In this document: one piece after another, positions 1-64,000 of the stretch | How the letters are laid out: every line of letters starts with the position of its first letter | Position numbering within the stretch: the first letter of the stretch is position 1 | Assembly (NCBI GenBank): GCA_019744775.1 | Contig: JAIETZ010000001.1 | Span: forward strand, 434,001-498,000 | Direction of reading: 5' to 3' | Length of the DNA: 64,000 bases | Source of the DNA: Candidatus Obscuribacterales bacterium | GTDB taxonomy: Bacteria > Cyanobacteriota > Vampirovibrionia > Obscuribacterales > Obscuribacteraceae | The notes under the pieces: model-generated | The model's input: the letters and a program-made list of their open reading frames with translations, nothing else | Databases searched by the model: none | Told to the model about the DNA's origin: nothing | Position numbers and translations under genes: made by a program

Positions 1-628
1 TCCAGGGCTTCTGCTGCCAGGTATCCTCAGCAACAGGATTTTGCTCAACTACCTTTTTCAAAAAATCTACAGTCTCAGCGGTCTTTTGTTCACCCACCAG
101 CTTATTCAAACGATTGCTTGCTGACTTAATTTCCTCAGCGCCTGAGTTTGCATCCGAATTGCCCAAGCCCATAGCCAATTCTAAAACTGCTTTGGTTATA
201 TCAATATCGGTTTTATCAATAAGCTTTTGTCTCAAGTACTCAGCAGAGCTGCGGCCTTTAAGCTTTTGTTTTTCATCGAGAATAATATCGCTGGCTTCCG
301 ATGACTGCGATACGCCCTTATAAAGGAAGACATAGTTCAAAGCATCTTTAGAGCGGTGGACAAGACTGTGTTTGAATCCCTTGAATCTCTCAACATATTT
401 GTTGATCTTCGCCATATTCTGATCTTGATTGAGTGCAGCATCAGTTAAATCATTGATGTACTTTGTTATCGGATCAGGAGAAGCATCAAGACTGACTTCA
501 CCACGCAAAGTGTTAGGTGATGCATCAATAGCCTTTAAAGACGCAGATTCATGAGCAAAAGCAGATACGGAAAGGTAGCACGAAACCGCAATGAGGATAC
601 CTACGCGCTGTGCAGATTTCACTCTCAT
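1..628 (-). CDS. Secreted protein of unknown function, cut by the left edge
   Basis: An open frame runs from an ATG at 628 leftward off the window, so only the first 209 residues are visible. It begins MRVKSAQRVGILIAVSCYL and ends its hydrophobic stretch at SAFA, a clear Sec signal peptide with a likely cleavage after AFA. The rest is hydrophilic and Lys/Asp rich with no motif I recognise. Its ATG overlaps the stop of the upstream gene as ATGA, so it is probably translationally coupled as the last visible gene of the operon that starts at 4101. No function can be assigned. Confidence 0.65.
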   Translation of the reverse strand, partial: MRVKSAQRVGILIAVSCYLSVSAFAHESASLKAIDASPNTLRGEVSLDASPDPITKYINDLTDAALNQDQNMAKINKYVERFKGFKHSLVHRSKDALNYVFLYKGVSQSSEASDIILDEKQKLKGRSSAEYLRQKLIDKTDIDITKAVLELAMGLGNSDANSGAEEIKSASNRLNKLVGEQKTAETVDFLKKVVEQNPVAEDTWQQKPW

Positions 629-1131
629 ACCAAATTCTCTGCTGCCGCCGCTCGTACCAAGCTCGCATCAAATGCAGGATCGCAAAGTGGAACAGCAGGC
701 ATTGTTTTTGTCAGTGACGTATAAACTCGGAATGCTTGTTCTAAAGCTATCTTGTGAATAGCACTTCCCGGCACGATACTTTGAGCCGTTACAACAAATT
801 TTCCAACAAATGGATCGGTCTCTGCTCTTTTACCGAACATGAGGTTGTTGAAAACATTTCCTAGTAAATTTCCGCAATCTTGAGCAATTGAAAACGCATC
901 GTTGACAAGAGACTCGATTAGATCCTGCTCTTGTACGTCTTCGAGCATAAGGGGAACCATCATTATTGGTTCGTCATCGCTCTTCACTACTATGCAGAGA
1001 TAGTCGCCATCGGCAGGCAATGAACGAGCTATCGATTTAGGCTCTGTCTGATCAGAAAAATATGCCTGCCACTCACTTTCGGTTAGTGGATTAATCGTTG
1101 GGTGAAGATCTACGGTCAAGCCATACTGCAT
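625..1131 (-). CDS. Conserved-looking hypothetical protein, 168 aa
   Basis: Soluble protein with no signal peptide or membrane segment. It starts inside the last 16 bases of the upstream esterase gene and its TGA overlaps the next ATG, so it sits in a tightly packed operon. The sequence has an acidic N-terminal half and a C-terminal half with alternating hydrophobic strands. I do not recognise a family. Operon membership and coupling at both ends support that it is a real gene. Confidence 0.72.
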   Translation of the reverse strand: MQYGLTVDLHPTINPLTESEWQAYFSDQTEPKSIARSLPADGDYLCIVVKSDDEPIMMVPLMLEDVQEQDLIESLVNDAFSIAQDCGNLLGNVFNNLMFGKRAETDPFVGKFVVTAQSIVPGSAIHKIALEQAFRVYTSLTKTMPAVPLCDPAFDASLVRAAAAENLV

Positions 1132-1976
1132 GTTTGTGCCACCTTATTTCTGTCGGCCGCTATTCGTGCAATAAAGTCCCCAACCAATTGCGCCACTTTC
1201 TCTTTTTTAAGATCCAATGTCAAAACATGGTCGCAATCAGTCAAATACTGGATGACTTTATCTCTACTTTGCAATCTCGAATAAAGCTCCGACGCGTTGT
1301 CGATGCTAGTCATTGTATCTTCTAAACTGTGAATAATCACCGTCGGACATGTAACAGCTTGAGCTTTTCTGCGAACTTCATGAACCAAATGGCTCATTTG
1401 TCTTACAGAGCCGGCATACGTCCGGAAAAGTCCGAAATCACTTGTCTCACCATTTTTGGCACGCTCAACCGAGCGGGTGATAATGCGTTGCAGCCGCTCA
1501 TCTTTCAATCCATAAGGCGGACTTTCCGTCCAATAGCAGTTAGTGCCCAGAAATGGAAATATATCGACTAACGGCAGGAGAACTTCTGTTAAAGGCACCG
1601 TTTCGCCATCAAATCTAAGCGTTGTAGAAAGCGAAATAAATCCGGCAACTTTTGGATCATCAGCAGCCAAAATACAGGCTATGGAAGAGCCCATCGAAAG
1701 TCCACCTACAAATACATGCGCATTACGGCTATGCAAGTCATTAAGAGCACGGCGCGCTCCTGCCACCCAATCTTGCCAGCTTGTGTCCAGTAACTCCTGA
1801 TGTCCGGCGCCATGTCCTTCCAACATCGGCACTGATACTTCACAGCCGAGTTTTTCCAAATGCTTCGCCAAGGGACGCATTTCCGCCGGCACACCGGTCA
1901 AACCATGCAGCAGCAAAACGCCTACATTAGATAGCTGGTTGTTCTCCGAGTCTGACACCTTCTCCACCTTCTTCAA
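1116..1976 (-). CDS. Alpha/beta hydrolase (carboxylesterase Est30 / serine aminopeptidase S33 type)
   Basis: A cytosolic alpha/beta hydrolase of 286 aa. The oxyanion region LLLHGLTGVP is followed by the nucleophile elbow GLSMGS, an Asp in HSLEDTMTS and the His in DCDHVLTLD, giving a complete Ser-Asp-His triad in the usual order. The spacing resembles the Est30 carboxylesterase group, which hydrolyses short acyl esters. The substrate here is unknown. The ATG at 1976 lies 50 bases inside the HAD phosphatase gene; a GTG six codons later is an alternative start. It is the third gene of a five-gene operon. Confidence 0.88.
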   Translation of the reverse strand: MKKVEKVSDSENNQLSNVGVLLLHGLTGVPAEMRPLAKHLEKLGCEVSVPMLEGHGAGHQELLDTSWQDWVAGARRALNDLHSRNAHVFVGGLSMGSSIACILAADDPKVAGFISLSTTLRFDGETVPLTEVLLPLVDIFPFLGTNCYWTESPPYGLKDERLQRIITRSVERAKNGETSDFGLFRTYAGSVRQMSHLVHEVRRKAQAVTCPTVIIHSLEDTMTSIDNASELYSRLQSRDKVIQYLTDCDHVLTLDLKKEKVAQLVGDFIARIAADRNKVAQTCSMA

Positions 1977-2649
1977 AGCGGTTCAAATTTTCCCCAAACA
2001 TTTTAGTAAGGGCGGACTGAATTTGATTGAAATCAACAAATTCAATATGAGCAATCTGATTTTCCACGCAGTACTTTACGAGCTTGTTTTTAGCGAACAG
2101 AACATCCGCTTTGTTTGCGCAGCAAAAATCACTGCGTCCATCACCAATGAAAATTCTCTTGTCGAGCCCAATATTGGCTTTTCCTTTTTCCAGAATTTCG
2201 CATTTACAAACGCCCGACGCACAACCGCCTGTACGAGATGCAAAAGGAAATTCAAGCGAAACCGTGGTGCTGTCTTCTTCCACCAATGCATTGGCCGTAA
2301 CGGATGTTACTTTTACGCCTTCGCGTGCCATGATGAAATCAATTGTGCGATCAATTCCATCGCTTACAACATGAAGATCAATGCAATTCTCTTCGCACCA
2401 CAAAGCAAAGTTTTTGAATGTGGGATCGACAACTATGCCGGCGAGTGCTTTTTCCATGGCTGCCCAGCCGCCTTCAAATAAGCGTACTTGTTGCGCCATG
2501 CACTCGCGAGAACCAATTTCGCCGCGCTCCCACTTTTCTTCAAGTTGTTTCCAACCTTCGCCTGCAACATGTTCGAGCAAAAAATCAACGCTGTCGCGTG
2601 TGGTTATTGTCCCGTCAAAGTCACAATAGATTGAAAGGCGGCCTTTCAT
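1927..2649 (-). CDS. HAD-superfamily phosphatase, MtnX / phosphoserine phosphatase-like
   Basis: 240 aa HAD hydrolase. Motif I is DFDGTIT near residues 10-16 (nucleophile Asp10 and acid Asp12), motif II lies in VVSDGID and the Mg-binding motif is GDGRSDFC. The layout matches MtnX (2-hydroxy-3-keto-5-methylthiopentenyl-1-phosphate phosphatase, methionine salvage) and related phosphoserine phosphatases. No other methionine-salvage gene is visible, so the substrate is open. It begins 3 bases after the aminotransferase stop, suggesting that the two act on connected metabolites; that is inference. Confidence 0.85.
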   Translation of the reverse strand: MKGRLSIYCDFDGTITTRDSVDFLLEHVAGEGWKQLEEKWERGEIGSRECMAQQVRLFEGGWAAMEKALAGIVVDPTFKNFALWCEENCIDLHVVSDGIDRTIDFIMAREGVKVTSVTANALVEEDSTTVSLEFPFASRTGGCASGVCKCEILEKGKANIGLDKRIFIGDGRSDFCCANKADVLFAKNKLVKYCVENQIAHIEFVDFNQIQSALTKMFGENLNRFEEGGEGVRLGEQPAI

Positions 2650-2652
2650 CAG

Positions 2653-4101
2653 TTACTTCTTTTTGCACTCCGTGATCAGCATATCCAGCAATTCATGAGC
2701 TAGATCCATCTCTTCTTTGCTTATTTCAAGCGATGGCGCCAATGTCACGACGTTTTTGCAGTAACCGCCGATATCGAGAATGAGACCGACTTGCTTGCCG
2801 TTGACTTTGAGATTACCTTCAAGTCCTCTCTGGAACATGCGATCAGCGAGTTCTCTTGATGGTGTATAACCATCGGCTTCGCACATTTCCATTCTCAGAG
2901 CCAGACCCAAACCATCAACATCACCAACTTCAGGGTGCTTGCGCTTCAGGTCTTGCAGAATATTGAGGAAGTATTTGCCTTTTTCAGCAACTGTCTTTTC
3001 GTAGTTGCCGTCTTCAAATATCTTCATCACTTCCAAGCCGGTTGCAGTACCTAGTGAGTTGGAAGAGAAGGTCGAGTGAGTTGAACCAGGACCGAACTTA
3101 TCCGGGCTGATTAGATTCTCTTTTGCCCAAATACCGGACAGAGGATTCATACCATTGGTCAATGCCTTACCGAAGACAATGATATCCGGTTTGACATTGA
3201 AATGTTCCATCGACCAGAGTTTGCCTGTGCGATAGAAGCCCATTTGGATTTCATCGTCGACCATCATAATGCCGTGGTCTTCGCAAACTTTCGCCAGTCT
3301 CTCAAAGTAGCCTTGTGGTGGTATCACATAACCGCCGGTACCTTGAATCGGCTCTACAAAGAATGCGCCGAATTCAGAACGCTTGGATTTTGGATTCCAC
3401 ACACTTGTGTATTCATGCTCGAAGAGTCTTTCAATTTGCTGAACGCAATAGAGTTCGCATGAATCAGGCTTCTTGCCGTAAGGGCAGCGGAAGCAGTAAG
3501 GATAAGGAATGAATTGAGCGCGATCACCGAATTCACCGTAGCTTTCGCGATAACGATAAGACGAAGTGATAGATGATGCTGCAAGAGTTCTACCGTGATA
3601 GCCGCCTTCAAAAGCAAACATGCGGCTCTTGCCTGTGGTCTTACGTACGAGCTTCAAAGCATCTTCTACAGCTTGTGCGCCGCCGACGTTGAAGTGCACG
3701 CGTCCGCCCTGACCAAAACCTTCTTTGACGGATTCAACAATCTTGTCGGCCAATTCAATTTTTTCTTTGTGCAAGTACTGGCAGGCCAATTGCGGCAAAG
3801 TGTCGATTTGCTTCTTCAAAGCGTCGTTGACGCGCTGATTGGAATAACCGAGGTTAACGGCCGAATACCACATCTGCAAATCGAGATACGGTGTCTCGTC
3901 GCCGTCATAGAGATAGCTGCCGTCGCAGTGAGCGAAAATCTTCGGACGCTCAGCGTAGTGAACGGTATCCCCGTACGAACACACGCGGCTTTCCAACTCC
4001 AACAAGGCTTCTTCTTCAGCCAGCCTCGTCTCTCTATCAGCTACGTTTGCAGCAGCAGCTGCGGAAGCGGAATTTGTACCAGCAAAAACATTCGAGCTCA
4101 T
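2653..4101 (-). CDS. Class III pyridoxal-phosphate aminotransferase
   Basis: 482 aa, the usual size for class III aminotransferases (4-aminobutyrate, acetylornithine or related). The PLP pocket is visible as VGGAQAVEDALKL, then EGGYHGRT, then VDDEIQMGF, and the Schiff-base lysine in VFGKALTNGMNP. A cysteine-rich insert around YCFRCPYGKKPDSCELYC is less usual and could bind metal. An Ala-rich N-terminal tail of about 25 residues precedes the fold. First gene of the minus-strand operon ending at the left edge. The amino donor cannot be told from sequence. Confidence 0.93.
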   Translation of the reverse strand: MSSNVFAGTNSASAAAAANVADRETRLAEEEALLELESRVCSYGDTVHYAERPKIFAHCDGSYLYDGDETPYLDLQMWYSAVNLGYSNQRVNDALKKQIDTLPQLACQYLHKEKIELADKIVESVKEGFGQGGRVHFNVGGAQAVEDALKLVRKTTGKSRMFAFEGGYHGRTLAASSITSSYRYRESYGEFGDRAQFIPYPYCFRCPYGKKPDSCELYCVQQIERLFEHEYTSVWNPKSKRSEFGAFFVEPIQGTGGYVIPPQGYFERLAKVCEDHGIMMVDDEIQMGFYRTGKLWSMEHFNVKPDIIVFGKALTNGMNPLSGIWAKENLISPDKFGPGSTHSTFSSNSLGTATGLEVMKIFEDGNYEKTVAEKGKYFLNILQDLKRKHPEVGDVDGLGLALRMEMCEADGYTPSRELADRMFQRGLEGNLKVNGKQVGLILDIGGYCKNVVTLAPSLEISKEEMDLAHELLDMLITECKKK

Positions 4102-4215
4102 TTCTGTTACCTGCTCAGTCCTATATTAATGGCCAAAGGAATTATATTGAAATTGCCTGGTAAGTTCCTTATAGAAACCTCTCCCTTGGCAACTATTTTC
4201 GTTTAGACAAATTCC

Positions 4216-4255
4216 TCAAAAACCTGGAGCGACCAGCCTTTCAGCAGATCGCTCC
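4216..4255 (-). terminator. Rho-independent terminator of the pyrophosphatase gene
   Basis: On the minus strand a 7-bp perfect stem GGAGCGA/TCGCTCC (4255-4249 with 4232-4226) and a 16-nt loop is followed by AGGTTTTTGAGG. It lies about 40 bases after the stop of the pyrophosphatase gene and separates it from the aminotransferase operon. Confidence 0.7.
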
Positions 4256-4292
4256 AAATGTGGTTTCTCTTATTTGTCTAGCGACGTCTCAT

Positions 4293-6377
4293 TTAGCGAG
4301 CGACAAACTTGACAAGCAGAAGGGCTACGATGTTCAAAATCTTGATCATCGGGTTGATAGCCGGACCTGCAGTGTCCTTGTAAGGATCACCAACTGTATC
4401 GCCAGTCACGGCCGCTTTGTGGGCTTCAGAACCCTTGCCGCCGTGATGACCTTCTTCAATGTACTTCTTGGCATTATCCCAAGCGCCACCACCCGAGGTC
4501 ATCGAGATGGCAACGAAGATACCGGTGACAATTGAGCCTACAAGTACGCCGCCCAATAGTTTGGCTGCTGCGTATTCGCCAGGCATCGCATTGCTCAACC
4601 AGACAACACCAAGGAAAGCCAAAACGACAGGCGTCAATACTGGAAGAAGCGCCGGCAAAACCATTTGCTTGATGGCGCTGCGTGTAACGATGTCCACGCA
4701 AGCGGCATAGTCAGGTTTAGCGGTGCCTTCCATGATGCCTGGAATGGCTTTGAACTGGCGTCTAACTTCTTCAACTACCAAACCACCTGCGCGGCCGACA
4801 GCTTCCATAGCTAGAGCACCAAACAAGAACGGAATCAAACCACCAAGGAAGAGTCCAGCCAATACGAATGGATTGGACAAATCAAAAGTGATGATTGCAT
4901 TGCTGCCTGCTTCAGTAATTGCGTGTTGCAAATCTTGTGTATAAGAGTTGAACAACACAATTGCCGCCAAACCTGCAGATCCAATTGCATAGCCTTTGGT
5001 TACAGCTTTGGTTGTATTACCTACAGCATCTAATGGATCTGTAATTGCACGAACTTCTTTTGGCAGTTCGGACATTTCAGCAATACCACCAGCGTTATCT
5101 GTAATAGGACCATATGAGTCAATGGCGACGATAATGCCTGCCATAGACAACATGGACATTGCAGCAAGAGCTACACCATAGATATCAGCAAGTGCGTATG
5201 AGATAAGGATACCGCCGATGATCACGATTACCGGCAATGCTGTTGAACGCATCGAAACAGCCAAGCCGGCAATGATATTGGTGGCATGTCCTGTTTCAGA
5301 AGCTTTCGCAATGCTCTTAACCGGACCGAAAGCGGTCGAAGTGTAGTACTCGGTAATCCATACAAGTAAACCTGTTACACCAAGACCAACCAAGGTCGAG
5401 AACCAGAAGTTAATTGGATTGGCTTCAGCACCACGAATGGTCAAGCCGGTCATCATCTGCATTGTGATTGGGTAGAAGATACCTGCAGCCAATACGCCTG
5501 CCACCACGAGACCCTTATAGAGAGCACCCATGATGTTTTGGCTCTTGCCCAGCTTCACGAAGAAAGCACCAATTACTGATGTAATGATTGAGACACCGCC
5601 TAATACCAGCGGATAAAGCAGGATGGATGTGTGTCCAGCTGCAATTTGTTCCTTGAAGGTAATCGATGCAAGAAGCATTGTAGCGATAGCAGTAACTGCG
5701 TAAGTTTCGAACAAGTCGGCAGCCATACCTGCGCAATCACCTACGTTGTCACCGACGTTGTCGGCGATAACTGCGGGGTTGCGTGGATCGTCTTCAGGAA
5801 TCCCTGCTTCAACTTTACCGACCAAGTCGGCGCCTACGTCAGCAGCTTTGGTGTAGATACCGCCTCCAAGACGGGCAAATACTGAAATCAAACTGGCGCC
5901 GAAGCCCAATCCGATAAGAGCATTAACGTCATTGGTTACAGCGTAAAATCCGGCAACTCCTAAAAGTCCCAGACCAACAACCAAAAGACCTGTAACCGAA
6001 CCGCCTTTGAAAGCAACATCAAGAGCTTTGCTCAAACCTTCAGTTGCAGCTTGAGCAGTACGCACATTGGCTCTCACCGACACAAACATGCCGATATAAC
6101 CAGCCAATCCGGAAAGAATTGCGCCGGTTGCAAAACCAAATGCTGTTGTCCAGCCAAGCACCAAACCGATGATTACGAAAAGCACCGCACCAACAATTGC
6201 CACTGTTGTGTATTGGCGATTCATGTAAGCATTTGCGCCTTCTTGAATGGCGCCGGCGATTGCTTGCATTCTTTCGTTGCCTGCATTGAGTTTCAAAACC
6301 CAGAGGCTAACAAATAACCCATAGAGAATGGCGACGAAAGCACATCCAATCGGCACCATGATGTTGTTCAGGTCCAC
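4293..6377 (-). CDS. hppA: Membrane-bound proton-translocating pyrophosphatase, K+-independent
   Basis: 694 aa multi-pass membrane enzyme that couples PPi hydrolysis to H+ export. The catalytic segment reads [19 protein letters not shown] (residues about 196-215) followed by [10 protein letters not shown], and the C-terminal [13 protein letters not shown] is present. The K+-dependence signature [10 protein letters not shown] has Lys457 and Thr460, the pair known from K+-independent H+-pumping enzymes (K+-dependent ones have Ala and Gly there). The start is GTG at 6377, 8 nt after GGGAG; an ATG seven codons in is less well placed. It is monocistronic with its own terminator. Confidence 0.97.
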
Positions 6378-6568
6378 GGTAAAAACTCCCTTTGTATTTA
6401 CTAACGCTCCGGCTTAAACACAAGCCTTCGCGGCTTCTTGCTAAACACAAGAACTTCAAAATTAAAGATATCGTAGTAGGGAACGTTTTCCCTTATCAAA
6501 AGTCAACCTTCTTACAACTCGGCGACCGTGTTAGAATCAAGCCGTTACTAGAAGGTTAAGGTTGCTTC

Positions 6569-8410
6569 ATGTCCAAACTGACAGCAGCATTAGCAATTGC
6601 AATTACATTGTCGGCAACACTGTCGATTGGTCCAAGCGCTCACTGCGAGCCGCTTAAGCTCAATCGCGTTGTTTCTGTTGTGCCGGATGCATCAGGAAAA
6701 TTTCTAGTCATAAACACAAGCTTGCCAAGGCCTATTTCAGCGCCGATTATTCAGTATTTTCCAAGCCCTGACGGCAATACGATTATGGTGGCAGACTTTT
6801 TTGGTCTGACTTTTCCGCAGCCCTATGGCGTAATCAATCATCCATCAAGTGACCCGTCTATTAAGCAGATAAGGTACGGACAATTTCAGGAAAACCCGCC
6901 GACCTTTCGAATTTCTGTAATTACAAATAATCCAAATATTTTGCGCCAACTGACTTTTAAATCGACTCCGGGTACCTTAATAGTCAAGTGGCCAGGTGCG
7001 TCATTGCCGCACAGAGACGTTGCTGCAGCTCCAACAATTGGCACAAGTTTTGGACGCGGCACGAGTCTAAGCACAACGATGCCTCAGCCTGCACCGAATT
7101 ATCAGACGTCGCATACATCTATATCGCAAATTCCGACGGCACCGCCTTCTGTCAAACCAGTTCAAGTTGCAGTCGCACCACAATCTGCAACTCGCACCAC
7201 TGCATTGCCACCACTAAAGACACTTACGCAACCAAATAAAAGTCCTGTAGTCGAGGCACCAAAAGTCCCAGAACGAAAAGTTCAAGAAACAAAAACGCCG
7301 ACAAAAGTTGCACAAACAAAACCGCCCGAGCAAGTAGCAAAACCAGTGGCGGAAATGCCGAATCCGGTTAAGGCTGCCCAGGCAACAACGGCAGCTTCCT
7401 TCAATCCCGTATCAAACAATGCGCGCAAGTTGATTTTCACATCGTTATCTCGTCTAAGAGATTTGGACAGCAACGGCAATATACCGATATCACCAGTGGA
7501 GGCAACACTTACAGGCAACAGTGCTGTCATCAAAGTGCATGCAAATCCATCCTTAGCTTATCGCGCATTTCGTCTGCATGATCCTGAAAGGTACGTGCTT
7601 GATATTGACGGCATGCCGGAATTGCTCACGACAGAAGCACCAATTCTTGATGCCAATCCATTTCTCAATTCCATTCGCGTAGGTGCTCCTTCTACAGGCG
7701 AAAATCTGGCAAGAATTGTTCTTGATTTGAGCAATTCTAATGTGACCGTAAAAGAGAAACTTTTCAATGGAGAAAATCTGCTTACACTGACAGTGAGCAC
7801 GAAAGAAAATCTCATCGATAATTTGTCTGTTGTACCGGGAGCAAAAGTTGTTCTTGATGCCGGTCACGGCGGCACAGATCCGGGAGCACAGAGATCTGCC
7901 GTTCAAGAAAAAGAATTGACGTTGGCTATTACCGAAAAACTCAAATCTGCTCTCTTACAAAAAGGCGTCAAAGTAGAAATGACTCGCTCGGATGATACCT
8001 TCGTTTCGTTGGAAGACAGAGTAAAAATTACAAATTCCACAAGGCCCGATGCCTTTGTAAGCGTGCATATCAATTCGCTTGAAGCATCATCCAACATTCA
8101 AGGAATCGAGACTTACTACCAAACAGAACAAAGCAAGGCTCTAGCCGACGTTGTCCACCATAGCCTTGTCGGGGGTTTACAAGTACCGGACAGGTCGGTT
8201 CGTAAAGCTCGTTTTTACGTAATCAATCACACCGATGTACCGGCAGTCCTTGCGGAGGTTGGCTACATCACTAATAAGGATGAGAGAGAAAAATTAATCT
8301 CTACTGATTACCAAAATCAAATTGCCGATGCGATAGCAAGAGGTGTTATCCTCTATCTGAATAAACATTATCAGGCAAACGCGGGCGAGAAAGCCGGCAG
8401 GCTCAATTAG
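6569..8410 (+). CDS. N-acetylmuramoyl-L-alanine amidase with AMIN domain (Amidase_3, AmiC type)
   Basis: 613 aa exported cell-wall hydrolase that cuts the amide between muramic acid and the peptide stem. It has a signal peptide ending near SAHCEP, an N-terminal AMIN-like region (about 30-135), a long Pro/Thr/Lys linker (about 150-280), a second AMIN region (about 305-410) and a catalytic domain from about residue 427. Zinc ligands are the His of DAGHGG, the Glu of QEKELT and the His of FVSVHIN; the catalytic Glu is in LAEVGYITN. It is followed after 14 bases by murI, so both peptidoglycan genes are likely cotranscribed. Confidence 0.94.
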   Translation: MSKLTAALAIAITLSATLSIGPSAHCEPLKLNRVVSVVPDASGKFLVINTSLPRPISAPIIQYFPSPDGNTIMVADFFGLTFPQPYGVINHPSSDPSIKQIRYGQFQENPPTFRISVITNNPNILRQLTFKSTPGTLIVKWPGASLPHRDVAAAPTIGTSFGRGTSLSTTMPQPAPNYQTSHTSISQIPTAPPSVKPVQVAVAPQSATRTTALPPLKTLTQPNKSPVVEAPKVPERKVQETKTPTKVAQTKPPEQVAKPVAEMPNPVKAAQATTAASFNPVSNNARKLIFTSLSRLRDLDSNGNIPISPVEATLTGNSAVIKVHANPSLAYRAFRLHDPERYVLDIDGMPELLTTEAPILDANPFLNSIRVGAPSTGENLARIVLDLSNSNVTVKEKLFNGENLLTLTVSTKENLIDNLSVVPGAKVVLDAGHGGTDPGAQRSAVQEKELTLAITEKLKSALLQKGVKVEMTRSDDTFVSLEDRVKITNSTRPDAFVSVHINSLEASSNIQGIETYYQTEQSKALADVVHHSLVGGLQVPDRSVRKARFYVINHTDVPAVLAEVGYITNKDEREKLISTDYQNQIADAIARGVILYLNKHYQANAGEKAGRLN

Positions 8411-8424
8411 AGGTAGACATTACT

Positions 8425-9327
8425 TTGGGTAAACGGCAAACCACCATCGGTCTCTTCGATTCAGGAGTGGGTGGGCTTTCAGTTCTGCGTCAGCTCGAAA
8501 GCTACTTTACAACCAGGGGTGAATCGGAATCGTATCGTTTCCTTTATTTAGGCGATACGGCTCGACTTCCGTACGGCAATCGCTCGGCTCAGGAAATCAA
8601 AACCTTCGTAGAAGAAATTGTTGCCTGGCTTGTCGGCAAAGGTGCCGATCAAATCATTATGGCTTGCAACACGAGTGCAGCTCTTGCGTATTCAGTTGCT
8701 TGCGCGCAGTCAAAAGTACCTGTCTTTGATCTAATTAGACCAACCGCTGAGCACCTTGCAAAATCCGCTAGCGGCAAACAAAAAATCGGTGTTTTAGCTA
8801 CAAACGCAACAGCGAAATCTCAAGCATTTTCAAAAGCAATCAAAGAATTCGCCAACGACTTGGAAGTTGTTGAAATTGGTTGTCCTGAACTTGTTGGCAT
8901 TGTTGAATCTGGTGATATAGATTCTGATGCAACAAAGAAGGTTCTCTCGAAATACGCATCACAACTGGAAAAAGCAGGGGTAGATAGCGTTGTTCTTGGT
9001 TGTACACATTATCCATTTTTGGCAGGACCACTAAGTTCACTTTTGCCGGAAAATGTACAGCTAGTTGATCCGGCAGCACTTATGGTCAGATCGCTGAGCA
9101 AGAACAAAACATCGACTCAATTGCTCGATGATTCAAACGAAGCAGAAATCACAAAAGAGATTTATGTAACTGGTCCGCTGGCGGATTTTGCTGCAAGCGC
9201 GCAAGTTTGTTTGGGGCAAGCTCCTGGTACCATATACGGTATCACTGTTCAGGACTTACAGACTGCTCGCGCTGAGGATCTACAACCGGTTTTGCCGGTG
9301 GCGGATATATCTACAGCACTGTCCTGA
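8425..9327 (+). CDS. murI: Glutamate racemase
   Basis: 300 aa cytosolic enzyme that makes D-glutamate for peptidoglycan. The N-terminal motif GLFDSGVGGLSV, the first catalytic cysteine in MACNTSAA and the second in VLGCTHYPFL are all present, with YGNRSAQEI between. The start is TTG at 8425, with AGAGGTAG 8-9 nt upstream, the only start that keeps the complete N-terminus. It directly follows the AMIN amidase. Confidence 0.96.
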   Translation: MGKRQTTIGLFDSGVGGLSVLRQLESYFTTRGESESYRFLYLGDTARLPYGNRSAQEIKTFVEEIVAWLVGKGADQIIMACNTSAALAYSVACAQSKVPVFDLIRPTAEHLAKSASGKQKIGVLATNATAKSQAFSKAIKEFANDLEVVEIGCPELVGIVESGDIDSDATKKVLSKYASQLEKAGVDSVVLGCTHYPFLAGPLSSLLPENVQLVDPAALMVRSLSKNKTSTQLLDDSNEAEITKEIYVTGPLADFAASAQVCLGQAPGTIYGITVQDLQTARAEDLQPVLPVADISTALS

Positions 9328-9401
9328 TTAGCCTTATCTAATTGACACCCGTGCTAGTATTTTGAGTTGATGAAGGATTCATCGCCTCAAGCAACTTGCG
9401 G

Positions 9402-9421
9402 ACCTTAGAAGTCCCTAAGGT
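9402..9421 (+). other. Leader hairpin before the uracil-DNA glycosylase gene
   Basis: A perfect 7-bp inverted repeat ACCTTAG/CTAAGGT with a 6-nt loop lies 18 bases before the ATG at 9439, just upstream of the AGAAGGA ribosome binding site. It is flanked by related CTTGCGG and GCTTGCAG. There is no T-run, so it is not a terminator; a role in initiation is possible but unproven. Confidence 0.35.
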
Positions 9422-9438
9422 GCTTGCAGAAGGATATT

Positions 9439-10092
9439 ATGCCGAGCAAATCAAAAGAAAAATCGACAAATTTGAGCATCTTCGACATTAGCAATAGAGC
9501 TGCCGAGCAATTTTCCAGCCTGGAAGAAGTACACAAAGCAGCACTTGCCTGTAAGGCATGCGATCTTTGCCAAACAAGAAACAACGTCGTGTTTTTCGAT
9601 GGAAATCCAAAAGCCAAGTTGATGATAATTGGTGAAGGGCCTGGTCAAAACGAGGATGAGACCGGCATTCCATTTGTTGGACGTGCAGGAAAATTACTCG
9701 ACAAAATACTCGAGTCCGTTGAAATAGATCGCAAAAAAGATACATATATCTGCAACATCGTTAAGTGCCGCCCGCCGGCAAATCGTGTGCCCACTCCGGA
9801 AGAAAGACAGTTGTGCAGTCGCTTTTTAGAGGCACAAATCGCGTTTGTTAAACCAAAACTCATACTACTTGCCGGAACAACCGCTGTACAAGCCATTCTT
9901 AACGTAAAGGATCCGATAAGTAGGTTACGAGGTAAATGGATCGATTGGAAAAACGGTGCTAAAGTAATGCCCGTATTTCATCCTTCGTATCTGCTGCGCA
10001 ACGACACCAAACAGGTCGGCAGCCCTAAATGGCTTATGTGGCAGGACATCAAAGAAGTTAGAAAACAACTGGACTTACTGAACGCGAAATAG
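9439..10092 (+). CDS. Family 4 (Fe-S) uracil-DNA glycosylase
   Basis: 217 aa from the ATG at 9439, chosen because AGAAGGA sits 4 nt upstream; a TTG five codons earlier is less likely. The protein excises uracil from DNA. It has the cluster-binding CKACDLCQTR, the active-site loop GEGPGQNEDETGIPFVGRAG, then NIVKCRPPANR with further cysteines, and the C-terminal HPSYLLRN. Four cysteines (two in CKACDLC, then those of VKCRPP and RQLCSRF) can hold a 4Fe-4S cluster as in UdgA-type enzymes. Confidence 0.94.
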   Translation: MPSKSKEKSTNLSIFDISNRAAEQFSSLEEVHKAALACKACDLCQTRNNVVFFDGNPKAKLMIIGEGPGQNEDETGIPFVGRAGKLLDKILESVEIDRKKDTYICNIVKCRPPANRVPTPEERQLCSRFLEAQIAFVKPKLILLAGTTAVQAILNVKDPISRLRGKWIDWKNGAKVMPVFHPSYLLRNDTKQVGSPKWLMWQDIKEVRKQLDLLNAK

Positions 10093-10130
10093 TGTTTCTG
10101 AATTCGTAATTCAAGTGGGGTAACAAACAA

Positions 10131-10433
10131 ATGGGTAGAAGAGCTGACGCATTTTTTGACGAAATTCTGGATCAACAACTTGTTGAGGCCGTCAATAATG
10201 ATTTTGGCAAAGCTATTCAACGCTTGCCGAACCTCGGTCATGGTGAAGTCAGAGACGAAGTATTCGTTTACTTCTCCGCAGTAGCAATGCAACAGATAAA
10301 TGCATTAGCAGTTAAGCATGGAATAGATGATCCAGTTGCATTGAACGAACTCTATCAACTAACACGTAGCAACCTCATCCACGGTTTCCGCTTAGGCCAA
10401 AGCATCAAAAGCGGCACGTGGCAGTGTAGTTAA
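10131..10433 (+). CDS. Hypothetical protein, 100 aa
   Basis: Small soluble protein, mostly predicted helical, with a likely ribosome binding site GTGGGG about 11 nt before the ATG. No domain recognised. It is followed directly by a copy of the dispersed structured element, whose far end touches the stop codon of the opposing gene. Confidence 0.6.
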   Translation: MGRRADAFFDEILDQQLVEAVNNDFGKAIQRLPNLGHGEVRDEVFVYFSAVAMQQINALAVKHGIDDPVALNELYQLTRSNLIHGFRLGQSIKSGTWQCS

Positions 10434-10444
10434 GTAAACGCACA

Positions 10445-10542
10445 CGCTACAGCGAGAGCGAAAGATTGCGAGGAGCAATCTGAAGCGGAGCGTGTATAGC
10501 CAGTAGCAAGCGAAGGTGGAGCGCAGCGTAACCGAAGCGTTA
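10445..10542 (+). repeat. Dispersed structured element, copy A (not followed by a gene)
   Basis: One of four related copies. The core hairpin is AGATTGC, loop GAGGA, GCAATCT (10463-10481). Downstream blocks AGCGGAGCGTG, TAGCCAGTAGCAAGCGAAGG and CCGAAGCGTTA align with the copies at 34045 and 37055. Here the terminal GGAG is GAAG and no start codon follows. Its last three bases TTA are the stop codon of the opposing minus-strand gene, so the element ends exactly at that gene. Confidence 0.7.
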
Positions 10543-11355
10543 CTTTAAGGCCCCTTGTAGATCTATTTGAATCTTCGTTCCAACAGCGGGATGTCCGAAT
10601 TCGGATGCAGCTGATCCGCCACGCTGGAAAAATTCCCAGAAGCGTCTGTCGTAGCCGGAGCTTCCCGGCGCAAATGCTAAATCGCCTTCCATTACGTTGA
10701 AGCTTCCTGTAGCAACAGTTGCTGTTCTCACAACGTGACCAATAACGACTTTTATACGTTCACCAGGCGCAAAGGCTGTAGTTAGCGGATCACCAGATCG
10801 AATCGTTGTTTTTAAATTTCCAAAAGAATCGACATAACCAATCACACGCGAAGGTGGTTCCGGAATAAGTTCAATTGGATCAAGTCTGTGCCTTTTGAAT
10901 GAAAGATCGCGAGCTGCAGCTTGTCCTAAAATACGCGGATAATAGTCGCGTGAGCGAAATTGTGAGCCCTCATTTTTCACATCCACACTCCAGAGTTCAT
11001 CGAAGTCCGATCTGACAAACGAGAGTGAATAACCGCTGTTAACAGCAATTACTTGGACGCCATTTTTCAAGACGCCATACAAAAGCCCTTCACCTTCATT
11101 GTCCGCACGTGCATCGCGCCTATCTTTTCTCGGCGCGCAATTAGCAAACAAAATAAGTTGTTCAGGACGCAATTCTTTGTCCGCGAGACCTAATTGAGCA
11201 ACTACAAATCCCGTTGCAACAGTTTCGAAAGAACCCACTGTCGTTAAGTGTGTTCGAACCCCATTCGGCAATCTCGCACTCACAGAGGCCATAATTTCAG
11301 CCCAAGCCAAATCATTCGGCGCATAATCACAAATCAGATGTACGAGATCGGACAT
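10540..11355 (-). CDS. S-adenosyl-L-methionine hydroxide adenosyltransferase-like protein (DUF62)
   Basis: 271 aa. The C-terminal half matches the SAM-hydroxide adenosyltransferase/halogenase fold: VIGYVDSFGNLKTTI, then the beta-barrel domain with LAFAPGSSGYDRRFWEFF and GGSAASEFG. The N-terminal half begins LVHLICDYAPND, where the family usually has a TDFG-type motif, so it is divergent. Characterised relatives hydrolyse SAM to adenosine and methionine. The start at 11355 is chosen because GGAG lies 8 nt upstream, supplied by the structured element; an in-frame ATG at 11400 falls inside the element hairpin. Confidence 0.77.
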   Translation of the reverse strand: MSDLVHLICDYAPNDLAWAEIMASVSARLPNGVRTHLTTVGSFETVATGFVVAQLGLADKELRPEQLILFANCAPRKDRRDARADNEGEGLLYGVLKNGVQVIAVNSGYSLSFVRSDFDELWSVDVKNEGSQFRSRDYYPRILGQAAARDLSFKRHRLDPIELIPEPPSRVIGYVDSFGNLKTTIRSGDPLTTAFAPGERIKVVIGHVVRTATVATGSFNVMEGDLAFAPGSSGYDRRFWEFFQRGGSAASEFGHPAVGTKIQIDLQGALK

Positions 11356-11455
11356 ATTTAACGCTCCACTTCCGCTTTTTCGGTAGATCCGACGACACAT
11401 TTAGTGTCGTCTCCTTACTGCGCATTGCTCCTCGCAACGCTTGCTGCGCTTCTGC
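11356..11455 (-). repeat. Dispersed structured element, copy D (leader of the SAM adenosyltransferase-like gene)
   Basis: On the minus strand: hairpin GCGTTGC, loop GAGGA, GCAATGC (11440-11422), then AAGGA, then a second perfect 8-bp hairpin GACGACAC, loop TAAAT, GTGTCGTC (11411-11391), then AAGCGGAAGTGGAGCGTTAAAT directly before the ATG at 11355. GGAG is 8 nt from the ATG, as in copies B and C. The second hairpin is shared with copy B only. Confidence 0.75.
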
Positions 11456-11577
11456 AATTACTAATTACCCTTTTGTGTCTTATCTCACACGAAGTTTCCG
11501 ATAATTGATTAGCAAAACAGCAAAATTCTTGATACGTCTAAAAAAGCGGGTAAAAGTATAGGTAAGGAGACCCGTGC

Positions 11578-12567
11578 ATGACGCTTTATGCGGATTTACA
11601 TAGACATTTGGGTGGTGCTCTCCACCCACGCATTATCTATAAATTTCTGCAGCGTCAGGACCATCCCGTATTGGGTTATTTCCCGGATTACGAAGGCTTT
11701 TACAACTGGTTTACGCGCCCATGTCGAACGTTGGAAGAATTCGTAAAAATCCACACCCTGGTTGAAGAATTACAGTCGGTTGAACACTTACCTTATTTCT
11801 GTTTTCGACTTTGCCGCGGTGCTTACACATTTGAAAATTTGCAGTACATGGAAATTCGATACAACCCATATTTCCGTACTGATCACAAACAATCAACCGA
11901 GAATCGCCTTGGTCAAATGGACGAAGTTGTAGAAGTAATTACGGCAAATGTGCGTCCAGCAGAATATCCAATTACAGTTCGCCAAATTCTTTGTTTGGAT
12001 AGACGATTACCAGAAGACTTGAACCGAAAAATATTGGAAGTGGCGAAAAAACACTTAGGTCCGGTAGTTGGAATAGATTTAGCCGGTCCGGAAATTGATC
12101 CGGGCAAATGGGAAGTCTGGGTCAAATTAATGGGCGAAGCGCGCGCATCCGGACTAAAAACTACCGCTCATTTGGGCGAAACAAGCATTGAAAACGTCCA
12201 CTCGCAATATTTTCCAGTGCTTGACCGCATTGGTCACGGTATTCACATTCCTCTTCTCAAACCAGAGCTTTTGCCGGAATTAGCCAAACGACAAATATCG
12301 CTTGAAGTATGTCCGACAAGTTACCGCCAAACAGGTGTTTTGCAGGATTTCACTCGCTTAAAAGCGGTCTTTAGCCGATGCAAAGCCGCCGGAGTGCCGA
12401 TTGCTGTTTGCACAGACAACCCTGGTCGTAATCCGGCACCTTGCACGCTACCTGGAGAATATGAACGGCTAATTGACCATGATGTTATTGAATTTCATGA
12501 GCTGAAAGAGATTCAAAACGAAGCATTTCGTTCGGCATTTGGATTTGTCGGCACACCAAGAATCTAA
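11578..12567 (+). CDS. Adenosine deaminase family metal-dependent hydrolase
   Basis: 329 aa TIM-barrel deaminase. Metal ligands are visible as DLHRHLGGA (His8 and His10), the His and Glu of TTAHLGETS, IGHGIHI and the Asp of AVCTDNPG. The substrate-binding Cys-Pro-x-Ser block is CPTSYRQ. In classical adenosine deaminases the last motif is TDDP; here it is TDNP, keeping the first, zinc-binding Asp. Likely substrate is adenosine, an adenine-type base or a modified nucleoside; this cannot be decided. Ribosome binding site AAGGAG is 8 nt upstream. It ends overlapping the convergent protease gene by 4 bp. Confidence 0.82.
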   Translation: MTLYADLHRHLGGALHPRIIYKFLQRQDHPVLGYFPDYEGFYNWFTRPCRTLEEFVKIHTLVEELQSVEHLPYFCFRLCRGAYTFENLQYMEIRYNPYFRTDHKQSTENRLGQMDEVVEVITANVRPAEYPITVRQILCLDRRLPEDLNRKILEVAKKHLGPVVGIDLAGPEIDPGKWEVWVKLMGEARASGLKTTAHLGETSIENVHSQYFPVLDRIGHGIHIPLLKPELLPELAKRQISLEVCPTSYRQTGVLQDFTRLKAVFSRCKAAGVPIAVCTDNPGRNPAPCTLPGEYERLIDHDVIEFHELKEIQNEAFRSAFGFVGTPRI

Positions 12568-13757
12568 TTGCCGTTCAAATTGAAAATGAGTAATTCCGAA
12601 CGGTCAAAATCCACATAAAAGCTCAAATCCCTGAAGAAATTTAGACCCAATAGCGGCTTATTATGGCTTGGTTTATCGTGAACCTGAGCTTGCACATTGG
12701 ATTTCTGAATTGGTCCCAATTGAACAGTATCCAGGTTCATCTTCTTGAATTGTGCTTTGCCGACCATTGTGTTGGTCGTGCCAGTAGTCGCTTCTTCAGG
12801 AACACTTATTCCCAACATATCCAACTCCGACCGCGTAAAAACAGTCATCGAAGCTCCAAGATCAACGATCATTTCACAAGGAAGCCCATTTACTTTCGCA
12901 TCAACAATCATCAAGTCATTTTCGGTTAGCCGAAAAGGTATTTTGTAAGAAAAAGACTCCAAATCTTTCTCAAATGACTTATCGCCGCCTCTCTTGACAA
13001 AATGGATTCTCTTTCGTCGAGCATCAACCAAAAAGTTGTATCGCGTGATGAAATTCTGCCCAAGGGATGGGTAAAGAGTGGGCATATTCTCGGTAACATA
13101 CATTCGGAAATTTCGAAAATTTTGCCCATTGATGTCCAAATCAACAGTTATTTTCCAAACCGGATTTTTTCCCAAAACATTGAGCACATAAGCGCTGGTT
13201 TCCCAATTTGGAATCGGCAAACCTAATTGACGCAAGTGATTTTTGCCGATCATCGAATGATTTGCGCCGGTATCAAGAATCATCTGCCAATTTTTGTTGT
13301 TAATCTCAACAGGAAGGGTCAAATTTCGTTCGTTAAGACAAAAATCGACGCTTAAAGTGTCGTTCGGCAACGAAATCGGCTGACGATTCGCGTTATTTTG
13401 GTATTGTCTGCTTTCAATTGCTTCGATGAGCGCAATTGAATCACTTGCATACGAACTCTTTGGGAATTTTTCGACTATTTCTTCGTAAATTGCCTTCGCT
13501 TTTACTAAATTGCCGGCCTTTTCGTTGGATTTTGCGGCGAAAAAGAACGCTTCTTTGTCATTTGGGCTTTCGTTTGCACATTGTTCGAAAATTTCTGCTG
13601 ATTCTTGGTACTTACCATGCAAAAAACACTCCATTCCGAATCCAAAATCAGCGTTTGCACATGCCGGATCACATAAAAAACACGAATAAACGACTATAAT
13701 TGCTAAAAATATGCGCGAGTCTGCTGATAAAACCACTTGTATTCCGACCTTTTGCAA
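12564..13757 (-). CDS. Exported TPR protein with two retropepsin-like aspartyl protease domains
   Basis: 397 aa. An N-terminal hydrophobic segment (about 15-35) ends in ACANADF, a likely signal peptide. Residues about 40-115 form TPR-like helices (FGMECFLHGKYQESAEIFEQ). Two retropepsin-like lobes follow: the first with ILDTGANHSM near 160, the second with IVDLGASMTVF near 300 and the closing LLGLNFFRDL. The second active site has Leu where Thr is usual (DLGA for DTGA), while both aspartates are kept. It is probably periplasmic; substrate unknown. Confidence 0.77.
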   Translation of the reverse strand: MQKVGIQVVLSADSRIFLAIIVVYSCFLCDPACANADFGFGMECFLHGKYQESAEIFEQCANESPNDKEAFFFAAKSNEKAGNLVKAKAIYEEIVEKFPKSSYASDSIALIEAIESRQYQNNANRQPISLPNDTLSVDFCLNERNLTLPVEINNKNWQMILDTGANHSMIGKNHLRQLGLPIPNWETSAYVLNVLGKNPVWKITVDLDINGQNFRNFRMYVTENMPTLYPSLGQNFITRYNFLVDARRKRIHFVKRGGDKSFEKDLESFSYKIPFRLTENDLMIVDAKVNGLPCEMIVDLGASMTVFTRSELDMLGISVPEEATTGTTNTMVGKAQFKKMNLDTVQLGPIQKSNVQAQVHDKPSHNKPLLGLNFFRDLSFYVDFDRSELLIFNLNGN

Positions 13758-14094
13758 AAATTTTTTCGTTGCACAAATTCACTGATCAAATGCTATTCCA
13801 AATCGTTCAAATACACTCATCATGCAGATTTCAATTAGTATGCACTGCTTGAATCAACTCAATAAATTGCATACCACAGACCCATATATTTAATTCTTCT
13901 ATTGCATTTTTCGGCAGTTGCCAGTATTCTATCTTGTGTGGTGTGTTAAATGAGAGTATCTCAAAAAACATGCTCTCGTTGGTGGGTAGTGGTGGCATAA
14001 GGCTCATCCCTTACAAAAGAGATGGATCTGAGAAAACAAACGTTATTCGAAGATTTGCCCTTGTGAAACCGTTAAATCAATAAGGAGGAACGTA
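13758..14094 (+). other. Divergent intergenic region of 337 bases
   Basis: AT-rich gap between the aspartyl protease (minus) and the histone-like gene (plus). It must hold both promoters. I see a strong AAGGAGG Shine-Dalgarno 6 nt before the ATG at 14095 and an inverted pair GAGAG/CTCTC around 13951-13976. No RNA gene or repeat recognised. Confidence 0.5.
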
Positions 14095-14385
14095 ATGGCC
14101 ACAGTTAAACGCGAGGAGATTGCTGGAATCAATCCCCAAGCAGCTAAAAGAAAGACGGCTAAGAAAAGCGTAGCTAAGAAAGCTCCAGCCAAAAAGGCTC
14201 CAGCTAAAAAGCGCACAGCTAAGAAAGCAGTCGCCAAAAAAGCAGTCAAAAAAGCTGCTCCAAAGCGTAAAGTAGCTAAGAAAGCTACAGCTAAAAAGGC
14301 TACAGCCAAGAAAACTGTTAAGAAAGCCGCTCCGAAGCGTGCAGCCAAAAAGCGCACAGCTAAGAGAAAGACCAAGAAAAAATAA
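14095..14385 (+). CDS. Histone H1-like Lys/Ala/Pro-rich DNA-binding protein
   Basis: 96 aa composed after residue 16 almost entirely of AKKA, APAKK and KKAAPKR repeats, ending in RTAKRKTKKK. This composition is that of bacterial H1-like proteins (Hc1/AlgP/HctB-like) that bind DNA non-specifically through basic tails. It has a perfect AAGGAGG ribosome binding site and its own strong terminator, which suggests an abundant monocistronic product. Repeats make its length likely to vary between strains. Nucleoid compaction is an inference from composition. Confidence 0.85.
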   Translation: MATVKREEIAGINPQAAKRKTAKKSVAKKAPAKKAPAKKRTAKKAVAKKAVKKAAPKRKVAKKATAKKATAKKTVKKAAPKRAAKKRTAKRKTKKK

Positions 14386-14412
14386 TCGCTCTATAGCGAT
14401 ATGTAATTCGAA

Positions 14413-14446
14413 GAAGAGCCCCGGAATCCTCTGGGGCTCTTCTTTT
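14413..14446 (+). terminator. Strong rho-independent terminator of the histone-like gene
   Basis: Perfect 10-bp stem GAAGAGCCCC/GGGGCTCTTC with a 10-nt loop followed by TTTT, 28 bases after the stop codon. Confidence 0.93.
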
Positions 14447-14607
14447 ACGTGGATTTGCTTGTTTGAATAGTGGTATCGTATTTGATATCACTCATAGTGG
14501 CAAAAGCGCCGCATAAGCAGACGCAATTTACGGCACAGAACGCAAGTCAAGTGGGCTATAAAGAACCGCGCTGGATGTCCGATAATAATTACCAATTCAG
14601 CACCCGT

Positions 14608-15303
14608 TTAGGTTTCGGGCGTTATAAATCCATGCTTTATAAGAAATGCTTGGCACATATCCCACATTTGGGGCAGTGGTCCTTGCAATTGATGATCCGA
14701 ATCAAGCAAATGCAACTCAACGTAGTCAGGATTGATTGACTTGAATGTCTCACTTACTTTTACCGAAACAACGTCATCATTAACGCCATGAAAAACAAGC
14801 ACTGGAACATTCACTTTCAAGTTGGATGTCTCATATTTTTGACCATCCACAACAAAGTCAAAATTGAATAGCATCTCTCTATTAAATGCGTAATGAAAGA
14901 CGCTTATCTCGCCGTCAGAGGACCATTTCTCATATCGAGCTTGTCCTCCTACCAATGCATCAAAGTGATTGCCTAGATCGAAGCCTGGAGCAAACAAAAC
15001 TATTGCCTTAACTCTGGAGTTTTGTTGCGCTTTCAACGTTGCAATCAAACCACCCATACTCGACCCAAATAAAACAACAGGTTTTCCTTCCGGCACACGA
15101 GCCAAACACTCATCTACTGCTTTTAGCTGGCTGGATAACGTCATACGCTGAAAATCCGGCGTATTTAAATCAGGAACTTCAACACTTTGTCCGATATCTG
15201 CAATTTTTCCGGCAAAAAAACCAGCTTTGCCTGATTGAGGGCTCGATGCAAATCCATGCAAGTAAATGCAGTGGACAGTGTCTTTACGTTTTTCAGTCAT
15301 CAT
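14608..15303 (-). CDS. YqiA-like alpha/beta esterase
   Basis: 231 aa cytosolic hydrolase. It opens with CIYLHGFASSPQSGKA, typical of the YqiA/UPF0227 group, and has the nucleophile elbow FGSSMGGL, an acid in FHGVNDDVV and the His in DSDHQLQ. The reaction is ester hydrolysis on an unknown substrate. The ATG at 15303 overlaps the end of the tlyA gene by 11 bases, so the two form an operon. Confidence 0.85.
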   Translation of the reverse strand: MMTEKRKDTVHCIYLHGFASSPQSGKAGFFAGKIADIGQSVEVPDLNTPDFQRMTLSSQLKAVDECLARVPEGKPVVLFGSSMGGLIATLKAQQNSRVKAIVLFAPGFDLGNHFDALVGGQARYEKWSSDGEISVFHYAFNREMLFNFDFVVDGQKYETSNLKVNVPVLVFHGVNDDVVSVKVSETFKSINPDYVELHLLDSDHQLQGPLPQMWDMCQAFLIKHGFITPET

Positions 15304-16123
15304 CTTTTACTCTTGACAAATTTAAATGTGCTTCATCTACAGTTTGATTTATATCAATCGGGGATGTTTCCTTCAAAGTCCAGCGAACTAAAAACTCAAT
15401 ATTGCCCGATGGTCCTTTAATTGGCGAATAAGTAAGCGCATTGGCATACAAGTTGAGTTTTTCAGCATAAGCAATCACCTTCGACAGTATTTCTTTATGC
15501 TGATCAGCGGAACGGATAACTCCACCCTTGCCAACATTTTCCTTGCCGGCTTCGAATTGTGGTTTTATCAAGGCAACGATATCCAGATTGTCTTTGTCGA
15601 GGACATTCAAACACGACGGAAGAATCTTATCCAATGAGATAAATGACACGTCCATGACGGCCATATCGGCCCATTTGTCCTCTCCATAAATTGCTCCAGC
15701 ATCTAGATTGCGTGCGTTTATTCTTTCCAGAACAACCACACGCCCATCAGTTCGCAAAGACCAGGCAATTTGTCCATAACCGACATCAACCGCATAAACT
15801 TTTGCAGCTCCATGGGTAAGCAAACAATCAGTAAAGCCGCCTGTGGAAGCGCCGACATCCAAGCAAATGCGATTGTTCACATCAATCTGAAATTGCTCAA
15901 GCGCCTTTTCCAATTTCAGTCCGCCACGGCTAACATATTTGCGTGGCTGCCAATCAGATGTCACCTCAATTTTGGCATCGGCAGCAATACTTGTGCCGGC
16001 TTTTGTTATCTTGTGTCCATTAACGATAATGCCACCATCCATGATGGCAGCTTGCGCAGCTTCCCGCGATGGAAAAAGCCCCTTTTCCACAAGCAGCAAA
16101 TCTAATCGTTGTCCTTTAGGCAT
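15293..16123 (-). CDS. tlyA: TlyA-family rRNA 2'-O-methyltransferase / hemolysin-A-like protein
   Basis: 276 aa. An N-terminal S4 RNA-binding domain (RLDLLLVEKGLFPSREAAQ) is followed by an FtsJ-type methyltransferase with SAM motif CLDVGASTGGFTDCLL near residue 90. The K-D-K-E tetrad can be read as the Lys of KYVSRGGLKLEKA, Asp in DVSFISLDK, Lys in LIKPQFE and Glu in GNIEFL. Known TlyA proteins methylate riboses in 16S and 23S rRNA. It is the first gene of a two-gene operon. Confidence 0.93.
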   Translation of the reverse strand: MPKGQRLDLLLVEKGLFPSREAAQAAIMDGGIIVNGHKITKAGTSIAADAKIEVTSDWQPRKYVSRGGLKLEKALEQFQIDVNNRICLDVGASTGGFTDCLLTHGAAKVYAVDVGYGQIAWSLRTDGRVVVLERINARNLDAGAIYGEDKWADMAVMDVSFISLDKILPSCLNVLDKDNLDIVALIKPQFEAGKENVGKGGVIRSADQHKEILSKVIAYAEKLNLYANALTYSPIKGPSGNIEFLVRWTLKETSPIDINQTVDEAHLNLSRVKDDD

Positions 16124-16216
16124 CTTTCATTCTCACCGTGCTTAACAGTAAAGCAGAACCACGCGCAATTTCTGTTAAACGTTTAGTACAATTGTCGGAT
16201 ACGCATCCTATGGCTT

Positions 16217-16302
16217 GGAGCAGACCTGGCTGGATGAAGAAACCGCCTTGAAAGCGGCTGCCCTGAAAGGGGTTGGGGGTTCGAGTCCCTCCTGCTCCGC
16301 CA
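16217..16302 (+). tRNA. tRNA-Ser (anticodon UGA)
   Basis: 86-nt class II tRNA. Acceptor stem GGAGCAG (16217-16223) pairs with CTGCTCC (16292-16298), discriminator G at 16299 and encoded CCA at 16300-16302. The anticodon loop CTTGAAA contains TGA and is closed by CCGC/GCGG. The long variable arm is around CCCTGAAAGGGG, and the T loop is TTCGAGT. Serine identity fits the long variable arm and anticodon. Confidence 0.93.
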
Positions 16303-16325
16303 ATTATATATATGAAGGCCTCTTT

Positions 16326-16359
16326 AGAACCTTGCTCGCTTGGCAGGGTTCTATTTTTT
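16326..16359 (+). terminator. Terminator downstream of tRNA-Ser
   Basis: 10-bp stem AGAACCTTGC/GCAGGGTTCT (one G-U pair) with a 7-nt loop, then ATTTTTTC. It lies 24 bases after the tRNA and ends the tRNA transcript before the SpoIID-like gene. Confidence 0.88.
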
Positions 16360-16415
16360 CTTGGGGGTTTTATCGGACACTTACCAAGAGGTCTAAATCC
16401 TGCTATAAACAAACC

Positions 16416-17699
16416 ATGCAAATTCGTGTCGGCATAACCACCAATAACCTAAAAGACTGGTTGCATGATTCAGTTTCCGTCTTTTGCCCGCAAGCAATCG
16501 TCATCGATCAAGATTCGCAAAAGCAGATGTCTACATCTTCCGAAATTCAGGTACAAGCCAAAGGCAACCAACTGATTTTAAAGACAGAAAATCAAACCCT
16601 GCAGGCAAATTCGTTTCTCATCAAATCCAATAACAACGAAACAATTCACATCCGCAGTTTAAGCCGCGAAGGACATCTACAGCCAAATTATCATGGCGAA
16701 CTAGAACTCATCGCCAAGAAAAACAAGATTCAAGTCCTTGTCCACTGCGATTTGGAGACTTACTTAAGAGGCGTTCTTTCGTCAGAAATTCCTGCCAGCT
16801 ATAACCTGGAAGCAGTTAAGGCGCAAGCTGTTGCCGCTCGAACTTATGGACTAAAACCACGCATTGACCATACTCCTGATGGTTTCAATGTCTGCGACTC
16901 CTATCTTTGTTGCCAGTATTTTGCCGGATACCCGAAAAGTATTGCCGAGCGTCACGAGAGTGCCATAACACAAACAAAAAATCAGATCCTCACTTTCAAC
17001 AACGAACCAATTCTTGCTTTGTTTAGCGCATGTGCAGGCGGTCATACCGAAAACTACGAGAATTGCTTTTCGGACCCAATAACAGGCGCATTCCCGCCAC
17101 AGCCACTGCCATATCTAAAAGGTGTTACGGAAGGCAAATTACCGAACGGATATCCTTCCGAAAATGCTCTGCGTGAACTTTATCACGAAACTAAACCGGA
17201 TACCTGTGACAGCTTCTCTAATAAGTTTCGCTGGCATCTCACCTTTAGTGCAGACCAACTAGAAGCGCACATGCATCATGTCGCCGAAACAATGCTGGAT
17301 GATAAATTAACCGCACCGTTTATTTTTCCTCCACCCTCTAAAAAATTTGGGCACATCGAAAAATTTGAGATAACAAAGCGCGGCGTTGCCGGAACAGCAA
17401 TATCAATGACGGTTCACACATCCACAGGTCCCTGGATTATCAAAAAGGAACTTATTATTCGTAGTTTATTCAAGAATCCAGAGCTGAATGTTGCCCGCTT
17501 AATGAGTGCACGCATTTTCTTTGACCATAAGCGCAATAATCTAAATCTTCTCACCGACCTAATCGTCTATGGCTTTGGTTGGGGACACGGAGTAGGACTG
17601 CAACAAAATGGCGCTCAGGGGTTAGCTTTACAAGGAAAGACATACAAACAAATTCTCGCCCACTATTTTCCAGGCAGCGCCATTAGCGAGGCAAACTAA
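16416..17699 (+). CDS. SpoIID/LytB-domain protein
   Basis: 427 aa from ATG 16416. The open frame extends upstream through the tRNA, but a start there is excluded by the tRNA and terminator. The SpoIID core is visible: DLETYLRGVLSSEIPASY, AVKAQAVAARTYGL, ALFSACAGGHTE and the C-terminal GFGWGHGVGLQQNGAQGLA. SpoIID enzymes are lytic transglycosylases acting on peptidoglycan. No signal peptide is visible at this start, and no clear Shine-Dalgarno, so export is uncertain. The quinone oxidoreductase gene follows after 3 bases. Confidence 0.88.
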   Translation: MQIRVGITTNNLKDWLHDSVSVFCPQAIVIDQDSQKQMSTSSEIQVQAKGNQLILKTENQTLQANSFLIKSNNNETIHIRSLSREGHLQPNYHGELELIAKKNKIQVLVHCDLETYLRGVLSSEIPASYNLEAVKAQAVAARTYGLKPRIDHTPDGFNVCDSYLCCQYFAGYPKSIAERHESAITQTKNQILTFNNEPILALFSACAGGHTENYENCFSDPITGAFPPQPLPYLKGVTEGKLPNGYPSENALRELYHETKPDTCDSFSNKFRWHLTFSADQLEAHMHHVAETMLDDKLTAPFIFPPPSKKFGHIEKFEITKRGVAGTAISMTVHTSTGPWIIKKELIIRSLFKNPELNVARLMSARIFFDHKRNNLNLLTDLIVYGFGWGHGVGLQQNGAQGLALQGKTYKQILAHYFPGSAISEAN

Positions 17700-17702
17700 C
17701 GA

Positions 17703-18683
17703 ATGAAAGCAATTGTGATTACCAAACCGGGTGGTCCGGAAGTCCTCAAGTATGACAATGTCCCAACTCCAGAGCCGCAAGGCAATGAAGTTCGCATTGC
17801 TGTGAAAGCTACAGCAGTAAATCAAGCCGACATCTTGCAGCGCCGTGGACAATATCCTGCACCGCCGACTTGTCCGGCAGATATCCCAGGGTTGGAATAT
17901 TCCGGCGTCATTGAAAAAATCGGTCCTGATGTCAAAGAATTGGCTATAGGACAAAACGTCTTCGGATTGGTAGCCGGCGGATCATATGCTGAATTCATCA
18001 TCACTGATGCCCGAACTGTTGCTCCCATGCCTTCCAACTTATCTTTCGAAGAAGCGGCAGCAATTCCTGAAGCGTACATAACCGCTTACGACGCCATGGT
18101 TAGTCAATGTAAATTAGCAGCGGGCGAAACAGTACTAATAAACGCCGTGGGCAGCGGTGTCGGCAGTGCTGCCGTGCAAATTGCTTCTGTAATAGGAGCC
18201 ACATCCATCGGCAGCAGCCGGACAGCAGAGAAACTTGAGCCAGCAATCAAATTAGGCTTGAACAAAGGTATTTTAGTAAAAGACAAATCCCTATCTAAGC
18301 TGGTCCTCGAAGCAACTAACAACAAAGGCGTCGATGTTGTCCTGGAATTAGTAGGCGGAGACTATGTCACTGAAGATGTCGCTTGCATGACCTACAAGGG
18401 ACGCATTGTTGTGGTTGGTCTTTTAGCCGGAGCTAAAGCTGACTTGAATCTTGCAGCATTGTTGAGCAAACGGCTGCAAATTAGAGGAACCACGCTCAGA
18501 GCTAGACCATTAGAAGAAAAGATCGAAGTGAATAAGACATTTATCCGTGAGCTAGTGCCACACATAGCAGACGGTTGCTTAAAACCGGTAATTGATTGCA
18601 TCATGAATCTCGATCAAGCTGCCAAGGCACATGAATATGTAAGCTCAGGCGATCATTTCGGCAAAGTTGTATTGAAAGTCTAA
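17703..18683 (+). CDS. Zinc-independent quinone oxidoreductase (MDR family, PIG3/QOR type)
   Basis: 326 aa NADPH-dependent medium-chain reductase. The GroES-like N-terminal domain has AVKATAVNQADILQRRGQYP and IPGLEYSGVIEKIG, and the Rossmann domain has VLINAVGSGVGSAAVQIA. The zinc-binding cysteines of alcohol dehydrogenases are missing, as in quinone reductases. The close match in segment order is to the TP53I3/PIG3 subgroup. It starts 3 bases after the SpoIID-like gene and faces the next gene tail to tail. Confidence 0.92.
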   Translation: MKAIVITKPGGPEVLKYDNVPTPEPQGNEVRIAVKATAVNQADILQRRGQYPAPPTCPADIPGLEYSGVIEKIGPDVKELAIGQNVFGLVAGGSYAEFIITDARTVAPMPSNLSFEEAAAIPEAYITAYDAMVSQCKLAAGETVLINAVGSGVGSAAVQIASVIGATSIGSSRTAEKLEPAIKLGLNKGILVKDKSLSKLVLEATNNKGVDVVLELVGGDYVTEDVACMTYKGRIVVVGLLAGAKADLNLAALLSKRLQIRGTTLRARPLEEKIEVNKTFIRELVPHIADGCLKPVIDCIMNLDQAAKAHEYVSSGDHFGKVVLKV

Positions 18684-18684
18684 G

Positions 18685-20940
18685 TTATTCAGCAGGTGCT
18701 TTTGAGACATCATCTGTTTTTTCAGTACTTGGCTCAGCGACAGGCTCTGCCGGAGTTTCCGACTCACTTGCTTTTTTCTCAGAAGCCTTACCTTCATGCT
18801 GAGTCATGCTATCGATCAACCAGAGACTGGTTCTAAAATCGAAATTGCCTTCCTTAACATAAGGGCGAGCGAAAATCACAATGGCTTTTGTTGAATCCTT
18901 CGGATGTCTATAAGCACCGATCAGCATCATCTCATTGATTTTCCTGTCGTCAGCATGAGTGTAGCGACCGACAAACCATTGCATAGTGTCGCTTTCAACA
19001 TACGACTGTCCTCTTTCAACTTTTACTCTGTCCATTTCCTCCGGAACAACAAAGTCTGCGTAAGGAACTCTTCTCAGCAATAGATTTAGATCCTTTACCG
19101 GACCTGTATTGTTCCAGACAACAACCATTACTCTTTGGTTCTGTCGTTGCGAAACTAGAGCAAATGAAGGCAGCGCCCCTGTAATCTTGCTCGTATTTTC
19201 AAAAGTAAAACCTGGCGGTGGAAACTTGCTGAAGTTAGCATCGTTTACAGCAATTTCGGCAGCCTTTTTCTCGTCATCTGCAGAATTTGCAACTTCGTCT
19301 GTTTTCTGTTCAGTCTGTGCCGGTTCTTCGGTAGCTTGTTTAGGTGCCTCGGACGGCTTCATTGAACCAAAAATCATCATTAGCAAACCAATGAGAGCCA
19401 ACGCAATTCCACCGATGAGAATTTGCTTCTTGCCTATTTTATTTGGAGCGGACATTCCTCTCAACTTGGAGCCGTCCATCTCCGGCTCATTTATTTGATC
19501 CGCATCTTCCGACATGCGCTTGCGCATTGAGCTACGCGCAAGTGCCGCTGTTGGCTCTTTCTCCATAGGTGGAGCTGCTGCAACTTCAACAGGCTCCGGT
19601 GGTTCCAGCATTTCCCGCTTTCCACCAATTTCAGCCAGCAAATTAAATGAGGTCATTTGATGCAATTTCATAGGCGGTGGTGCTTGTCCTGGTTGCAGAA
19701 CCCACACCCCGTTGTGCACACCAACGAGTTTATTGTCTTTCAGTAAAACAGCACCCTGACACCTGTTGGGAAACGCAACCGTATGCAGCATTACTTGTGC
19801 ATCTTTGAGAGGACTCAAACCAAAGAAATTTCCATCTTGAACTATCGGTCTGCCTGAAAGCGGGTCCAAATAAAAACCAAATATTTGATCCCAAACATTT
19901 ACGCCAGGTGCGCCTACTAGCGGTGCACCCAATTGACCACTCATACTAAATTGCCGCGCTTGTGTCGGCTGCACATAGACAAGACTGTGCAACTCATGCA
20001 ATCCCCAAAGCGCAGTATATGTGTCAGACCCAATACGTTCACCAAGTTTGTCGATAGTTATGTAGCTGTCCAACGACTGCCAAATCCTTTCGACAACCCA
20101 ATGCAAACTCGGGTTTATCCTTCCTGGGTCATATTGTCCCACCGAGCGTATATAGCGAGTCTCAGTGCCACCATGTGCAGAAATAATTTGTGGAAGCTCC
20201 TGCGCGCGACGTTTGGCTTCCGCCAACATTGCGTTTGTATCCATCTGAGTATCAGGAATGCCTTCGAAAGGAAAATCGCTTTGAGCTTGGAAGAGAAAAC
20301 TGCCAGGTCGTCCCCTATAGACAGCCTCAAACAGTCCCATTTCGCCTATCAATTGCTCATAGACAACTTTTTCTATTCGACCAGGAGCATAAAGCAAGCG
20401 TGCAATTGGTCTATTGCGCAAATCAAACAAGGTAAGAGTGCCTGTTTTGCCTGTAGCTAAAACAACTTCCAGCACAGAGGCCACATCATTGGGCGAAACT
20501 GTCCCCGAGACGTCCGTACCTGTGACCGATAATGGCACAACCAGATTGGAATTAAGTTGCGCCAACTTTTCCGAACTAAACGGCTTAATTTCCGGATCAA
20601 GAGTCAAACTTGCTATGTCATTGGGCAATAGCAGCGGCTTGTCTAACGGCAAGCTGGACAACGAAAGATAATTATTATAAGCGTCTCGCTGATTAAAGCC
20701 TGGGTGCAAGTGCACAAACTTGACGCCCATTCTTACGCCGGGATGTGGGAATCTGACTTCAAGAGCACCGGGAAAATCCACATACTGAAAAACAGCACCG
20801 GCAGAAGTTGCCGCCTGATTCGGCGCGATTAAGCTTATGAGCCCGAGATATTTTTCAGGCTTGGTTGTGCGGTCATAAACAAAACCAACGGAGTCTCTGA
20901 CAAAATCGAGAATTATCGTTGCTGATTTATCAGTAGCCAT
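18685..20940 (-). CDS. Large protein with DUF4388-like domain and one membrane segment
   Basis: 751 aa from the ATG at 20940, chosen for AAAGGGA 5 nt upstream. The N-terminal two thirds (cytosolic if the N-terminus is in) contain a DUF4388/PATAN-like stretch around residues 160-230 (LATGKTGTLTLFDLRNRP then YAPGRIEKVVYEQL). A single hydrophobic helix IGGIALALIGLLMMIFGSM lies near residue 515. It is followed by a Gln/Lys/Ala-rich stretch and a C-terminal domain of about 150 residues. The tail is Glu/Pro-rich. PATAN domains occur in signalling proteins of Cyanobacteria; function unknown. Confidence 0.75.
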   Translation of the reverse strand: MATDKSATIILDFVRDSVGFVYDRTTKPEKYLGLISLIAPNQAATSAGAVFQYVDFPGALEVRFPHPGVRMGVKFVHLHPGFNQRDAYNNYLSLSSLPLDKPLLLPNDIASLTLDPEIKPFSSEKLAQLNSNLVVPLSVTGTDVSGTVSPNDVASVLEVVLATGKTGTLTLFDLRNRPIARLLYAPGRIEKVVYEQLIGEMGLFEAVYRGRPGSFLFQAQSDFPFEGIPDTQMDTNAMLAEAKRRAQELPQIISAHGGTETRYIRSVGQYDPGRINPSLHWVVERIWQSLDSYITIDKLGERIGSDTYTALWGLHELHSLVYVQPTQARQFSMSGQLGAPLVGAPGVNVWDQIFGFYLDPLSGRPIVQDGNFFGLSPLKDAQVMLHTVAFPNRCQGAVLLKDNKLVGVHNGVWVLQPGQAPPPMKLHQMTSFNLLAEIGGKREMLEPPEPVEVAAAPPMEKEPTAALARSSMRKRMSEDADQINEPEMDGSKLRGMSAPNKIGKKQILIGGIALALIGLLMMIFGSMKPSEAPKQATEEPAQTEQKTDEVANSADDEKKAAEIAVNDANFSKFPPPGFTFENTSKITGALPSFALVSQRQNQRVMVVVWNNTGPVKDLNLLLRRVPYADFVVPEEMDRVKVERGQSYVESDTMQWFVGRYTHADDRKINEMMLIGAYRHPKDSTKAIVIFARPYVKEGNFDFRTSLWLIDSMTQHEGKASEKKASESETPAEPVAEPSTEKTDDVSKAPAE

Positions 20941-21042
20941 GAAAGTCCCTTTCTTGCCACGATATACCACTGAAATTAGATGACATACTGAATTGTAACG
21001 GGTATATAGAAATTACCGCCAATATTCCCTTGGAGTTGAGAA

Positions 21043-21342
21043 ATGGGTGAAGGACACGGACAGCAAGTCATTGAAAAAAAGCCTGGCATAGGCGACACAG
21101 AGACATATCCGAATTATCGAGTCATTCTACTCAACGATGATCACAATACATTCGAACACGTAGCAAGTTGCCTGATGAAACACATTCCAGCAATGAGCTC
21201 TGACAAGGCTTGGGGTCTGACTAATCAAGTCCACTTCGAAGGTGCCGCCACAGTTTGGTGCGGACCAAGAGAAGTTGCCGAACTCTACTATGAATTGCTC
21301 AAACAAGAAGGACTAACTGCAACTATTGAGCCGGATGCCTAA
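21043..21342 (+). CDS. clpS: ATP-dependent Clp protease adaptor ClpS
   Basis: 99 aa. The core YRVILLNDDHNTFEHVASCL contains the N-degron pocket NDD and TFEHV typical of ClpS, followed by AWGLTNQVHFEGAATVWCG. ClpS hands N-end rule substrates to ClpA or ClpC. The Shine-Dalgarno TTGGAG lies 8 nt upstream. It is convergent with, and immediately adjacent to, the next gene. Confidence 0.93.
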   Translation: MGEGHGQQVIEKKPGIGDTETYPNYRVILLNDDHNTFEHVASCLMKHIPAMSSDKAWGLTNQVHFEGAATVWCGPREVAELYYELLKQEGLTATIEPDA

Positions 21343-22104
21343 TTAGGCATCACCTGTGCGCAACCACTTCTTCATCGGTGTTTCAGTAAACTTATCTATA
21401 AGTCGTCCCAAGGTGTGACTAGCAACAAGGCTCAAACCTTTGCTCCACCAAGTGTTCAACAGTGGCGCCTTACTCAAGATAATTCTTGGACCCAAAATGT
21501 CTGCGACAATGCGCGCTGTTTGAAATTCGTTTTTGTCCAATCCCGTGACTGCGTCAATGCCAATTTCGGTCACGATTGCGCCAGCAGCAAGTGCTGGTGA
21601 CCAGCTAGCCAAATTGTTGAAGTTTGCCACGAGACCGTTATTTTTCAGCGGAAACACTGGCAACATTGGAAACATGTGCGGCATCTTTGGATATGGATAA
21701 AGCTTGTAAGCATTCCAGGCAAATTGAGCAGTATCGATATTGTTATTCCAATAACGACCGGATTCAGCATGCACTTGCGCCGCAGTCGGAAATTCACCGC
21801 GCAACGTACTTGGAGTCGAAATAGGCTGATCAAATTTGTTGATCACAGGTCCAGGATGATTGAATTGCTCAGATACATCAAGTCCTTGCTCATTCGGCGC
21901 ATCCGGAATTTGAGGAAGAACAGTCCTTGGTCGCTCACCTGGATAAAGTGGCTCATGACGGGCATCAAGCGGGTTGTTTGGCTCGCCGTACTGACCGTAT
22001 CGTCTGGGCACTGACAGTGGCTCATCTTGCGGCCACGGCGATTCGGGCACTTGGCGATACTTGCGCTCGCCCTCACCTGCAGTAATATTCGGTCCGTCAC
22101 CCAT
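21343..22104 (-). CDS. Hypothetical protein with Pro-rich N-terminus, 253 aa
   Basis: The first 120 residues are rich in Pro, Glu and Arg and look disordered. The second half has moderately hydrophobic segments (LVANFNNLASWSPALAAGAIV and RIVADILGPRIILSKAPLL) that could be membrane-associated. No signal peptide at the N-terminus and no recognised family. Its stop is immediately next to the clpS stop on the other strand. Confidence 0.62.
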   Translation of the reverse strand: MGDGPNITAGEGERKYRQVPESPWPQDEPLSVPRRYGQYGEPNNPLDARHEPLYPGERPRTVLPQIPDAPNEQGLDVSEQFNHPGPVINKFDQPISTPSTLRGEFPTAAQVHAESGRYWNNNIDTAQFAWNAYKLYPYPKMPHMFPMLPVFPLKNNGLVANFNNLASWSPALAAGAIVTEIGIDAVTGLDKNEFQTARIVADILGPRIILSKAPLLNTWWSKGLSLVASHTLGRLIDKFTETPMKKWLRTGDA

Positions 22105-22161
22105 TTGAGCAAGGCTCCATAACTTTATTGGTAATTAGAATATGGCGAGCTGTGCACTTGG

Positions 22162-22464
22162 TCAATTCGTAAAACTACGATAATCACTCACTAAAAGCCG
22201 CCCTTCCAGATGCTTCCAGCGTTTCGGCAAGCACCAGCAACACGGCTTATAGCCGGCTTCTTCCGCTTCTTTTCGATAGTGAAAATTGCGTTTTCGCCGC
22301 CAATACATAACCTCAGCAAAGGGGCACGATGGTATATGAAACTTGCTGGAATAGGCATTGCCGACGTACTTCACAGGTAACGGCTCTAAATCCTGCCCAT
22401 ACGCCTGCCCACAGCCATAGAAAGCTGCGAAAAGCCAGATTAAAGCAACCCCAAAACGACTCAT
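22162..22464 (-). CDS. Exported small protein with Ada-like metal-binding domain
   Basis: 100 aa. A signal peptide (FGVALIWLFAAFYGCGQAYG) is followed by YVGNAYSSKFHIPSCPFAEV and then AGYKPCCWCLP. The arrangement Lys-Phe-His-x3-Cys and a later Cys-x2-Cys with GYKPC matches the Ada N-terminal zinc fold found as a stand-alone domain in exported proteins. In Ada this fold takes part in DNA repair; here, outside the cytosol, it more likely only binds metal. Confidence 0.75.
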   Translation of the reverse strand: MSRFGVALIWLFAAFYGCGQAYGQDLEPLPVKYVGNAYSSKFHIPSCPFAEVMYWRRKRNFHYRKEAEEAGYKPCCWCLPKRWKHLEGRLLVSDYRSFTN

Positions 22465-22520
22465 ACCTTTAATACGGAAAAGACGGCAAAAAGTTCAATA
22501 AATAGATTAAATCTGCCCTC

Positions 22521-22856
22521 TTATCTTCTAAGAGCGACAACCTGACCGGTTGAGCGTTCCATCAGGCGATTTTCAATAGAGCCAACCCAAACTGAAAGTA
22601 GCTCAAGGTGTTCAATGCCTCTAAGAGAGAGCTTTTCCTTGTTTTCTTTCAGTTGGCTGTAATACTTAAGCAGCGCAGAAAATAGTCTAAATGCCGCTTC
22701 CGGCTCGCTGTCTCCATAGCAATGAAGACCTAGCTCAGGGACACCAACAACGACTTTGCCCTGGACTTTATCCGAGCGCCAAAGCTTCGCAGAGAGAAGC
22801 CCCTTACCAAAAGGCAACTCGACTTCTTTGATGAGAGTAAGTCCTGGTTTTGTCAT
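22521..22856 (-). CDS. Hypothetical protein, 111 aa
   Basis: Small soluble protein. The stretch GVPELGLHCYGDSEPEAAFRLFSALLKYY recalls the strand-helix pattern of HicB-like antitoxin folds (acidic-turn then alanine-rich helix), but there is no HicA partner beside it and the match is weak. Function unknown. Confidence 0.55.
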   Translation of the reverse strand: MTKPGLTLIKEVELPFGKGLLSAKLWRSDKVQGKVVVGVPELGLHCYGDSEPEAAFRLFSALLKYYSQLKENKEKLSLRGIEHLELLSVWVGSIENRLMERSTGQVVALRR

Positions 22857-22954
22857 CAGACTATCAACTATTCTCCTGCCAAACCAGAGAAGTATACATC
22901 GGAAAACAGTATTGTCTACGCTATCCTACGTGGAAATCCTCAATTAGAACCTAG

Positions 22955-23893
22955 TCATAATCGGGATTTGACGTAATTCACCACATTCTCTGTCATCTGA
23001 TTGAAGTCTTCGTCTATAGCAAACCACTTAATTGCTTCATTCGCGCGAAACCAAATAAGTTGCTTGCGCGCAAGCTGACAATTGTGTCGCAATGCTTTTT
23101 CCAATGCTTCTTCTTTGGTCATTTCGCCTTTCAAATACAGCATAATTTCACTGTAGTTAACTGTGCTTGTTAGTGCGCGCGCATCGCCCCACTTTGCACG
23201 CAAAGCCTCAACTTCTTCCACCATGCCAAGTTTTACTTGCTCGGCAAATCTATCTGTAATTCTCTGATAAAGATTTGCGCGATCATTAGCATTGAGTCCA
23301 ATCCAGATAGTGTCATAGGGAGGATCGACACGACTTGCTGCCTCTGAAAATGGCTTACCTAATACCTTAAACACCTCAAGCGCACGCACCACGCGAAATC
23401 TATCATTAACATTCAACTTCTCCGCTGTCTGCGGATCAACTTCTTTCAGCTTTTCCCAAAGTGCATCGTTGCCTTTGCTCTCAGCAAGCTCGGTCAATTC
23501 TTGTCTTAACTCTGACTGCGGTGAGACGTCCGGCATCTCCAGTCCTTCCAAAAGCGCTCGGGCATAAAAACCAGTACCACCACAAACAACAGGCAAGTGA
23601 CCACGCCGAATGACACCATCCATAATGTCTGCGGCTTCTTGTCTGAATTGAGAGACTGTATATTTGTCGTCCGGATTAACAAGATCAATCATATGATGTC
23701 TTGCCTTGGCACACTCTTCAGCTGTCGGCTTAGCAGTACCAATATCCATGTGCTTATATACAGTACGTGAATCACAAGCAATTACTTCAATGGGCATTGC
23801 TTCAGCCAATTCCAACGCTAAAGCCGTCTTCCCCGACCCCGTTGGTCCGACGAGCGCCACTAGTTTTTCTTTTTTGGGGAGCAACTCTCTCAC
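22955..23893 (-). CDS. miaA: tRNA dimethylallyltransferase
   Basis: 312 aa enzyme that prenylates A37 of tRNAs reading UNN codons. P-loop GPTGSGKT at residues 16-23, then VIACDSRTVYKHMDIGTAKPT, HHMIDLVNPDDKYTV, and VCGGTGFYARALLEG, all typical of MiaA. Length is normal. The ATG overlaps the stop of the upstream membrane-protein gene as ATGA, so it belongs to a sppA-Yip1-miaA operon. It modifies tRNA-Ser(UGA) among others, and that tRNA lies at 16217 in this window. Confidence 0.96.
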   Translation of the reverse strand: MRELLPKKEKLVALVGPTGSGKTALALELAEAMPIEVIACDSRTVYKHMDIGTAKPTAEECAKARHHMIDLVNPDDKYTVSQFRQEAADIMDGVIRRGHLPVVCGGTGFYARALLEGLEMPDVSPQSELRQELTELAESKGNDALWEKLKEVDPQTAEKLNVNDRFRVVRALEVFKVLGKPFSEAASRVDPPYDTIWIGLNANDRANLYQRITDRFAEQVKLGMVEEVEALRAKWGDARALTSTVNYSEIMLYLKGEMTKEEALEKALRHNCQLARKQLIWFRANEAIKWFAIDEDFNQMTENVVNYVKSRL

Positions 23894-24480
23894 GAAATAC
23901 TTGCCTTCAGGATTTCAGAGACAAATGGCCAAATCCAAAACAATTGCGTAAAGAAGAATAGGCTTGGCACAGCAAAAACCAAGCAGTACATCTCCATACC
24001 GCGAAGCTTATATGTCTCTTGGATAGCAATCCATTCAAGCGCAATTACCCAGAGCAAAATAGAAATAGAAAGAACCGGATAGAGAGGCCCAAGAAGCAGT
24101 CTATAACAGCCAAGCGGCGCTAGAAGTATCCCCGGTAGAAATGCCCAACCCGTTGTTATCAAACAGACGGCAATACGCGACATATGAGCGCCAAATAGTG
24201 TGACTGTCAATGCAGCCAACGCCGCTAAGAAAAACCAACGAGCGAAACCTACTATTAGTGAGACAAAAAGCGAAAAGAACATCCATCCAGGATCAACTAC
24301 TGACGGAACCGTAAGCCCGTCAATGAGTGAAGCTAGGGTGACAACGGCAACCGCACCCCAAAAATATTGCCTATCGAATTCCGGATGCTCAAGTATTTCG
24401 CGAAAGGCTTTCCGGGGTTGAGTAAAGATTCCCCAGATTGTATCTGTAATCAAATCTAGTTGGTTCATTTCTGCTACCAA
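23890..24480 (-). CDS. Yip1-domain integral membrane protein
   Basis: 196 aa with about five transmembrane segments. The N-terminal segment IWGIFTQPRKAFREILEHP is the amphipathic lead-in typical of bacterial Yip1-family proteins, followed by hydrophobic helices. Role in bacteria is unknown. It sits between sppA (1 base away) and miaA (4-bp overlap). An alternative start is Met5. Confidence 0.78.
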   Translation of the reverse strand: MVAEMNQLDLITDTIWGIFTQPRKAFREILEHPEFDRQYFWGAVAVVTLASLIDGLTVPSVVDPGWMFFSLFVSLIVGFARWFFLAALAALTVTLFGAHMSRIAVCLITTGWAFLPGILLAPLGCYRLLLGPLYPVLSISILLWVIALEWIAIQETYKLRGMEMYCLVFAVPSLFFFTQLFWIWPFVSEILKASIS

Positions 24481-24481
24481 A

Positions 24482-25471
24482 CTATTGCATGAGCCAAAGC
24501 GGTTGCTTTTGATACGAAAAGCGCATCGATTCAGGCATCAGTTGATCAACTAAGGACGTAACACCTGCATTGCTCGATGCTGATTCCATCAGCACCGACA
24601 ATATTGTCGGCATACGTTTGTCTATTACTTTCAAATCGCCTGAATGACCAAACTTCTGACGGCTCAAATCCTGCAAACTTGCCACGGCTTCTTCATAGCC
24701 GCCTAGCTGATCAACAAGACCGGCTGCCAATGCCTGTCTGCCACTGATAATTCTGCCATCGGCAATCTTTTTAACTGCCGCAACATCCATATGACGTCCC
24801 TCACTAACAGCAGTGACGAATTGATCATATGTGTCGGCAATAATTCCTTGCAGTAATTCACGTTCTTCAGCCGTCATTGGTCGACTAAATGAGCCGATAT
24901 CTTTGAATTTTCCGGATTTAACAACATTGGACTCAATGCCCAATTTGTGTTCGGCACCTTCTAAGTTGTACAGATTCATGATCACGCCAATTGAGCCCGT
25001 AATAGTCCCTGGTAAAGCAACAATCTTGTCCGCCGCACAAGCGACATAGTAACCGCCGGAAGCGGCTACATCTATCATCGATACAACAATTGGCTTGCCT
25101 GATTTACGAAATGCCAAAACCGACTGTTGAATTTCCTGACTTGTCGCAACAGTTCCACCAGGCGAATTTATTCTGAGCAACACACCTTTGACGTGGTTAT
25201 CCTTCTGCGCCCGTCTCAACTGGCGATTCAACCATCCGGCAGTACCAACTTTTGCAAAAGCGGACTCATCACCACCACTAGCAATCATGCCCTTCAACTC
25301 TAATACAAGCAAATGATCAATAACCGGACGAAACGGCGAAGAATCAAACTCCGCATCAGCATTTTTAGATGCTGTCACATATGAACTTATAAGCCCGACT
25401 GGAATAGCCAGCAGAGAAAGTCCAACGAGTATCCAAATAATTAGTTGCTTGCTTGGACGAAAAGTCGTCAT
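24482..25471 (-). CDS. sppA: Signal peptide peptidase SppA, 36 kDa type
   Basis: 329 aa membrane-anchored serine protease that degrades cleaved signal peptides. One N-terminal membrane helix (about 10-32), then VLLRINSPGGTVATSQEIQ, the nucleophile Ser138 in AASGGYYVA, and the base Lys190 in VKSGKFKDIG. The 52-residue distance between Ser and Lys equals that of the B. subtilis enzyme. It is the first of a three-gene operon with the Yip1-like gene and miaA. Confidence 0.94.
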   Translation of the reverse strand: MTTFRPSKQLIIWILVGLSLLAIPVGLISSYVTASKNADAEFDSSPFRPVIDHLLVLELKGMIASGGDESAFAKVGTAGWLNRQLRRAQKDNHVKGVLLRINSPGGTVATSQEIQQSVLAFRKSGKPIVVSMIDVAASGGYYVACAADKIVALPGTITGSIGVIMNLYNLEGAEHKLGIESNVVKSGKFKDIGSFSRPMTAEERELLQGIIADTYDQFVTAVSEGRHMDVAAVKKIADGRIISGRQALAAGLVDQLGGYEEAVASLQDLSRQKFGHSGDLKVIDKRMPTILSVLMESASSNAGVTSLVDQLMPESMRFSYQKQPLWLMQ

Positions 25472-25480
25472 GGTAATTGA

Positions 25481-26623
25481 TTACATTACCTTTTCTTTTT
25501 GAGCATCAACTGGCGGAGAGGCAACTTCTACTGCTTTTTGCTCTTCGTCCAATTGCTTGTCCAATTTGGAGACGGCTTCTGCTCCTGATAGATCTATGAG
25601 ACTTTGTCTGTGGTGTTTGACGTTATTCGCAACCACATCGACATCACGTTGTGCTTTGCGCAACGTGTATTCCATTTCAATTTGCTTGGCGGCGTCTTGT
25701 GTAGCACGCGCTTCGCTGATCATTGCTTGCAAGTCTGACAAATCAGTAAGTGAGCGCGAAAGCGCAATCATGTCTCTTTTGTAGTTGCGATAGTTGTCGA
25801 CCATTCTGTCTGCAACACCGCGCACCATTTGATAAAGCATGATTTGCTGTTCTTGAGAAATTTGTGCTTTCTTGGCATTTTTTGATTCCATGCCATTGAT
25901 GAGATTCATCATCATAGAAGCACCAACGCTTGTACCAGCGTAAGTTGCAGCACCCGGCATAACCATGGTTGCGGCATTCATACCACCATATACAAGTGTG
26001 GAAAGCATTTTCATCATTACAGTTGCTGCGTGTCCCGGATCGGAACTCGGCATCAACTTTTGAATAACAAATTGAATATCAGGCGATCTGCTAAGCGCTG
26101 CTTCCCAAAGATCAGCTAACTGAGTTTTTTCAGCATTCTCAACGAGATCTGTTTTGTCAGCAGTTTCCTCAGCAGAATCCATCAATGGAATCGGCACTAA
26201 GTTAACGTCTTTGGCGTCTTTCATTAGACCACGACGCCCAAACCAGCCCTTTTTCTTTCCGCCTTCAGCTGAATTGGTGGCAGTCAAATCATTGAGACTT
26301 GCGTCTTTTGTTTGAGAGTCCTGTGTTTTTGGAACAAAGTCTTGTTTGGTAACAGTCGACTTCAAATAATTACCGTCGCTGCCGGTTGACTCAACCGGTG
26401 CTGCGCCGTCTAAAGACATTGGTGAAAGATCAACAGGTTTTGAACTCTGTCCTTCCGGAATTTGTGTTTCTGGTTCGCCATCTTCCGACAACTTTTCATT
26501 CGGTTGATTAATGAAGTTGCTAAGCACATTTTGCCGGCGCCCCAATCCGAGGGACCAGCAAGGAGATATTTGACTGATAGTCAGGGCTAGAAGAAGCCAG
26601 GCTGTGATTCGAACCTTAAACAC
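25481..26623 (-). CDS. Secreted protein with C-terminal coiled coil
   Basis: 380 aa. A signal peptide (ITAWLLLALTISQISPCWS) is followed by a low-complexity Ser/Thr/Glu/Asp linker (about 30-150). A segment LADLWEAALSRSPDIQFVIQ resembles the first helix of TolC-family outer-membrane efflux proteins, then a Met/Ala/Gly-rich hydrophobic stretch (about 210-250) and a long helical region to the end. It may be a divergent TolC-like or inner adaptor protein, but the family is not secure. It ends 9 bases before sppA, probably in the same transcript. Confidence 0.6.
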   Translation of the reverse strand: MFKVRITAWLLLALTISQISPCWSLGLGRRQNVLSNFINQPNEKLSEDGEPETQIPEGQSSKPVDLSPMSLDGAAPVESTGSDGNYLKSTVTKQDFVPKTQDSQTKDASLNDLTATNSAEGGKKKGWFGRRGLMKDAKDVNLVPIPLMDSAEETADKTDLVENAEKTQLADLWEAALSRSPDIQFVIQKLMPSSDPGHAATVMMKMLSTLVYGGMNAATMVMPGAATYAGTSVGASMMMNLINGMESKNAKKAQISQEQQIMLYQMVRGVADRMVDNYRNYKRDMIALSRSLTDLSDLQAMISEARATQDAAKQIEMEYTLRKAQRDVDVVANNVKHHRQSLIDLSGAEAVSKLDKQLDEEQKAVEVASPPVDAQKEKVM

Positions 26624-26690
26624 CTAATGACCTCTAACGCAGATTCTGAGTCAATATACCATGCGGTTGACACTTGCCAAGTTACGTTTT

Positions 26691-27923
26691 TCAAAATCTC
26701 TTTTGAGTCGGATAGTTTATCGCAACTAATATAAGAAAAGCGATCACAACTATGTGCGACAACTCGCCGGCAATGACTGGCGGTGAAAGCATTCCGCCGG
26801 CCGCATATTCAGCCATTACCCATAATCTGACGCAGGCTGCCAAAGCTAAAGGCCAAACAAACATACGAATAACGCTTGACATGCCTGCATCTTGGTGCTG
26901 TTCGGGCGGAGGAGCATAACGTGAAGATTCGTATTCCTCTTCCTCTTGAGAACCTAATAATGATGATCTCAACCCAGTTGGTCCACCTACGCCCAATTTA
27001 GTTGGATGTGGCAATTGACCAACACCTGCTGTTGGAAAACGACTTGCAGATTCAAGCGGTGAAGACAACGGCGTATTCATTGAAGGAGTCTGACTTGGCG
27101 CGCTTGGCGTTGGAGTTGCCACGGGCATCGGTGATGATGTTGGTGGCACACTTACTGGAGAACTAATTGGCGGATTCATTGATGCCGGTGGTGCAACAGG
27201 TGGAGTCACCGGAGGCGGTGCTGCTGGAGTCGGAGCCGGCGTCTCTTCTTTTGGCTCATGGGAATGTGTGTGCATCGGAACTTTTGCAGCAAGCAAAGGC
27301 GAGCGCAAAACGTTTGGATCTTCAACTGTTTCAAAGTCATCGATGAAATCATCATATTCATCATATGTAGAATCCAAAAGCGGTGAATGCAAATGACCCG
27401 GCCTTGTATGACTCGGCTCTGCCGCAAAGCGATGTTGCGGTTGCTCAACTTCACTACCACCTAACAATGGAGATCTCAGTCCTTTATGTTTGGAGGCAAA
27501 CTCATCTTGCTCGGATTCATATTCGTATGATGGTTCTGAGCCACCCAAAATTGGTGATCTTAACGCGCGACCTTTCTTTCCGGTTGTGTGGATTGGTGGC
27601 TCCTCTTCTTCTTCGTACTCATCCGGCTTGAGCAAAGGCGAGTGCAATTTCTTCATTGGTTTTGGTGGCGTTGGTCTTTTAGCCTCTTCAATTGCCGATA
27701 TAGCTTCCGGAGTGACTGCCGGCTGTGTCGGCACAATCTCAGGCGCTGCCTGAACTGGCGGCGGGGCGGCGATTTCCGGCTCTTTTGCCGGCATTTGGGT
27801 GGCTACGGGAGCCGGATCAGGCTGAAGGCGCTGCCCACATTCAGCACAAAAACGGGCTGCGTCATCGTTAACCACACTACATATTGGGCAATTAATCACT
27901 TTCACTTCTCCGGCTACTGCCAA
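26691..27923 (-). CDS. Zinc-ribbon membrane protein with repeated LRSPLLGG motifs
   Basis: 410 aa. An N-terminal zinc ribbon (CPICSV then CAECGQ) is followed by a Pro-rich low-complexity region and two hydrophobic helices at the C-terminus. Between residues about 90 and 330 the motif L-(R/H)-S-P-(L/I)-L-(G) occurs about seven times, each followed by an acidic/Tyr-rich patch (for example LRSPLLGGSEVEQ, LHSPLLDSTYDEYDD). No known family. It is divergent from the TrbI-like gene. Confidence 0.65.
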   Translation of the reverse strand: MAVAGEVKVINCPICSVVNDDAARFCAECGQRLQPDPAPVATQMPAKEPEIAAPPPVQAAPEIVPTQPAVTPEAISAIEEAKRPTPPKPMKKLHSPLLKPDEYEEEEEPPIHTTGKKGRALRSPILGGSEPSYEYESEQDEFASKHKGLRSPLLGGSEVEQPQHRFAAEPSHTRPGHLHSPLLDSTYDEYDDFIDDFETVEDPNVLRSPLLAAKVPMHTHSHEPKEETPAPTPAAPPPVTPPVAPPASMNPPISSPVSVPPTSSPMPVATPTPSAPSQTPSMNTPLSSPLESASRFPTAGVGQLPHPTKLGVGGPTGLRSSLLGSQEEEEYESSRYAPPPEQHQDAGMSSVIRMFVWPLALAACVRLWVMAEYAAGGMLSPPVIAGELSHIVVIAFLILVAINYPTQKRF

Positions 27924-28061
27924 GTCATCCTACTATCTAGTTTAAACTTGTATTTTTCTTAACGATAGAGGTCTTTTTCAGAAAACGGTAATTTGCTTGC
28001 CAATAGGTCACATGTTAAACTGTCGAGTCGCTGGAAAGAGCAGCTCTTGAAAATCACAACA

Positions 28062-28925
28062 ATGAAACTGAAGTCCTTATCTGCACTAGCAAGCGCCCTG
28101 GCGGTTTTAGCGACCTGCGCGCCCGGTTACGCCGAAAATGCCCCTGCCAATTCCGGCAATGGGCTTAACTTCAAGTTCTTTACAGAAGAGCCGCCCGAAT
28201 CCCAAGAATCGACTCAGGCAGCTCCGGCAGCCCCCAGCAATCCGGATAAAGAGACAGAAACTACCGCTGCCACACCTGCCAAAGAAGAAGTAGCTCATTC
28301 ATCTATTGATGATGAGGCACCTGCCGATGGCACACAAATAGCCAGCCGTAAACTGACAGGTTATATTCGCGTGGTTCCGGTTGGAACAAAAATTCCAATC
28401 ATTATGGATAGCGCTGTTGACAGTGATACCAGTCAGGAAGGCGATGAATTTACAGCTAGATCATCTGAAGATCTATCAATTGATGGATCAACAGTATTGC
28501 CGGCTGGTTCAATCATCAAAGGACGTATCGCTAAAATAAGTCCGCCAAAGACAATGGGCAGATCCGGTGCGGTCAGCCTGAAATTCGACACAGTTACAAC
28601 TCCAGACGATCGTCAAATTCCAATTGTGGCCAATCTGGTGGCACATGGTGGTGTTGTGCACGCACGTCGTGGATTGAAAGATATTGCTATTGATGGTGCC
28701 ACCATTACTCTGCCGACGGCAGCCGGTTTAGGAATTGGTCTTCTTGCCGGTGGAACAGGACAAGGACGCGTAAGTCCGGGAGTCGGCGCTGGTATCGGTG
28801 CCGGTGTCGGTGTTGCAGTTGGTGCAGCAATTCTTCTAATTAAAAAAGGCAAGCGTGTTGATGTGCGTCCAGGCGACGAGTTAAAAATCGAACTCGGCGA
28901 AGACCTGCGCATGCCTGTAATGTAA
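28062..28925 (+). CDS. Exported TrbI/VirB10-like beta-domain protein
   Basis: 287 aa from ATG 28062, chosen because a signal peptide (LSALASALAVLATCAPGYA) starts right there; the frame is open upstream to 27993. After an acidic linker comes VPVGTKIPIIMDSAVDSDTS, GDEFTARSSEDLSIDG, VLPAGSIIKGRIAKISP and VSLKFDTVTTPDDRQIPI, the strand order of the TrbI/VirB10 C-terminal domain. A Gly-rich segment (GLGIGLLAGGTGQ...GVGAGIGAG) follows and could cross a membrane. There is no conjugation machinery nearby, so it is likely an envelope protein using the same fold. Confidence 0.72.
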   Translation: MKLKSLSALASALAVLATCAPGYAENAPANSGNGLNFKFFTEEPPESQESTQAAPAAPSNPDKETETTAATPAKEEVAHSSIDDEAPADGTQIASRKLTGYIRVVPVGTKIPIIMDSAVDSDTSQEGDEFTARSSEDLSIDGSTVLPAGSIIKGRIAKISPPKTMGRSGAVSLKFDTVTTPDDRQIPIVANLVAHGGVVHARRGLKDIAIDGATITLPTAAGLGIGLLAGGTGQGRVSPGVGAGIGAGVGVAVGAAILLIKKGKRVDVRPGDELKIELGEDLRMPVM

Positions 28926-28946
28926 TTTCCAATTGAATCTGCCCTC

Positions 28947-28973
28947 GTAGGGGCGCATTGCATGCGCCCGCAC
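28947..28973. repeat. GC-rich palindromic repeat, copy 1
   Basis: GTAGGGGCGCATTGCATGCGCCC: stem GGGCGCA, loop TTGCA, TGCGCCC at 28951-28969, flanked by GTAG and GCAC. It lies 22 bases after the TrbI-like gene. The same core stem occurs at 33552, 35688 and 42226. Confidence 0.8.
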
Positions 28974-29072
28974 AAAACCCCAGGGTAAATACTAGTATCC
29001 ACTCCAGGCAAAGCCCGTCGATACCGCGCATCCTTGACATTACACTTAGCGTACCAGCAACGCAGGTGAATC

Positions 29073-30590
29073 ATGTCGAAATACGATCACGCCGGAAGAG
29101 CGGCCTTGTTGTCTTTGATTCCTGGTCTCGGGCATATATATGAAGGACAAAACAGAAAGGGAATTCTATTTCTTGTTGTCGGTGCAATAAATTTTTTGCT
29201 CTTTCTAGTCATTGTGCTGAACGATCAAATGATCCTCAACATGACACAACTTGGCGCGGCTTATCACATCGAACCAAATGATCAACTCATCGAAGTGTTG
29301 AAACAAGTTACATTCGGCAGCACCGTATCCATTATGTTTGGCGGAATGTTCTTGAGTTTTCTTGCCTACACCATTCAAGATGCATACGATCAAGCTTCCT
29401 TCACCAAACGCAGACGCATTTATCCCGAGCACATCTGGGAAATGCCTGAAGCAACTTCAAGCTCTTACATCATTCATTTCGCGCTCATGGCCAGTTGTTT
29501 CATTCTGGCAATGTTTTTTCTTGTTCCGCCCAAACCAAAACAACAAGTAACAGACATCATGTTTATTGAAAATTTCAAGAAGGAAAAACCCGTCAAAACA
29601 ATTACACACATTCAGTCGACAAATGCGTCAAAACCATCAGGCAAACATAATCCCAACAAAGAGATAGCAAAAGCCGGCTCTTCGGCTAGCGCACCATCAA
29701 AACCGCAAAAGAAAGTCATGCCGATTGCAAAGCCCAATTTGCCGGTTTACGCTGCTCACGCACCACAACCAGCTTCAAGAACAGTAATGCTCACTTCTGC
29801 ACCATTACCGGCACAACCGCAATTGGCGCAAAAAGCATCGGTCCCTGTGCCCACACTTTCGCAACATCTAGCATCTACCCCACCAACTCCTATTTCGCGC
29901 GTAGGACAAAACAGTCAATTTGTCACAGCTCCGGAAGCAAGACAAGTTAATTTAGCGCCCGAAAATATGGGAACGTCGACAAACTTTGCCAGATCAAATG
30001 CGGGCAATGTAAATTCGCATGCGCCACAATCAACATCACCGATTGCATCCGCCAATTCATTTGGTCAAGGAAACTTGCCCATGCCGAAATCCAGCACAAA
30101 TTTCGGATCAAATGGAGGCGGAACAACTACTGCGCCTCAGCCAATGAGGGCCAATACTGGTGGACCAACAAATGGAAATGGATTTGTTCCTATTGCACCA
30201 AGTCTTCCTCTCCCCGGCATAGCACCAGGAATAGGACGCGAAGCTAATTCGGATGCAAATCATTCAGGCGATCGTTCAAGTCCTGGAAGTACTCAAAGTC
30301 CGGATTTCGGTCCATATATGGACGAACTACAAAGGAGAATTAAGCGCGCATGGATTCCACCAGTGGATCAAGAAACAAAACGCGTCGTAGTAAATTTCAA
30401 GATTCACAGTGACGGACATGTTTCGAATTTGCGAATAGAAAAATCTTCCGGCTCATCGCGTGCCGATCAAGCAGCGCTTGTAGCTGTGGAAAATGCACAA
30501 CCGTTTAAGCAACTTCCCAAATATGCTCCTAACGATGTCGACATTCAATTCACGTTTGACTACAACGTTTTTGGAGGACATAGACAATAA
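29073..30590 (+). CDS. TonB-like energy transducer with N-terminal TM2-like domain (paralogue 1)
   Basis: 505 aa. N-terminal TM2-like membrane pair (LLSLIPGLGHIYEGQNRKG and following helices), then a fourth helix with the TonB SxxxH motif (Ser131, His135 in SYIIHFALMASC) leading into VPPKPKQQVTDIMFIE, the usual TonB exit sequence. A Pro/Ala/Ser/Asn-rich periplasmic spacer (about 170-400) connects to a C-terminal TonB domain ([28 protein letters not shown]). TonB carries proton-motive energy from ExbB/ExbD to outer-membrane receptors. It is followed by a second copy, exbB and exbD. Confidence 0.87.
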   Translation: MSKYDHAGRAALLSLIPGLGHIYEGQNRKGILFLVVGAINFLLFLVIVLNDQMILNMTQLGAAYHIEPNDQLIEVLKQVTFGSTVSIMFGGMFLSFLAYTIQDAYDQASFTKRRRIYPEHIWEMPEATSSSYIIHFALMASCFILAMFFLVPPKPKQQVTDIMFIENFKKEKPVKTITHIQSTNASKPSGKHNPNKEIAKAGSSASAPSKPQKKVMPIAKPNLPVYAAHAPQPASRTVMLTSAPLPAQPQLAQKASVPVPTLSQHLASTPPTPISRVGQNSQFVTAPEARQVNLAPENMGTSTNFARSNAGNVNSHAPQSTSPIASANSFGQGNLPMPKSSTNFGSNGGGTTTAPQPMRANTGGPTNGNGFVPIAPSLPLPGIAPGIGREANSDANHSGDRSSPGSTQSPDFGPYMDELQRRIKRAWIPPVDQETKRVVVNFKIHSDGHVSNLRIEKSSGSSRADQAALVAVENAQPFKQLPKYAPNDVDIQFTFDYNVFGGHRQ

Positions 30591-30894
30591 GACTGATAAT
30601 TCAGGAAAAACACTAGAGCCCGACGAGTGCGCCTATTTTAAAATCTAATATTAAGTGACTTAACATTTGAATAAAGCAAGTAAAAAGAGCAATAAAAGGC
30701 ACACGCCGGGTACAACACGATTACAAGGCATAGTTAGGGGGGACGCATTTTCAAATTGGCAAAAGGCGGTACTGGCCAGTGGTAGGCATACGTACTGTGT
30801 TATACTTAACACGGCGTTAATAATAAAACTTACTACTCAAAATGACCTGGACCGCTACGCCGAGAACGTCTTTCCATCTTCGTAGCAGCAAGAA
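30591..30894 (+). other. Intergenic region of 304 bases between the two tonB-like genes
   Basis: AT-rich with a TTATACTT box near 30801 inside the near-palindrome GTGTTATACTTAACAC, which could be a promoter -10 region for the second tonB-like gene. A 72-codon frame from a TTG at 30667 exists but has no ribosome binding site and no recognisable product, so it is not called. No RNA gene seen. Confidence 0.45.
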
Positions 30895-32829
30895 ATGACT
30901 AGTACATCTTTCCGTCCAAGCAATTTTTCACAGCCACCACGCGATCCAAGCGTTGCGGCTATGCTTTCGATCATTCCCGGACTGGGACAGCTGTATAACG
31001 GTCAGACACGCAAAGGTTTTCTATTCCTCGGCGTAAGCGCCATCAACTTCATAATTTTCCTGGTGATAATCTTCACCGATCCTATCTTGTCCTTCCTTCT
31101 GGGAATGGGACAAAGTTTTCACGTCAAACCAAATCACTTGCTGGTTGAAGTAGTTAGCCAAGCTCACTTCGGCAGCGCAGTGTCCATAATGTTTATCGGA
31201 CTCGTTTTGAGTTTCATTTCGTTTGCAGTGCGTGATGCTTACGATCACGCAGCAACAATTCAAAGAAAACACATTTATCCTGAGTATGTTGTGGAAATGC
31301 CGGAAGCAACTTCCGGTTCGTACATTGTGCACTTCACCATGATGATGACTTGCTTCATCCTGGCGTTTTTCTTCTTAGTGCCACCACCACCAAAAACTCA
31401 AGTAACCGATATTGAGTTCATTCAAGATCAGCCGATCACACAGAAAAAGATTCAGTCGAAAAGACGCGCTCAACATGCATCCGAATCATCCGGACAGCAT
31501 CGCAAAGAGCCCGTTGAAGCTCCATCGCCTGCACCAAAGGCAGCAAGCAAAGCAAATGCACCGTCTGCAAAGCCAAGTCCGGCAAAACCGTCGGAACATA
31601 ACACACCGACACCAAAACCGGCTCAACCTTCACCGACACCAAGACCAGCTCAGCCGACACCAACTCGTCAGGCTCCGGCTCCAACTCCTACACCGGCTCC
31701 GCGTCCATCGCCGACGCCAACACCGCATCCATCTCCGGCGCCAACGCCGACACCTGCAGCGCGTCCAACTCCGACTAGAGCAATGCCGACTCCAACTGCA
31801 CGTCCGACACCTTCACCGATGGCTCATCCTTCACCAAGTCCATCACCAAGACCGAGTCCATCACCGACTCCTAATCCTTCACCGAGCCCGTCACCTTCTC
31901 CTTCGGCGCATCCAAGCCCGAGTCCGGCTCCATTCCCATTGCCATTTTTCAAACCATCAGGCGCACCTTCACCAAGCCCAAGTCCATCGCCTACACCAAC
32001 TGCTCGTCCAGGCGGTGGAGCACCGATGCCAATGGCTAGATCAGCCGGTGGCCCGGCTGGCGGTGGTGCAGCACCTTCGCCACATCCATCACCAATTTCT
32101 TTGTCTCAAGGTGGTGGTGGCATTCCATCATTCTTCCCGGCACCTAAAGCCGGTGGTGGTGGTTCTCAATCAGGTTTTGCTCCAGGATCTACTGCTCCAA
32201 TGGCTTCCAATAGTCGTGGCGGTGGCGGCGGTTTTGCCGGCAACCCCATGCCTAAGGCTCAAATGGGCGGTGGACCAACCTCTTTAGGTGGCGGCGGCGG
32301 TCCTTCAGGCGGCGCACCGGCACCAATTAGAGCCGGAGGCGGTGGCGCTCCAGGCGGATCATCTGGTGGACCAGCTATTGCAGTTGCCCCGTCTATTCCA
32401 CGCGCTTCAGGCGGTGGAGCCGGTAGTCCGGCAGGTGGGGGCGGCGGCGAAGGTGCTCGCGGCAACCCGGATGCCAATAACAATCCCAACGGACGTCCAT
32501 CACTTGATGCTCAAAAAGATGTTGACTTCGGTCCTTATATGGCCGATTTGCAAAGACGCATTAAGCGCGCTTGGTTCCCACCAAAAGGTCAAGAATCAAG
32601 ACGCGTGGTCGTAATTTTCAAGATTCACTCTGACGGATCACTTTCTCACTTGCGCCTGGATCACACGTCTGGCATGGCTATTGCCGACCAGGCTGCGCTA
32701 AAGGCTGTGGAAAATGCCGCACCATTTAGACCCTTGCCAGCCGGTGCGCCGACAGATGTCGACATTCAATTTACCTTTGACTACAACGTATTTGGCGGTG
32801 GTGGACGTGGAACGTTCCGTCAGTTCTGA
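30895..32829 (+). CDS. TonB-like energy transducer with TM2-like domain and very long Pro- and Gly-rich spacer (paralogue 2)
   Basis: 644 aa. Same plan as the upstream paralogue: [18 protein letters not shown], three further helices, the SxxxH motif (Ser142, His146 in [12 protein letters not shown]), [16 protein letters not shown] and a C-terminal TonB domain ([43 protein letters not shown]). The spacer is about 370 residues: first PSPTPTP-type repeats (about 190-380), then Gly-rich repeats (about 385-530). The two C-terminal domains are nearly identical while the spacers are unrelated. Likely partner of the downstream ExbB and ExbD. Confidence 0.88.
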
Positions 32830-32892
32830 TACACTCTTGTAGATAATCTTTAAAGTAGCGCTTAGCAGGTTGCCAACTAACCAGGAGAGACC

Positions 32893-33534
32893 ATGGAAAA
32901 CAAATTCTTCACCTTCTTCATGGAGTTCATGATCCGGGACTGGTTTGCCTCCATTCCCATTACCATTTGCTCCATCTTGACGGTTGCGGTAGTTATCGAG
33001 AGATATCTTTACTACCAAAAAAATCGCCGCGATGTATCCGCCTTCATTCACCAACTGCAGCGTGAGCTGGAGCGTGGTCAATTGCAAGCAGCTCAAGCAA
33101 CTTGCAGCCGCCTCGGTGGTGTAATCGGCGAAGTAGCTGAAGAAGGCGTGCGTTTGATGGCTGAACAGAAGGAAGACTTCTCCAAAGCTTTCGACATTAC
33201 CGTAGGTCTTGTTACACGCAAACTGGAAAAGAACCTGGCTATTCTTGGAACAATTGGAGCGACTGCACCATTTATTGGATTGTTCGGAACAGTGGTCGGC
33301 GTTGTATTTACACTTGACCAATTGGGCGTCGGCGGTGGTGGCACCCCGGTAGTTGTTACCGGTGTGGCTAAAGCGCTTATCGCTACAGGTTACGGTCTTA
33401 TCGTCGCCATCCTCGCTGTTATTTTCAACAACGTCTACACCAACACAGTGAAGCGTTTTGATGATGACTTCTTGCTCCTCAAGCTCTTGTTCTTGAGCTT
33501 CGTCGGAACAGAAGCAGCAGGACACACACGGTAA
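32893..33534 (+). CDS. exbB: ExbB/TolQ/MotA-family proton channel protein
   Basis: 213 aa inner-membrane protein with three hydrophobic helices (about 18-40, 120-145, 160-180). The family signature LGTIGATAPFIGLFGTVVGV is intact. With ExbD it forms the proton channel that powers TonB. CCAGGAGAGACC supplies the ribosome binding site before the ATG at 32893. It follows the second tonB-like gene by 63 bases and is separated from exbD by a palindromic repeat. Confidence 0.95.
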   Translation: MENKFFTFFMEFMIRDWFASIPITICSILTVAVVIERYLYYQKNRRDVSAFIHQLQRELERGQLQAAQATCSRLGGVIGEVAEEGVRLMAEQKEDFSKAFDITVGLVTRKLEKNLAILGTIGATAPFIGLFGTVVGVVFTLDQLGVGGGGTPVVVTGVAKALIATGYGLIVAILAVIFNNVYTNTVKRFDDDFLLLKLLFLSFVGTEAAGHTR

Positions 33535-33551
33535 TTTAGGGACTACAAATG

Positions 33552-33570
33552 GGGCGCATCGCATGCGCCC
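33552..33570. repeat. GC-rich palindromic repeat, copy 2
   Basis: Stem GGGCGCA, loop TCGCA, TGCGCCC, lying in the 65-base gap between exbB and exbD. Its position inside an operon makes a role in transcript stability or differential expression possible. Confidence 0.8.
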
Positions 33571-33599
33571 GGATATTAAGGAAAGGGGGGTGATCGTTT

Positions 33600-34028
33600 A
33601 TGGCAATGGGTCAAACAGGCCAGAACTTTGAGGATATAAACGTCACTCCTCTTACCGACGTATTCCTTGTACTTCTGGTAATCATGATCTTGATTGCGCC
33701 CCTTATCGACAAATCAGATCTGAAAATCAAACCACCAGAAACTCGCAACGCTAAAAAAGATGATGCGAGCAAAGCTATTTTTATTGACGTGGACAAGACA
33801 GGCAAAATTGCTATCAACAGCAAAGAGCTTCCTGCAGGCGCCACCACTGAAGAAATTCAAGCGAAAATAAAAGACTTACAAGTACGCGCCGGTCGTGATG
33901 ATGTGCCGGTCACAGTCAATGCCGACGGTGATGCTAAACAGCGCGATGTGGTCGCTATCATGACGGCCGCTGCTGCTGCCGGCATCAAACGCATGCGCGT
34001 CGCCACTGTACAAGAATCTCAGTACTAA
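33600..34028 (+). CDS. exbD: ExbD/TolR-family biopolymer transport protein
   Basis: 142 aa with one N-terminal membrane helix. The conserved motif INVTPLTDVFLVLLVIMI carries the membrane Asp20 that shuttles protons, and the periplasmic domain ends with DVVAIMTAAAAAGIKRMRVA as in ExbD/TolR. The ribosome binding site is AAAGGGGGG about 8 nt upstream. Last gene of the TonB cluster; 16 bases later the structured element B begins. Confidence 0.95.
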   Translation: MAMGQTGQNFEDINVTPLTDVFLVLLVIMILIAPLIDKSDLKIKPPETRNAKKDDASKAIFIDVDKTGKIAINSKELPAGATTEEIQAKIKDLQVRAGRDDVPVTVNADGDAKQRDVVAIMTAAAAAGIKRMRVATVQESQY

Positions 34029-34044
34029 GGACTTCATCATGAAG

Positions 34045-34169
34045 CAACAGCGAGAATGGAGCATTGCGAGGAGCAATGCAAGGAGACGACACTAAATGTG
34101 TCGTCGGGGGAGCGTGGGTAGCCGGAAGGCAAGCAAAGGCACTGGCTCTGCAGCGCCGGAGCGCTAAAT
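34045..34169 (+). repeat. Dispersed structured element, copy B (leader of aroE)
   Basis: Longest copy. Core hairpin GCATTGC, loop GAGGA, GCAATGC (34061-34079), then AAGGA, then hairpin GACGACAC, loop TAAAT, GTGTCGTC (34085-34105), then GGGGGAGCGTGGGTAGCCGG and a tail CAGCGCCGGAGCGCTAAAT. GGAG at 34158-34161 is 8 nt before the aroE ATG. The tail and core align with copy C; the second hairpin aligns with copy D. Confidence 0.78.
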
Positions 34170-35045
34170 ATGTCTCGGTACTACCGACTCGGTCTCATTG
34201 GGCATCCGGTAGCCCATTCGCTTTCGCCTACGCTGCATAAGGCTGCGCTAGATCACTTCGGATTATCAGGAACGTACGATCTAATAGATATTCGTCCGGA
34301 AGATCTCAAAGTTCGAGTCACGGAACTAATCGCAAATGGTTTCATCGGACTCAATGTCACGGTTCCCTACAAGCAAGAGTTGTTCAGTCTCGCTGACAGC
34401 CTCACGGAAGAAGCGCAATTAACCAGAGCAATTAATTGCATGAAGGTTTTACCGTCAGGCACTATCGTTGCCCACAATACGGATCTTGGTGGCTTCATGC
34501 AGTCTTTAACGACTCTTACTGCCGGTAAGCCAGGACAAGGCAGTGCTTATATTCTTGGCACTGGAGGCGCAGCAAGAGCCGCTGCTCACGGTCTTATTAA
34601 GCTTGAATATCCGCAGGTAGTAATTGTCGGACGCAATAAGGAAAAGGCAGAAGAACTCATTCAACAGCTTGGTAAACCCAAGAATGTCTCTATCAGTTTG
34701 GTTGACAGTCTTAAGAGCAAAGACAAGCCCTCATTAATCGTTAACGCTACAGATATAGGGGTTAAAGACAAAGAATTGCCCGCTTGGGCAAAAGACCTCA
34801 TGTCGTTTGCAGCACCCGAAGCGCTTTTATTCGATATGGTCTACGCAAAAGCACCAGATCTGACACCTTTTATGAGACACGCGAAGGTCTTAGGTATGAC
34901 AGGCATTGACGGACTGGACATGCTCATCGAGCAAGCCGTTTTATCATTCGCTTTTTGGACCGCAATGATCTGCCCGCAGGATATAATGCGAAAAGCGGTG
35001 GATGCAAAAATTGTGGGGGATAGGCTATGTTCTGGGACGGATTAA
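34170..35045 (+). CDS. aroE: Shikimate dehydrogenase
   Basis: 291 aa NADPH-dependent enzyme of aromatic amino acid synthesis. Shikimate-binding HSLSPTLHKAAL, catalytic Lys68 in NVTVPYK, catalytic Asp105 in HNTDLGGF, dinucleotide motif LGTGGAARAAAHGL and NRxK-like VGRNKEKAEEL are present. The usual NATPxGM block reads NATDIGV. Its ribosome binding site comes from structured element B. It overlaps cvpA by 19 bases. Confidence 0.95.
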   Translation: MSRYYRLGLIGHPVAHSLSPTLHKAALDHFGLSGTYDLIDIRPEDLKVRVTELIANGFIGLNVTVPYKQELFSLADSLTEEAQLTRAINCMKVLPSGTIVAHNTDLGGFMQSLTTLTAGKPGQGSAYILGTGGAARAAAHGLIKLEYPQVVIVGRNKEKAEELIQQLGKPKNVSISLVDSLKSKDKPSLIVNATDIGVKDKELPAWAKDLMSFAAPEALLFDMVYAKAPDLTPFMRHAKVLGMTGIDGLDMLIEQAVLSFAFWTAMICPQDIMRKAVDAKIVGDRLCSGTD

Positions 35046-35593
35046 CAGCAGTCTTAGCTATTGGACTATTCATTGCCGGCTGGAAGCGCGGATTTCTGGC
35101 ATCGCTTCCAAGCCCTATCGCAATAGTAGCCGCAACTCTTATCACGCAGCATATTTACATTGACTTTGCGCAATGGCTCTCGCAGCAGTTAAGACTTGAT
35201 CCGCTACCAGCAGTTGGCACCGGCTACGTAATGTGTTGGTTGACTATTGATACAGCAGTTGAACTAATCATCAGCATGTTTCTCAAAGGAAGATTTGCCG
35301 AACATACCCCGATTGTTTTGAATCAAATAGCCGGTGGATTTTGGGGCGTAGCAAAAGCCGCAATTATCATTATTCTTCCCTTGATGGCACTTTCCGTAGA
35401 CATAAAAATTCCCGTGCCACCAAAAGACGTATCTGGATTAATAGCACCAGAAATTCCCACTCACAGTGATTCCACCGTTATGCCTATACTGCACAAAGCG
35501 GCAGAAGCTTTACTGCCCACTGTCGGAAATTATGTGGTATCAACCAACGCTCCAAGTTTCGAACCTAAGTACGAAAATATAGAAGCTAAATAA
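35027..35593 (+). CDS. CvpA-family membrane protein
   Basis: 188 aa with four hydrophobic segments. The opening WDGLTAVLAIGLFIAGWKRGF with the Gly-x-x-x-Gly motif and GGFWGVAKAAIIII are typical of CvpA (colicin V production) proteins, recently tied to envelope integrity. The start overlaps the end of aroE with its own GGGGGATAGG ribosome binding site, indicating translational coupling. An inverted repeat AGCCTG/CAGGCT (35608-35643) follows the stop. Confidence 0.82.
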   Translation: MFWDGLTAVLAIGLFIAGWKRGFLASLPSPIAIVAATLITQHIYIDFAQWLSQQLRLDPLPAVGTGYVMCWLTIDTAVELIISMFLKGRFAEHTPIVLNQIAGGFWGVAKAAIIIILPLMALSVDIKIPVPPKDVSGLIAPEIPTHSDSTVMPILHKAAEALLPTVGNYVVSTNAPSFEPKYENIEAK

Positions 35594-35687
35594 TAGTAAG
35601 GACTGTCAGCCTGAACCCATTCGACTAACGCTCAGGGCAGGCTCCGCTAAGAATTTCGTATGTTATAGACGTGAGATTCTACGGCAA

Positions 35688-35706
35688 GGGCGCATGCAAT
35701 GCGCCC
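35688..35706. repeat. GC-rich palindromic repeat, copy 3
   Basis: Stem GGGCGCA, loop TGCAA, TGCGCCC followed by CTAC, in the convergent gap between the cvpA-like gene and the SCP2 gene. In opposite orientation to copy 1 when the flanking GTAG is used as polarity. Confidence 0.8.
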
Positions 35707-35735
35707 CTACAAAACAGAATAAAGATACAGACGTC

Positions 35736-36089
35736 TTAGAACAAGCTTGCTTGTTGTCCGAAGAAAATTGGCACTAATTGCATTGCCAATCCAAGCTCAC
35801 CATCTATGCTGAGCACACCGGACAAAGCTGCAGTCATAGCTGACATGCGTCCGCTCATGATCATATCGAGATCATAGGCATTAACGGAAATTGTGCAATC
35901 CGGCTTAGCCGTTGGCGCGCCATTTACTGGGACGAATTCACAGGTGCCGTTGTTGATCTTGGTCAACCATTGAGTTGCACCGTTGTCGCTTTTGACGGAA
36001 AACATAAAAGTAGCCGAGACATCCTTAGCCGCCTGTGGGTTGAATCTCTTCTTGAGTTCTTCAATCATTTTTTCAGCGCTCACTGACAT
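35736..36089 (-). CDS. SCP2 sterol-binding domain protein
   Basis: 117 aa stand-alone SCP2 domain: FMFSVKSDNGATQWLTKINNG, then PDCTISVNAYDLDMIMSGRM and LSIDGELGLAMQLVPIF. SCP2 folds form a hydrophobic tunnel that binds lipids or acyl-CoA. Its ligand here is unknown. Monocistronic. Confidence 0.88.
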   Translation of the reverse strand: MSVSAEKMIEELKKRFNPQAAKDVSATFMFSVKSDNGATQWLTKINNGTCEFVPVNGAPTAKPDCTISVNAYDLDMIMSGRMSAMTAALSGVLSIDGELGLAMQLVPIFFGQQASLF

Positions 36090-36248
36090 TTCCTCGCGAC
36101 AGATTTCGAATAAATATATAGAGGGAGATTATAACGCATCAAACTTATGGGCAACTGGAAAGATAAGGATTTCTTCGTTGCTACAAAAGCCTGAATTCAT
36201 CAGAATATACACAGATTGGTTAGACAAAGAAGTTTTCAAGATAGACCC

Positions 36249-36938
36249 ATGTTCACAGGACCAGGATCAGCCAAACGAAAAGCACTGTCGCGTGTCGACG
36301 GCGTCTTGAGCCGAGTCGTGCACAATCTAGGACTAGACAAACGTCTCAAAGAGCGCACCCTGATGGATCTCTGGCCCACGATTGCAGGCGGTGTACTGGG
36401 TGAGCGCTCACGCGGACTATTTATTGACTATCAAGGCACTCTGGTCGTCTCGGTAAGAAACGCAGCAACCGGGCATGAATTGTCACTTCTAAAGCCTCAA
36501 TTGTTCAAGAAAATTCAAGCCGCAGGACGTGGCTTGTCTATCGAGTTGACAGGGCTTCGCTTTGATTTAAAACACTTCCACAAACATGAATCAGATCACA
36601 CCTTGCTGGAAGCCGCACCACCACTGCCGGAACCAACTCTAGAGGACTTGGCAAACGTGGTTCTTGGCGAAGCGGAATTGAATGAGCTTAAGGAAGCAGT
36701 GGCTGAATTTGAGCATTCTCATTCACGGGCGATTCCTGATTTGCCCGCGCGCTTAACGGCACTTTTTGAGAGACAATTAAGACTCAAACAATGGCGAAAA
36801 AAGCATGGATATCCTCTATGTCCAAAATGTAAAGACATAGCCGCGCAATTACACGGCACAGACGCACTTTGCAGCGCCTGCTATTTCCAAAGCCAGAAAA
36901 GTGTTGCTCAAGACACTGGTGAACAAAATTTCAGCTAA
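36249..36938 (+). CDS. DUF721 protein, DciA-like helicase loader, with C-terminal zinc ribbon
   Basis: 229 aa from ATG 36249 (a TTG at 36216 is an alternative). Residues about 15-115 form the DUF721 domain: MDLWPTIAGGVLGERSRG, then LVVSVRNAATGHELSLLKPQL. DciA loads the replicative helicase DnaB in bacteria without DnaC. A C-terminal tail CPKCKDIAAQLHGTDALCSAC looks like a zinc ribbon, which is not typical of DciA. No clear Shine-Dalgarno. Helicase loading is inferred from the domain. Confidence 0.8.
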   Translation: MFTGPGSAKRKALSRVDGVLSRVVHNLGLDKRLKERTLMDLWPTIAGGVLGERSRGLFIDYQGTLVVSVRNAATGHELSLLKPQLFKKIQAAGRGLSIELTGLRFDLKHFHKHESDHTLLEAAPPLPEPTLEDLANVVLGEAELNELKEAVAEFEHSHSRAIPDLPARLTALFERQLRLKQWRKKHGYPLCPKCKDIAAQLHGTDALCSACYFQSQKSVAQDTGEQNFS

Positions 36939-37054
36939 ACACTTTTGTCACCTACTGAGGTGCCCTCTCCTGCTGACTTCCATGCTATGATCGAGTGCTC
37001 TAAAAGGCTTGCGGTGACCGGCTTCTATGATGTTCCACTACAAAATGACCACAA

Positions 37055-37157
37055 GCAATAGCGGAGCAAAGAATTGCGATAGAGCAATTCGCAGCGAAGC
37101 GTGGTAGAGCTGGATAGCTAGCGAAGACGAGGGCTCGCCATCGCCGGAGCGTTAAGA
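37055..37157 (+). repeat. Dispersed structured element, copy C (leader of ftsE)
   Basis: Core hairpin GAATTGC, loop GATAGA, GCAATTC (37071-37090). Blocks AGCGAAGCGTGGTAGAGCTGG, TAGCTAGCGAAGACGAGGG and CATCGCCGGAGCGTTAAGA follow. GGAG at 37146-37149 is 8 nt before the ftsE ATG. The stem differs from copies A, B and D at two positions on each side but remains fully paired. Confidence 0.78.
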
Positions 37158-37856
37158 ATGATAAGACTTCAAAACGTCAATAAAGACTACGGCGGCAGAC
37201 CTGCCCTAGTTAACGCAAATTTGAACATTGGACTCGGTGAGTTCGCGTTTTTAGTTGGTCCTTCCGGCGCGGGCAAGTCTACGCTCATGCGTCTTTTGTA
37301 TCGTGAAGAAGTTCCATCTTCCGGCAAAGTTTTTATTGGCGGCGTTGATATCACGCGCATTCACGCAAGACAAGTTCCGCTCTTGCGCAGACGTTTGGGA
37401 ATTGTTTTCCAAGACTATAAATTACTGCCGCGTCAAACAGTATTCGATAACGTTGCTTACATTTTGCGCGCATTAGGTGTTGATCAAAGTTCAATCAACA
37501 GACGTGTAACAAGTGCTCTTTGTGTAGTAAATCTAGAAGACAAAGCAAAAGCTTATCCGGATGAATTGTCCGGCGGTGAACAACAGCGTGTTGGCATTGC
37601 GCGAGCAATCGTCAACGGACCGCCAGTGCTTCTTGCGGACGAACCAACAGGTAATCTTGATCCACAAACATCGTTGGAAATTGTTCAATTGCTTGAACGT
37701 ATTTCTTCACGTGGAACAACCGTACTTATTTCCACACACGATCAATTCATCGTCAACTCATTGCGTCGCCGCGTTATTAGTTTGCGCAACGGAGAAATTG
37801 TCTCTGACGTAGACAGCGGCACATACGAGATGGAGGTCAAAGTAGCGACTCCATGA
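37158..37856 (+). CDS. ftsE: Cell division ATP-binding protein FtsE
   Basis: 232 aa ABC ATPase that acts with FtsX to control septal peptidoglycan hydrolases. Walker A GPSGAGKS at 34-41, Q-loop in [10 protein letters not shown], signature [15 protein letters not shown], Walker [13 protein letters not shown] and H-loop ISTHD are complete. The FtsE-specific context ([11 protein letters not shown] and [13 protein letters not shown]) supports the name. The ribosome binding site is supplied by structured element C. It overlaps ftsX by 4 bases. Confidence 0.96.
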
Positions 37857-38722
37857 GACAGCTTCGTATCCTAGCTAGAGTTGGTATGGAAACAATTTTG
37901 GGCATGCGTAAAAGCGGCTGGTCCAACTGGCTCGTCATAGGCATTTTGGCTGTTGCACTCACCATCTTCGGTGGTGTCTTGCAATTGACCATGACCTTAA
38001 AAAATGTCGTTAATGCCTGGGGTTCGCAACTGGAAATTTCTGCCTACTTAAAAGATGGCTATGACCCTAAAGCAATTGCTCGCGAGATAAGCCAGTTGCC
38101 ACAAGTATCGCTGGTAGAAATCGTTCCAAAAGATGTCGCCTGGCGCGATATGCAATCAAGCTTCCGTGTAGCAGGGGTCAACAACCCATTGCCTAATACT
38201 TTGCACGTAAGACTCAACTCAATGCAAGTTGTGGAAAAGACCGCCAACAAATTGCAGAAAATCAAAGCCGTTGAGCACGTTCGCTATCCGCTAAAAGTAG
38301 CGCGCAACATCAATCGCTTGCGCCACTTCTTGGAATTAGCCGGCATTATCGTGACAGGCGCATTGACCGCTGCCACTCTAATCGTGATAGGCAACACCAT
38401 TCACCTTGTAATCGAAGCCAGACAGCGTGAAATTGAAATTCTTTCCTTGATGGGCGTAAGTCCCTGGTACATCAAAGGGCCTCTAGTATTGCAAGGCGCA
38501 GCCTACGGAATGGGCGCCGCATTTCTTTCATTGATAATTCTCTTCGGCGTCAACATCTATGCCGACTCATACGTCCGCGAGCAGCTGTTGAGCTTCCTGC
38601 CTCTTCTGCCCAACAACATGGAATACGGCTTGTTACCGACATTCATCATTCTGCTTCTAGTCGGCGTAGCCGTAGGAGCAGGCGGCAGCGCCTGGACATC
38701 CGGACGTTACATCAAGGTTTAG
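37853..38722 (+). CDS. ftsX: Cell division protein FtsX
   Basis: 289 aa with the FtsX plan: one N-terminal membrane helix (NWLVIGILAVALTIFGGVL), a periplasmic domain (EISAYLKDGYDPKAIAREI, VEIVPKDVAWRDMQ), then three helices with REIEILSLMGVSPWYIKGP. It forms the membrane partner of FtsE. It ends base-to-base with the convergent pilin-like operon. Confidence 0.95.
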   Translation: MRQLRILARVGMETILGMRKSGWSNWLVIGILAVALTIFGGVLQLTMTLKNVVNAWGSQLEISAYLKDGYDPKAIAREISQLPQVSLVEIVPKDVAWRDMQSSFRVAGVNNPLPNTLHVRLNSMQVVEKTANKLQKIKAVEHVRYPLKVARNINRLRHFLELAGIIVTGALTAATLIVIGNTIHLVIEARQREIEILSLMGVSPWYIKGPLVLQGAAYGMGAAFLSLIILFGVNIYADSYVREQLLSFLPLLPNNMEYGLLPTFIILLLVGVAVGAGGSAWTSGRYIKV

Positions 38723-39142
38723 TTAGTCAGCCAGAATAGCGACTATCGTTTCGACGGATTTGGCTTGCATCTCGACTGAAGTCAGGTTGGCAATGCCCGG
38801 TACAGGGACTGGCAAGTTGCAGACGGCTGATGTTTTGGCAGAGACCATGCCGGATGAAGGATCGTATTCGAAGTCAAACATCTTCGGTGATGTAAAAATC
38901 TGCGATGCTTGTGTGTTTTTGACGATTTCTTCGGCGGACTTTTTAGCTTCGACTGAAGTATCTTTTTCAGAAGCGGCGCGCACGGCGTTTTTGCACATGC
39001 GTTCGTTGTTTGTTTGGCAGGTTACAACTGCACCGACGTCGATGAAAAACAGCACTAGAATCACAACGAATACTATGCCCAGCACTGACTCAATTATGCT
39101 GGTTCCTTTGGCATCACGCCTGACGCAGTTTCTTGTCACCAT
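38723..39142 (-). CDS. TadE-like pseudopilin-type protein
   Basis: 139 aa. A short basic leader (RRDAKGTSIIESVLGIVFVVILVLFFIDVG) has the Glu near the start of the hydrophobic helix, as in TadE/TadF minor pilins; the Ser/Glu before the helix resembles GxxxxE of prepilin sites. The rest is a small extracytoplasmic domain. AGGGGAT is the ribosome binding site. It is the last gene of an operon that starts at 42069. Confidence 0.75.
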   Translation of the reverse strand: MVTRNCVRRDAKGTSIIESVLGIVFVVILVLFFIDVGAVVTCQTNNERMCKNAVRAASEKDTSVEAKKSAEEIVKNTQASQIFTSPKMFDFEYDPSSGMVSAKTSAVCNLPVPVPGIANLTSVEMQAKSVETIVAILAD

Positions 39143-39163
39143 TTTCTTATCCCCTGATAAAAA

Positions 39164-39631
39164 CTAATCCAGACCCTTTTCTTCTAAGGGTTGTTCTTCT
39201 GTAAAACTAAAAGTCAAATCTGCTCCCAAGCCAGGCACATCGGCAAACGCTTGCATCGGCACTAGTGGTTTGACCTTCACTTCTGAAGTCAAACGCACAA
39301 AATCCGGGTTTTGGCTTGGCGTGTATGTCAAATCTTTGTTGGTTACCTTAGTGCTGTAGTTCGCCGGTGTTATACCGATGAGACTTGCCAGTCCGGTATT
39401 GGCCCAATTTTGCCCAATTCGATCTTCAGCAGCTTCAACAGCATCTTTATCCTTTGGATTGGTCAATGCTAATTCGCGAACCATGATGTGGTTCAAAAAC
39501 CAGGAAGCGCCATAAGCACATCCGATGTATGCGAAGTTGATTAGCGGAAATACAATGAGCAGAATGAAAATACCCATTGCCGGTCCGAATTCAGCTAACT
39601 GACTGCCTCTTTGTCCCCTGCCATTTCTCAT
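39164..39631 (-). CDS. TadE-like pseudopilin-type protein
   Basis: 155 aa from ATG 39631, chosen because it starts one base after the upstream TAA with AAGGAGCGCAGG ahead of it; the frame also opens 16 codons earlier inside the preceding gene. The leader RGSQLAEFGPAMGIFILLIVFPLINFAYI has the TadE pattern with Glu at the helix start. A C-terminal domain of about 110 residues is predicted to be outside the membrane. Confidence 0.75.
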   Translation of the reverse strand: MRNGRGQRGSQLAEFGPAMGIFILLIVFPLINFAYIGCAYGASWFLNHIMVRELALTNPKDKDAVEAAEDRIGQNWANTGLASLIGITPANYSTKVTNKDLTYTPSQNPDFVRLTSEVKVKPLVPMQAFADVPGLGADLTFSFTEEQPLEEKGLD

Positions 39632-39632
39632 G

Positions 39633-40112
39633 TTACCTGCGCTCCTTCGACTCGTCGCTTGATTCGTCGACGCCATCAATAGCGACTGCTTTGACGATGC
39701 GATACTCGATCATTACAGTTGAGCGCATGTCACCCATACCGGTGGGACTAACGTGCACTCGCACTAAATTGCCGTTTTTCTTCGAGCCGTCAATTCTTCC
39801 ATTGCCTGCTTTTGTATCAACTACCCATTTCTCGCCACGTAATACATCTGCATACCAGTCATAAACCATTTGTGGTGTCTCACGACACGCAAAGGAAATG
39901 CCGTATGTGGCTCCGCCCCATGACTGTGGCATAACCACAGCACGCAGGACTTTGTAATTGCCGGTGTACTGCGGAAAATCAGGCAGCTGAGGCAAGTAAT
40001 TAATTACCTGGTAGCTTGTTTCTGAATTAGCTGAAGCTGGTATGCTTGCTCCTCCAATTACAAGAGTCATCATCAGCGCTGCGTAAACATATTTTTTAAA
40101 TGTGCATTTCAT
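39633..40112 (-). CDS. Secreted protein of the pilin-like operon, 159 aa
   Basis: The ATG at 40112 is chosen because it is preceded by GGGGGTG and begins a signal peptide (KKYVYAALMMTLVIGGASIPASA); the frame is open further upstream but runs into the preceding gene. The mature part has SYQVINYLPQLPDFPQYTG and a pattern of strands ending in an acidic tail (GVDESSDESKERR). No family recognised. Operon position suggests a role with the TadE/TadG-like proteins. Confidence 0.72.
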   Translation of the reverse strand: MKCTFKKYVYAALMMTLVIGGASIPASANSETSYQVINYLPQLPDFPQYTGNYKVLRAVVMPQSWGGATYGISFACRETPQMVYDWYADVLRGEKWVVDTKAGNGRIDGSKKNGNLVRVHVSPTGMGDMRSTVMIEYRIVKAVAIDGVDESSDESKERR

Positions 40113-40131
40113 TGGACACCCCCGTGCCATC

Positions 40132-42069
40132 CTAGTTAGGATCAGAAAATACGCCGGTATTAGAACCCGGCACACCACCGAATCCTGCTTGGTGTGACAT
40201 ATTGAGTTCTCCAAGCAAATTATTATGACCTGACGATGGCGTGAAAGTAACTTGGTCATCACCATAAAGCTCCGGCGAAGAGTGCATGTATGGATAGACA
40301 GGAGCCCCACCATCACCGGCCGCATCAACTGATCTGAAAAGAGTTGAATAGGTCACATGTGAGAATTGCGGATTGCCATCGGGCACTGCATTACTGTTGA
40401 CCCATGGCGGCGGAGTTGAGGTCATGGTCAAAGCACCGGCAAGGTTCTTGTAGATGTACATAACTGCACCCATCGGTATTGTTCTGCCGTTCAGCACGCT
40501 GTTAATTTCAGCCGCAGTTGCCTCCGGCTTCATCTGGTACATGCGCTGAGCAATTTGCTCCATGATGTTGTTGGCACCAGCTTGCGGCAACAACTGACTC
40601 AAAGTGCCTGGTTTGGCAAAATCAGGAATATTGGAATAGGCTTGGTTGTGATTGAAGTATTCCAATCCCGACGGTCCAGGAACGCTAGCCGTAAAGCTGT
40701 ACCAAGGATCCGTTGGATCGTGAACACGCTTTACGTGTTGGAAAGCGGCCATCACCTGTGTCTTAACGTTTTCAATTGCCATCTGGCTGCTTGAGCTGAA
40801 TTGCACGCCAGGTGAACTCAAATATTTTGTGCCATAAGTATCAAAGAATTTCGGCAGCATTTGGTTATACAGCGAACTGCCGGCATCCATGTAAGTAAGC
40901 ATCGTCGCTGCCGACTTAATTGAACTCGGGCTCGCTCCATAAATACCTGCAGATGACGGCGCTGGCCCTGTTGGTTTACCGGCAGCAAGATTTTGATTGT
41001 AAGTTAACCACTGGTTGTACTGCGTTGGATTAGTTGTGTAAGCGCGATTACCGGAACCATCGTTTGGTCCAACAAAAATTCCGGTGTTCAACTCTTGAGC
41101 AAAGATATTTTGGTTATCACCGAGCGTGCCGGAAAACGAATGACCGCCACCGTTGGAAATTACAATGTAGCCGCGTGGAATGGACGCTGTGTAGTCAGCA
41201 CCAAGACAACCGACAATGGCACCAGCTGCGGCCGACAAATCCTTAGCTGCACCACTTGCCTTGAAAGCATTTGGTGGAACCGTGCCTAAATTAGCCGGTC
41301 TTTCCGATGCAGCATTGAAGTCAGTCATTGAAACTAAGTGCGGAGCACTTCCCGGTCTCAATGGCACAAATGATAACGGGCGACCAATGCCCTGAATATT
41401 CATATTCACATAGCCGGACATGTAATTGAATTTACGGGATGACTGTTTGTTTGTAAGTACATTTCCTACAAAAGGAATACGTCTGTTGGTACCTGGATAT
41501 AAAGGCAAGCAATTTGGATTGCAGTCCACGTTACTGGCCGCACCGGACTTCATATAACCAGTTGCATATTTACCTTCCAAGTGCGACGTGGATGCACCGG
41601 CACCCATCATGCGTACGAAGTTAGCGGACGCCACATCGGCAAAGTACTGTCCCATATCAGAACCATTAGAAAGCGATTTGGCCAAGCGTCCGCCGATACT
41701 AGCGTCGCCCGTGCAAACCATATCAATTGCTTGTTGCGCATTGGCTAGTGCTCGCGGAGTACCTTCTGTTGAAGCATTCATTGCCACCAACAGTGCTTGT
41801 CCGACGCAACGGTTGTATGTAAGAAGATCTACTTGTCCGTTATTAGTCAAACCGCCAAAGTATGTTTGCTCCAATCCATTGAGGGTTACTTTGGGTCTTT
41901 TCAAAGCTTGTTTGGCGACGTTAAGTCCGCCGGCATCGGTGGCGTTTTGTAATTCTCTATCACCGCCGATGAGTTTGCCGAATAAGAAGAAAAAGCCTGC
42001 CAGCAATGCAAAGACAATAACAAAGGCAAGCGTCAAAGTCAGGACTGCGCCCTTCTCTTTTCTGTTCAT
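40132..42069 (-). CDS. TadG-like protein with N-terminal membrane anchor
   Basis: 645 aa. The start MNRKEKGAVLTLTLAFVIVFALLAGFFF followed by ELQNATDAGGLNVAKQAL is the TadG/Flp-pilus pattern (helix, then a D-A-A-like block). The large remainder is rich in Gly, Ser, Asn and Tyr and has no von Willebrand motif I can see. It is the first gene of the operon with two TadE-like proteins. The core Tad ATPase and secretin genes are not in the window. Confidence 0.75.
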   Translation of the reverse strand: MNRKEKGAVLTLTLAFVIVFALLAGFFFLFGKLIGGDRELQNATDAGGLNVAKQALKRPKVTLNGLEQTYFGGLTNNGQVDLLTYNRCVGQALLVAMNASTEGTPRALANAQQAIDMVCTGDASIGGRLAKSLSNGSDMGQYFADVASANFVRMMGAGASTSHLEGKYATGYMKSGAASNVDCNPNCLPLYPGTNRRIPFVGNVLTNKQSSRKFNYMSGYVNMNIQGIGRPLSFVPLRPGSAPHLVSMTDFNAASERPANLGTVPPNAFKASGAAKDLSAAAGAIVGCLGADYTASIPRGYIVISNGGGHSFSGTLGDNQNIFAQELNTGIFVGPNDGSGNRAYTTNPTQYNQWLTYNQNLAAGKPTGPAPSSAGIYGASPSSIKSAATMLTYMDAGSSLYNQMLPKFFDTYGTKYLSSPGVQFSSSSQMAIENVKTQVMAAFQHVKRVHDPTDPWYSFTASVPGPSGLEYFNHNQAYSNIPDFAKPGTLSQLLPQAGANNIMEQIAQRMYQMKPEATAAEINSVLNGRTIPMGAVMYIYKNLAGALTMTSTPPPWVNSNAVPDGNPQFSHVTYSTLFRSVDAAGDGGAPVYPYMHSSPELYGDDQVTFTPSSGHNNLLGELNMSHQAGFGGVPGSNTGVFSDPN

Positions 42070-42225
42070 GGACTCGGACCCCCTAGTAAGCTGCTGTCAG
42101 AGCTTGTCATCCAACGGACAACAATTAACTCACTCTAATGTCAAGATTATAGATTAGCGCAGCTTAATGTCAAGCGGTTTTTAATGATTGACAGATTAAA
42201 AGCAGCCTGGGTGCCCAAAAAAGCA

Positions 42226-42253
42226 GTAGGGGCACATCGAAATGCGCCCCTAC
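42226..42253. repeat. GC-rich palindromic repeat, copy 4
   Basis: GTAGGGGCACAT, loop CGAA, ATGCGCCCCTAC: 12-bp stem with one A-C mismatch. It lies between the TadG-like gene and the cyclophilin gene, 24 bases past the cyclophilin stop on the minus strand. Confidence 0.78.
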
Positions 42254-42277
42254 ATATATAAATGGAAGCAGTTCAGC

Positions 42278-42898
42278 CTATTTAACAGCTGGCTCCATTA
42301 CGGTGACCTTGGTCATTTTGTCGCCAGCGCGGAGGCTTTCAACTACCTTCATGCCATCGATAACTTTGCCGAAAACGGCATATTGCATATCGAGGAATGG
42401 GGTTGCAGCCAGCGTGAAGTAGAACTGTGAGCTAGCTGAATTAGGATCGTTTGTTCTTGCCATAGCAATAGCACCTGCTTCATGCTTCAAGTTCGGCTTT
42501 ACTTCCAATGGAATGTTGCGCTCTTTTTTGGTTGTTGGATCGATAAATCCACCGGTGCCGGTTCCCTTCGGGTCGCCACCTTGAATTACAAAGCCCGGCT
42601 CATAGCGGTGAAAGCCGAGACCGTTGTAGAAGCCACGCTTCACCAAGTCCAAGAAGTTGTGGCTGGTGATTGGAGCTTCAGCTTCGTAAATCTGAACCTT
42701 AATTACACCTTTGTTGGTTTCCATTACGACAACTGGATTGTTCATAGGTTTCTTATTAATACCAATAAGCGTACGGTTATGGTCAGGGGCAGCACCTGCA
42801 ACTTGACTCAAGCATACGAAGGTAAACAAAACGAGTGCCACCACCGGTAGCATCATGGTCAAAAGCGGGCTGTTAGTCCGATGACAATTGCGCATCAC
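42278..42898 (-). CDS. Exported cyclophilin-type peptidyl-prolyl isomerase
   Basis: 206 aa. A signal peptide ([22 protein letters not shown]) is followed by a complete short cyclophilin domain: [37 protein letters not shown] with the catalytic Arg in FHRY, and [17 protein letters not shown]. It would catalyse proline isomerisation in the periplasm. Confidence 0.93.
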
Positions 42899-42934
42899 CT
42901 TGATATCTCCTCCTTTGTAAGAAGTCTAACCGCA

Positions 42935-43561
42935 TCATTTTAGCAATGATGTCTGAACCTCTACCTGTCCGGCAACTTGATCAGGCGCTTTAGTTACAAC
43001 AGGTATCGTTATTTTAACGTCCAGGCTGTCAGGCGTAGTTGGCACTGAGAAACAAAGAAGTCCGACAGTCTTATCGCCCGGAAGTAAAATCCGTTTGCCG
43101 AGCCGAATTTCTTCAATTTGCAACCTGACTTCATCGTATCCACAGGGTATACCTAAAGCCTCATTCTTCTTGGCTATTTCACTAGCAATAGGTGCTGCCA
43201 ATCCGGCAGATGCCACACCAACAACAGCAACCATTGCTTTGGCAAATGCTGAGGGATCGCAGCCTGAGCCGTCCGTCAATTCTTTCTGAGTCGCTTGATT
43301 GAAAGACTGCGAGCCGGAAACAGCTTGCGCTTGATCGCCATCTACAAGTATCGGCGTAGATAGCTCATTGGATATTTCAACTTTTACGCAACGAAAATTA
43401 GTTGGTCTGCACTGCGTAAAAAGCTTAGAGCCAATTGGATTTGCCTTTACGGCGACCTGCTGGAATTCTGCAATTCCACGAAGCTGAGGCTCCTGACTGA
43501 TTGCAGGCAAAGTCGACATCATAAGAGCAAGAACCAAGCTACCACTATTACGAAATTGCAT
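42935..43561 (-). CDS. Secreted hypothetical protein, 208 aa
   Basis: Begins at the ATG 43561 with the signal peptide MQFRNSGSLVLALMMSTLPAIS; a TTG at 43585 is an alternative. The mature part carries a cysteine pair region (FTQCRPTNFRCVKVEIS), a hydrophobic Gly/Ala stretch (AKAMVAVVGVASAGLAAPIA) and C-terminal strands. No family known. It overlaps no gene but follows the TPR gene by about 40 bases on the same strand. Confidence 0.6.
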   Translation of the reverse strand: MQFRNSGSLVLALMMSTLPAISQEPQLRGIAEFQQVAVKANPIGSKLFTQCRPTNFRCVKVEISNELSTPILVDGDQAQAVSGSQSFNQATQKELTDGSGCDPSAFAKAMVAVVGVASAGLAAPIASEIAKKNEALGIPCGYDEVRLQIEEIRLGKRILLPGDKTVGLLCFSVPTTPDSLDVKITIPVVTKAPDQVAGQVEVQTSLLK

Positions 43562-43600
43562 AGCAGCAGAATAGCACCTTTTCAATGATGGTGTTCACAC

Positions 43601-45010
43601 CTAGCGCGGCGGGAATTGAAAGTCGAATGTGCCGTTGCCGACAGGTATTTGCAAGTCGATATTTTGCGTTTGATTGATATCGAAATACAGGTATCCGCCA
43701 AGCGTATGCCCTGGAGCAACAGTTGTTGACCCGAGCATGTGATTACGAATTGCATCGGCATTTTGTCTTGCTTTGCTTGTGATGTCTGCGGCTTTCTGCA
43801 ATGCACGCTGTTGAGCGGCATAGTCAGGCACTTGCGTTGTAATAGTGCTCATATTGCCGTAGTTGTTGATGATAGGCATTGAGCCGCCGTATCCCCAGAC
43901 AGGCGGATACCAGCCACCATTTCCCATTACAGTAGTCGTCACTGATTGCGTGGCATTCTGCCCCCAGAATTTCACCCAAGCTGCTTGCCTGTCTCCCTTC
44001 TTCTCGATGGTATCTGCCATCTTCGATGGATCAACCATATTGGCATAAAGCATCTTTGGCGACATCGTCATAAATATTGGGGGGCGAGGCAAGAATTGCA
44101 CTGGATGTCCGCTGTCATTTTTGATAAACAACTCTACACGTACAGCTTTCGGCACATCGGGAGAAGGCGGCAAAATTGAAGCTGCTACAGTCAATCCATC
44201 AGCAGAAGTGATGAGCTGATCTTGTCCCTGATTATTCCGACGCATGCAGTTTGGTGCGCCGTTGTAGAAGCTATAAATTACATCTTGCCAATATGGATGC
44301 GGCGCGTATGGCGAAGCTGGTCCTCGGAAATTAGCTTTAACTTGCAGTGCTTCTTGAAAGAGCCCTGCTGCTTCCTGTTGCTTTCCTTGACGCCAGTAGA
44401 TTGAAGCTAGCTGCTCAACAGTGTCAGCCACGTTCAAGTCACGCCTTTTCGCATCCTGTCCTATTTTAAGTAATGCTTGCTTGTATAAATTAGCCGCTTC
44501 TTCAAGGCGTCCATTTTGGTCAACCAAATAAGCCAAGTGAGTCATACTGGCGATAAGATCGGAGTCATCATCATCCTTTTGCTCAGCACGGATATTGAGC
44601 GCGTCTTTGCAGTACTGCTCAGCATCGCTCAGATTGCCCTTAGCCTGGCTAAGCCACGAAAGATCATCGAGCAGTTGAGACTGCAGTCTTGGATTCTGCA
44701 CTGACTTGCTTATACTTTGCGCTTTAGCAAATTCCTTAGCGGCTTTGTCATTCTTGCCCTGCCAAAGAAGTGCTTCGCCAAGTCCTATGTGCAAAGCCAT
44801 ATCGTCATCGGAATTTTTAGCCGCAGACCCAAGAGCTGCGCTGTATATTGACTCGGCGCGGGCATAGTCGCCTATATCGAGAGCATTTTGTCCATCAGGG
44901 TTAGCGACATGGTAGCTGACCGTGCCGGCCATCCCAGGCTGTGCGTCGCAATAGCCAGGCAACCCAATAAGAGCCGTTAGTACTAACGAAAGGCTTGCAG
45001 CGCGAATCAT
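43601..45010 (-). CDS. Exported TPR protein, 469 aa
   Basis: Signal peptide (ASLSLVLTALIGLPGYCDA), then about five TPR units from residue 40 to 235 (QNALDIGDYARAESIYSAAL, LGEALLWQGKNDKAAKEFAKA, QAKGNLSDAEQYCKDALNI, YLVDQNGRLEEAANLYKQAL, IYWRQGKQQEAAGLFQEAL). The C-terminal 230 residues hold a Gly/Tyr/Asn-rich patch (YGGSMPIINNYGN) and end in a beta-rich segment. TPR domains assemble complexes. The downstream partner is unknown. Confidence 0.83.
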   Translation of the reverse strand: MIRAASLSLVLTALIGLPGYCDAQPGMAGTVSYHVANPDGQNALDIGDYARAESIYSAALGSAAKNSDDDMALHIGLGEALLWQGKNDKAAKEFAKAQSISKSVQNPRLQSQLLDDLSWLSQAKGNLSDAEQYCKDALNIRAEQKDDDDSDLIASMTHLAYLVDQNGRLEEAANLYKQALLKIGQDAKRRDLNVADTVEQLASIYWRQGKQQEAAGLFQEALQVKANFRGPASPYAPHPYWQDVIYSFYNGAPNCMRRNNQGQDQLITSADGLTVAASILPPSPDVPKAVRVELFIKNDSGHPVQFLPRPPIFMTMSPKMLYANMVDPSKMADTIEKKGDRQAAWVKFWGQNATQSVTTTVMGNGGWYPPVWGYGGSMPIINNYGNMSTITTQVPDYAAQQRALQKAADITSKARQNADAIRNHMLGSTTVAPGHTLGGYLYFDINQTQNIDLQIPVGNGTFDFQFPPR

Positions 45011-45120
45011 ATTTGTCTCCTAATAATGCTCAATAATTTTCCGCTATCGGCCATAATCCTGTCATCGGGATTTCCCACACTGAAGCCTATAAAACGAGAA
45101 ATTAGCGAGATTAAAGTGAA

Positions 45121-45146
45121 GAGGGGGAAGCTTTAGCCTCCCCCTC
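45121..45146 (-). terminator. Hairpin after the guanine deaminase gene
   Basis: 8-bp inverted repeat GAGGGGGA/TCCCCCTC with a 10-nt loop, starting 7 bases after the deaminase stop on the minus strand. Downstream TTCACTTTAAT is only weakly T-rich, so termination may be partial. Confidence 0.6.
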
Positions 45147-45152
45147 TGTCAT

Positions 45153-46688
45153 TTACTTACTTGCGGTCTGTTTTATCTTGGTCCCTTTGGCGACTCCTGT
45201 AGCAGCGTCCTTCTTATAAAGACGCTTGCCCATCACCCAGGTCTCATCAATTGCACGATCATCGCCAACTGCCATGACGCCGAAGAGCAATTGCTCTGCT
45301 TGCTTCATGTTTGTTGGTTTGTCGCAAATCAATGATTGGTGCCAGGCTGTAGCCATTGGTCCACCATTCCAATCGATGACAACAAAGTCAGCTTCTTTGC
45401 CAGGCTTGAAATTGCCGATTAATTCGTCAAGATAAAGTCCCTGAGCGCCGCCTAGTGTCAACGAATAGAAAGCGCGATAAGCATTGAGCTTGTTGCGCTC
45501 GGATTGAGCTTCATCATGCCAACGCGGATCGATACTACCGTCAAGCATCGTGTTGTTGCACATGCCGACTTTGTATGCCTGATTCAATACGTTGATCATG
45601 GAGAAGCTGTTACCGCCACCCATGTCTGATCCGAAGGTCATGCGAACACGATTGATGGGATCGGTTGCTTTACCCAGACGGAAGAGTCCACTACCAAGGA
45701 ATGTATTGGAATTCGGACAGAACGAAATTGAAGCACCTGCTTTAGACAGACGTTCCATTTCGCCGTCAGACAACCACACACCGTGTCCGGCAGTAAACTT
45801 CGGACCAACCAAGCCGTACTTTTCATAACAACCTAGGTAGTCGGCACAATCATGCTCTCTAGCAGCATTTCTTGTCTCTGTCGGATTTTCCGAAACGTGA
45901 GTGTTAATCCAGCAATCCGGAAATTCTTTGTGCAACTGTTGGCACTTCTCCAACAAATCAGCCGAATCACCATAAGCAAATCTTGGTGTGATGGCAAAAA
46001 GATTTCTGCCCTTGCGGTGATACTTCTGAATTAGTCTCTTGCATTCAGAATAGAACTGATCTGGCGGTGTTGCAAAATCTTTCGGCACATTGCGATCGAT
46101 ACCTGCAATACCACAAATCACGCGCATGTTGCGAGCACTTGCTTCATCGAAAAATGCTTCAACAGCAGATGACGATGATGTGCCGAAATCTTGCACGGTT
46201 GTTGTTCCATTAGCCAACAAGTTATCGAAATAGCGTCTCACGCCTTCACGTGCATATTCCGGATTTTTGTATTTAATTTCTTCAGGGAATATCCACTCTT
46301 GCAACCAAGGCAACAATTGCAAACCGTATTCACCCAACACACGTGTTTGTGGGAAGTGAACGTGTCCGTCAACAAAACCCGGCATAATAATGCGGTTTTG
46401 AATTGTTGTAGTTGCAATACCTGGATATTTTGAAGCGAGATCGGCATATGGTCCGAAATCTACAATGGTGCCTTTGTCCATAACGAGAAGTCCATCAGGC
46501 AAAAAGCGAGCTGATTCTTCTTCGTGTCCAACGTGTTTCCAGGGATCATCGACGAAGTCGAAGAATGTCCCTCTAACAGCGGTCATCTTATTATCAGCAG
46601 CCATAGACGGCAAACTGCCTGTTGACAAACAAGCAATGAGACCGAGCATGGATGCTATTAGTTTTTTGGCGCTATTGCGCTTTAGCAT
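45153..46688 (-). CDS. Exported guanine deaminase-like amidohydrolase
   Basis: 511 aa from ATG 46688, chosen for GAGGAG 8 nt upstream. Residues 1-30 are a signal peptide (KKLIASMLGLIACLSTG); LIAC is also a possible lipobox. The rest matches guanine deaminase: PGFVDGHVHFPQ (His109, His111), INTHVSEN, FTAGHGVWLSDGE, SFCPNSNTFLGSGLF and FGSDMGGGNSFSM carrying the zinc ligands. The reaction is guanine to xanthine. Known guanine deaminases are cytosolic, so an export signal is unusual. Confidence 0.88.
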   Translation of the reverse strand: MLKRNSAKKLIASMLGLIACLSTGSLPSMAADNKMTAVRGTFFDFVDDPWKHVGHEEESARFLPDGLLVMDKGTIVDFGPYADLASKYPGIATTTIQNRIIMPGFVDGHVHFPQTRVLGEYGLQLLPWLQEWIFPEEIKYKNPEYAREGVRRYFDNLLANGTTTVQDFGTSSSSAVEAFFDEASARNMRVICGIAGIDRNVPKDFATPPDQFYSECKRLIQKYHRKGRNLFAITPRFAYGDSADLLEKCQQLHKEFPDCWINTHVSENPTETRNAAREHDCADYLGCYEKYGLVGPKFTAGHGVWLSDGEMERLSKAGASISFCPNSNTFLGSGLFRLGKATDPINRVRMTFGSDMGGGNSFSMINVLNQAYKVGMCNNTMLDGSIDPRWHDEAQSERNKLNAYRAFYSLTLGGAQGLYLDELIGNFKPGKEADFVVIDWNGGPMATAWHQSLICDKPTNMKQAEQLLFGVMAVGDDRAIDETWVMGKRLYKKDAATGVAKGTKIKQTASK

Positions 46689-46800
46689 GTGTTGTCTCCT
46701 CAGAGTAATTGAAGGCAAGTTCACTTTACCCTGTGGATCTTGCTAAAAACCAAGGAGGCATATTAAACGCGTCATTTGTGAACACATGGTTACAACATCT

Positions 46801-47496
46801 TCAATCTTGCGGCCCATCAGACTCATTAGCGGACACAACAGACGGTTGCAAGTATTTAGCAAACCAATTGGCAGCGTATTCACTAACCAAATCAAGAGCA
46901 CCTGCTTCTTCAAATAAATGTGTTGCACCAGGCACAACTATTAGTTCGCTTTTGCAACGCATTTTTTCCATTGCTACTTTGTTCAGATCAATTACCGCCA
47001 AGTCTGCTTCACCAACAATGAGTAAAGTTGGTGCGCGTAAAAGATTTAGATGCGAACAAGCCAAATCCGGTCTGCCACCGCGCGAGACTACAGCTTTTAC
47101 AACATTTTGTTTTACCGCGCCGGCAATAATTGCGGAAGCACCGCCAGTGCTGGCACCAAATAGTCCTATAGGAAGCGAGCATGTCGCGCTATTTTTCTGC
47201 GACCAATCAATTGCAATTAGTAGCCGTCTGGACAAAAGACCAATATCAAATCGAAACTGTCGCGTAAATTGATCAAGCTCTTCTTCTTTGTCCGTCAACA
47301 GGTCAATGAGCAGTGCGGCCAAACTTGATTTATTCAATCGGCTTGCAACGAATTGATTACGCGGACTGAAACGACTGCTACCACTTCCGTGCGCAAAGAG
47401 CACCAGTCCGGCAGGATTTGCCAACATGGTTAGATCGCCAATTAGGGAACCAGCCGCCCCTAAGTCAATGGCAATGGATTGGGAGTCTTGCAGCAT
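46801..47496 (-). CDS. Dienelactone hydrolase-like alpha/beta hydrolase
   Basis: 231 aa. VLFAHGSGSSRFSPRNQFVA is the opening of a group of hydrolases often fused to phosphoribosyltransferase domains. The nucleophile elbow is FGASTGGASA, the acid lies in VGEADLAV and the His in PGATHLFEE. The substrate is unknown. It shares an intergenic region with the divergent fic gene. Confidence 0.83.
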   Translation of the reverse strand: MLQDSQSIAIDLGAAGSLIGDLTMLANPAGLVLFAHGSGSSRFSPRNQFVASRLNKSSLAALLIDLLTDKEEELDQFTRQFRFDIGLLSRRLLIAIDWSQKNSATCSLPIGLFGASTGGASAIIAGAVKQNVVKAVVSRGGRPDLACSHLNLLRAPTLLIVGEADLAVIDLNKVAMEKMRCKSELIVVPGATHLFEEAGALDLVSEYAANWFAKYLQPSVVSANESDGPQD

Positions 47497-47670
47497 GACT
47501 AGCCCACCTTAGTAGAAATATTAAAGACAAAGTTTTCGCCGAGAAAGCATCACAAAGCAAGATGCACTATTTGAGGAATGGTTCCCGAAAAGCGCGTCTA
47601 CACCAAGGTAGAGGCGAATAGTGTTGCCCATTGTCCACCGAAATTTGCAGGGTGACATTCTGTAATGAAC

Positions 47671-47788
47671 CGGTCATAGAACCGGTCTTTTTATCGGTCT
47701 TTTTATCAACAAAATGGCTTAAACTAGTGGTATAGTAAGGCTTATGGCAAATAAGAAACCGGACAATAAAGCGGACTTTTTAACGGAC
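47671..47788 (+). promoter_or_regulatory. Two arrays of 12-bp direct repeats at the fic promoter
   Basis: CGGTC begins at 47671, 47683 and 47695, exactly 12 bases apart, and CGGAC begins at 47760, 47772 and 47784, again 12 apart. Units read CGGTCTTTTTAT upstream and CGGACTTTTTAA downstream. An extended -10 box TGGTATAGT (47728-47736) and the fic ATG (47744) lie between the arrays. The layout suggests cooperative binding by a dimerising regulator, perhaps the winged-helix part of the Fic protein itself. Confidence 0.55.
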
Positions 47789-48964
47789 TCAGATGGAGGT
47801 GAGAACTCCAACCTGATGGAGCCGCTGCTCCTAGCTTCAGATTCACGTCACAGACCGGCAATAACCGATTTAGCAATCTCGCTAGCAGCAAAATCGTCAG
47901 CCTTACGCAGCAGCCTACCAATTGGCATACGGACAGCACTGGCAGCATTGGTTCGCAATATGAATTGCTATTACAGCAATTTGATTGAGGGGCACAATAC
48001 TCATCCAATTGATATTGAACGTGCACTGAATAATGACTACAGCAAAGACGCAACGAAGCGCAATCTTCAGTTAGAAGCCAAAGCACATGTACAAGTACAA
48101 AGCTGGATAGACCAAGGCGGACTATCTACAGCCGCAAATACAAAAGAAGCACTGCTGACCATTCACCGAAAGTTTTGTGAGCACTTGCCTGCCGAATTGC
48201 TCGCCTTGGAAGGCGTACCGATAATTCCAGGAGAGATACGTAGGCACGCCGTTGGAGTTGGCAGCCATATTCCTATTAGTCCAGGAGCCGTGAGTCGCTT
48301 CTTGGATCGCTATGAGGAAGTCTATGCAAGTCTCGGATCCAGCGAATCACTTATTGCAGCTGCTGCTGCGCATCACCGATTACTATGGATACACCCCTTT
48401 ATCGACGCCAACGGGCGCGTTGCCCGCCTAGTATCACATGCGCAGTTATTGAATACACTAGACACCCAAAGCATCTGGTCAATTGCCCGCGGTTTAGCCA
48501 GAAACGAACAAGCCTACAAGCAACATCTTGCGGCCTGCGATCAAACACGCAGGAATAGCCTCGATGGACGGGGCAATCTAAGCGAAGAAGCTCTGGCTGA
48601 ATTCACCAAATTCTTTTTGCGAGTTTGCATAGATCAAGTAGAGTTTATGGAAAGTCTCGTACAACCCGAAAAGCTGCGCGGACGAATTTTGTCTTGGGCG
48701 CACAGCGAAACAAACAAGGACAAGTTATTGCCTAATTCAGGAGCTATTTTGGAGGCAATCTTGTACAGAGGGGAATTACCCAGGAGTGATGTACCAAGAA
48801 TCCTCGGACTTGGCGATCGTCAAGCAAGAAGGGTTGTATCCGGATTAGCAAATGAAGGCGTTCTCGTTTCTCAAAGCGACCGCGCTCCACTACATTTGGC
48901 TTTCCCCGCCGCACTTGCTCCAAGCTGGATGCCGGGACTCTTCCCGGATAGACCGACAGACTAA
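47744..48964 (+). CDS. Fic-domain AMPylase-type protein with C-terminal winged helix
   Basis: 406 aa. The Fic motif HPFIDANGR at 217-225 is complete, with catalytic His217. The inhibitory helix motif (S/T)xxxE(G/N) is present as SNLIEG (Ser78, Glu82, Gly83), so activity is probably self-inhibited as in class II Fic proteins. A C-terminal region (AILEAILYRGELPRSDVPRILGL, QARRVVSGLANEGVL) forms a winged helix. Fic enzymes transfer AMP to target hydroxyls. Direct repeats surround its start, and it faces uvrA2 convergently. Confidence 0.92.
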   Translation: MANKKPDNKADFLTDSDGGENSNLMEPLLLASDSRHRPAITDLAISLAAKSSALRSSLPIGIRTALAALVRNMNCYYSNLIEGHNTHPIDIERALNNDYSKDATKRNLQLEAKAHVQVQSWIDQGGLSTAANTKEALLTIHRKFCEHLPAELLALEGVPIIPGEIRRHAVGVGSHIPISPGAVSRFLDRYEEVYASLGSSESLIAAAAAHHRLLWIHPFIDANGRVARLVSHAQLLNTLDTQSIWSIARGLARNEQAYKQHLAACDQTRRNSLDGRGNLSEEALAEFTKFFLRVCIDQVEFMESLVQPEKLRGRILSWAHSETNKDKLLPNSGAILEAILYRGELPRSDVPRILGLGDRQARRVVSGLANEGVLVSQSDRAPLHLAFPAALAPSWMPGLFPDRPTD

Positions 48965-49016
48965 TTCCAGGGTCGGGCTTAAAAAAAGCGCTGCCTCTGT
49001 GATTCTCTGACTATAG

Positions 49017-51539
49017 TTAGCGATTAACACCTTGTTTAAGGTGCCTGGCAAGGTAAGGAGCAGTGCAGCTTTGGCGCGACTTTGCCACCTTGTCCGGTGT
49101 TCCGGCGGCAATAACCAGACCGCCCTTTGATCCTGCTCCTGGACCAAGGTCGATTATCCAGTCCGAGCGCGTAAGTACGTCCATGTCGTGTTCGACGACA
49201 ATTACCGTGTTTCCGGATTCGACAAGAGCGTGCAAGAGTAGCATGAGCTTCTCCACGTCCTGCGGGTGCAGTCCTGTAGTTGGTTCGTCGAGAATATAGA
49301 TGGTCTCTCCATGTTGTTCTCGTTGTAATTCCGTGGCAAGTTTTATGCGCTGCGCTTCACCACCAGAAAGCTCTGTGGCAGGCTGACCCAGGTGCAAATA
49401 ACCAAGCCCGACGCTTTGCAGAGTCTCCAGCGCGCGATAAGCAGAAGGAAGTTCGCGAAAAAAGTCACATGCAGCATCTACCGTCATATCGAGCACTTGA
49501 GCTATGTTCTTTTTACGATAGGTAACTTCAAGTGTTTCTGCATTATACCGATCACCATGACAGGCAGAACAAGGTGCGTATACACTGGGCAAGAAGAGCA
49601 ATTCGATGGATACCTGTCCCTCGCCTTCGCAGGTTGTGCAGCGACCACCTGCCACGTTGAAGGAAAAACGCCCGGCGTTATAACCACGCTTTTTGGCCTC
49701 GGCTGTTGCCGCAAAGCACTTGCGAATGGAATCGAACAAGCCAGTATAAGTAGCAAGATTGGATCGCGGCGTTCTGCCGATTGGCTTTTGATCCACACAT
49801 ACAAGTCGTTTAATTGAATCGATTCCTGCCAGTGATACCAGTTCCTTTCCATTCGACTGATACTCCTCGGAATCTTCACTAGTGTCTTCTTCCTCTTCTG
49901 CTTCTTGCGTTTTCACCCCTAACCTTTCTTTCACAGCATCGGCAAGCACCTGGCCTATCAAAGTTGATTTGCCTGATCCGGAAACACCCGAAACGGACGT
50001 AAGAACAGCCAGCGGAATATCTACATCTAAGTTGTTGAGATTGTGTTTACTCACTCCTTGCAGGCTGAGCCATGCTGACGGTTTGCGCCGTTTGTGGTCA
50101 AGAATTTTATTTGTGCAATTATCGTCAAACAGAAAACGACGCGTTGCCGAATCCTCGACACCGGACAGTCCTTGTACCGGACCGCTATAGAGGAGTGTGC
50201 CGCCGCCTTCTCCTGCGCCCGGACCTATATCAACTACCCAGTCAGCCTGGCGGACCAAATCCATTTCGTGCTCGACTACAAACAATGTGTTGCCTGAGTC
50301 TTTTAGTTTATTGAGCACGGCAAACAAGGCTTCCATATCTGCCGGGTGCAGTCCGGCCGATGGTTCATCTAACACGTAGATGACACCAAAAAGACCGGAT
50401 CTCAATTGATTGGTTAGGCGCAGTCGCTGCAATTCTCCTGCAGAAAGAGTCTGAACGGAGCGATCTAAGCTGAGATATTCCAAACCAAGCTCGCGAATAA
50501 GATCAATGCGGGCGACCAAATCACCAGTGATAAGGCAGGTGGCCTCAGCTTTGACAGTTGCCTTATCCGGATTGCTGCTCTTGCTGAAATTTTCGTCATG
50601 TGCTTTACGAAGAAGAGCACCAAGTTCAAAGAGCGGCATTTCCGACAGCTCGGCAATGTCACAACCGGCAAATTTCACGGCCAGAGATTCTGCTTTCAGG
50701 CGTTTACCGTTGCAATCGGAACAGTCTGCCCTGTCCATGAATTTAAGAACGCGCTTGCGCAGTGTAGGACTTTCCGTGGTGGCAAAAGTATGACGCACGT
50801 AAGCCGATGCGCTCATGTAAGTCCCCTGATAGGGACGCTGGATGCGGTGCGCTTCTCTTTGCGCTTGTACGGTGACCACTGGCTTTTCGTCAGTGAATAG
50901 AATCCATTTCCTATCTTTTGCTCGAAGATCCTTCCATGGCTTGTCCACATCATAGCCAAGCGCGTCTAGGATATCCCGGTAATTCTTGCCTTGCCAGGCT
51001 CCCGGCCAAGCGGCAACGGCGCCTTCTCGAATACTAAGCGTGGAATCGGGAACGAGCGAGTCTTCACTTACAGTGTGCACGACTCCCATTCCATGACAGG
51101 TTGGGCAGGCACCCTCCGGATTATTTGGAGAAAAGGCGTCCGAATCAAGAACGGCTGCACCTTTCGGATAGTTACCGGCACGCGAAAATAGCATACGCAA
51201 TAGATTTGAAATTGTAGTTAGCGTACCCACCGTAGAGCGGGCAGTCGGTTCGCCACGCCGCTGCTGCAAAGCAACAGCTGGCGGCAACCCAGTTATTTCA
51301 TTTACGTGAGGTGCCGGCAATTGCGTGATCAAACGCCTGGCATAGGGAGCTACAGATTCAAAATAACGACGCTGCGCTTCTGCATAAATTGTCCCGAAAG
51401 CAATTGAAGACTTGCCGGAACCGGATACGCCGGTAAAAGCGACAAAAGCATTGCGAGGCAAATCCACGTCGATGTTACGCAGATTATTCTGCCGTGCCCC
51501 GCGCACTCCTACAAAGCCGTCTTTAAGTACCTTTGCCAC
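49017..51539 (-). CDS. UvrA2-like ABC-type DNA-binding ATPase
   Basis: 840 aa, about 100 shorter than standard UvrA. Both ATPase halves are present: Walker A GVSGSGKS at 37-44, signature TLSAGELQRLRL, and in the second half GVSGSGKS then ELSGGEAQRIKLA with ILDEPTTGLHP. Zinc modules CPTCHG, CSDCNG, CTTCEG and CSACHG are kept. The shorter first half, with the insertion domain after the zinc module reduced, fits the UvrA2/DrrC-like class that lacks the UvrB-binding domain. Such proteins are linked to resistance to DNA-damaging drugs. Confidence 0.9.
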   Translation of the reverse strand: MAKVLKDGFVGVRGARQNNLRNIDVDLPRNAFVAFTGVSGSGKSSIAFGTIYAEAQRRYFESVAPYARRLITQLPAPHVNEITGLPPAVALQQRRGEPTARSTVGTLTTISNLLRMLFSRAGNYPKGAAVLDSDAFSPNNPEGACPTCHGMGVVHTVSEDSLVPDSTLSIREGAVAAWPGAWQGKNYRDILDALGYDVDKPWKDLRAKDRKWILFTDEKPVVTVQAQREAHRIQRPYQGTYMSASAYVRHTFATTESPTLRKRVLKFMDRADCSDCNGKRLKAESLAVKFAGCDIAELSEMPLFELGALLRKAHDENFSKSSNPDKATVKAEATCLITGDLVARIDLIRELGLEYLSLDRSVQTLSAGELQRLRLTNQLRSGLFGVIYVLDEPSAGLHPADMEALFAVLNKLKDSGNTLFVVEHEMDLVRQADWVVDIGPGAGEGGGTLLYSGPVQGLSGVEDSATRRFLFDDNCTNKILDHKRRKPSAWLSLQGVSKHNLNNLDVDIPLAVLTSVSGVSGSGKSTLIGQVLADAVKERLGVKTQEAEEEEDTSEDSEEYQSNGKELVSLAGIDSIKRLVCVDQKPIGRTPRSNLATYTGLFDSIRKCFAATAEAKKRGYNAGRFSFNVAGGRCTTCEGEGQVSIELLFLPSVYAPCSACHGDRYNAETLEVTYRKKNIAQVLDMTVDAACDFFRELPSAYRALETLQSVGLGYLHLGQPATELSGGEAQRIKLATELQREQHGETIYILDEPTTGLHPQDVEKLMLLLHALVESGNTVIVVEHDMDVLTRSDWIIDLGPGAGSKGGLVIAAGTPDKVAKSRQSCTAPYLARHLKQGVNR

Positions 51540-51629
51540 GGAAAAAACCCTGATCTAAATCGACATCATTGAGAGCGATAACATTCGAGAGACATACCTT
51601 CCAACACTATTTGATCCTCCAAACAGAAA

Positions 51630-51923
51630 TCAGGAACCCAATACTTTACCTAAATCACGTTTTCCATGCACAATCCGAACTATAACCAACTCATCCTCAT
51701 GAAACAACCTGTAAAAAATGACATATTTGCCTTCAGTTACACTTCGATAACCCCTTCGAACCTCATCTCGTTTTCTGCCGACAGCGGGAAACGGTAACAA
51801 GTCCGCACAGCGCTGCCGCAGTCGCTCAACGAAATCAATGGCGGCATCGAGGTTGTCCTTAGCTATGAAGTCAGCGATCTCTCTTAGATCTTCTTCTGCT
51901 TGCGGAGAGATAGATATCCGCAT
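51630..51923 (-). CDS. ParE/RelE-superfamily toxin
   Basis: 97 aa. The sequence MRISISPQAEEDLREIADFIA, then FPAVGRKRDEVRRGYRSVTEGKYVIFYR and VRIVHGKRDLGKVL is the ParE pattern (small alpha/beta fold ending in a HGKRD-like strand). ParE toxins poison gyrase. Its ATG overlaps the antitoxin stop as TAATG. Confidence 0.92.
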   Translation of the reverse strand: MRISISPQAEEDLREIADFIAKDNLDAAIDFVERLRQRCADLLPFPAVGRKRDEVRRGYRSVTEGKYVIFYRLFHEDELVIVRIVHGKRDLGKVLGS

Positions 51924-52153
51924 TATGGCGATTGCTTCCTGCTCTCATAGCGATCTTTCAGTTCGGAGAAGACCTCATCTACTGGTCTGGCTCCATATTG
52001 GTTTATGGATTGCTCCCCATCTTCAAGTGCATGGCGCAACCATTTCAGCTTCATCTCTTCCATAAGCTGGTCCTGTTCCCGGGGGGAAAGCTGATTGACC
52101 AGCTTTAATACCTGCTCAAGATTGACTTTGTCTTCGGGTTTCTGCTGAGCCAT
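51923..52153 (-). CDS. Antitoxin of the ParE-like pair
   Basis: 76 aa from ATG 52153 (a TTG at 52177 also opens the frame). It starts with an acidic, helical region QVLKLVNQLSPREQDQLMEEM and ends in RPVDEVFSELKDRYESRK, a tail typical of small antitoxins that wrap the toxin. Overlap with the toxin start fits the antitoxin-first order. Confidence 0.82.
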   Translation of the reverse strand: MAQQKPEDKVNLEQVLKLVNQLSPREQDQLMEEMKLKWLRHALEDGEQSINQYGARPVDEVFSELKDRYESRKQSP

Positions 52154-52218
52154 AATTCTATTGACCTCTGAATTCAATTATAGCGAATCCAGAAAACGCT
52201 CTACAGTCCTGAAAAAAT

Positions 52219-52242
52219 TGGTGGCTCCAACTGGATTCGAAC
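52219..52242 (-). other. 3' tRNA fragment, probable attachment-site remnant
   Basis: On the minus strand: G, T loop TTCGAAT, T-stem strand CCAGT, acceptor strand TGGAGCC, discriminator A and CCA, followed by ATTTTTTC. There is no matching 5' acceptor GGCTCCA in the 80 bases upstream, and the 5' T-stem strand is mutated (ACAAG). This is what remains at the far end when an element integrates into a tRNA 3' end. Its polarity places the element at higher coordinates. Confidence 0.72.
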
Positions 52243-52362
52243 TTGTTTGGAATAATTCCTCAAAAGCCCTACCAGTCGGCTTTTTCGGCGATTTTTTGAC
52301 TTTTTGAAATCGTTTTCAGATTGCCGTCCCTTGGCGGTTTCCAGCCTCGCTTGACAATGCAT

Positions 52363-52384
52363 TTGCCGCGGTTTTGCCGCGGTT
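52363..52384 (+). repeat. Tandem 11-bp repeat TTGCCGCGGTT x2 near the att remnant
   Basis: TTGCCGCGGTT at 52363-52373 is repeated exactly at 52374-52384; each contains the palindrome CCGCGG. It lies 120-145 bases inside the predicted element and 130 bases before the excisionase-like gene. Integrase or excisionase arm-type binding sites are one possibility. The rest of the 361-base gap (52154-52514) holds no gene I can support. Confidence 0.5.
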
Positions 52385-52514
52385 GTCATTCGGCTCTTTT
52401 TTGCAAAAGCTGTAAGGCAATCCATTGGAACAAAACTCATCGCCTTTCGTCCCCAGATTCAATAAAACACAGTCCGAGTAAAGGAGACATTTTGATAGAG
52501 GTATCCACACTTAT

Positions 52515-52793
52515 ATGCACAAACAACGCCCAAACCAAACAGGAGAGGCAGAGCCGCCTTACTATTTCACCGTTAACGAATTGTCCGAATATTCACGCAT
52601 CGGCATAAATACTCTATACAGAGCAATGCGGAACAGAGAACTTAAGCACTCTTCTGTCGGACAAAAGAAAATCATTGCCCGTAAGGACTTCGAGTCCTGG
52701 CTCAAGAAAAGAACAAAAAACAGCACCGAAGACTTTACACCAACGCCATTCTCAGTAACGACTGCACCTACGACAAGTCAGTTTGTTTTATAG
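52515..52793 (+). CDS. Excisionase-type helix-turn-helix protein
   Basis: 92 aa. Residues about 17-64 (YFTVNELSEYSRIGINTLYRAMRN, then KKIIARKDFESWLKKR) are the MerR-like/excisionase helix-turn-helix that reads a winged motif and ends with a short helix. Such proteins act as excisionases or regulators of integrated elements. The C-terminal tail is Thr/Pro rich. Position next to the tRNA remnant supports an element-borne role. No integrase is in the window. Confidence 0.75.
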   Translation: MHKQRPNQTGEAEPPYYFTVNELSEYSRIGINTLYRAMRNRELKHSSVGQKKIIARKDFESWLKKRTKNSTEDFTPTPFSVTTAPTTSQFVL

Positions 52794-52959
52794 CCATCCT
52801 TAGCTGAAGGAACTGGATAAGAACATCCCGATCAATGACACTCTAAAGGTAATCTTCCACGAGGAGACCGAATGTCGAACCTTCATTCGTGGATTATAAT
52901 TGTGCATGGTAGAACGTGTGCAACTAACCGTATTTCAAGCGCGATAAAGGAAGTTTAGA

Positions 52960-53196
52960 GTGGCAACATACAAATACGAGAAATATCTCAAAAAGGTCGA
53001 TGAAAAGGCATTCGATAGTCTCTTCAAACCTGGTGAAACTTGCATAAATTCTGGAATTTATACGTGTGAAGGGTGTGGCGATGAAATCGCATCGAACAAA
53101 AACAATCCGTTTCCACCACAAAACCACCATCAGCACAAAGACACAGCTGTTCCGATTCAATGGAAACTAATTGTGTTTGCCCAGCAGAAAAAGTAA
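52960..53196 (+). CDS. Small protein with a possible zinc knuckle, 78 aa
   Basis: Starts at GTG 52960, after AAAGGAAG. It has CEGCGDEI and HHQHKD that could bind a metal, and a central segment GETCINSGIYTCEGCGDEI...NPFPP reminiscent of YjzC-like small proteins. Function unknown. It precedes the opposing helicase operon. Confidence 0.6.
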   Translation: MATYKYEKYLKKVDEKAFDSLFKPGETCINSGIYTCEGCGDEIASNKNNPFPPQNHHQHKDTAVPIQWKLIVFAQQKK

Positions 53197-53256
53197 GCTG
53201 GAAACTTTGGCAACTCTTACATTGACCGAACTTAGTGCTTCCTATCTGACAAGTTT

Positions 53257-53511
53257 TTAAATGCGGTTCGGACAGGGTCCAAATTGGGCTAGCAGAAGCT
53301 CAATTTGACGGCCGTCCTGCCCCCGCCAAATTTCTATTAAGCGGGTGTCCGTTTTGCTATACCGAGACGATAAGTACTCTTGATATTTCATGGTAAGTAA
53401 ACGGTCCTCAGGCGGTGTTACTGTTGTCAGAGCAAAGTCTGTTTTGCATGTGCCTTCTTCCCAACCACGTGGAGTTAGGTGCCATTCAGTCCATTCATTG
53501 CTAGCCGACAT
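53257..53511 (-). CDS. Hypothetical protein, 84 aa, last gene of the helicase operon
   Basis: Soluble, Trp- and Arg-rich (MSASNEWTEWHLTPRGWEEG). No recognised family. It starts 3 bases after the upstream stop, so it is cotranscribed with the helicase. Confidence 0.6.
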   Translation of the reverse strand: MSASNEWTEWHLTPRGWEEGTCKTDFALTTVTPPEDRLLTMKYQEYLSSRYSKTDTRLIEIWRGQDGRQIELLLAQFGPCPNRI

Positions 53512-53514
53512 TAT

Positions 53515-53856
53515 TTACCGTCCTCTTCCCAGTGAAACTTTCATACGATCCGTTTTCGGCACACCCATGAAATCAAACGCTGTCGTTATTGCAGGCTTTG
53601 TCGCAGAGCCGGTCTTGCGAACAGCAAGCTGTACTGCCACCATATGCAATATCAGTTTGCGGGAAGCTTCGTAGCCTTGCTTGTTTAAGAATCGGTCACA
53701 CAAAACGATTCTCTTGCGGTCAAAGTCAGGATATGCATAAATTTTTGGCTTTCCTTCGGAAAGCTCAAAATCCCAACCGTCGCCGAGAAATTTACGTACT
53801 ATGCTAGATAACTCTTCCGTCTCCTGTGGCTGTAACTCTATTTTCGTCGACGTCAT
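53515..53856 (-). CDS. Hypothetical protein, 113 aa, helicase operon
   Basis: Its ATG overlaps the upstream stop by 4 bases. The middle segment IVLCDRFLNKQGYEASRKLILHMVAVQLAVRK has a helix resembling that of zincin metallopeptidases, but the HExxH metal site is absent (HMVAVQ), so it would be inactive if related. Weak evidence; function unknown. Confidence 0.62.
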   Translation of the reverse strand: MTSTKIELQPQETEELSSIVRKFLGDGWDFELSEGKPKIYAYPDFDRKRIVLCDRFLNKQGYEASRKLILHMVAVQLAVRKTGSATKPAITTAFDFMGVPKTDRMKVSLGRGR

Positions 53857-54080
53857 GACCGATCCTCCAATTTCGCTAACAGTTCCTGTAGTTTCTCAAT
53901 GTCTGCCTTCAACATCTTGATTGCACAGTCTCTACAGAAGTGTTCATCAGAACGATCCTCCGTGACCTTCAACCGAGTTTGTCCTTTGAATACTTCATGA
54001 CACTTATTGTGATGACATTGATGTTTCCTGCCAGCGGTGTCAATCTCCAGGCGCAGTGTTGTTGACTTAAGAGGCGGCAT
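53853..54080 (-). CDS. Small zinc-finger-like protein, helicase operon, 75 aa
   Basis: Two Cys pairs (CHHNKC and CRDC, about 30 residues apart) form a possible zinc finger, followed by a coiled-coil tail (ADIEKLQELLAKLEDR). It overlaps the helicase end by 14 bases and the next gene by 4. Probably binds nucleic acid or the helicase; inferred only from shape. Confidence 0.65.
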   Translation of the reverse strand: MPPLKSTTLRLEIDTAGRKHQCHHNKCHEVFKGQTRLKVTEDRSDEHFCRDCAIKMLKADIEKLQELLAKLEDRS

Positions 54081-55893
54081 TGACTACCTCGTTAACAGCT
54101 TCATCCAAGATGCCAGGTAGCGCTTGCTTGATTTGTTCCAGTTCTTGCATTGAATATTCATGGCGCTGTCCGCGCTCACGGCCAATTAAGGTAAAAATCT
54201 TGGTATCAACGGCTGCCTTGATTAGTTGCCAGTTTGTACGACCGATCCTCTTTTTGTCTAAATCCTTGCCGACTGGGTTTAACCCACGGTCATGTAGAAT
54301 CTTGCCTATCGAGTTTTTCACCCGATCGTCAAGCCATTCGCGGGCCGCCTGTCTTTTATGTAGCTTTGTAGATACGACAGGTCTGAGGATGGCTTCTGCG
54401 TACTGTTCTGCCGTCAATCCTTTACTCCGCAAAAGTTCGATGGCTGCTGCGGCTTCCTCATCATTTTCTAGAAGCGGAATGGTTTCCGCACTCAGTCCGG
54501 TCTGCTGAGTAACTTGCACCATCTCTGGTGTTGTGTCGCCCGTTCCGGGATCTAAGTCTCTGCACGGCTCGTCGCCAAGATCAATGCCTTCGATTGGCAA
54601 CAATTTAGCATAAAAGTCCTGGTCCCGAACGCTAAACCGCTGAAAGTCGGACCATCTGCTATGAATGTTTGTTCCAGCATGGAAAATTACAACGCCTTGA
54701 TTATTGAGACTCGCAGGGTTTCGCTCGTCAACAACTCGCATGATGCGGCCAACAAACTGCACAAATGGCGATAAGGCGGTGAATACGCTGAATATAGCTG
54801 CCACCGACAAATGCCGGTGATTAAAGCCTTCTCCGAGTTTACGCACTTGCACAATCACATCAAGGTCGTGATTCTTCAGACGTTCGAGGGTAGCATCATC
54901 TCGCTCAGACTCCCGGCTGTGAATATATTCAACTCTAAGACCTTTAGCTGCGTATGCCTCCTTAACCTGAATGCAATGTTCGTAGTTAAGACAGCAAGCG
55001 ATGATCTTATGACGATCATCGCTACTTTCCTGTCTAATCCTGCGCATTTCATTAATCGAAGCGTCAACAATAGTTTGAAGAGTCTCTGTAGCTGTGACAA
55101 TGCTGCGCCGGAAACCAGCGTCCTGCTCACCCAGCCTTACCACTTCGTCCAAACTAACTTCGACTTCCTGATTGTCCTCTCGCCGTATATATTTCAATGT
55201 TCGTGGATTGAGTACAACCGCTTTCAGGCGTTTACAGAAGCCTTCTCTAATGGCTTCCTGGACGGGAAAGTTATAGATAATATCGCCGGCCATGCGCCCA
55301 CCATCAGCTCTTTCAGGTGTTGCGCTGAAATTGACAATTCGCGCTTGAGGAAACTTCTCACGTAGAATTTGCCAACTGTTTGCGGTGTTGTGGTGCCCTT
55401 CATCGAAGATGATCAAATCGAAGAAATCATCCGGCAATTGCTCCAGCCAACGGTTTTCCTCTCCCTGTAACTGATGGATATTTGTAATTGCTACATCAGC
55501 TTCTTCCAAGTCTGCGCGGTTGCTAGTACGCCCTCTAATCGGAGCTGGCTCAGGATAAGGCTCGCCAGGCAATACATCGCACATCATGTAAAAGCAAGTC
55601 TGACTGTTACCCGGTGTGAAGTCATTCACTAGCTGCTTTGCTATCTTTACGCCCGGAGCAACTACCAACGCCCTTTTCGACTGAAAGGCAAACGGTGTGA
55701 GAGTAATCAATCCACTTTTTCCGCAGCCAACTGGCAGAATCAAGCCAATCTCGCGCTGATCGCCATCATAATTGACAAGAGCCTCAAAGCCTTCAATTTG
55801 TGGTCTTCGGATCTTATCGTTGCCAATGATGTTTGGTTGAATGTCTTGGTAAACGCGTTGTGCTACTGCACGATCAGGGCTGGGGTTTTGCAT
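54067..55893 (-). CDS. SF2 DEAD/DEAH-type helicase, first gene of a four-gene operon
   Basis: 608 aa. Walker A-type PVGCGKS at 54-60, motif II DEGHH at 164-168, motif III SAT at 190-192, motif V region VRKLGEGFNH and motif VI QFVGRIMR at 379-386 give a full SF2 core. A C-terminal domain of about 190 residues (from 420) is Glu/Lys-rich and unassigned. The type is that of SSL2/Rad25-like and restriction-enzyme-R-subunit-like helicases often found in mobile and defence islands. No nuclease or methylase is adjacent. Confidence 0.87.
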   Translation of the reverse strand: MQNPSPDRAVAQRVYQDIQPNIIGNDKIRRPQIEGFEALVNYDGDQREIGLILPVGCGKSGLITLTPFAFQSKRALVVAPGVKIAKQLVNDFTPGNSQTCFYMMCDVLPGEPYPEPAPIRGRTSNRADLEEADVAITNIHQLQGEENRWLEQLPDDFFDLIIFDEGHHNTANSWQILREKFPQARIVNFSATPERADGGRMAGDIIYNFPVQEAIREGFCKRLKAVVLNPRTLKYIRREDNQEVEVSLDEVVRLGEQDAGFRRSIVTATETLQTIVDASINEMRRIRQESSDDRHKIIACCLNYEHCIQVKEAYAAKGLRVEYIHSRESERDDATLERLKNHDLDVIVQVRKLGEGFNHRHLSVAAIFSVFTALSPFVQFVGRIMRVVDERNPASLNNQGVVIFHAGTNIHSRWSDFQRFSVRDQDFYAKLLPIEGIDLGDEPCRDLDPGTGDTTPEMVQVTQQTGLSAETIPLLENDEEAAAAIELLRSKGLTAEQYAEAILRPVVSTKLHKRQAAREWLDDRVKNSIGKILHDRGLNPVGKDLDKKRIGRTNWQLIKAAVDTKIFTLIGRERGQRHEYSMQELEQIKQALPGILDEAVNEVVNAAS

Positions 55894-56308
55894 CGGTTAC
55901 ACTCCATTTTCGTCCTCTTCTTGAATGCTAATGCAGCTTGTAATCAACGGTCGAAATTTGAACAAAATGATCACATGCTTGTCGCTTGGCATGGGCTTTC
56001 CAAGAGAGGTGCGGACGCTTAGCTTCCCAGGTGACCACGTTGGAGTTTTAGATTCACACTAAGTCTCGTACACGTGCAGTGGCACCCGAAAAACCCACGT
56101 AGACATAGATTCAAATCTTGGCAAAGCCAGAGAAGGTTCGCGCAACTAGAGTTCTATTTCCAATGGCTGCTTAAAAGCCCTTTGCCTTGCATCTGCGGTG
56201 AATCGTCTTCAGCCGATGCTGCCGGAGATTTAGCAGATACATTTGTCTTTACCTGTGTTCTTTATGCGTTGTTACCAAGAATGACTCAGCTTACTAAATG
56301 AGCAATCT
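55894..56308. other. Intergenic region of 415 bases between helicase and TPR genes
   Basis: Contains the promoter of the helicase operon on the minus strand. I see no RNA gene, no repeat of the families found elsewhere and no convincing small ORF. Confidence 0.5.
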
Positions 56309-58216
56309 CTAGGGCTTCGGCTTTTCAATAATGTCAATCATTTTTGAGTACGCGCTTTCCGCTTCGGCACTTCGTCCGGTCAACTTAAGCAGTTGGCTAT
56401 AAGCTTCAAGCGGACGAACACTCAAGTACGAGTCAGACTCGTGCCAATCATTCAACATTTGAAATATTCGCTGAAACAACTGCTCTGCCTTTCCAAATTG
56501 CTTCGTCTTGATATAGGCAGATGCAAGTTTCGTTTGGGTGTCAACCCAGCTAGATCGAATCGTCGAATCGGTTGGATTTGAAATGAGCTTTTTGTCGAGA
56601 TCCTGTGTCAAAATTTCCAGCTCACCAAGGCTTGGCTCAGGAGCGTTTTGTTTCTTATCAAAAGTTCCTACGTATGGGACATATGACACGGCGGATGCAA
56701 CGGTCGATACAGGCTTCTGCTGTGCAATTTTCTTCATTTGGTCCAATGCGTTCTTTGCCTTGTCCTTCTGTCCTGTCTTTTCATAATACTGAGCCAGATC
56801 TACCAGTATTGGTATTTCAGTAACTGCAGAGGCAAGCAAAGGACTGCTTTGACTTGTTACCTTGGTGACAATGGCAACAGCTCGCTTAACTGCTTCGTCC
56901 GCCTCTGTATATTTTTTCAAGTTCGCATTGCTATTCGCATACGAATTCAAAACATAAGCGACCTGCAATGATTCAGGACCATAGTTCTTTTCGTAGATCG
57001 GAAGAGCACGCTTAATAGAAACTGCGGCCTTATCATATTGCTGCGCATGATCCTGCAGCCAAGCAAGAAGCAAGAGTCCTCTTGCTGTTTCTATCGAATC
57101 CTGATTGGCATCAATCCAATTGCCTACAATCCCAAGAGCACGCGTGTATGCCTGGCGTTCTATCTCACCCTTATCTGGATCTATGCTGCCGATAGACATG
57201 AATACTGGGACCAAACAAACATCCTTGGGTCCAAATATATCTGGTGCCTTTTGCAGAAAGTTATCGATTTGCGTTTTGGTTGCAGCCTTTGGCCAACCTT
57301 CAGGCAAATCACGAATAGCACTCCAATCAATATGTTCCTTCGCAGCCGATTTTGTTTCAATGACAGAGCTATCTCTAGCAAGCTTCGCCTCTGCGTTTGC
57401 CACATCCCCCTTTTGTGCCAAGAGTAGCCCTACAAGAAATTCGTTGGCAATATCAGATTTGTTTTCCGCCTCGATCTTTTTTACGACTGCGACCGCAGAC
57501 TCAGTCAGATCCTGATTCATCGGTTGGGTTTTGGCAGAATTTATTGCAAGAGCAATAGGAACAAGTTCGTACACCTCAGACTGATCAACTGCTGTAGATT
57601 TGTTCAATTGTGCAAAACGTTTAGCGACCAACTGTTTTAGACGATCAGAGCCGCCTGCCCACTCTTCAAAAGTAATTGGTCCAAAGAATCCCCAGAACAT
57701 GAGACGAGAGAGCACCATCGTCAGTTCAGTATCGGGAAGTCCAACACTACCGGCATAGGCTTGACTCGCTTGCTTGCGGTAGGTGGCAGCAGATGTTGAA
57801 TTTCCGTGAAGACTGTCAATTAGGGCAAGAATTGAAGCTATACGTCCGATTGCAACGCCATCATTTGGCCAATGCTCCTTTGTAGACGCCAGCGTTTGCT
57901 TAAGCACTTGTCGCGCCTTCTGTGTATTGCCCGAGGACTCATACCTGCAAGCGATATCGATTAGAACGTCCCTGACATCTTGGGTGCCTGGTGTAATCTT
58001 CGATCCAGCACTCAGAGCACGTTGATAGGCATCCTCAGCAGCAAAATATTTCTTGTCGTCTACCGATTTCGCATCTGAAGGTATTATCTGTGATGCGGCG
58101 ATATCAGATGGTTTGCTTTCGACTGCGACTGAATTACAGATGAGCATCGAGACAGCGGCAAACATCGGTGAACCATTGAGCAAGAATTTCCTGAGCGCAA
58201 ATTGCTTGATACGCAT
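56309..58216 (-). CDS. Exported TPR protein, 635 aa
   Basis: Signal peptide-like start (LLNGSPMFAAVSMLICNSVAVES), then repeated helical pairs of TPR type throughout (AAEDAYQRALSAG, ESSGNTQKARQVLKQTL, KKYTEADEAVKRAVAIV, YYEKTGQKDKAKNALDQM, KTKQFGKAEQLFQRIFQML). There is a hydrophilic linker around residues 540-570. Several such proteins occur in this window, suggesting a lineage-specific expansion. No partner is identifiable. Confidence 0.82.
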   Translation of the reverse strand: MRIKQFALRKFLLNGSPMFAAVSMLICNSVAVESKPSDIAASQIIPSDAKSVDDKKYFAAEDAYQRALSAGSKITPGTQDVRDVLIDIACRYESSGNTQKARQVLKQTLASTKEHWPNDGVAIGRIASILALIDSLHGNSTSAATYRKQASQAYAGSVGLPDTELTMVLSRLMFWGFFGPITFEEWAGGSDRLKQLVAKRFAQLNKSTAVDQSEVYELVPIALAINSAKTQPMNQDLTESAVAVVKKIEAENKSDIANEFLVGLLLAQKGDVANAEAKLARDSSVIETKSAAKEHIDWSAIRDLPEGWPKAATKTQIDNFLQKAPDIFGPKDVCLVPVFMSIGSIDPDKGEIERQAYTRALGIVGNWIDANQDSIETARGLLLLAWLQDHAQQYDKAAVSIKRALPIYEKNYGPESLQVAYVLNSYANSNANLKKYTEADEAVKRAVAIVTKVTSQSSPLLASAVTEIPILVDLAQYYEKTGQKDKAKNALDQMKKIAQQKPVSTVASAVSYVPYVGTFDKKQNAPEPSLGELEILTQDLDKKLISNPTDSTIRSSWVDTQTKLASAYIKTKQFGKAEQLFQRIFQMLNDWHESDSYLSVRPLEAYSQLLKLTGRSAEAESAYSKMIDIIEKPKP

Positions 58217-58365
58217 AAATCAATATTCCTCAGTCAATCGGTAGCAGTCTGGATATACCCGCCTATGGACAAGACGGATAGGTCGCCGTTTATAGGGTTA
58301 CGTTAGTTTACGGACTGCCGCATCTGCCCGTTTACTAGATAGACCGGGAGTTTGTGAACATAATC

Positions 58366-58464
58366 ACGGTTCCGTTTGCAAAACGTATCACTTTATGATA
58401 TATTATGCACACGGAACCGTTTTCATTAAAGATCATTATTTGATACTTTCTGCGCACGGAACGG
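58366..58464 (+). promoter_or_regulatory. AbiE promoter with inverted-repeat operators
   Basis: ACGGTTCCGT at 58366-58375 and its inverse ACGGAACCGT at 58411-58420 flank a promoter with -35 TTGCAA (58376-58381) and -10 TATATT (58399-58404), 17-bp spacer. A third, related site TGCGCACGGAACGG (58451-58464) lies just before the abiEi ATG, a direct repeat of 58406-58419. AbiEi antitoxins are known to repress their own promoter through inverted repeats, so this is the expected operator. Confidence 0.72.
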
Positions 58465-58468
58465 GGAA

Positions 58469-59266
58469 ATGCCCAAAGAGACCATAGCCAAATACATCGA
58501 CCAGTTGCCCTCAAGCGGGCGATATACGTTTACCCGCTCTGAACTGGCGAAGAAATTTCAAAAGTCCGACGCCGCCATAAGGCTAGCCCTGCATAGGCTT
58601 CAGAAAAATGGACGAATCAAATGCCCACGGCGTGGATTCTATGTGATTGTACCTGAGGAATATAGGCAAACCGGGGCACCACCTCCTGAATGGTTTATTG
58701 ACGCACTGATGAAAGATTGGCAATCACAATATTACGTCGGGCTCCTGAGCGCAGCAGAAATCTATGGAGCAGCACACCAGCGCCCACAAGAGTTTCAGGT
58801 AGTTTGCGACAAGGCGCATCGGGCAATTGAGATTTCACGTTACCGAATCCACTTCTTCAAAAAGTGGAATCTGAAAGATACGCCAATTACAGAACAAAAA
58901 ACCCCCATCGGATATATGAAAGTATCTAGCCCGGAAGCCACGGCTCTGGATTTAGTTCGGTATTACGAAGACGTTGGCTATTACAGCAATGTTGTAACTG
59001 TTCTATCCGATCTGGCATCTTCAATGAATGCTCAAAAACTCATTGCCGCCGCAGACACCGGTGTCGAGTTAGCAGTAGTACAAAGACTTGGTTACTTTAT
59101 GGAACTAGTCGAGAAATCAAAACTTGTGGAACCATTGCACGAATGGCTAGTTGCGAAATCGCCACGGACGATTGCACTGAGATCAGATTTGGACTTTGAC
59201 AAAGCAGCCTTGAACAGACGATGGTCCATATATATTAACGAAGAAGTAGAGGCAGACGAACAATGA
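58469..59266 (+). CDS. abiEi: AbiEi-type antitoxin of a type IV toxin-antitoxin system
   Basis: 265 aa. N-terminal winged helix (FTRSELAKKFQKSDAAIRLALHRLQKNGRI) followed by the AbiEi_4-like C-terminal domain (WFIDALMKDWQSQYYVGLLSAAEIYGAAHQRPQEFQVV, ISRYRIHFF, TALDLVRY). AbiEi represses its operon and counteracts the toxin without binding it directly. Operator repeats are upstream. Its stop overlaps the toxin start as ATGA. Confidence 0.93.
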   Translation: MPKETIAKYIDQLPSSGRYTFTRSELAKKFQKSDAAIRLALHRLQKNGRIKCPRRGFYVIVPEEYRQTGAPPPEWFIDALMKDWQSQYYVGLLSAAEIYGAAHQRPQEFQVVCDKAHRAIEISRYRIHFFKKWNLKDTPITEQKTPIGYMKVSSPEATALDLVRYYEDVGYYSNVVTVLSDLASSMNAQKLIAAADTGVELAVVQRLGYFMELVEKSKLVEPLHEWLVAKSPRTIALRSDLDFDKAALNRRWSIYINEEVEADEQ

Positions 59267-60063
59267 TACCGCGTACAACAATAACGATGTGGCGAGAACA
59301 TCATGCTCCGTGGTCAGGAGATGATCAAGTTGAACAAGACTTAGTGATTTCTAGAGCCCTAATTGAACTTTACTCGGACGAATTGATATCCAAAAACCTA
59401 GCTTTTCGTGGCGGCACAGCATTGAACAAGCTAATTTTGCCAACGATGAGCCGTTATTCTGAGGACATCGATCTAGTTCAAACGCTGGCTCAGCCAATTG
59501 GTCCAGTGTTGGACAGAATCAAAGAAATCTTGACCCCATGGCTTGGGAAAGCAACATATAAACAAACCAACAGGGGTACGACACTCTATTTTTCGTACAA
59601 GTCCGAGCCGCCACTAGAAAAGCCCATGAAACTCAAGGTCTCGTTAAATACGAGAGAAAGTTTCAGCGTCTTCGGCTATGAAAATCGTTCAATTACAATA
59701 ATATCTGAATGGTTTTCAGGACAAGCCAACATCAAAACTTTTGCCATTGACGAACTACTTGGCACCAAGTTGCGGGCTCTTTATCAGAGAAAGCAGGGGC
59801 GTGACTTATTCGATCTGTGGTTGTGCTGCACTACTCTAACAGTAGATCCCGACAAAGTAATTAATTGCTTTCTTGAATATATGAAGCACAATGGCTTGAA
59901 AGTATCCCAAGCAGAATTTGAAAACAACCTACAGGAAAAACTTAAGGACCCAGCATTCCGCAATGACATAGTGCCTCTAATTCGTCCAGGCGTTAACTAC
60001 GATGTGGATCAGGCAGCACAGTTAATTTCCAAAGAGATAATCGCAAAGTTACCAGTCCGTTAG
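59263..60063 (+). CDS. abiEii: AbiEii-type nucleotidyltransferase toxin
   Basis: 266 aa. The nucleotidyltransferase motif is GGTALNK (50-56) with SEDIDL (66-71), followed by the conserved LLGTKLRALYQRKQGRDLFDLWL. AbiEii toxins use nucleotides to halt growth and can abort phage infection. Intact motifs suggest an active toxin, balanced by abiEi. It ends at a bidirectional terminator. Confidence 0.94.
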   Translation: MIPRTTITMWREHHAPWSGDDQVEQDLVISRALIELYSDELISKNLAFRGGTALNKLILPTMSRYSEDIDLVQTLAQPIGPVLDRIKEILTPWLGKATYKQTNRGTTLYFSYKSEPPLEKPMKLKVSLNTRESFSVFGYENRSITIISEWFSGQANIKTFAIDELLGTKLRALYQRKQGRDLFDLWLCCTTLTVDPDKVINCFLEYMKHNGLKVSQAEFENNLQEKLKDPAFRNDIVPLIRPGVNYDVDQAAQLISKEIIAKLPVR

Positions 60064-60092
60064 CAATCAACTTGGAAAAACAATTGAAAAAC

Positions 60093-60121
60093 AAAGACCA
60101 GCTACAGCGTAACTGGTCTTT
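60093..60121. terminator. Bidirectional terminator after abiEii
   Basis: 9-bp perfect stem AAAGACCAG/CTGGTCTTT with an 11-nt loop. A-rich sequence precedes it on plus and it ends in TTT, so it can serve both the abiE operon and the opposing gene at 60148. Confidence 0.8.
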
Positions 60122-60147
60122 GCATTATTTCTGGCTATCCGCTAACC

Positions 60148-60732
60148 TTACGTTCCTCCAAATGCTGGCATATTCTTAAGCATCACCTCACAGTTAATTG
60201 CCTCCGAAAGGGCTGCCTTAGCCTTCTCAATCCAACGGTTGAGGTAGCCACGCTCTTTATCCAGATCTTCTTGAATAATTTGAATGGTTGGAATTTCCGT
60301 TGGTAGCTCATCGGCGCCGCAATAGAATCGCGTTACCGAATCACCTGCATTAACTGCTTCTCTAGCGTAGTAGGCTTCTACTTTATGGATCATTTCCTGG
60401 CAGAAAATAATCAGATTTTCGAAGTCACCCAGGTCTTCATATAGGATGCGCAGAATGAAGAATTGAAAGGCTTCTTCATGGTATTCCTGATCTTTCAATC
60501 GATCTGACAGCAACTTTATGCAGACTCGTGCTTCCAGATATCTTCCTGACCGGTAATATGATCGGGCAAGAGATGCCACAACATCAGCGAGATAAATCTC
60601 TGAAAGAGAGTTATTCGGATCGAACTTATCAAAATACTCAAAGGCTTGAGTCTTGATAATTTCCTCGTTAGGGCGCTTTTTGCAGTTTTCATGCATTACT
60701 TGATCATATGGATCATTTGATTTTTTAGTCAT
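60148..60732 (-). CDS. TPR-like hypothetical protein, 194 aa
   Basis: Soluble, helical, acidic. It is a divergent paralogue of the next gene upstream: both have a YLEARVCIKLL-like helix, EAYYAREAVNAGDSV and a C-terminal DLDKERGYLNRWIEKAKAAL. No known function. It starts 22 bases after the upstream paralogue stop, with AAGGAG as ribosome binding site. Confidence 0.7.
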   Translation of the reverse strand: MTKKSNDPYDQVMHENCKKRPNEEIIKTQAFEYFDKFDPNNSLSEIYLADVVASLARSYYRSGRYLEARVCIKLLSDRLKDQEYHEEAFQFFILRILYEDLGDFENLIIFCQEMIHKVEAYYAREAVNAGDSVTRFYCGADELPTEIPTIQIIQEDLDKERGYLNRWIEKAKAALSEAINCEVMLKNMPAFGGT

Positions 60733-60754
60733 ATAAGGAACTCCTTAAAATAGA

Positions 60755-61375
60755 TTAGATGTGACAACGGTAAAAGCCGGATTCAGGTCCTCCGGCATCG
60801 TGACCAAAGCGATGAGAAGCCTGTTGGCTCGGTGCCATGGCTTCTTCGGCTCGCTGCTTATACCGAGCAATGCGCTCCCGGAACATTTCCAGGTCGGCCC
60901 GATGAATATCAGCAAGCACTCTATGTTTGGTCGGCTTACCATTAACGTACGTCGCCGGAACAGTTATTCCTTGCGTTTCGCGAATTTTCTGCGCGTAATA
61001 TGCTTCCGTAATTGGCAACACATCAACGCAGTATCTGTAGAGACCTTGATAGTCATCAAGATCAACGAAACGCTGAAACAACCAGGCAACTTGCGGCCCA
61101 TTTTCAGGAGACGCCTTTCTTACAAGGTTGTATAGGACCTTGAAACACTTGCGCGCTTTTTCAAATTGATTAATGCGCAAATACGATCCAACAAGAATAT
61201 CCATAGCTTGAGCTACATCGTATTCAGCCAGGTAGTCAGCCGGGTGAACAATTTTCACCAGCTCCTCTACCGCCCTTTCGATGACAGCATGTTTTGGATA
61301 TGCTTTCATGTCTTCAGTTTTGATTAAAGACATAAGTTCCTCGGGGCTCTCCCCGGGGTTTATCATTGTTTCCAT
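60755..61375 (-). CDS. TPR-like hypothetical protein, 206 aa
   Basis: Paralogue of the 194-aa protein downstream (QFEKARKCFKVL, EAYYAQKIRETQGITV, DLEMFRERIARYKQRAEEAM). Soluble and helical. It is preceded by about 300 bases of strongly structured leader with a terminator-like hairpin, so expression may be controlled by attenuation. Confidence 0.7.
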   Translation of the reverse strand: METMINPGESPEELMSLIKTEDMKAYPKHAVIERAVEELVKIVHPADYLAEYDVAQAMDILVGSYLRINQFEKARKCFKVLYNLVRKASPENGPQVAWLFQRFVDLDDYQGLYRYCVDVLPITEAYYAQKIRETQGITVPATYVNGKPTKHRVLADIHRADLEMFRERIARYKQRAEEAMAPSQQASHRFGHDAGGPESGFYRCHI

Positions 61376-61413
61376 ATTTTTTACTCCAATTTAAAACAAT
61401 GAGTAGGTAAAAA

Positions 61414-61577
61414 AGCCTTGCCGCTAGGCTATCGCCTGCCAGGCTTCCCCGCCCGGCAGGATTCTCCTGCCGGTGCCTGCCGATAAGCAGGCGATAGGGA
61501 TCCTGGAGGCAAGGCTGTACAAGTCCTTACTGCATAGAAGACGAGTCAGTAAGGACAAAGCCACTGTCACTGTGGCT
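61414..61577 (-). other. Highly structured leader or terminator region before the TPR-like pair
   Basis: Read on the minus strand: hairpin AGCCAC/GTGGCT (61577-61559), hairpin GTCCTTACTG/CAGTAAGGAC (61556-61523), then a nested palindrome with outer stem AGCCTTGCC/GGCAAGGCT (61516-61414), middle stem CTATCGCCTGC/GCAGGCGATAG (61497-61429) and inner stem CCGGCAGGA/TCCTGCCGG (61473-61453), ending in TTTTTT. An 89-codon frame (61424-61693) starting with ATGA overlap to the upstream gene runs through it; it has no recognisable product and is not called. Confidence 0.72.
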
Positions 61578-61689
61578 AATAGCTGCGTGCGTGGCAGACA
61601 CTGAGTCTGAGTCATTGTTGCCTCCACACAGCTAAATCTATAGGCATAAGCCGCAAACACATCTGATTGACAGCAAATGCAAATCATAT

Positions 61690-62694
61690 TCATGACAAAG
61701 CTCCCAACTGCTTGGTCAAGACTTTACGCCAATAAGCCAAGCGAGGATGCTTGGAGTGAATTGATTCAAATATTTCCAATCCACTGCGCAACTTCTCTGC
61801 CGCCAATTGCAAGCGCTCAGCGGCACGGGGAAAAGTAATTTTCTTAAGGGCTGATTTAATTGCGGATATTGTATTTTTATTGGATTCAACGTAATCAACG
61901 TTGGGATCGACACTGGTTACCACAATGCGATAAGCTTGCGCTTCGAGATCGGTACTTTGTTCAAACAATGCATGTGCGAATCTTTCCTGAGTAGATCCAC
62001 AAGGCAAAGGCGGACTTGAGCAATCTAAAGGCACTTGGTCCCAAAGCAGTATCGATGTAGTTTTCGTCAAACCAGGTGCAGGTCCAGGACCAGACGGAAT
62101 GAAATTCATCTGACTCGTATCCACTTGCGGTGCAAGTTGCGGATTGCCACTGAGCCAAGTAGGTATTGGCAATGCAGGCAAGTACTGCCAGTAAAGACTG
62201 GCATATTGCAGGTTCTTTCTCACGCAAGGATCAAAATTCCACTTGAGCCAATTCCTGAAGTCCTTGTCGTCAAATAGCGGTAAAGCGTGATTAGCTTTGG
62301 ATAGGTTTAACAAGGCATTTGCGCACATCATCTTTGTATAGAAGATGCGCTCCCTTCTTATTGAAGGCGGAATATATGCAAGCAGGTTTTCACATTCAAC
62401 CAATAAGTGCTCATAACGCTTATTCTGAAAATGATTAGCGGCATAGGCATAGCCAACATCCCAATCATCATAGGTTTGATAACCAATTTGGATTGATGGC
62501 GAAATACCAGATTTATTTATTGAGTCAACCAATTGAATAAGACTCTGCACAGACTGCAATGCCTGAGTTTGTTCTTTGGGATTGGCAATAGCGATTGCAT
62601 CCTTAAGAGCCAAGGCTGATTCTATTTCAGCAAGATCTATATTGTTCGCTGCAAGTGCGTTCTGCGCCTTACATAAATGTTCGTTCCATGTCAT
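61690..62694 (-). CDS. Hypothetical protein, 334 aa
   Basis: Soluble. The first 60 residues (WNEHLCKAQNALAANNIDLAEIESALALK) form helices resembling the N-terminus of the divergent gene at 63162. A Pro/Gly/Thr-rich stretch near 200-225 separates it from a C-terminal helical domain (RAAERLQLAAEKLRSGLEIFESI). GGGAG is the ribosome binding site. No family recognised. Confidence 0.68.
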   Translation of the reverse strand: MTWNEHLCKAQNALAANNIDLAEIESALALKDAIAIANPKEQTQALQSVQSLIQLVDSINKSGISPSIQIGYQTYDDWDVGYAYAANHFQNKRYEHLLVECENLLAYIPPSIRRERIFYTKMMCANALLNLSKANHALPLFDDKDFRNWLKWNFDPCVRKNLQYASLYWQYLPALPIPTWLSGNPQLAPQVDTSQMNFIPSGPGPAPGLTKTTSILLWDQVPLDCSSPPLPCGSTQERFAHALFEQSTDLEAQAYRIVVTSVDPNVDYVESNKNTISAIKSALKKITFPRAAERLQLAAEKLRSGLEIFESIHSKHPRLAYWRKVLTKQLGALS

Positions 62695-63161
62695 AGGTTA
62701 CATCTCCCATTCTTTGTGCCGAGGGTTAGATAGCGGATTTTTCTAAAGGATAGCCCTGGCCTAAAGCCAGGGCATTTCCGCTTGTTACTCAGAAGACGTA
62801 CTGCCCCTAATCGACGAGAACCGGTCAAGAATGTTCCAAAGCGAAAAGAAAGACCCAGATCGCACACTGGGACTCGGTTTCAGAACGAATGGCTAAGAAC
62901 AAATATCTAAGATCAAATAAGAAACTAGTCTGTGCCGACATTTATGAAATCCGACAATTGCCAGGAACAAGTTCAGCAAGTCTCCGTCATGCTCACTCAA
63001 GCAATCAGTACGAATTGAATGAACAGAAGTTTGGCGAATGGATAAGTTCACCAAACAGGGCAGACTTGTGCGTTAGTTAATTTCAGTCTTTATATAAAGA
63101 ACAGCGCAAAAGTCTCGACAGCAAATAAGTACACAACACAAACAATACAAGGAATGAACCA
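62695..63161. other. Divergent intergenic region of 467 bases with a strong hairpin
   Basis: An 8-bp perfect hairpin GCCCTGGC, loop CTAAA, GCCAGGGC (62753-62773) lies 60 bases upstream of the 334-aa gene, within its leader. A 63-codon plus-strand frame at 62889-63080 exists but lacks a ribosome binding site and recognisable product. AAGGA at 63149-63153 serves the gene at 63162. The remainder shows nothing I can name. Confidence 0.55.
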
Positions 63162-64000
63162 ATGAAGAACAATTGGCAGGATCGCTTACAACTAGCTGCA
63201 GAAGCAGTAGCAATAAATGATTTTGACGCTGCAAAGATCGAACTAGACATAGCCCATGGTCAAGCACTAGGCAGCGGCAGCGCAGAAGCAATAGAAAAGG
63301 TAAAAGCCTTTTACAACTTTATGCAATTGGAGTTGAGCAAATATGTAACAACAAAGAATCTAGAAGAAAAACAACGAGATACGCCAAGCAAAGAGAAGTC
63401 ACTATCGATAAGTGACGGCATGCTTGGAGGCGCAGTAATAGGTGGTGTTCTAGGAACAATAGTGATCGCGTGTTTTGTTTTTTCAATGATCTGCGACATG
63501 GCACAAGGAAGAGGCGGATCATTCTTTGGAAACGAACATAATTTTGGGGACTTGTTGCAATACCTCTTCGTCCTCCTTCAGATTGGATCCGGAATAACTA
63601 TTGTTGGAGCCATTCTTGGCGCCTTATACGCTCATGAGACTGGCCGAGCAATCGTAATGAAAGCAGATCAGGAAGAAGAAGCACGCAAAAAAGCGCTTCT
63701 TCATGATCGTTTTTATAGAGGAAAAACACTGGAGGAAACCTGGAAGTTATTGACCAAGTATTTTTCAAACGAGGCACCCGATCACATTCGAACCTGGACA
63801 ATAAAAACGCCAGACACCGACTCCGGCGATATGGTTGTGCACTGGGGACGAAATATAGAAACGACCCAAGTGTATACGGAGAATCCGTACTCAAAGCATC
63901 CAAGATACAAAAATGTTACTGCCGATATCCACATCAAAGGTCACATTTTGGTAAGAGAGCTTCAGGGGGGCACACGAGTCTTGTTCTATTGGAACTACTC
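63162..64000 (+). CDS. Membrane protein of unknown function, cut by the right edge
   Basis: The frame is open from ATG 63162 to the window end (279 residues seen). The N-terminal 60 residues (WQDRLQLAAEAVAINDFDAAKIELDIAHG) resemble the N-terminus of the divergent 334-aa protein. Two hydrophobic helices follow (GGAVIGGVLGTIVIACFVF and LLQIGSGITIVGAILGALY), then a charged helix and a mixed domain with WTIKTPDTDSGDMVVHWGRN. AAGGA lies 8 nt upstream. A tiny frame ATG-AAC-CAA-TGA overlaps its start. Function unknown. Confidence 0.68.
   Translation, partial: MKNNWQDRLQLAAEAVAINDFDAAKIELDIAHGQALGSGSAEAIEKVKAFYNFMQLELSKYVTTKNLEEKQRDTPSKEKSLSISDGMLGGAVIGGVLGTIVIACFVFSMICDMAQGRGGSFFGNEHNFGDLLQYLFVLLQIGSGITIVGAILGALYAHETGRAIVMKADQEEEARKKALLHDRFYRGKTLEETWKLLTKYFSNEAPDHIRTWTIKTPDTDSGDMVVHWGRNIETTQVYTENPYSKHPRYKNVTADIHIKGHILVRELQGGTRVLFYWNY

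Follow-up and report, generated by a model that had tools for sequence, protein, structure and literature searches.

The gene ftsE of a Candidatus Obscuribacterales bacterium is preceded by a small hairpin. Similar hairpins are found at other places in the 64,000 nt of DNA which we have analysed (hereafter the window), with stems that differ from each other and nevertheless pair. It had been proposed from four of them that an RNA structure is maintained. The locus raises three questions: whether a fold is indeed maintained, which strand folds, and what kind of sequence has become the leader of a core division gene.

A family of dispersed repeats

The hairpin 5' of ftsE belongs to copy C of an intergenic, non-coding repeat of about 100 nt, which has at least 107 clear copies in this genome. 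When copy C was used as the query of a blastn-type search, the own genome gave 24 places, the better ones being mostly clear relatives. Fourteen of these matches, together with copies A and C, form a seed set of 16 copies; it was aligned with MAFFT without structure and gave a covariance model, R1. With this model, and with scoring limited to 150 candidates, we have found at least 112 places in the own genome, at least 107 of them with E<1e-6. The genome probably contains few more copies than these 107–112, since only 15 strong ones are present in about 378 kb around the window. Two congeners have 75 and 119 R1 matches. The dispersed element thus belongs to the family around Candidatus Obscuribacter, whose richest genera have about 80 to 120 matches in each genome.

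The window itself contains four copies (A, B, C and D) and one relic detected by R1 (Table 1). At the site of the relic two full copies of the element are found in the congener G002. Head-to-tail arrays with a spacing of about 105–108 nt are also found, in G028:C13:57361-57664 and G010:C67:4932-5236. No curated covariance model of Rfam matches the window at gathering scores, and none matches two of the copies with E up to 10. A search of the literature found no account of repeats in Obscuribacter or Melainabacteria.

A second covariance model (R2), built from copies in other genera, detects the element in 19 out of 50 genomes of the family, distributed in 12 of its 24 genera. R2 recovers the own copies with E about 1e-7, so that the copies in different genera form one family. 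A phylum-wide search with R2 in 292 genomes, in each of which only 15 candidates were scored, gave no match outside the own genome, which is weak evidence of absence. Collections of plasmids and phages gave no match of the element. The entry L135 (SBAT01000263.1) is titled Chloroflexi bacterium; its FtsX is 98% identical to that of the own Obscuribacterales genome, so it is probably a mislabelled assembly.

Table 1. Features of the repeat and its surroundings, with positions counted from the first nucleotide of the window
Feature	Position	Strand	Remarks
Relic of the element, mainly its 3' end GCCGGAGCGTTA	6402–6468	-	R1 13.4 bits, E 0.041
Copy A	10446–10542	+	R1 88.9 bits
Copy A, stem AGATTGC/GCAATCT	10463–10481	+	Loop GAGGA
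Copy D	11359–11456	-	R1 39.3 bits; nested hairpin in place of domain 2
Copy D, stem GCGTTGC/GCAATGC	11440–11422	-	Third pair G-U; loop GAGGA
Copy B	34044–34166	+	R1 55.3 bits; before aroE; nested hairpin 34085–34105
Copy B, stem GCATTGC/GCAATGC	34061–34079	+	Loop GAGGA
Nested hairpin GACGACAC-TAAAT-GTGTCGTC	34085–34105	+	Inside copy B; pattern search
Promoter-like block CTGCTGACTTCCATGCTATGATCG (TGACTnC..TGnTATSAT)	36970–36993	+	By-eye comparison of ftsE upstream regions
Copy C	37055–37154	+	R1 90.1 bits, window E 3.2e-25; ftsE leader
Copy C, stem GAATTGC/GCAATTC	37071–37090	+	Loop GATAGA
Copy C, domain 1	37061–37100	+	7-bp stem and inner 2-bp helix covary
Domain 1, outermost helix GC	37061–62 with 37099–100	+	Followed by 3x3 loop GGA/GAA
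Domain 1, inner helix GC	37066–67 with 37094–95	+	Followed by 3x3 loop AAA/GCA
Domain 1, 7-bp stem	37071–77 with 37084–90	+	Loop GATAGA 37078–83
Copy C, domain 2 hairpin AGCTGGATAGCT	37108–37119	+	Closing pair C-G / T-A covaries
Copy C, domain 3	37121–37150	+	Pairs G-C/A-T/T-A and T-A/C-G covary; apical part variable
Domain 3, outer helix GC/GC	37121–22 with 37149–50	+	Followed by 3x3 loop GAA/GGA 37123–25 / 37146–48
Domain 3, inner helix	37126–29 with 37142–45	+	A37127.C37144 mismatch
GGAG within the 3' end CGGAGCGTTA of the element	37146–37149	+	Shine-Dalgarno position, 8 nt before ftsE ATG at 37158

Fold of the repeat

The fold is a ladder of short helices, split by conserved 3x3 purine loops (GAA/GGA), with a small hairpin in the middle. 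Our analysis shows that in domain 1 a first ladder, in which 2-bp helices alternate with 3x3 purine loops, is capped by a hairpin of 7–8 bp (hairpin 1). It also shows that domain 1 is followed in this genus by a small hairpin with a GGAN loop (hairpin 2, which is domain 2), and that domain 3 is a second ladder formed by GC, GAA/GGA and GGY/RCC. Loops of the 3x3 GGA/AAG type are runs of sheared purine pairs and are unusually stable. For the inner 2-bp helix of domain 1 we have counted 105 copies with GC/GC, 25 with AC/GT, 5 with AT/AT and 2 with GT/AC; the outer helix of domain 3 is GC/GC in 156 copies and GT/AC in 5. The GAA/GGA loop of domain 3 is present in 140 out of 174 copies, and the loop of hairpin 2 is GGA or GGAN in most of them. 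For the outermost helix of domain 1 covariation is not significant in this genus, and the helix is paired in 12 out of 12 copies from other genera. The mismatch found in domain 3 of copy C is private to this genome: G001 and G002 have G-C in its place.

Unconstrained folding reproduces the ladder (z -2.9 for L025, -3.7 for L056 and -5.5 for L078); the z-scores are large for several copies from other genera. The folding energies of copies A and C taken singly are not unusual (z -0.25 for copy C), so that the evidence for structure in copy C is comparative.

The stems of the four window copies, with outer pairs which differ and always pair, are present as the original prediction had described them, and so are their loops (Table 1). 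The same prediction placed the variation in the outer two pairs. Throughout the genome variation is found in six of the seven pairs, and the third one is mostly non-canonical (G.G in 81, G.T in 52 and A-T in 36 of 172 copies).

In the structure-free alignment of 16 copies we have found 33 cells changed on both sides of a helix, compared with 11.5 in shuffles, and 94.2% of paired cells, compared with 82.0%. Larger alignments were fitted to the structure of the model. With this procedure 97 own copies have 223 double-changed cells versus 65, spread over 11 of the 13 pairs, and 95.2% of paired cells versus 78.6%, in comparison with shuffles which, like all our covariation controls, model the relatedness of copies incompletely. 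When the partners are slid by 1–3 columns, only 23–43% of the cells are paired. A set of 174 non-identical copies from three species gives 1032 Watson-Crick cells, 1 G-T and 1 mismatch for the six pairs of hairpin 1 other than the third; all twelve pairs outside that third pair give 2000 Watson-Crick, 19 G-T, 3 A-C and 18 other cells. We have looked in this set for stems broken as often as kept and found no such pattern.

A ranking of all column pairs by covariation, with average-product correction and no structure supplied, begins with pairs which belong to the helices: 18-34, 21-31, 20-32, 74-88, 57-62 and 13-40. They are followed by 22-30, 23-29, 17-35, 72-90 and 73-89 and, further down, by 14-39 and 68-94. 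A few adjacent pairs which do not belong to helices (e.g. 18-33, 20-33) are interspersed, as subfamilies would give. In a separate alignment of twelve copies from three other genera, 98.4% of the cells are paired and six pairs have double changes, some of them in 2-bp helices beyond the 3x3 loops: the same fold is compensated there using different letters. These comparisons show that the sense strand of the element has a maintained fold, in which stems change by compensation while purine loops and linkers stay.

The strand which folds is indicated by the weak pairs. With the third pair of hairpin 1 left aside, G-T exceeds A-C by 19:3 (two-sided binomial about 0.0009); the ratio is 71:3 when this pair is included. 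In a cruciform, where both strands fold, a ratio of about 1:1 would be expected, so the excess points to folding of the sense strand. The copies in codirectional gaps are also biased, with sense:antisense numbers of 46:11 in the own genome (p 3e-6) and 34:13 in the congeners (p 0.003). Both signals suggest that the sense strand matters, probably as RNA; they would fit either RNA or one specific single strand of DNA, and the strand bias could partly reflect selection against disturbing neighbours. From them we infer that one strand is probably recognised and that the element is probably transcribed. Coordinated change had been taken as a direct sign of RNA structure: the maintained structure is confirmed, whereas RNA is its likely form, with single-stranded DNA as the alternative.

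Covariation may also appear with little or no selection. Template switching in hairpins copies one arm onto the other and can create and mend stems (PMC8794818), in which case the repeat would be inert. The single G-T found next to 1032 Watson-Crick cells in hairpin 1 agrees with this process, as G-U intermediates are nearly absent, which favours a one-step origin of the changes; the nested hairpin described below also has perfect stems of several sequences. Template switching would however heal the 3x3 loops and the G.G pairs, which are kept in a large number of copies (140 out of 174 and 81, respectively). Such unhealed positions, together with the covariation of 2-bp helices beyond the loops, argue for selection on the fold, and the 19:3 excess of G-T over A-C also stands against an inert repeat. 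We consider it unlikely that template switching alone explains the compensated stems, although it may act as the supplier of changes with selection as a filter.

Location in the genome and the ftsE leader

With genes defined by simple ORF calls, at most 1 out of 97 own copies is located within a gene. Copies are found in all types of gaps, convergent ones included, and the genes behind them are unrelated. Their 3' ends cluster 3–4 nt before start codons on the same strand: 27 out of 124 end 1–5 nt before such a start and more than half within 25 nt. The 5' end is often found directly after a stop codon. In 40 of the 164 placed copies the element is faced by a next gene on the opposite strand, and the stop of this gene frequently overlaps with the terminal TTA of the element (11 out of 40 at -4 to 0). 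The 3' end CGGAGCGTTA would carry a Shine-Dalgarno sequence and its opposite strand would read as a TAA stop, so that the element would be tolerated when inserted immediately upstream of a start codon or immediately past a stop.

The relevant Shine-Dalgarno-like part of the element is the GGAG at its 3' end, not the loop of the hairpin. The loop GAGGA had been put forward as a mimic of the ribosome site. It is a minority form, present in 35 copies versus 64 with GATGA and many with other loops, and these counts rule out a conserved mimicry.

The promoter-like block of Table 1 is kept upstream of ftsE in many genera of the family, and the leader behind it varies. Among the genera examined, it is only in this one that the element lies between the block and the ATG of ftsE. 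The leader copy is found in G001 with 2 differences and in G002 in the same place, diverged. The element is probably transcribed there and would supply the ribosome site of ftsE, so that a regulatory role in this gene may be proposed as a possibility.

A cis-acting RNA regulator of the following gene, here ftsE, in which domain 3 would cover the Shine-Dalgarno sequence and control translation, would explain the sense bias and the 3' ends near start codons. It would also agree with the location of GGAG in the 3' strand of the internal loop of domain 3 and with a leader position kept in three species. As an explanation of the repeat we find it quite improbable: the copies precede unrelated genes, those which face an opposite-strand gene are about as numerous as one in four (40/164), and the ftsE leaders of the other genera examined have no element. 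Furthermore the predicted openness of GGAG goes from 0.07 to 0.96 between copies, with no consistent occlusion of the Shine-Dalgarno sequence.

Turnover and nested hairpins

Fifty-five of the 82 congener copies were placeable on the own sequence examined. After removal of duplicates, 26 of the orthologous sites are occupied by an own copy with the same orientation and 6 by one with the opposite orientation, and 21 have no own element; the own loci compared were mostly picked for holding an element, and these counts of sites are not rates. The element turns over, since orthologous sites of close relatives differ in its presence and orientation. The six gaps with opposite orientation in G000 and G002 (L182, L184, L188, L192, L180 and L212) may correspond to inversion or to independent insertion into the same gaps. 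At the junctions the intergenic DNA flanking the copies is often different as well, so that loss and replacement cannot be told apart from insertion there.

The 26 shared sites have 21 helix cells which differ on both sides and still pair, while 6 single changes break a pair and 5 give G-T. In the comparison with G001 we have found two double paired changes in L097/L230 and one in L098/L222; a few apparent stem breaks there were traced to nested insertions.

The nested module GGAGACGACACTAAATGTGTCGTCG (GACGACACTAAATGTGTCGTC) is found about 20 times in the genome, mainly within the main element or beside it. It replaces or interrupts domains of the element; in copy D it is found at G000:C1:445390-445414. 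Its stems are perfect and compensated between copies: GACGAC, GACGAG, GAGGAC, GAAGAC and others. A second dispersed palindrome, GGGCGCAT-nnn-ATGCGCCC, is found in the window at positions 28951-28969, 33552-33570, 35688-35706 and 42230-42249, the last one imperfect. A similar palindrome lies beside the element copy L002 and also upstream of ftsE in another genus (L167).

Origin of the repeat

A miniature non-coding repeat of mobile type, with a maintained sense-strand fold, in the family of Candidatus Obscuribacter is the best explanation of these features, and we hold it with moderate confidence. Copy number, turnover and lineage restriction lead us to propose a mobile spread. It would be non-autonomous, with the folded single strand recognised by some machinery.

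A search of the own genome for candidate mobilisers detected neither Y1_Tnp (PF01797) nor RVT_1 (PF00078). Shared 4-7-mers across the ends of the element, as expected from target-site duplication, show no excess, and the ends are not complementary (5' consensus GCAAyAGCG, 3' consensus GAGCGTTA). We have rejected a MITE of a DDE transposon, having found no terminal inverted repeats and no target-site duplication, and also a retroposon spread by reverse transcription, PF00078 being absent from the own genome.

An element of the REP/REPIN type mobilised by a RAYT (Y1) transposase is very improbable. REPINs are also small, intergenic and present in many copies without target duplication (PMC3116915), and the folded single strand is a further similarity. 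However their architecture differs, Y1_Tnp is absent from the four genomes with the most copies (G000, G001, G002 and G010, in assemblies 77–98% complete), and across 50 genomes the presence of Y1_Tnp does not track that of the element. A binding site for a global RNA-binding protein such as CsrA, with GGA in loops, would agree with the loop of hairpin 2 and is extremely improbable, as the own genome has no CsrA and many copies have other loops.

The mobile-type repeat may be given a more precise form, which we regard as rather doubtful: selection and mobilisation, the latter by an undescribed machinery, would both act on the element in the form of a folded RNA or single strand. It would combine a ladder in which 2-bp helices alternate with 3x3 purine loops, more than 100 diverging copies kept foldable by compensation and a ribosome site of its own.

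Many dispersed bacterial repeats are near-identical, and selection on their fold is inseparable from recent spread. Here divergent copies with compensated helices and non-canonical loops provide a natural data set on selection and template switching as sources of compensation. The element points to an undescribed machinery in a little-studied lineage, sister to the photosynthetic cyanobacteria, and the case of ftsE indicates that through an insertion a core division gene can acquire both a leader and a ribosome site which are new.

Comparison with known systems

The small dispersed or MITE-like repeats of cyanobacteria are dispersed and non-coding, and one may be nested in another. The element resembles them by being non-coding and by nesting, with the TAAAT hairpin inside it. 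It differs by its greater length and structural complexity, and no terminal inverted repeats or target duplications were seen. Structured RNA leaders, such as riboswitches and thermometers, share with it a covarying fold upstream of a start codon and a ribosome site inside. The element differs from them by its more than 100 copies, which precede unrelated genes or lie in convergent gaps, and by the absence of an Rfam match.

Closer in appearance are the hairpin-forming repeats of mitochondria, namely the double-hairpin elements of Allomyces and the repetitive hairpin-forming elements of sponges (PMC2800124). They also have 2–3 tandem hairpins in intergenic positions, are restricted to lineages, differ in presence between relatives and have no known enzyme. 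In contrast, the element is found in a bacterial chromosome and has a ladder with purine loops. Furthermore the sponge elements conserve stems and vary in their loops (PMC2800124), whereas the present element varies in its stems and keeps its loops and linkers.

REP sequences and REPINs (PMC3116915; TnpA-REP, PMC8266576) are similarly short, intergenic, non-coding and present in high copy number, with a folded single strand and turnover. The element differs from them by the absence of RAYT from the genomes rich in it, by a ladder of three domains with 3x3 purine loops and by its compensated stems. A REPIN is an inverted doublet of REP sequences in one long hairpin, while the element has separate covarying domains. 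It is a lineage-restricted structured repeat, near in kind to REPINs and to hairpin-forming mobile repeats, and by the features tested a member of neither group.
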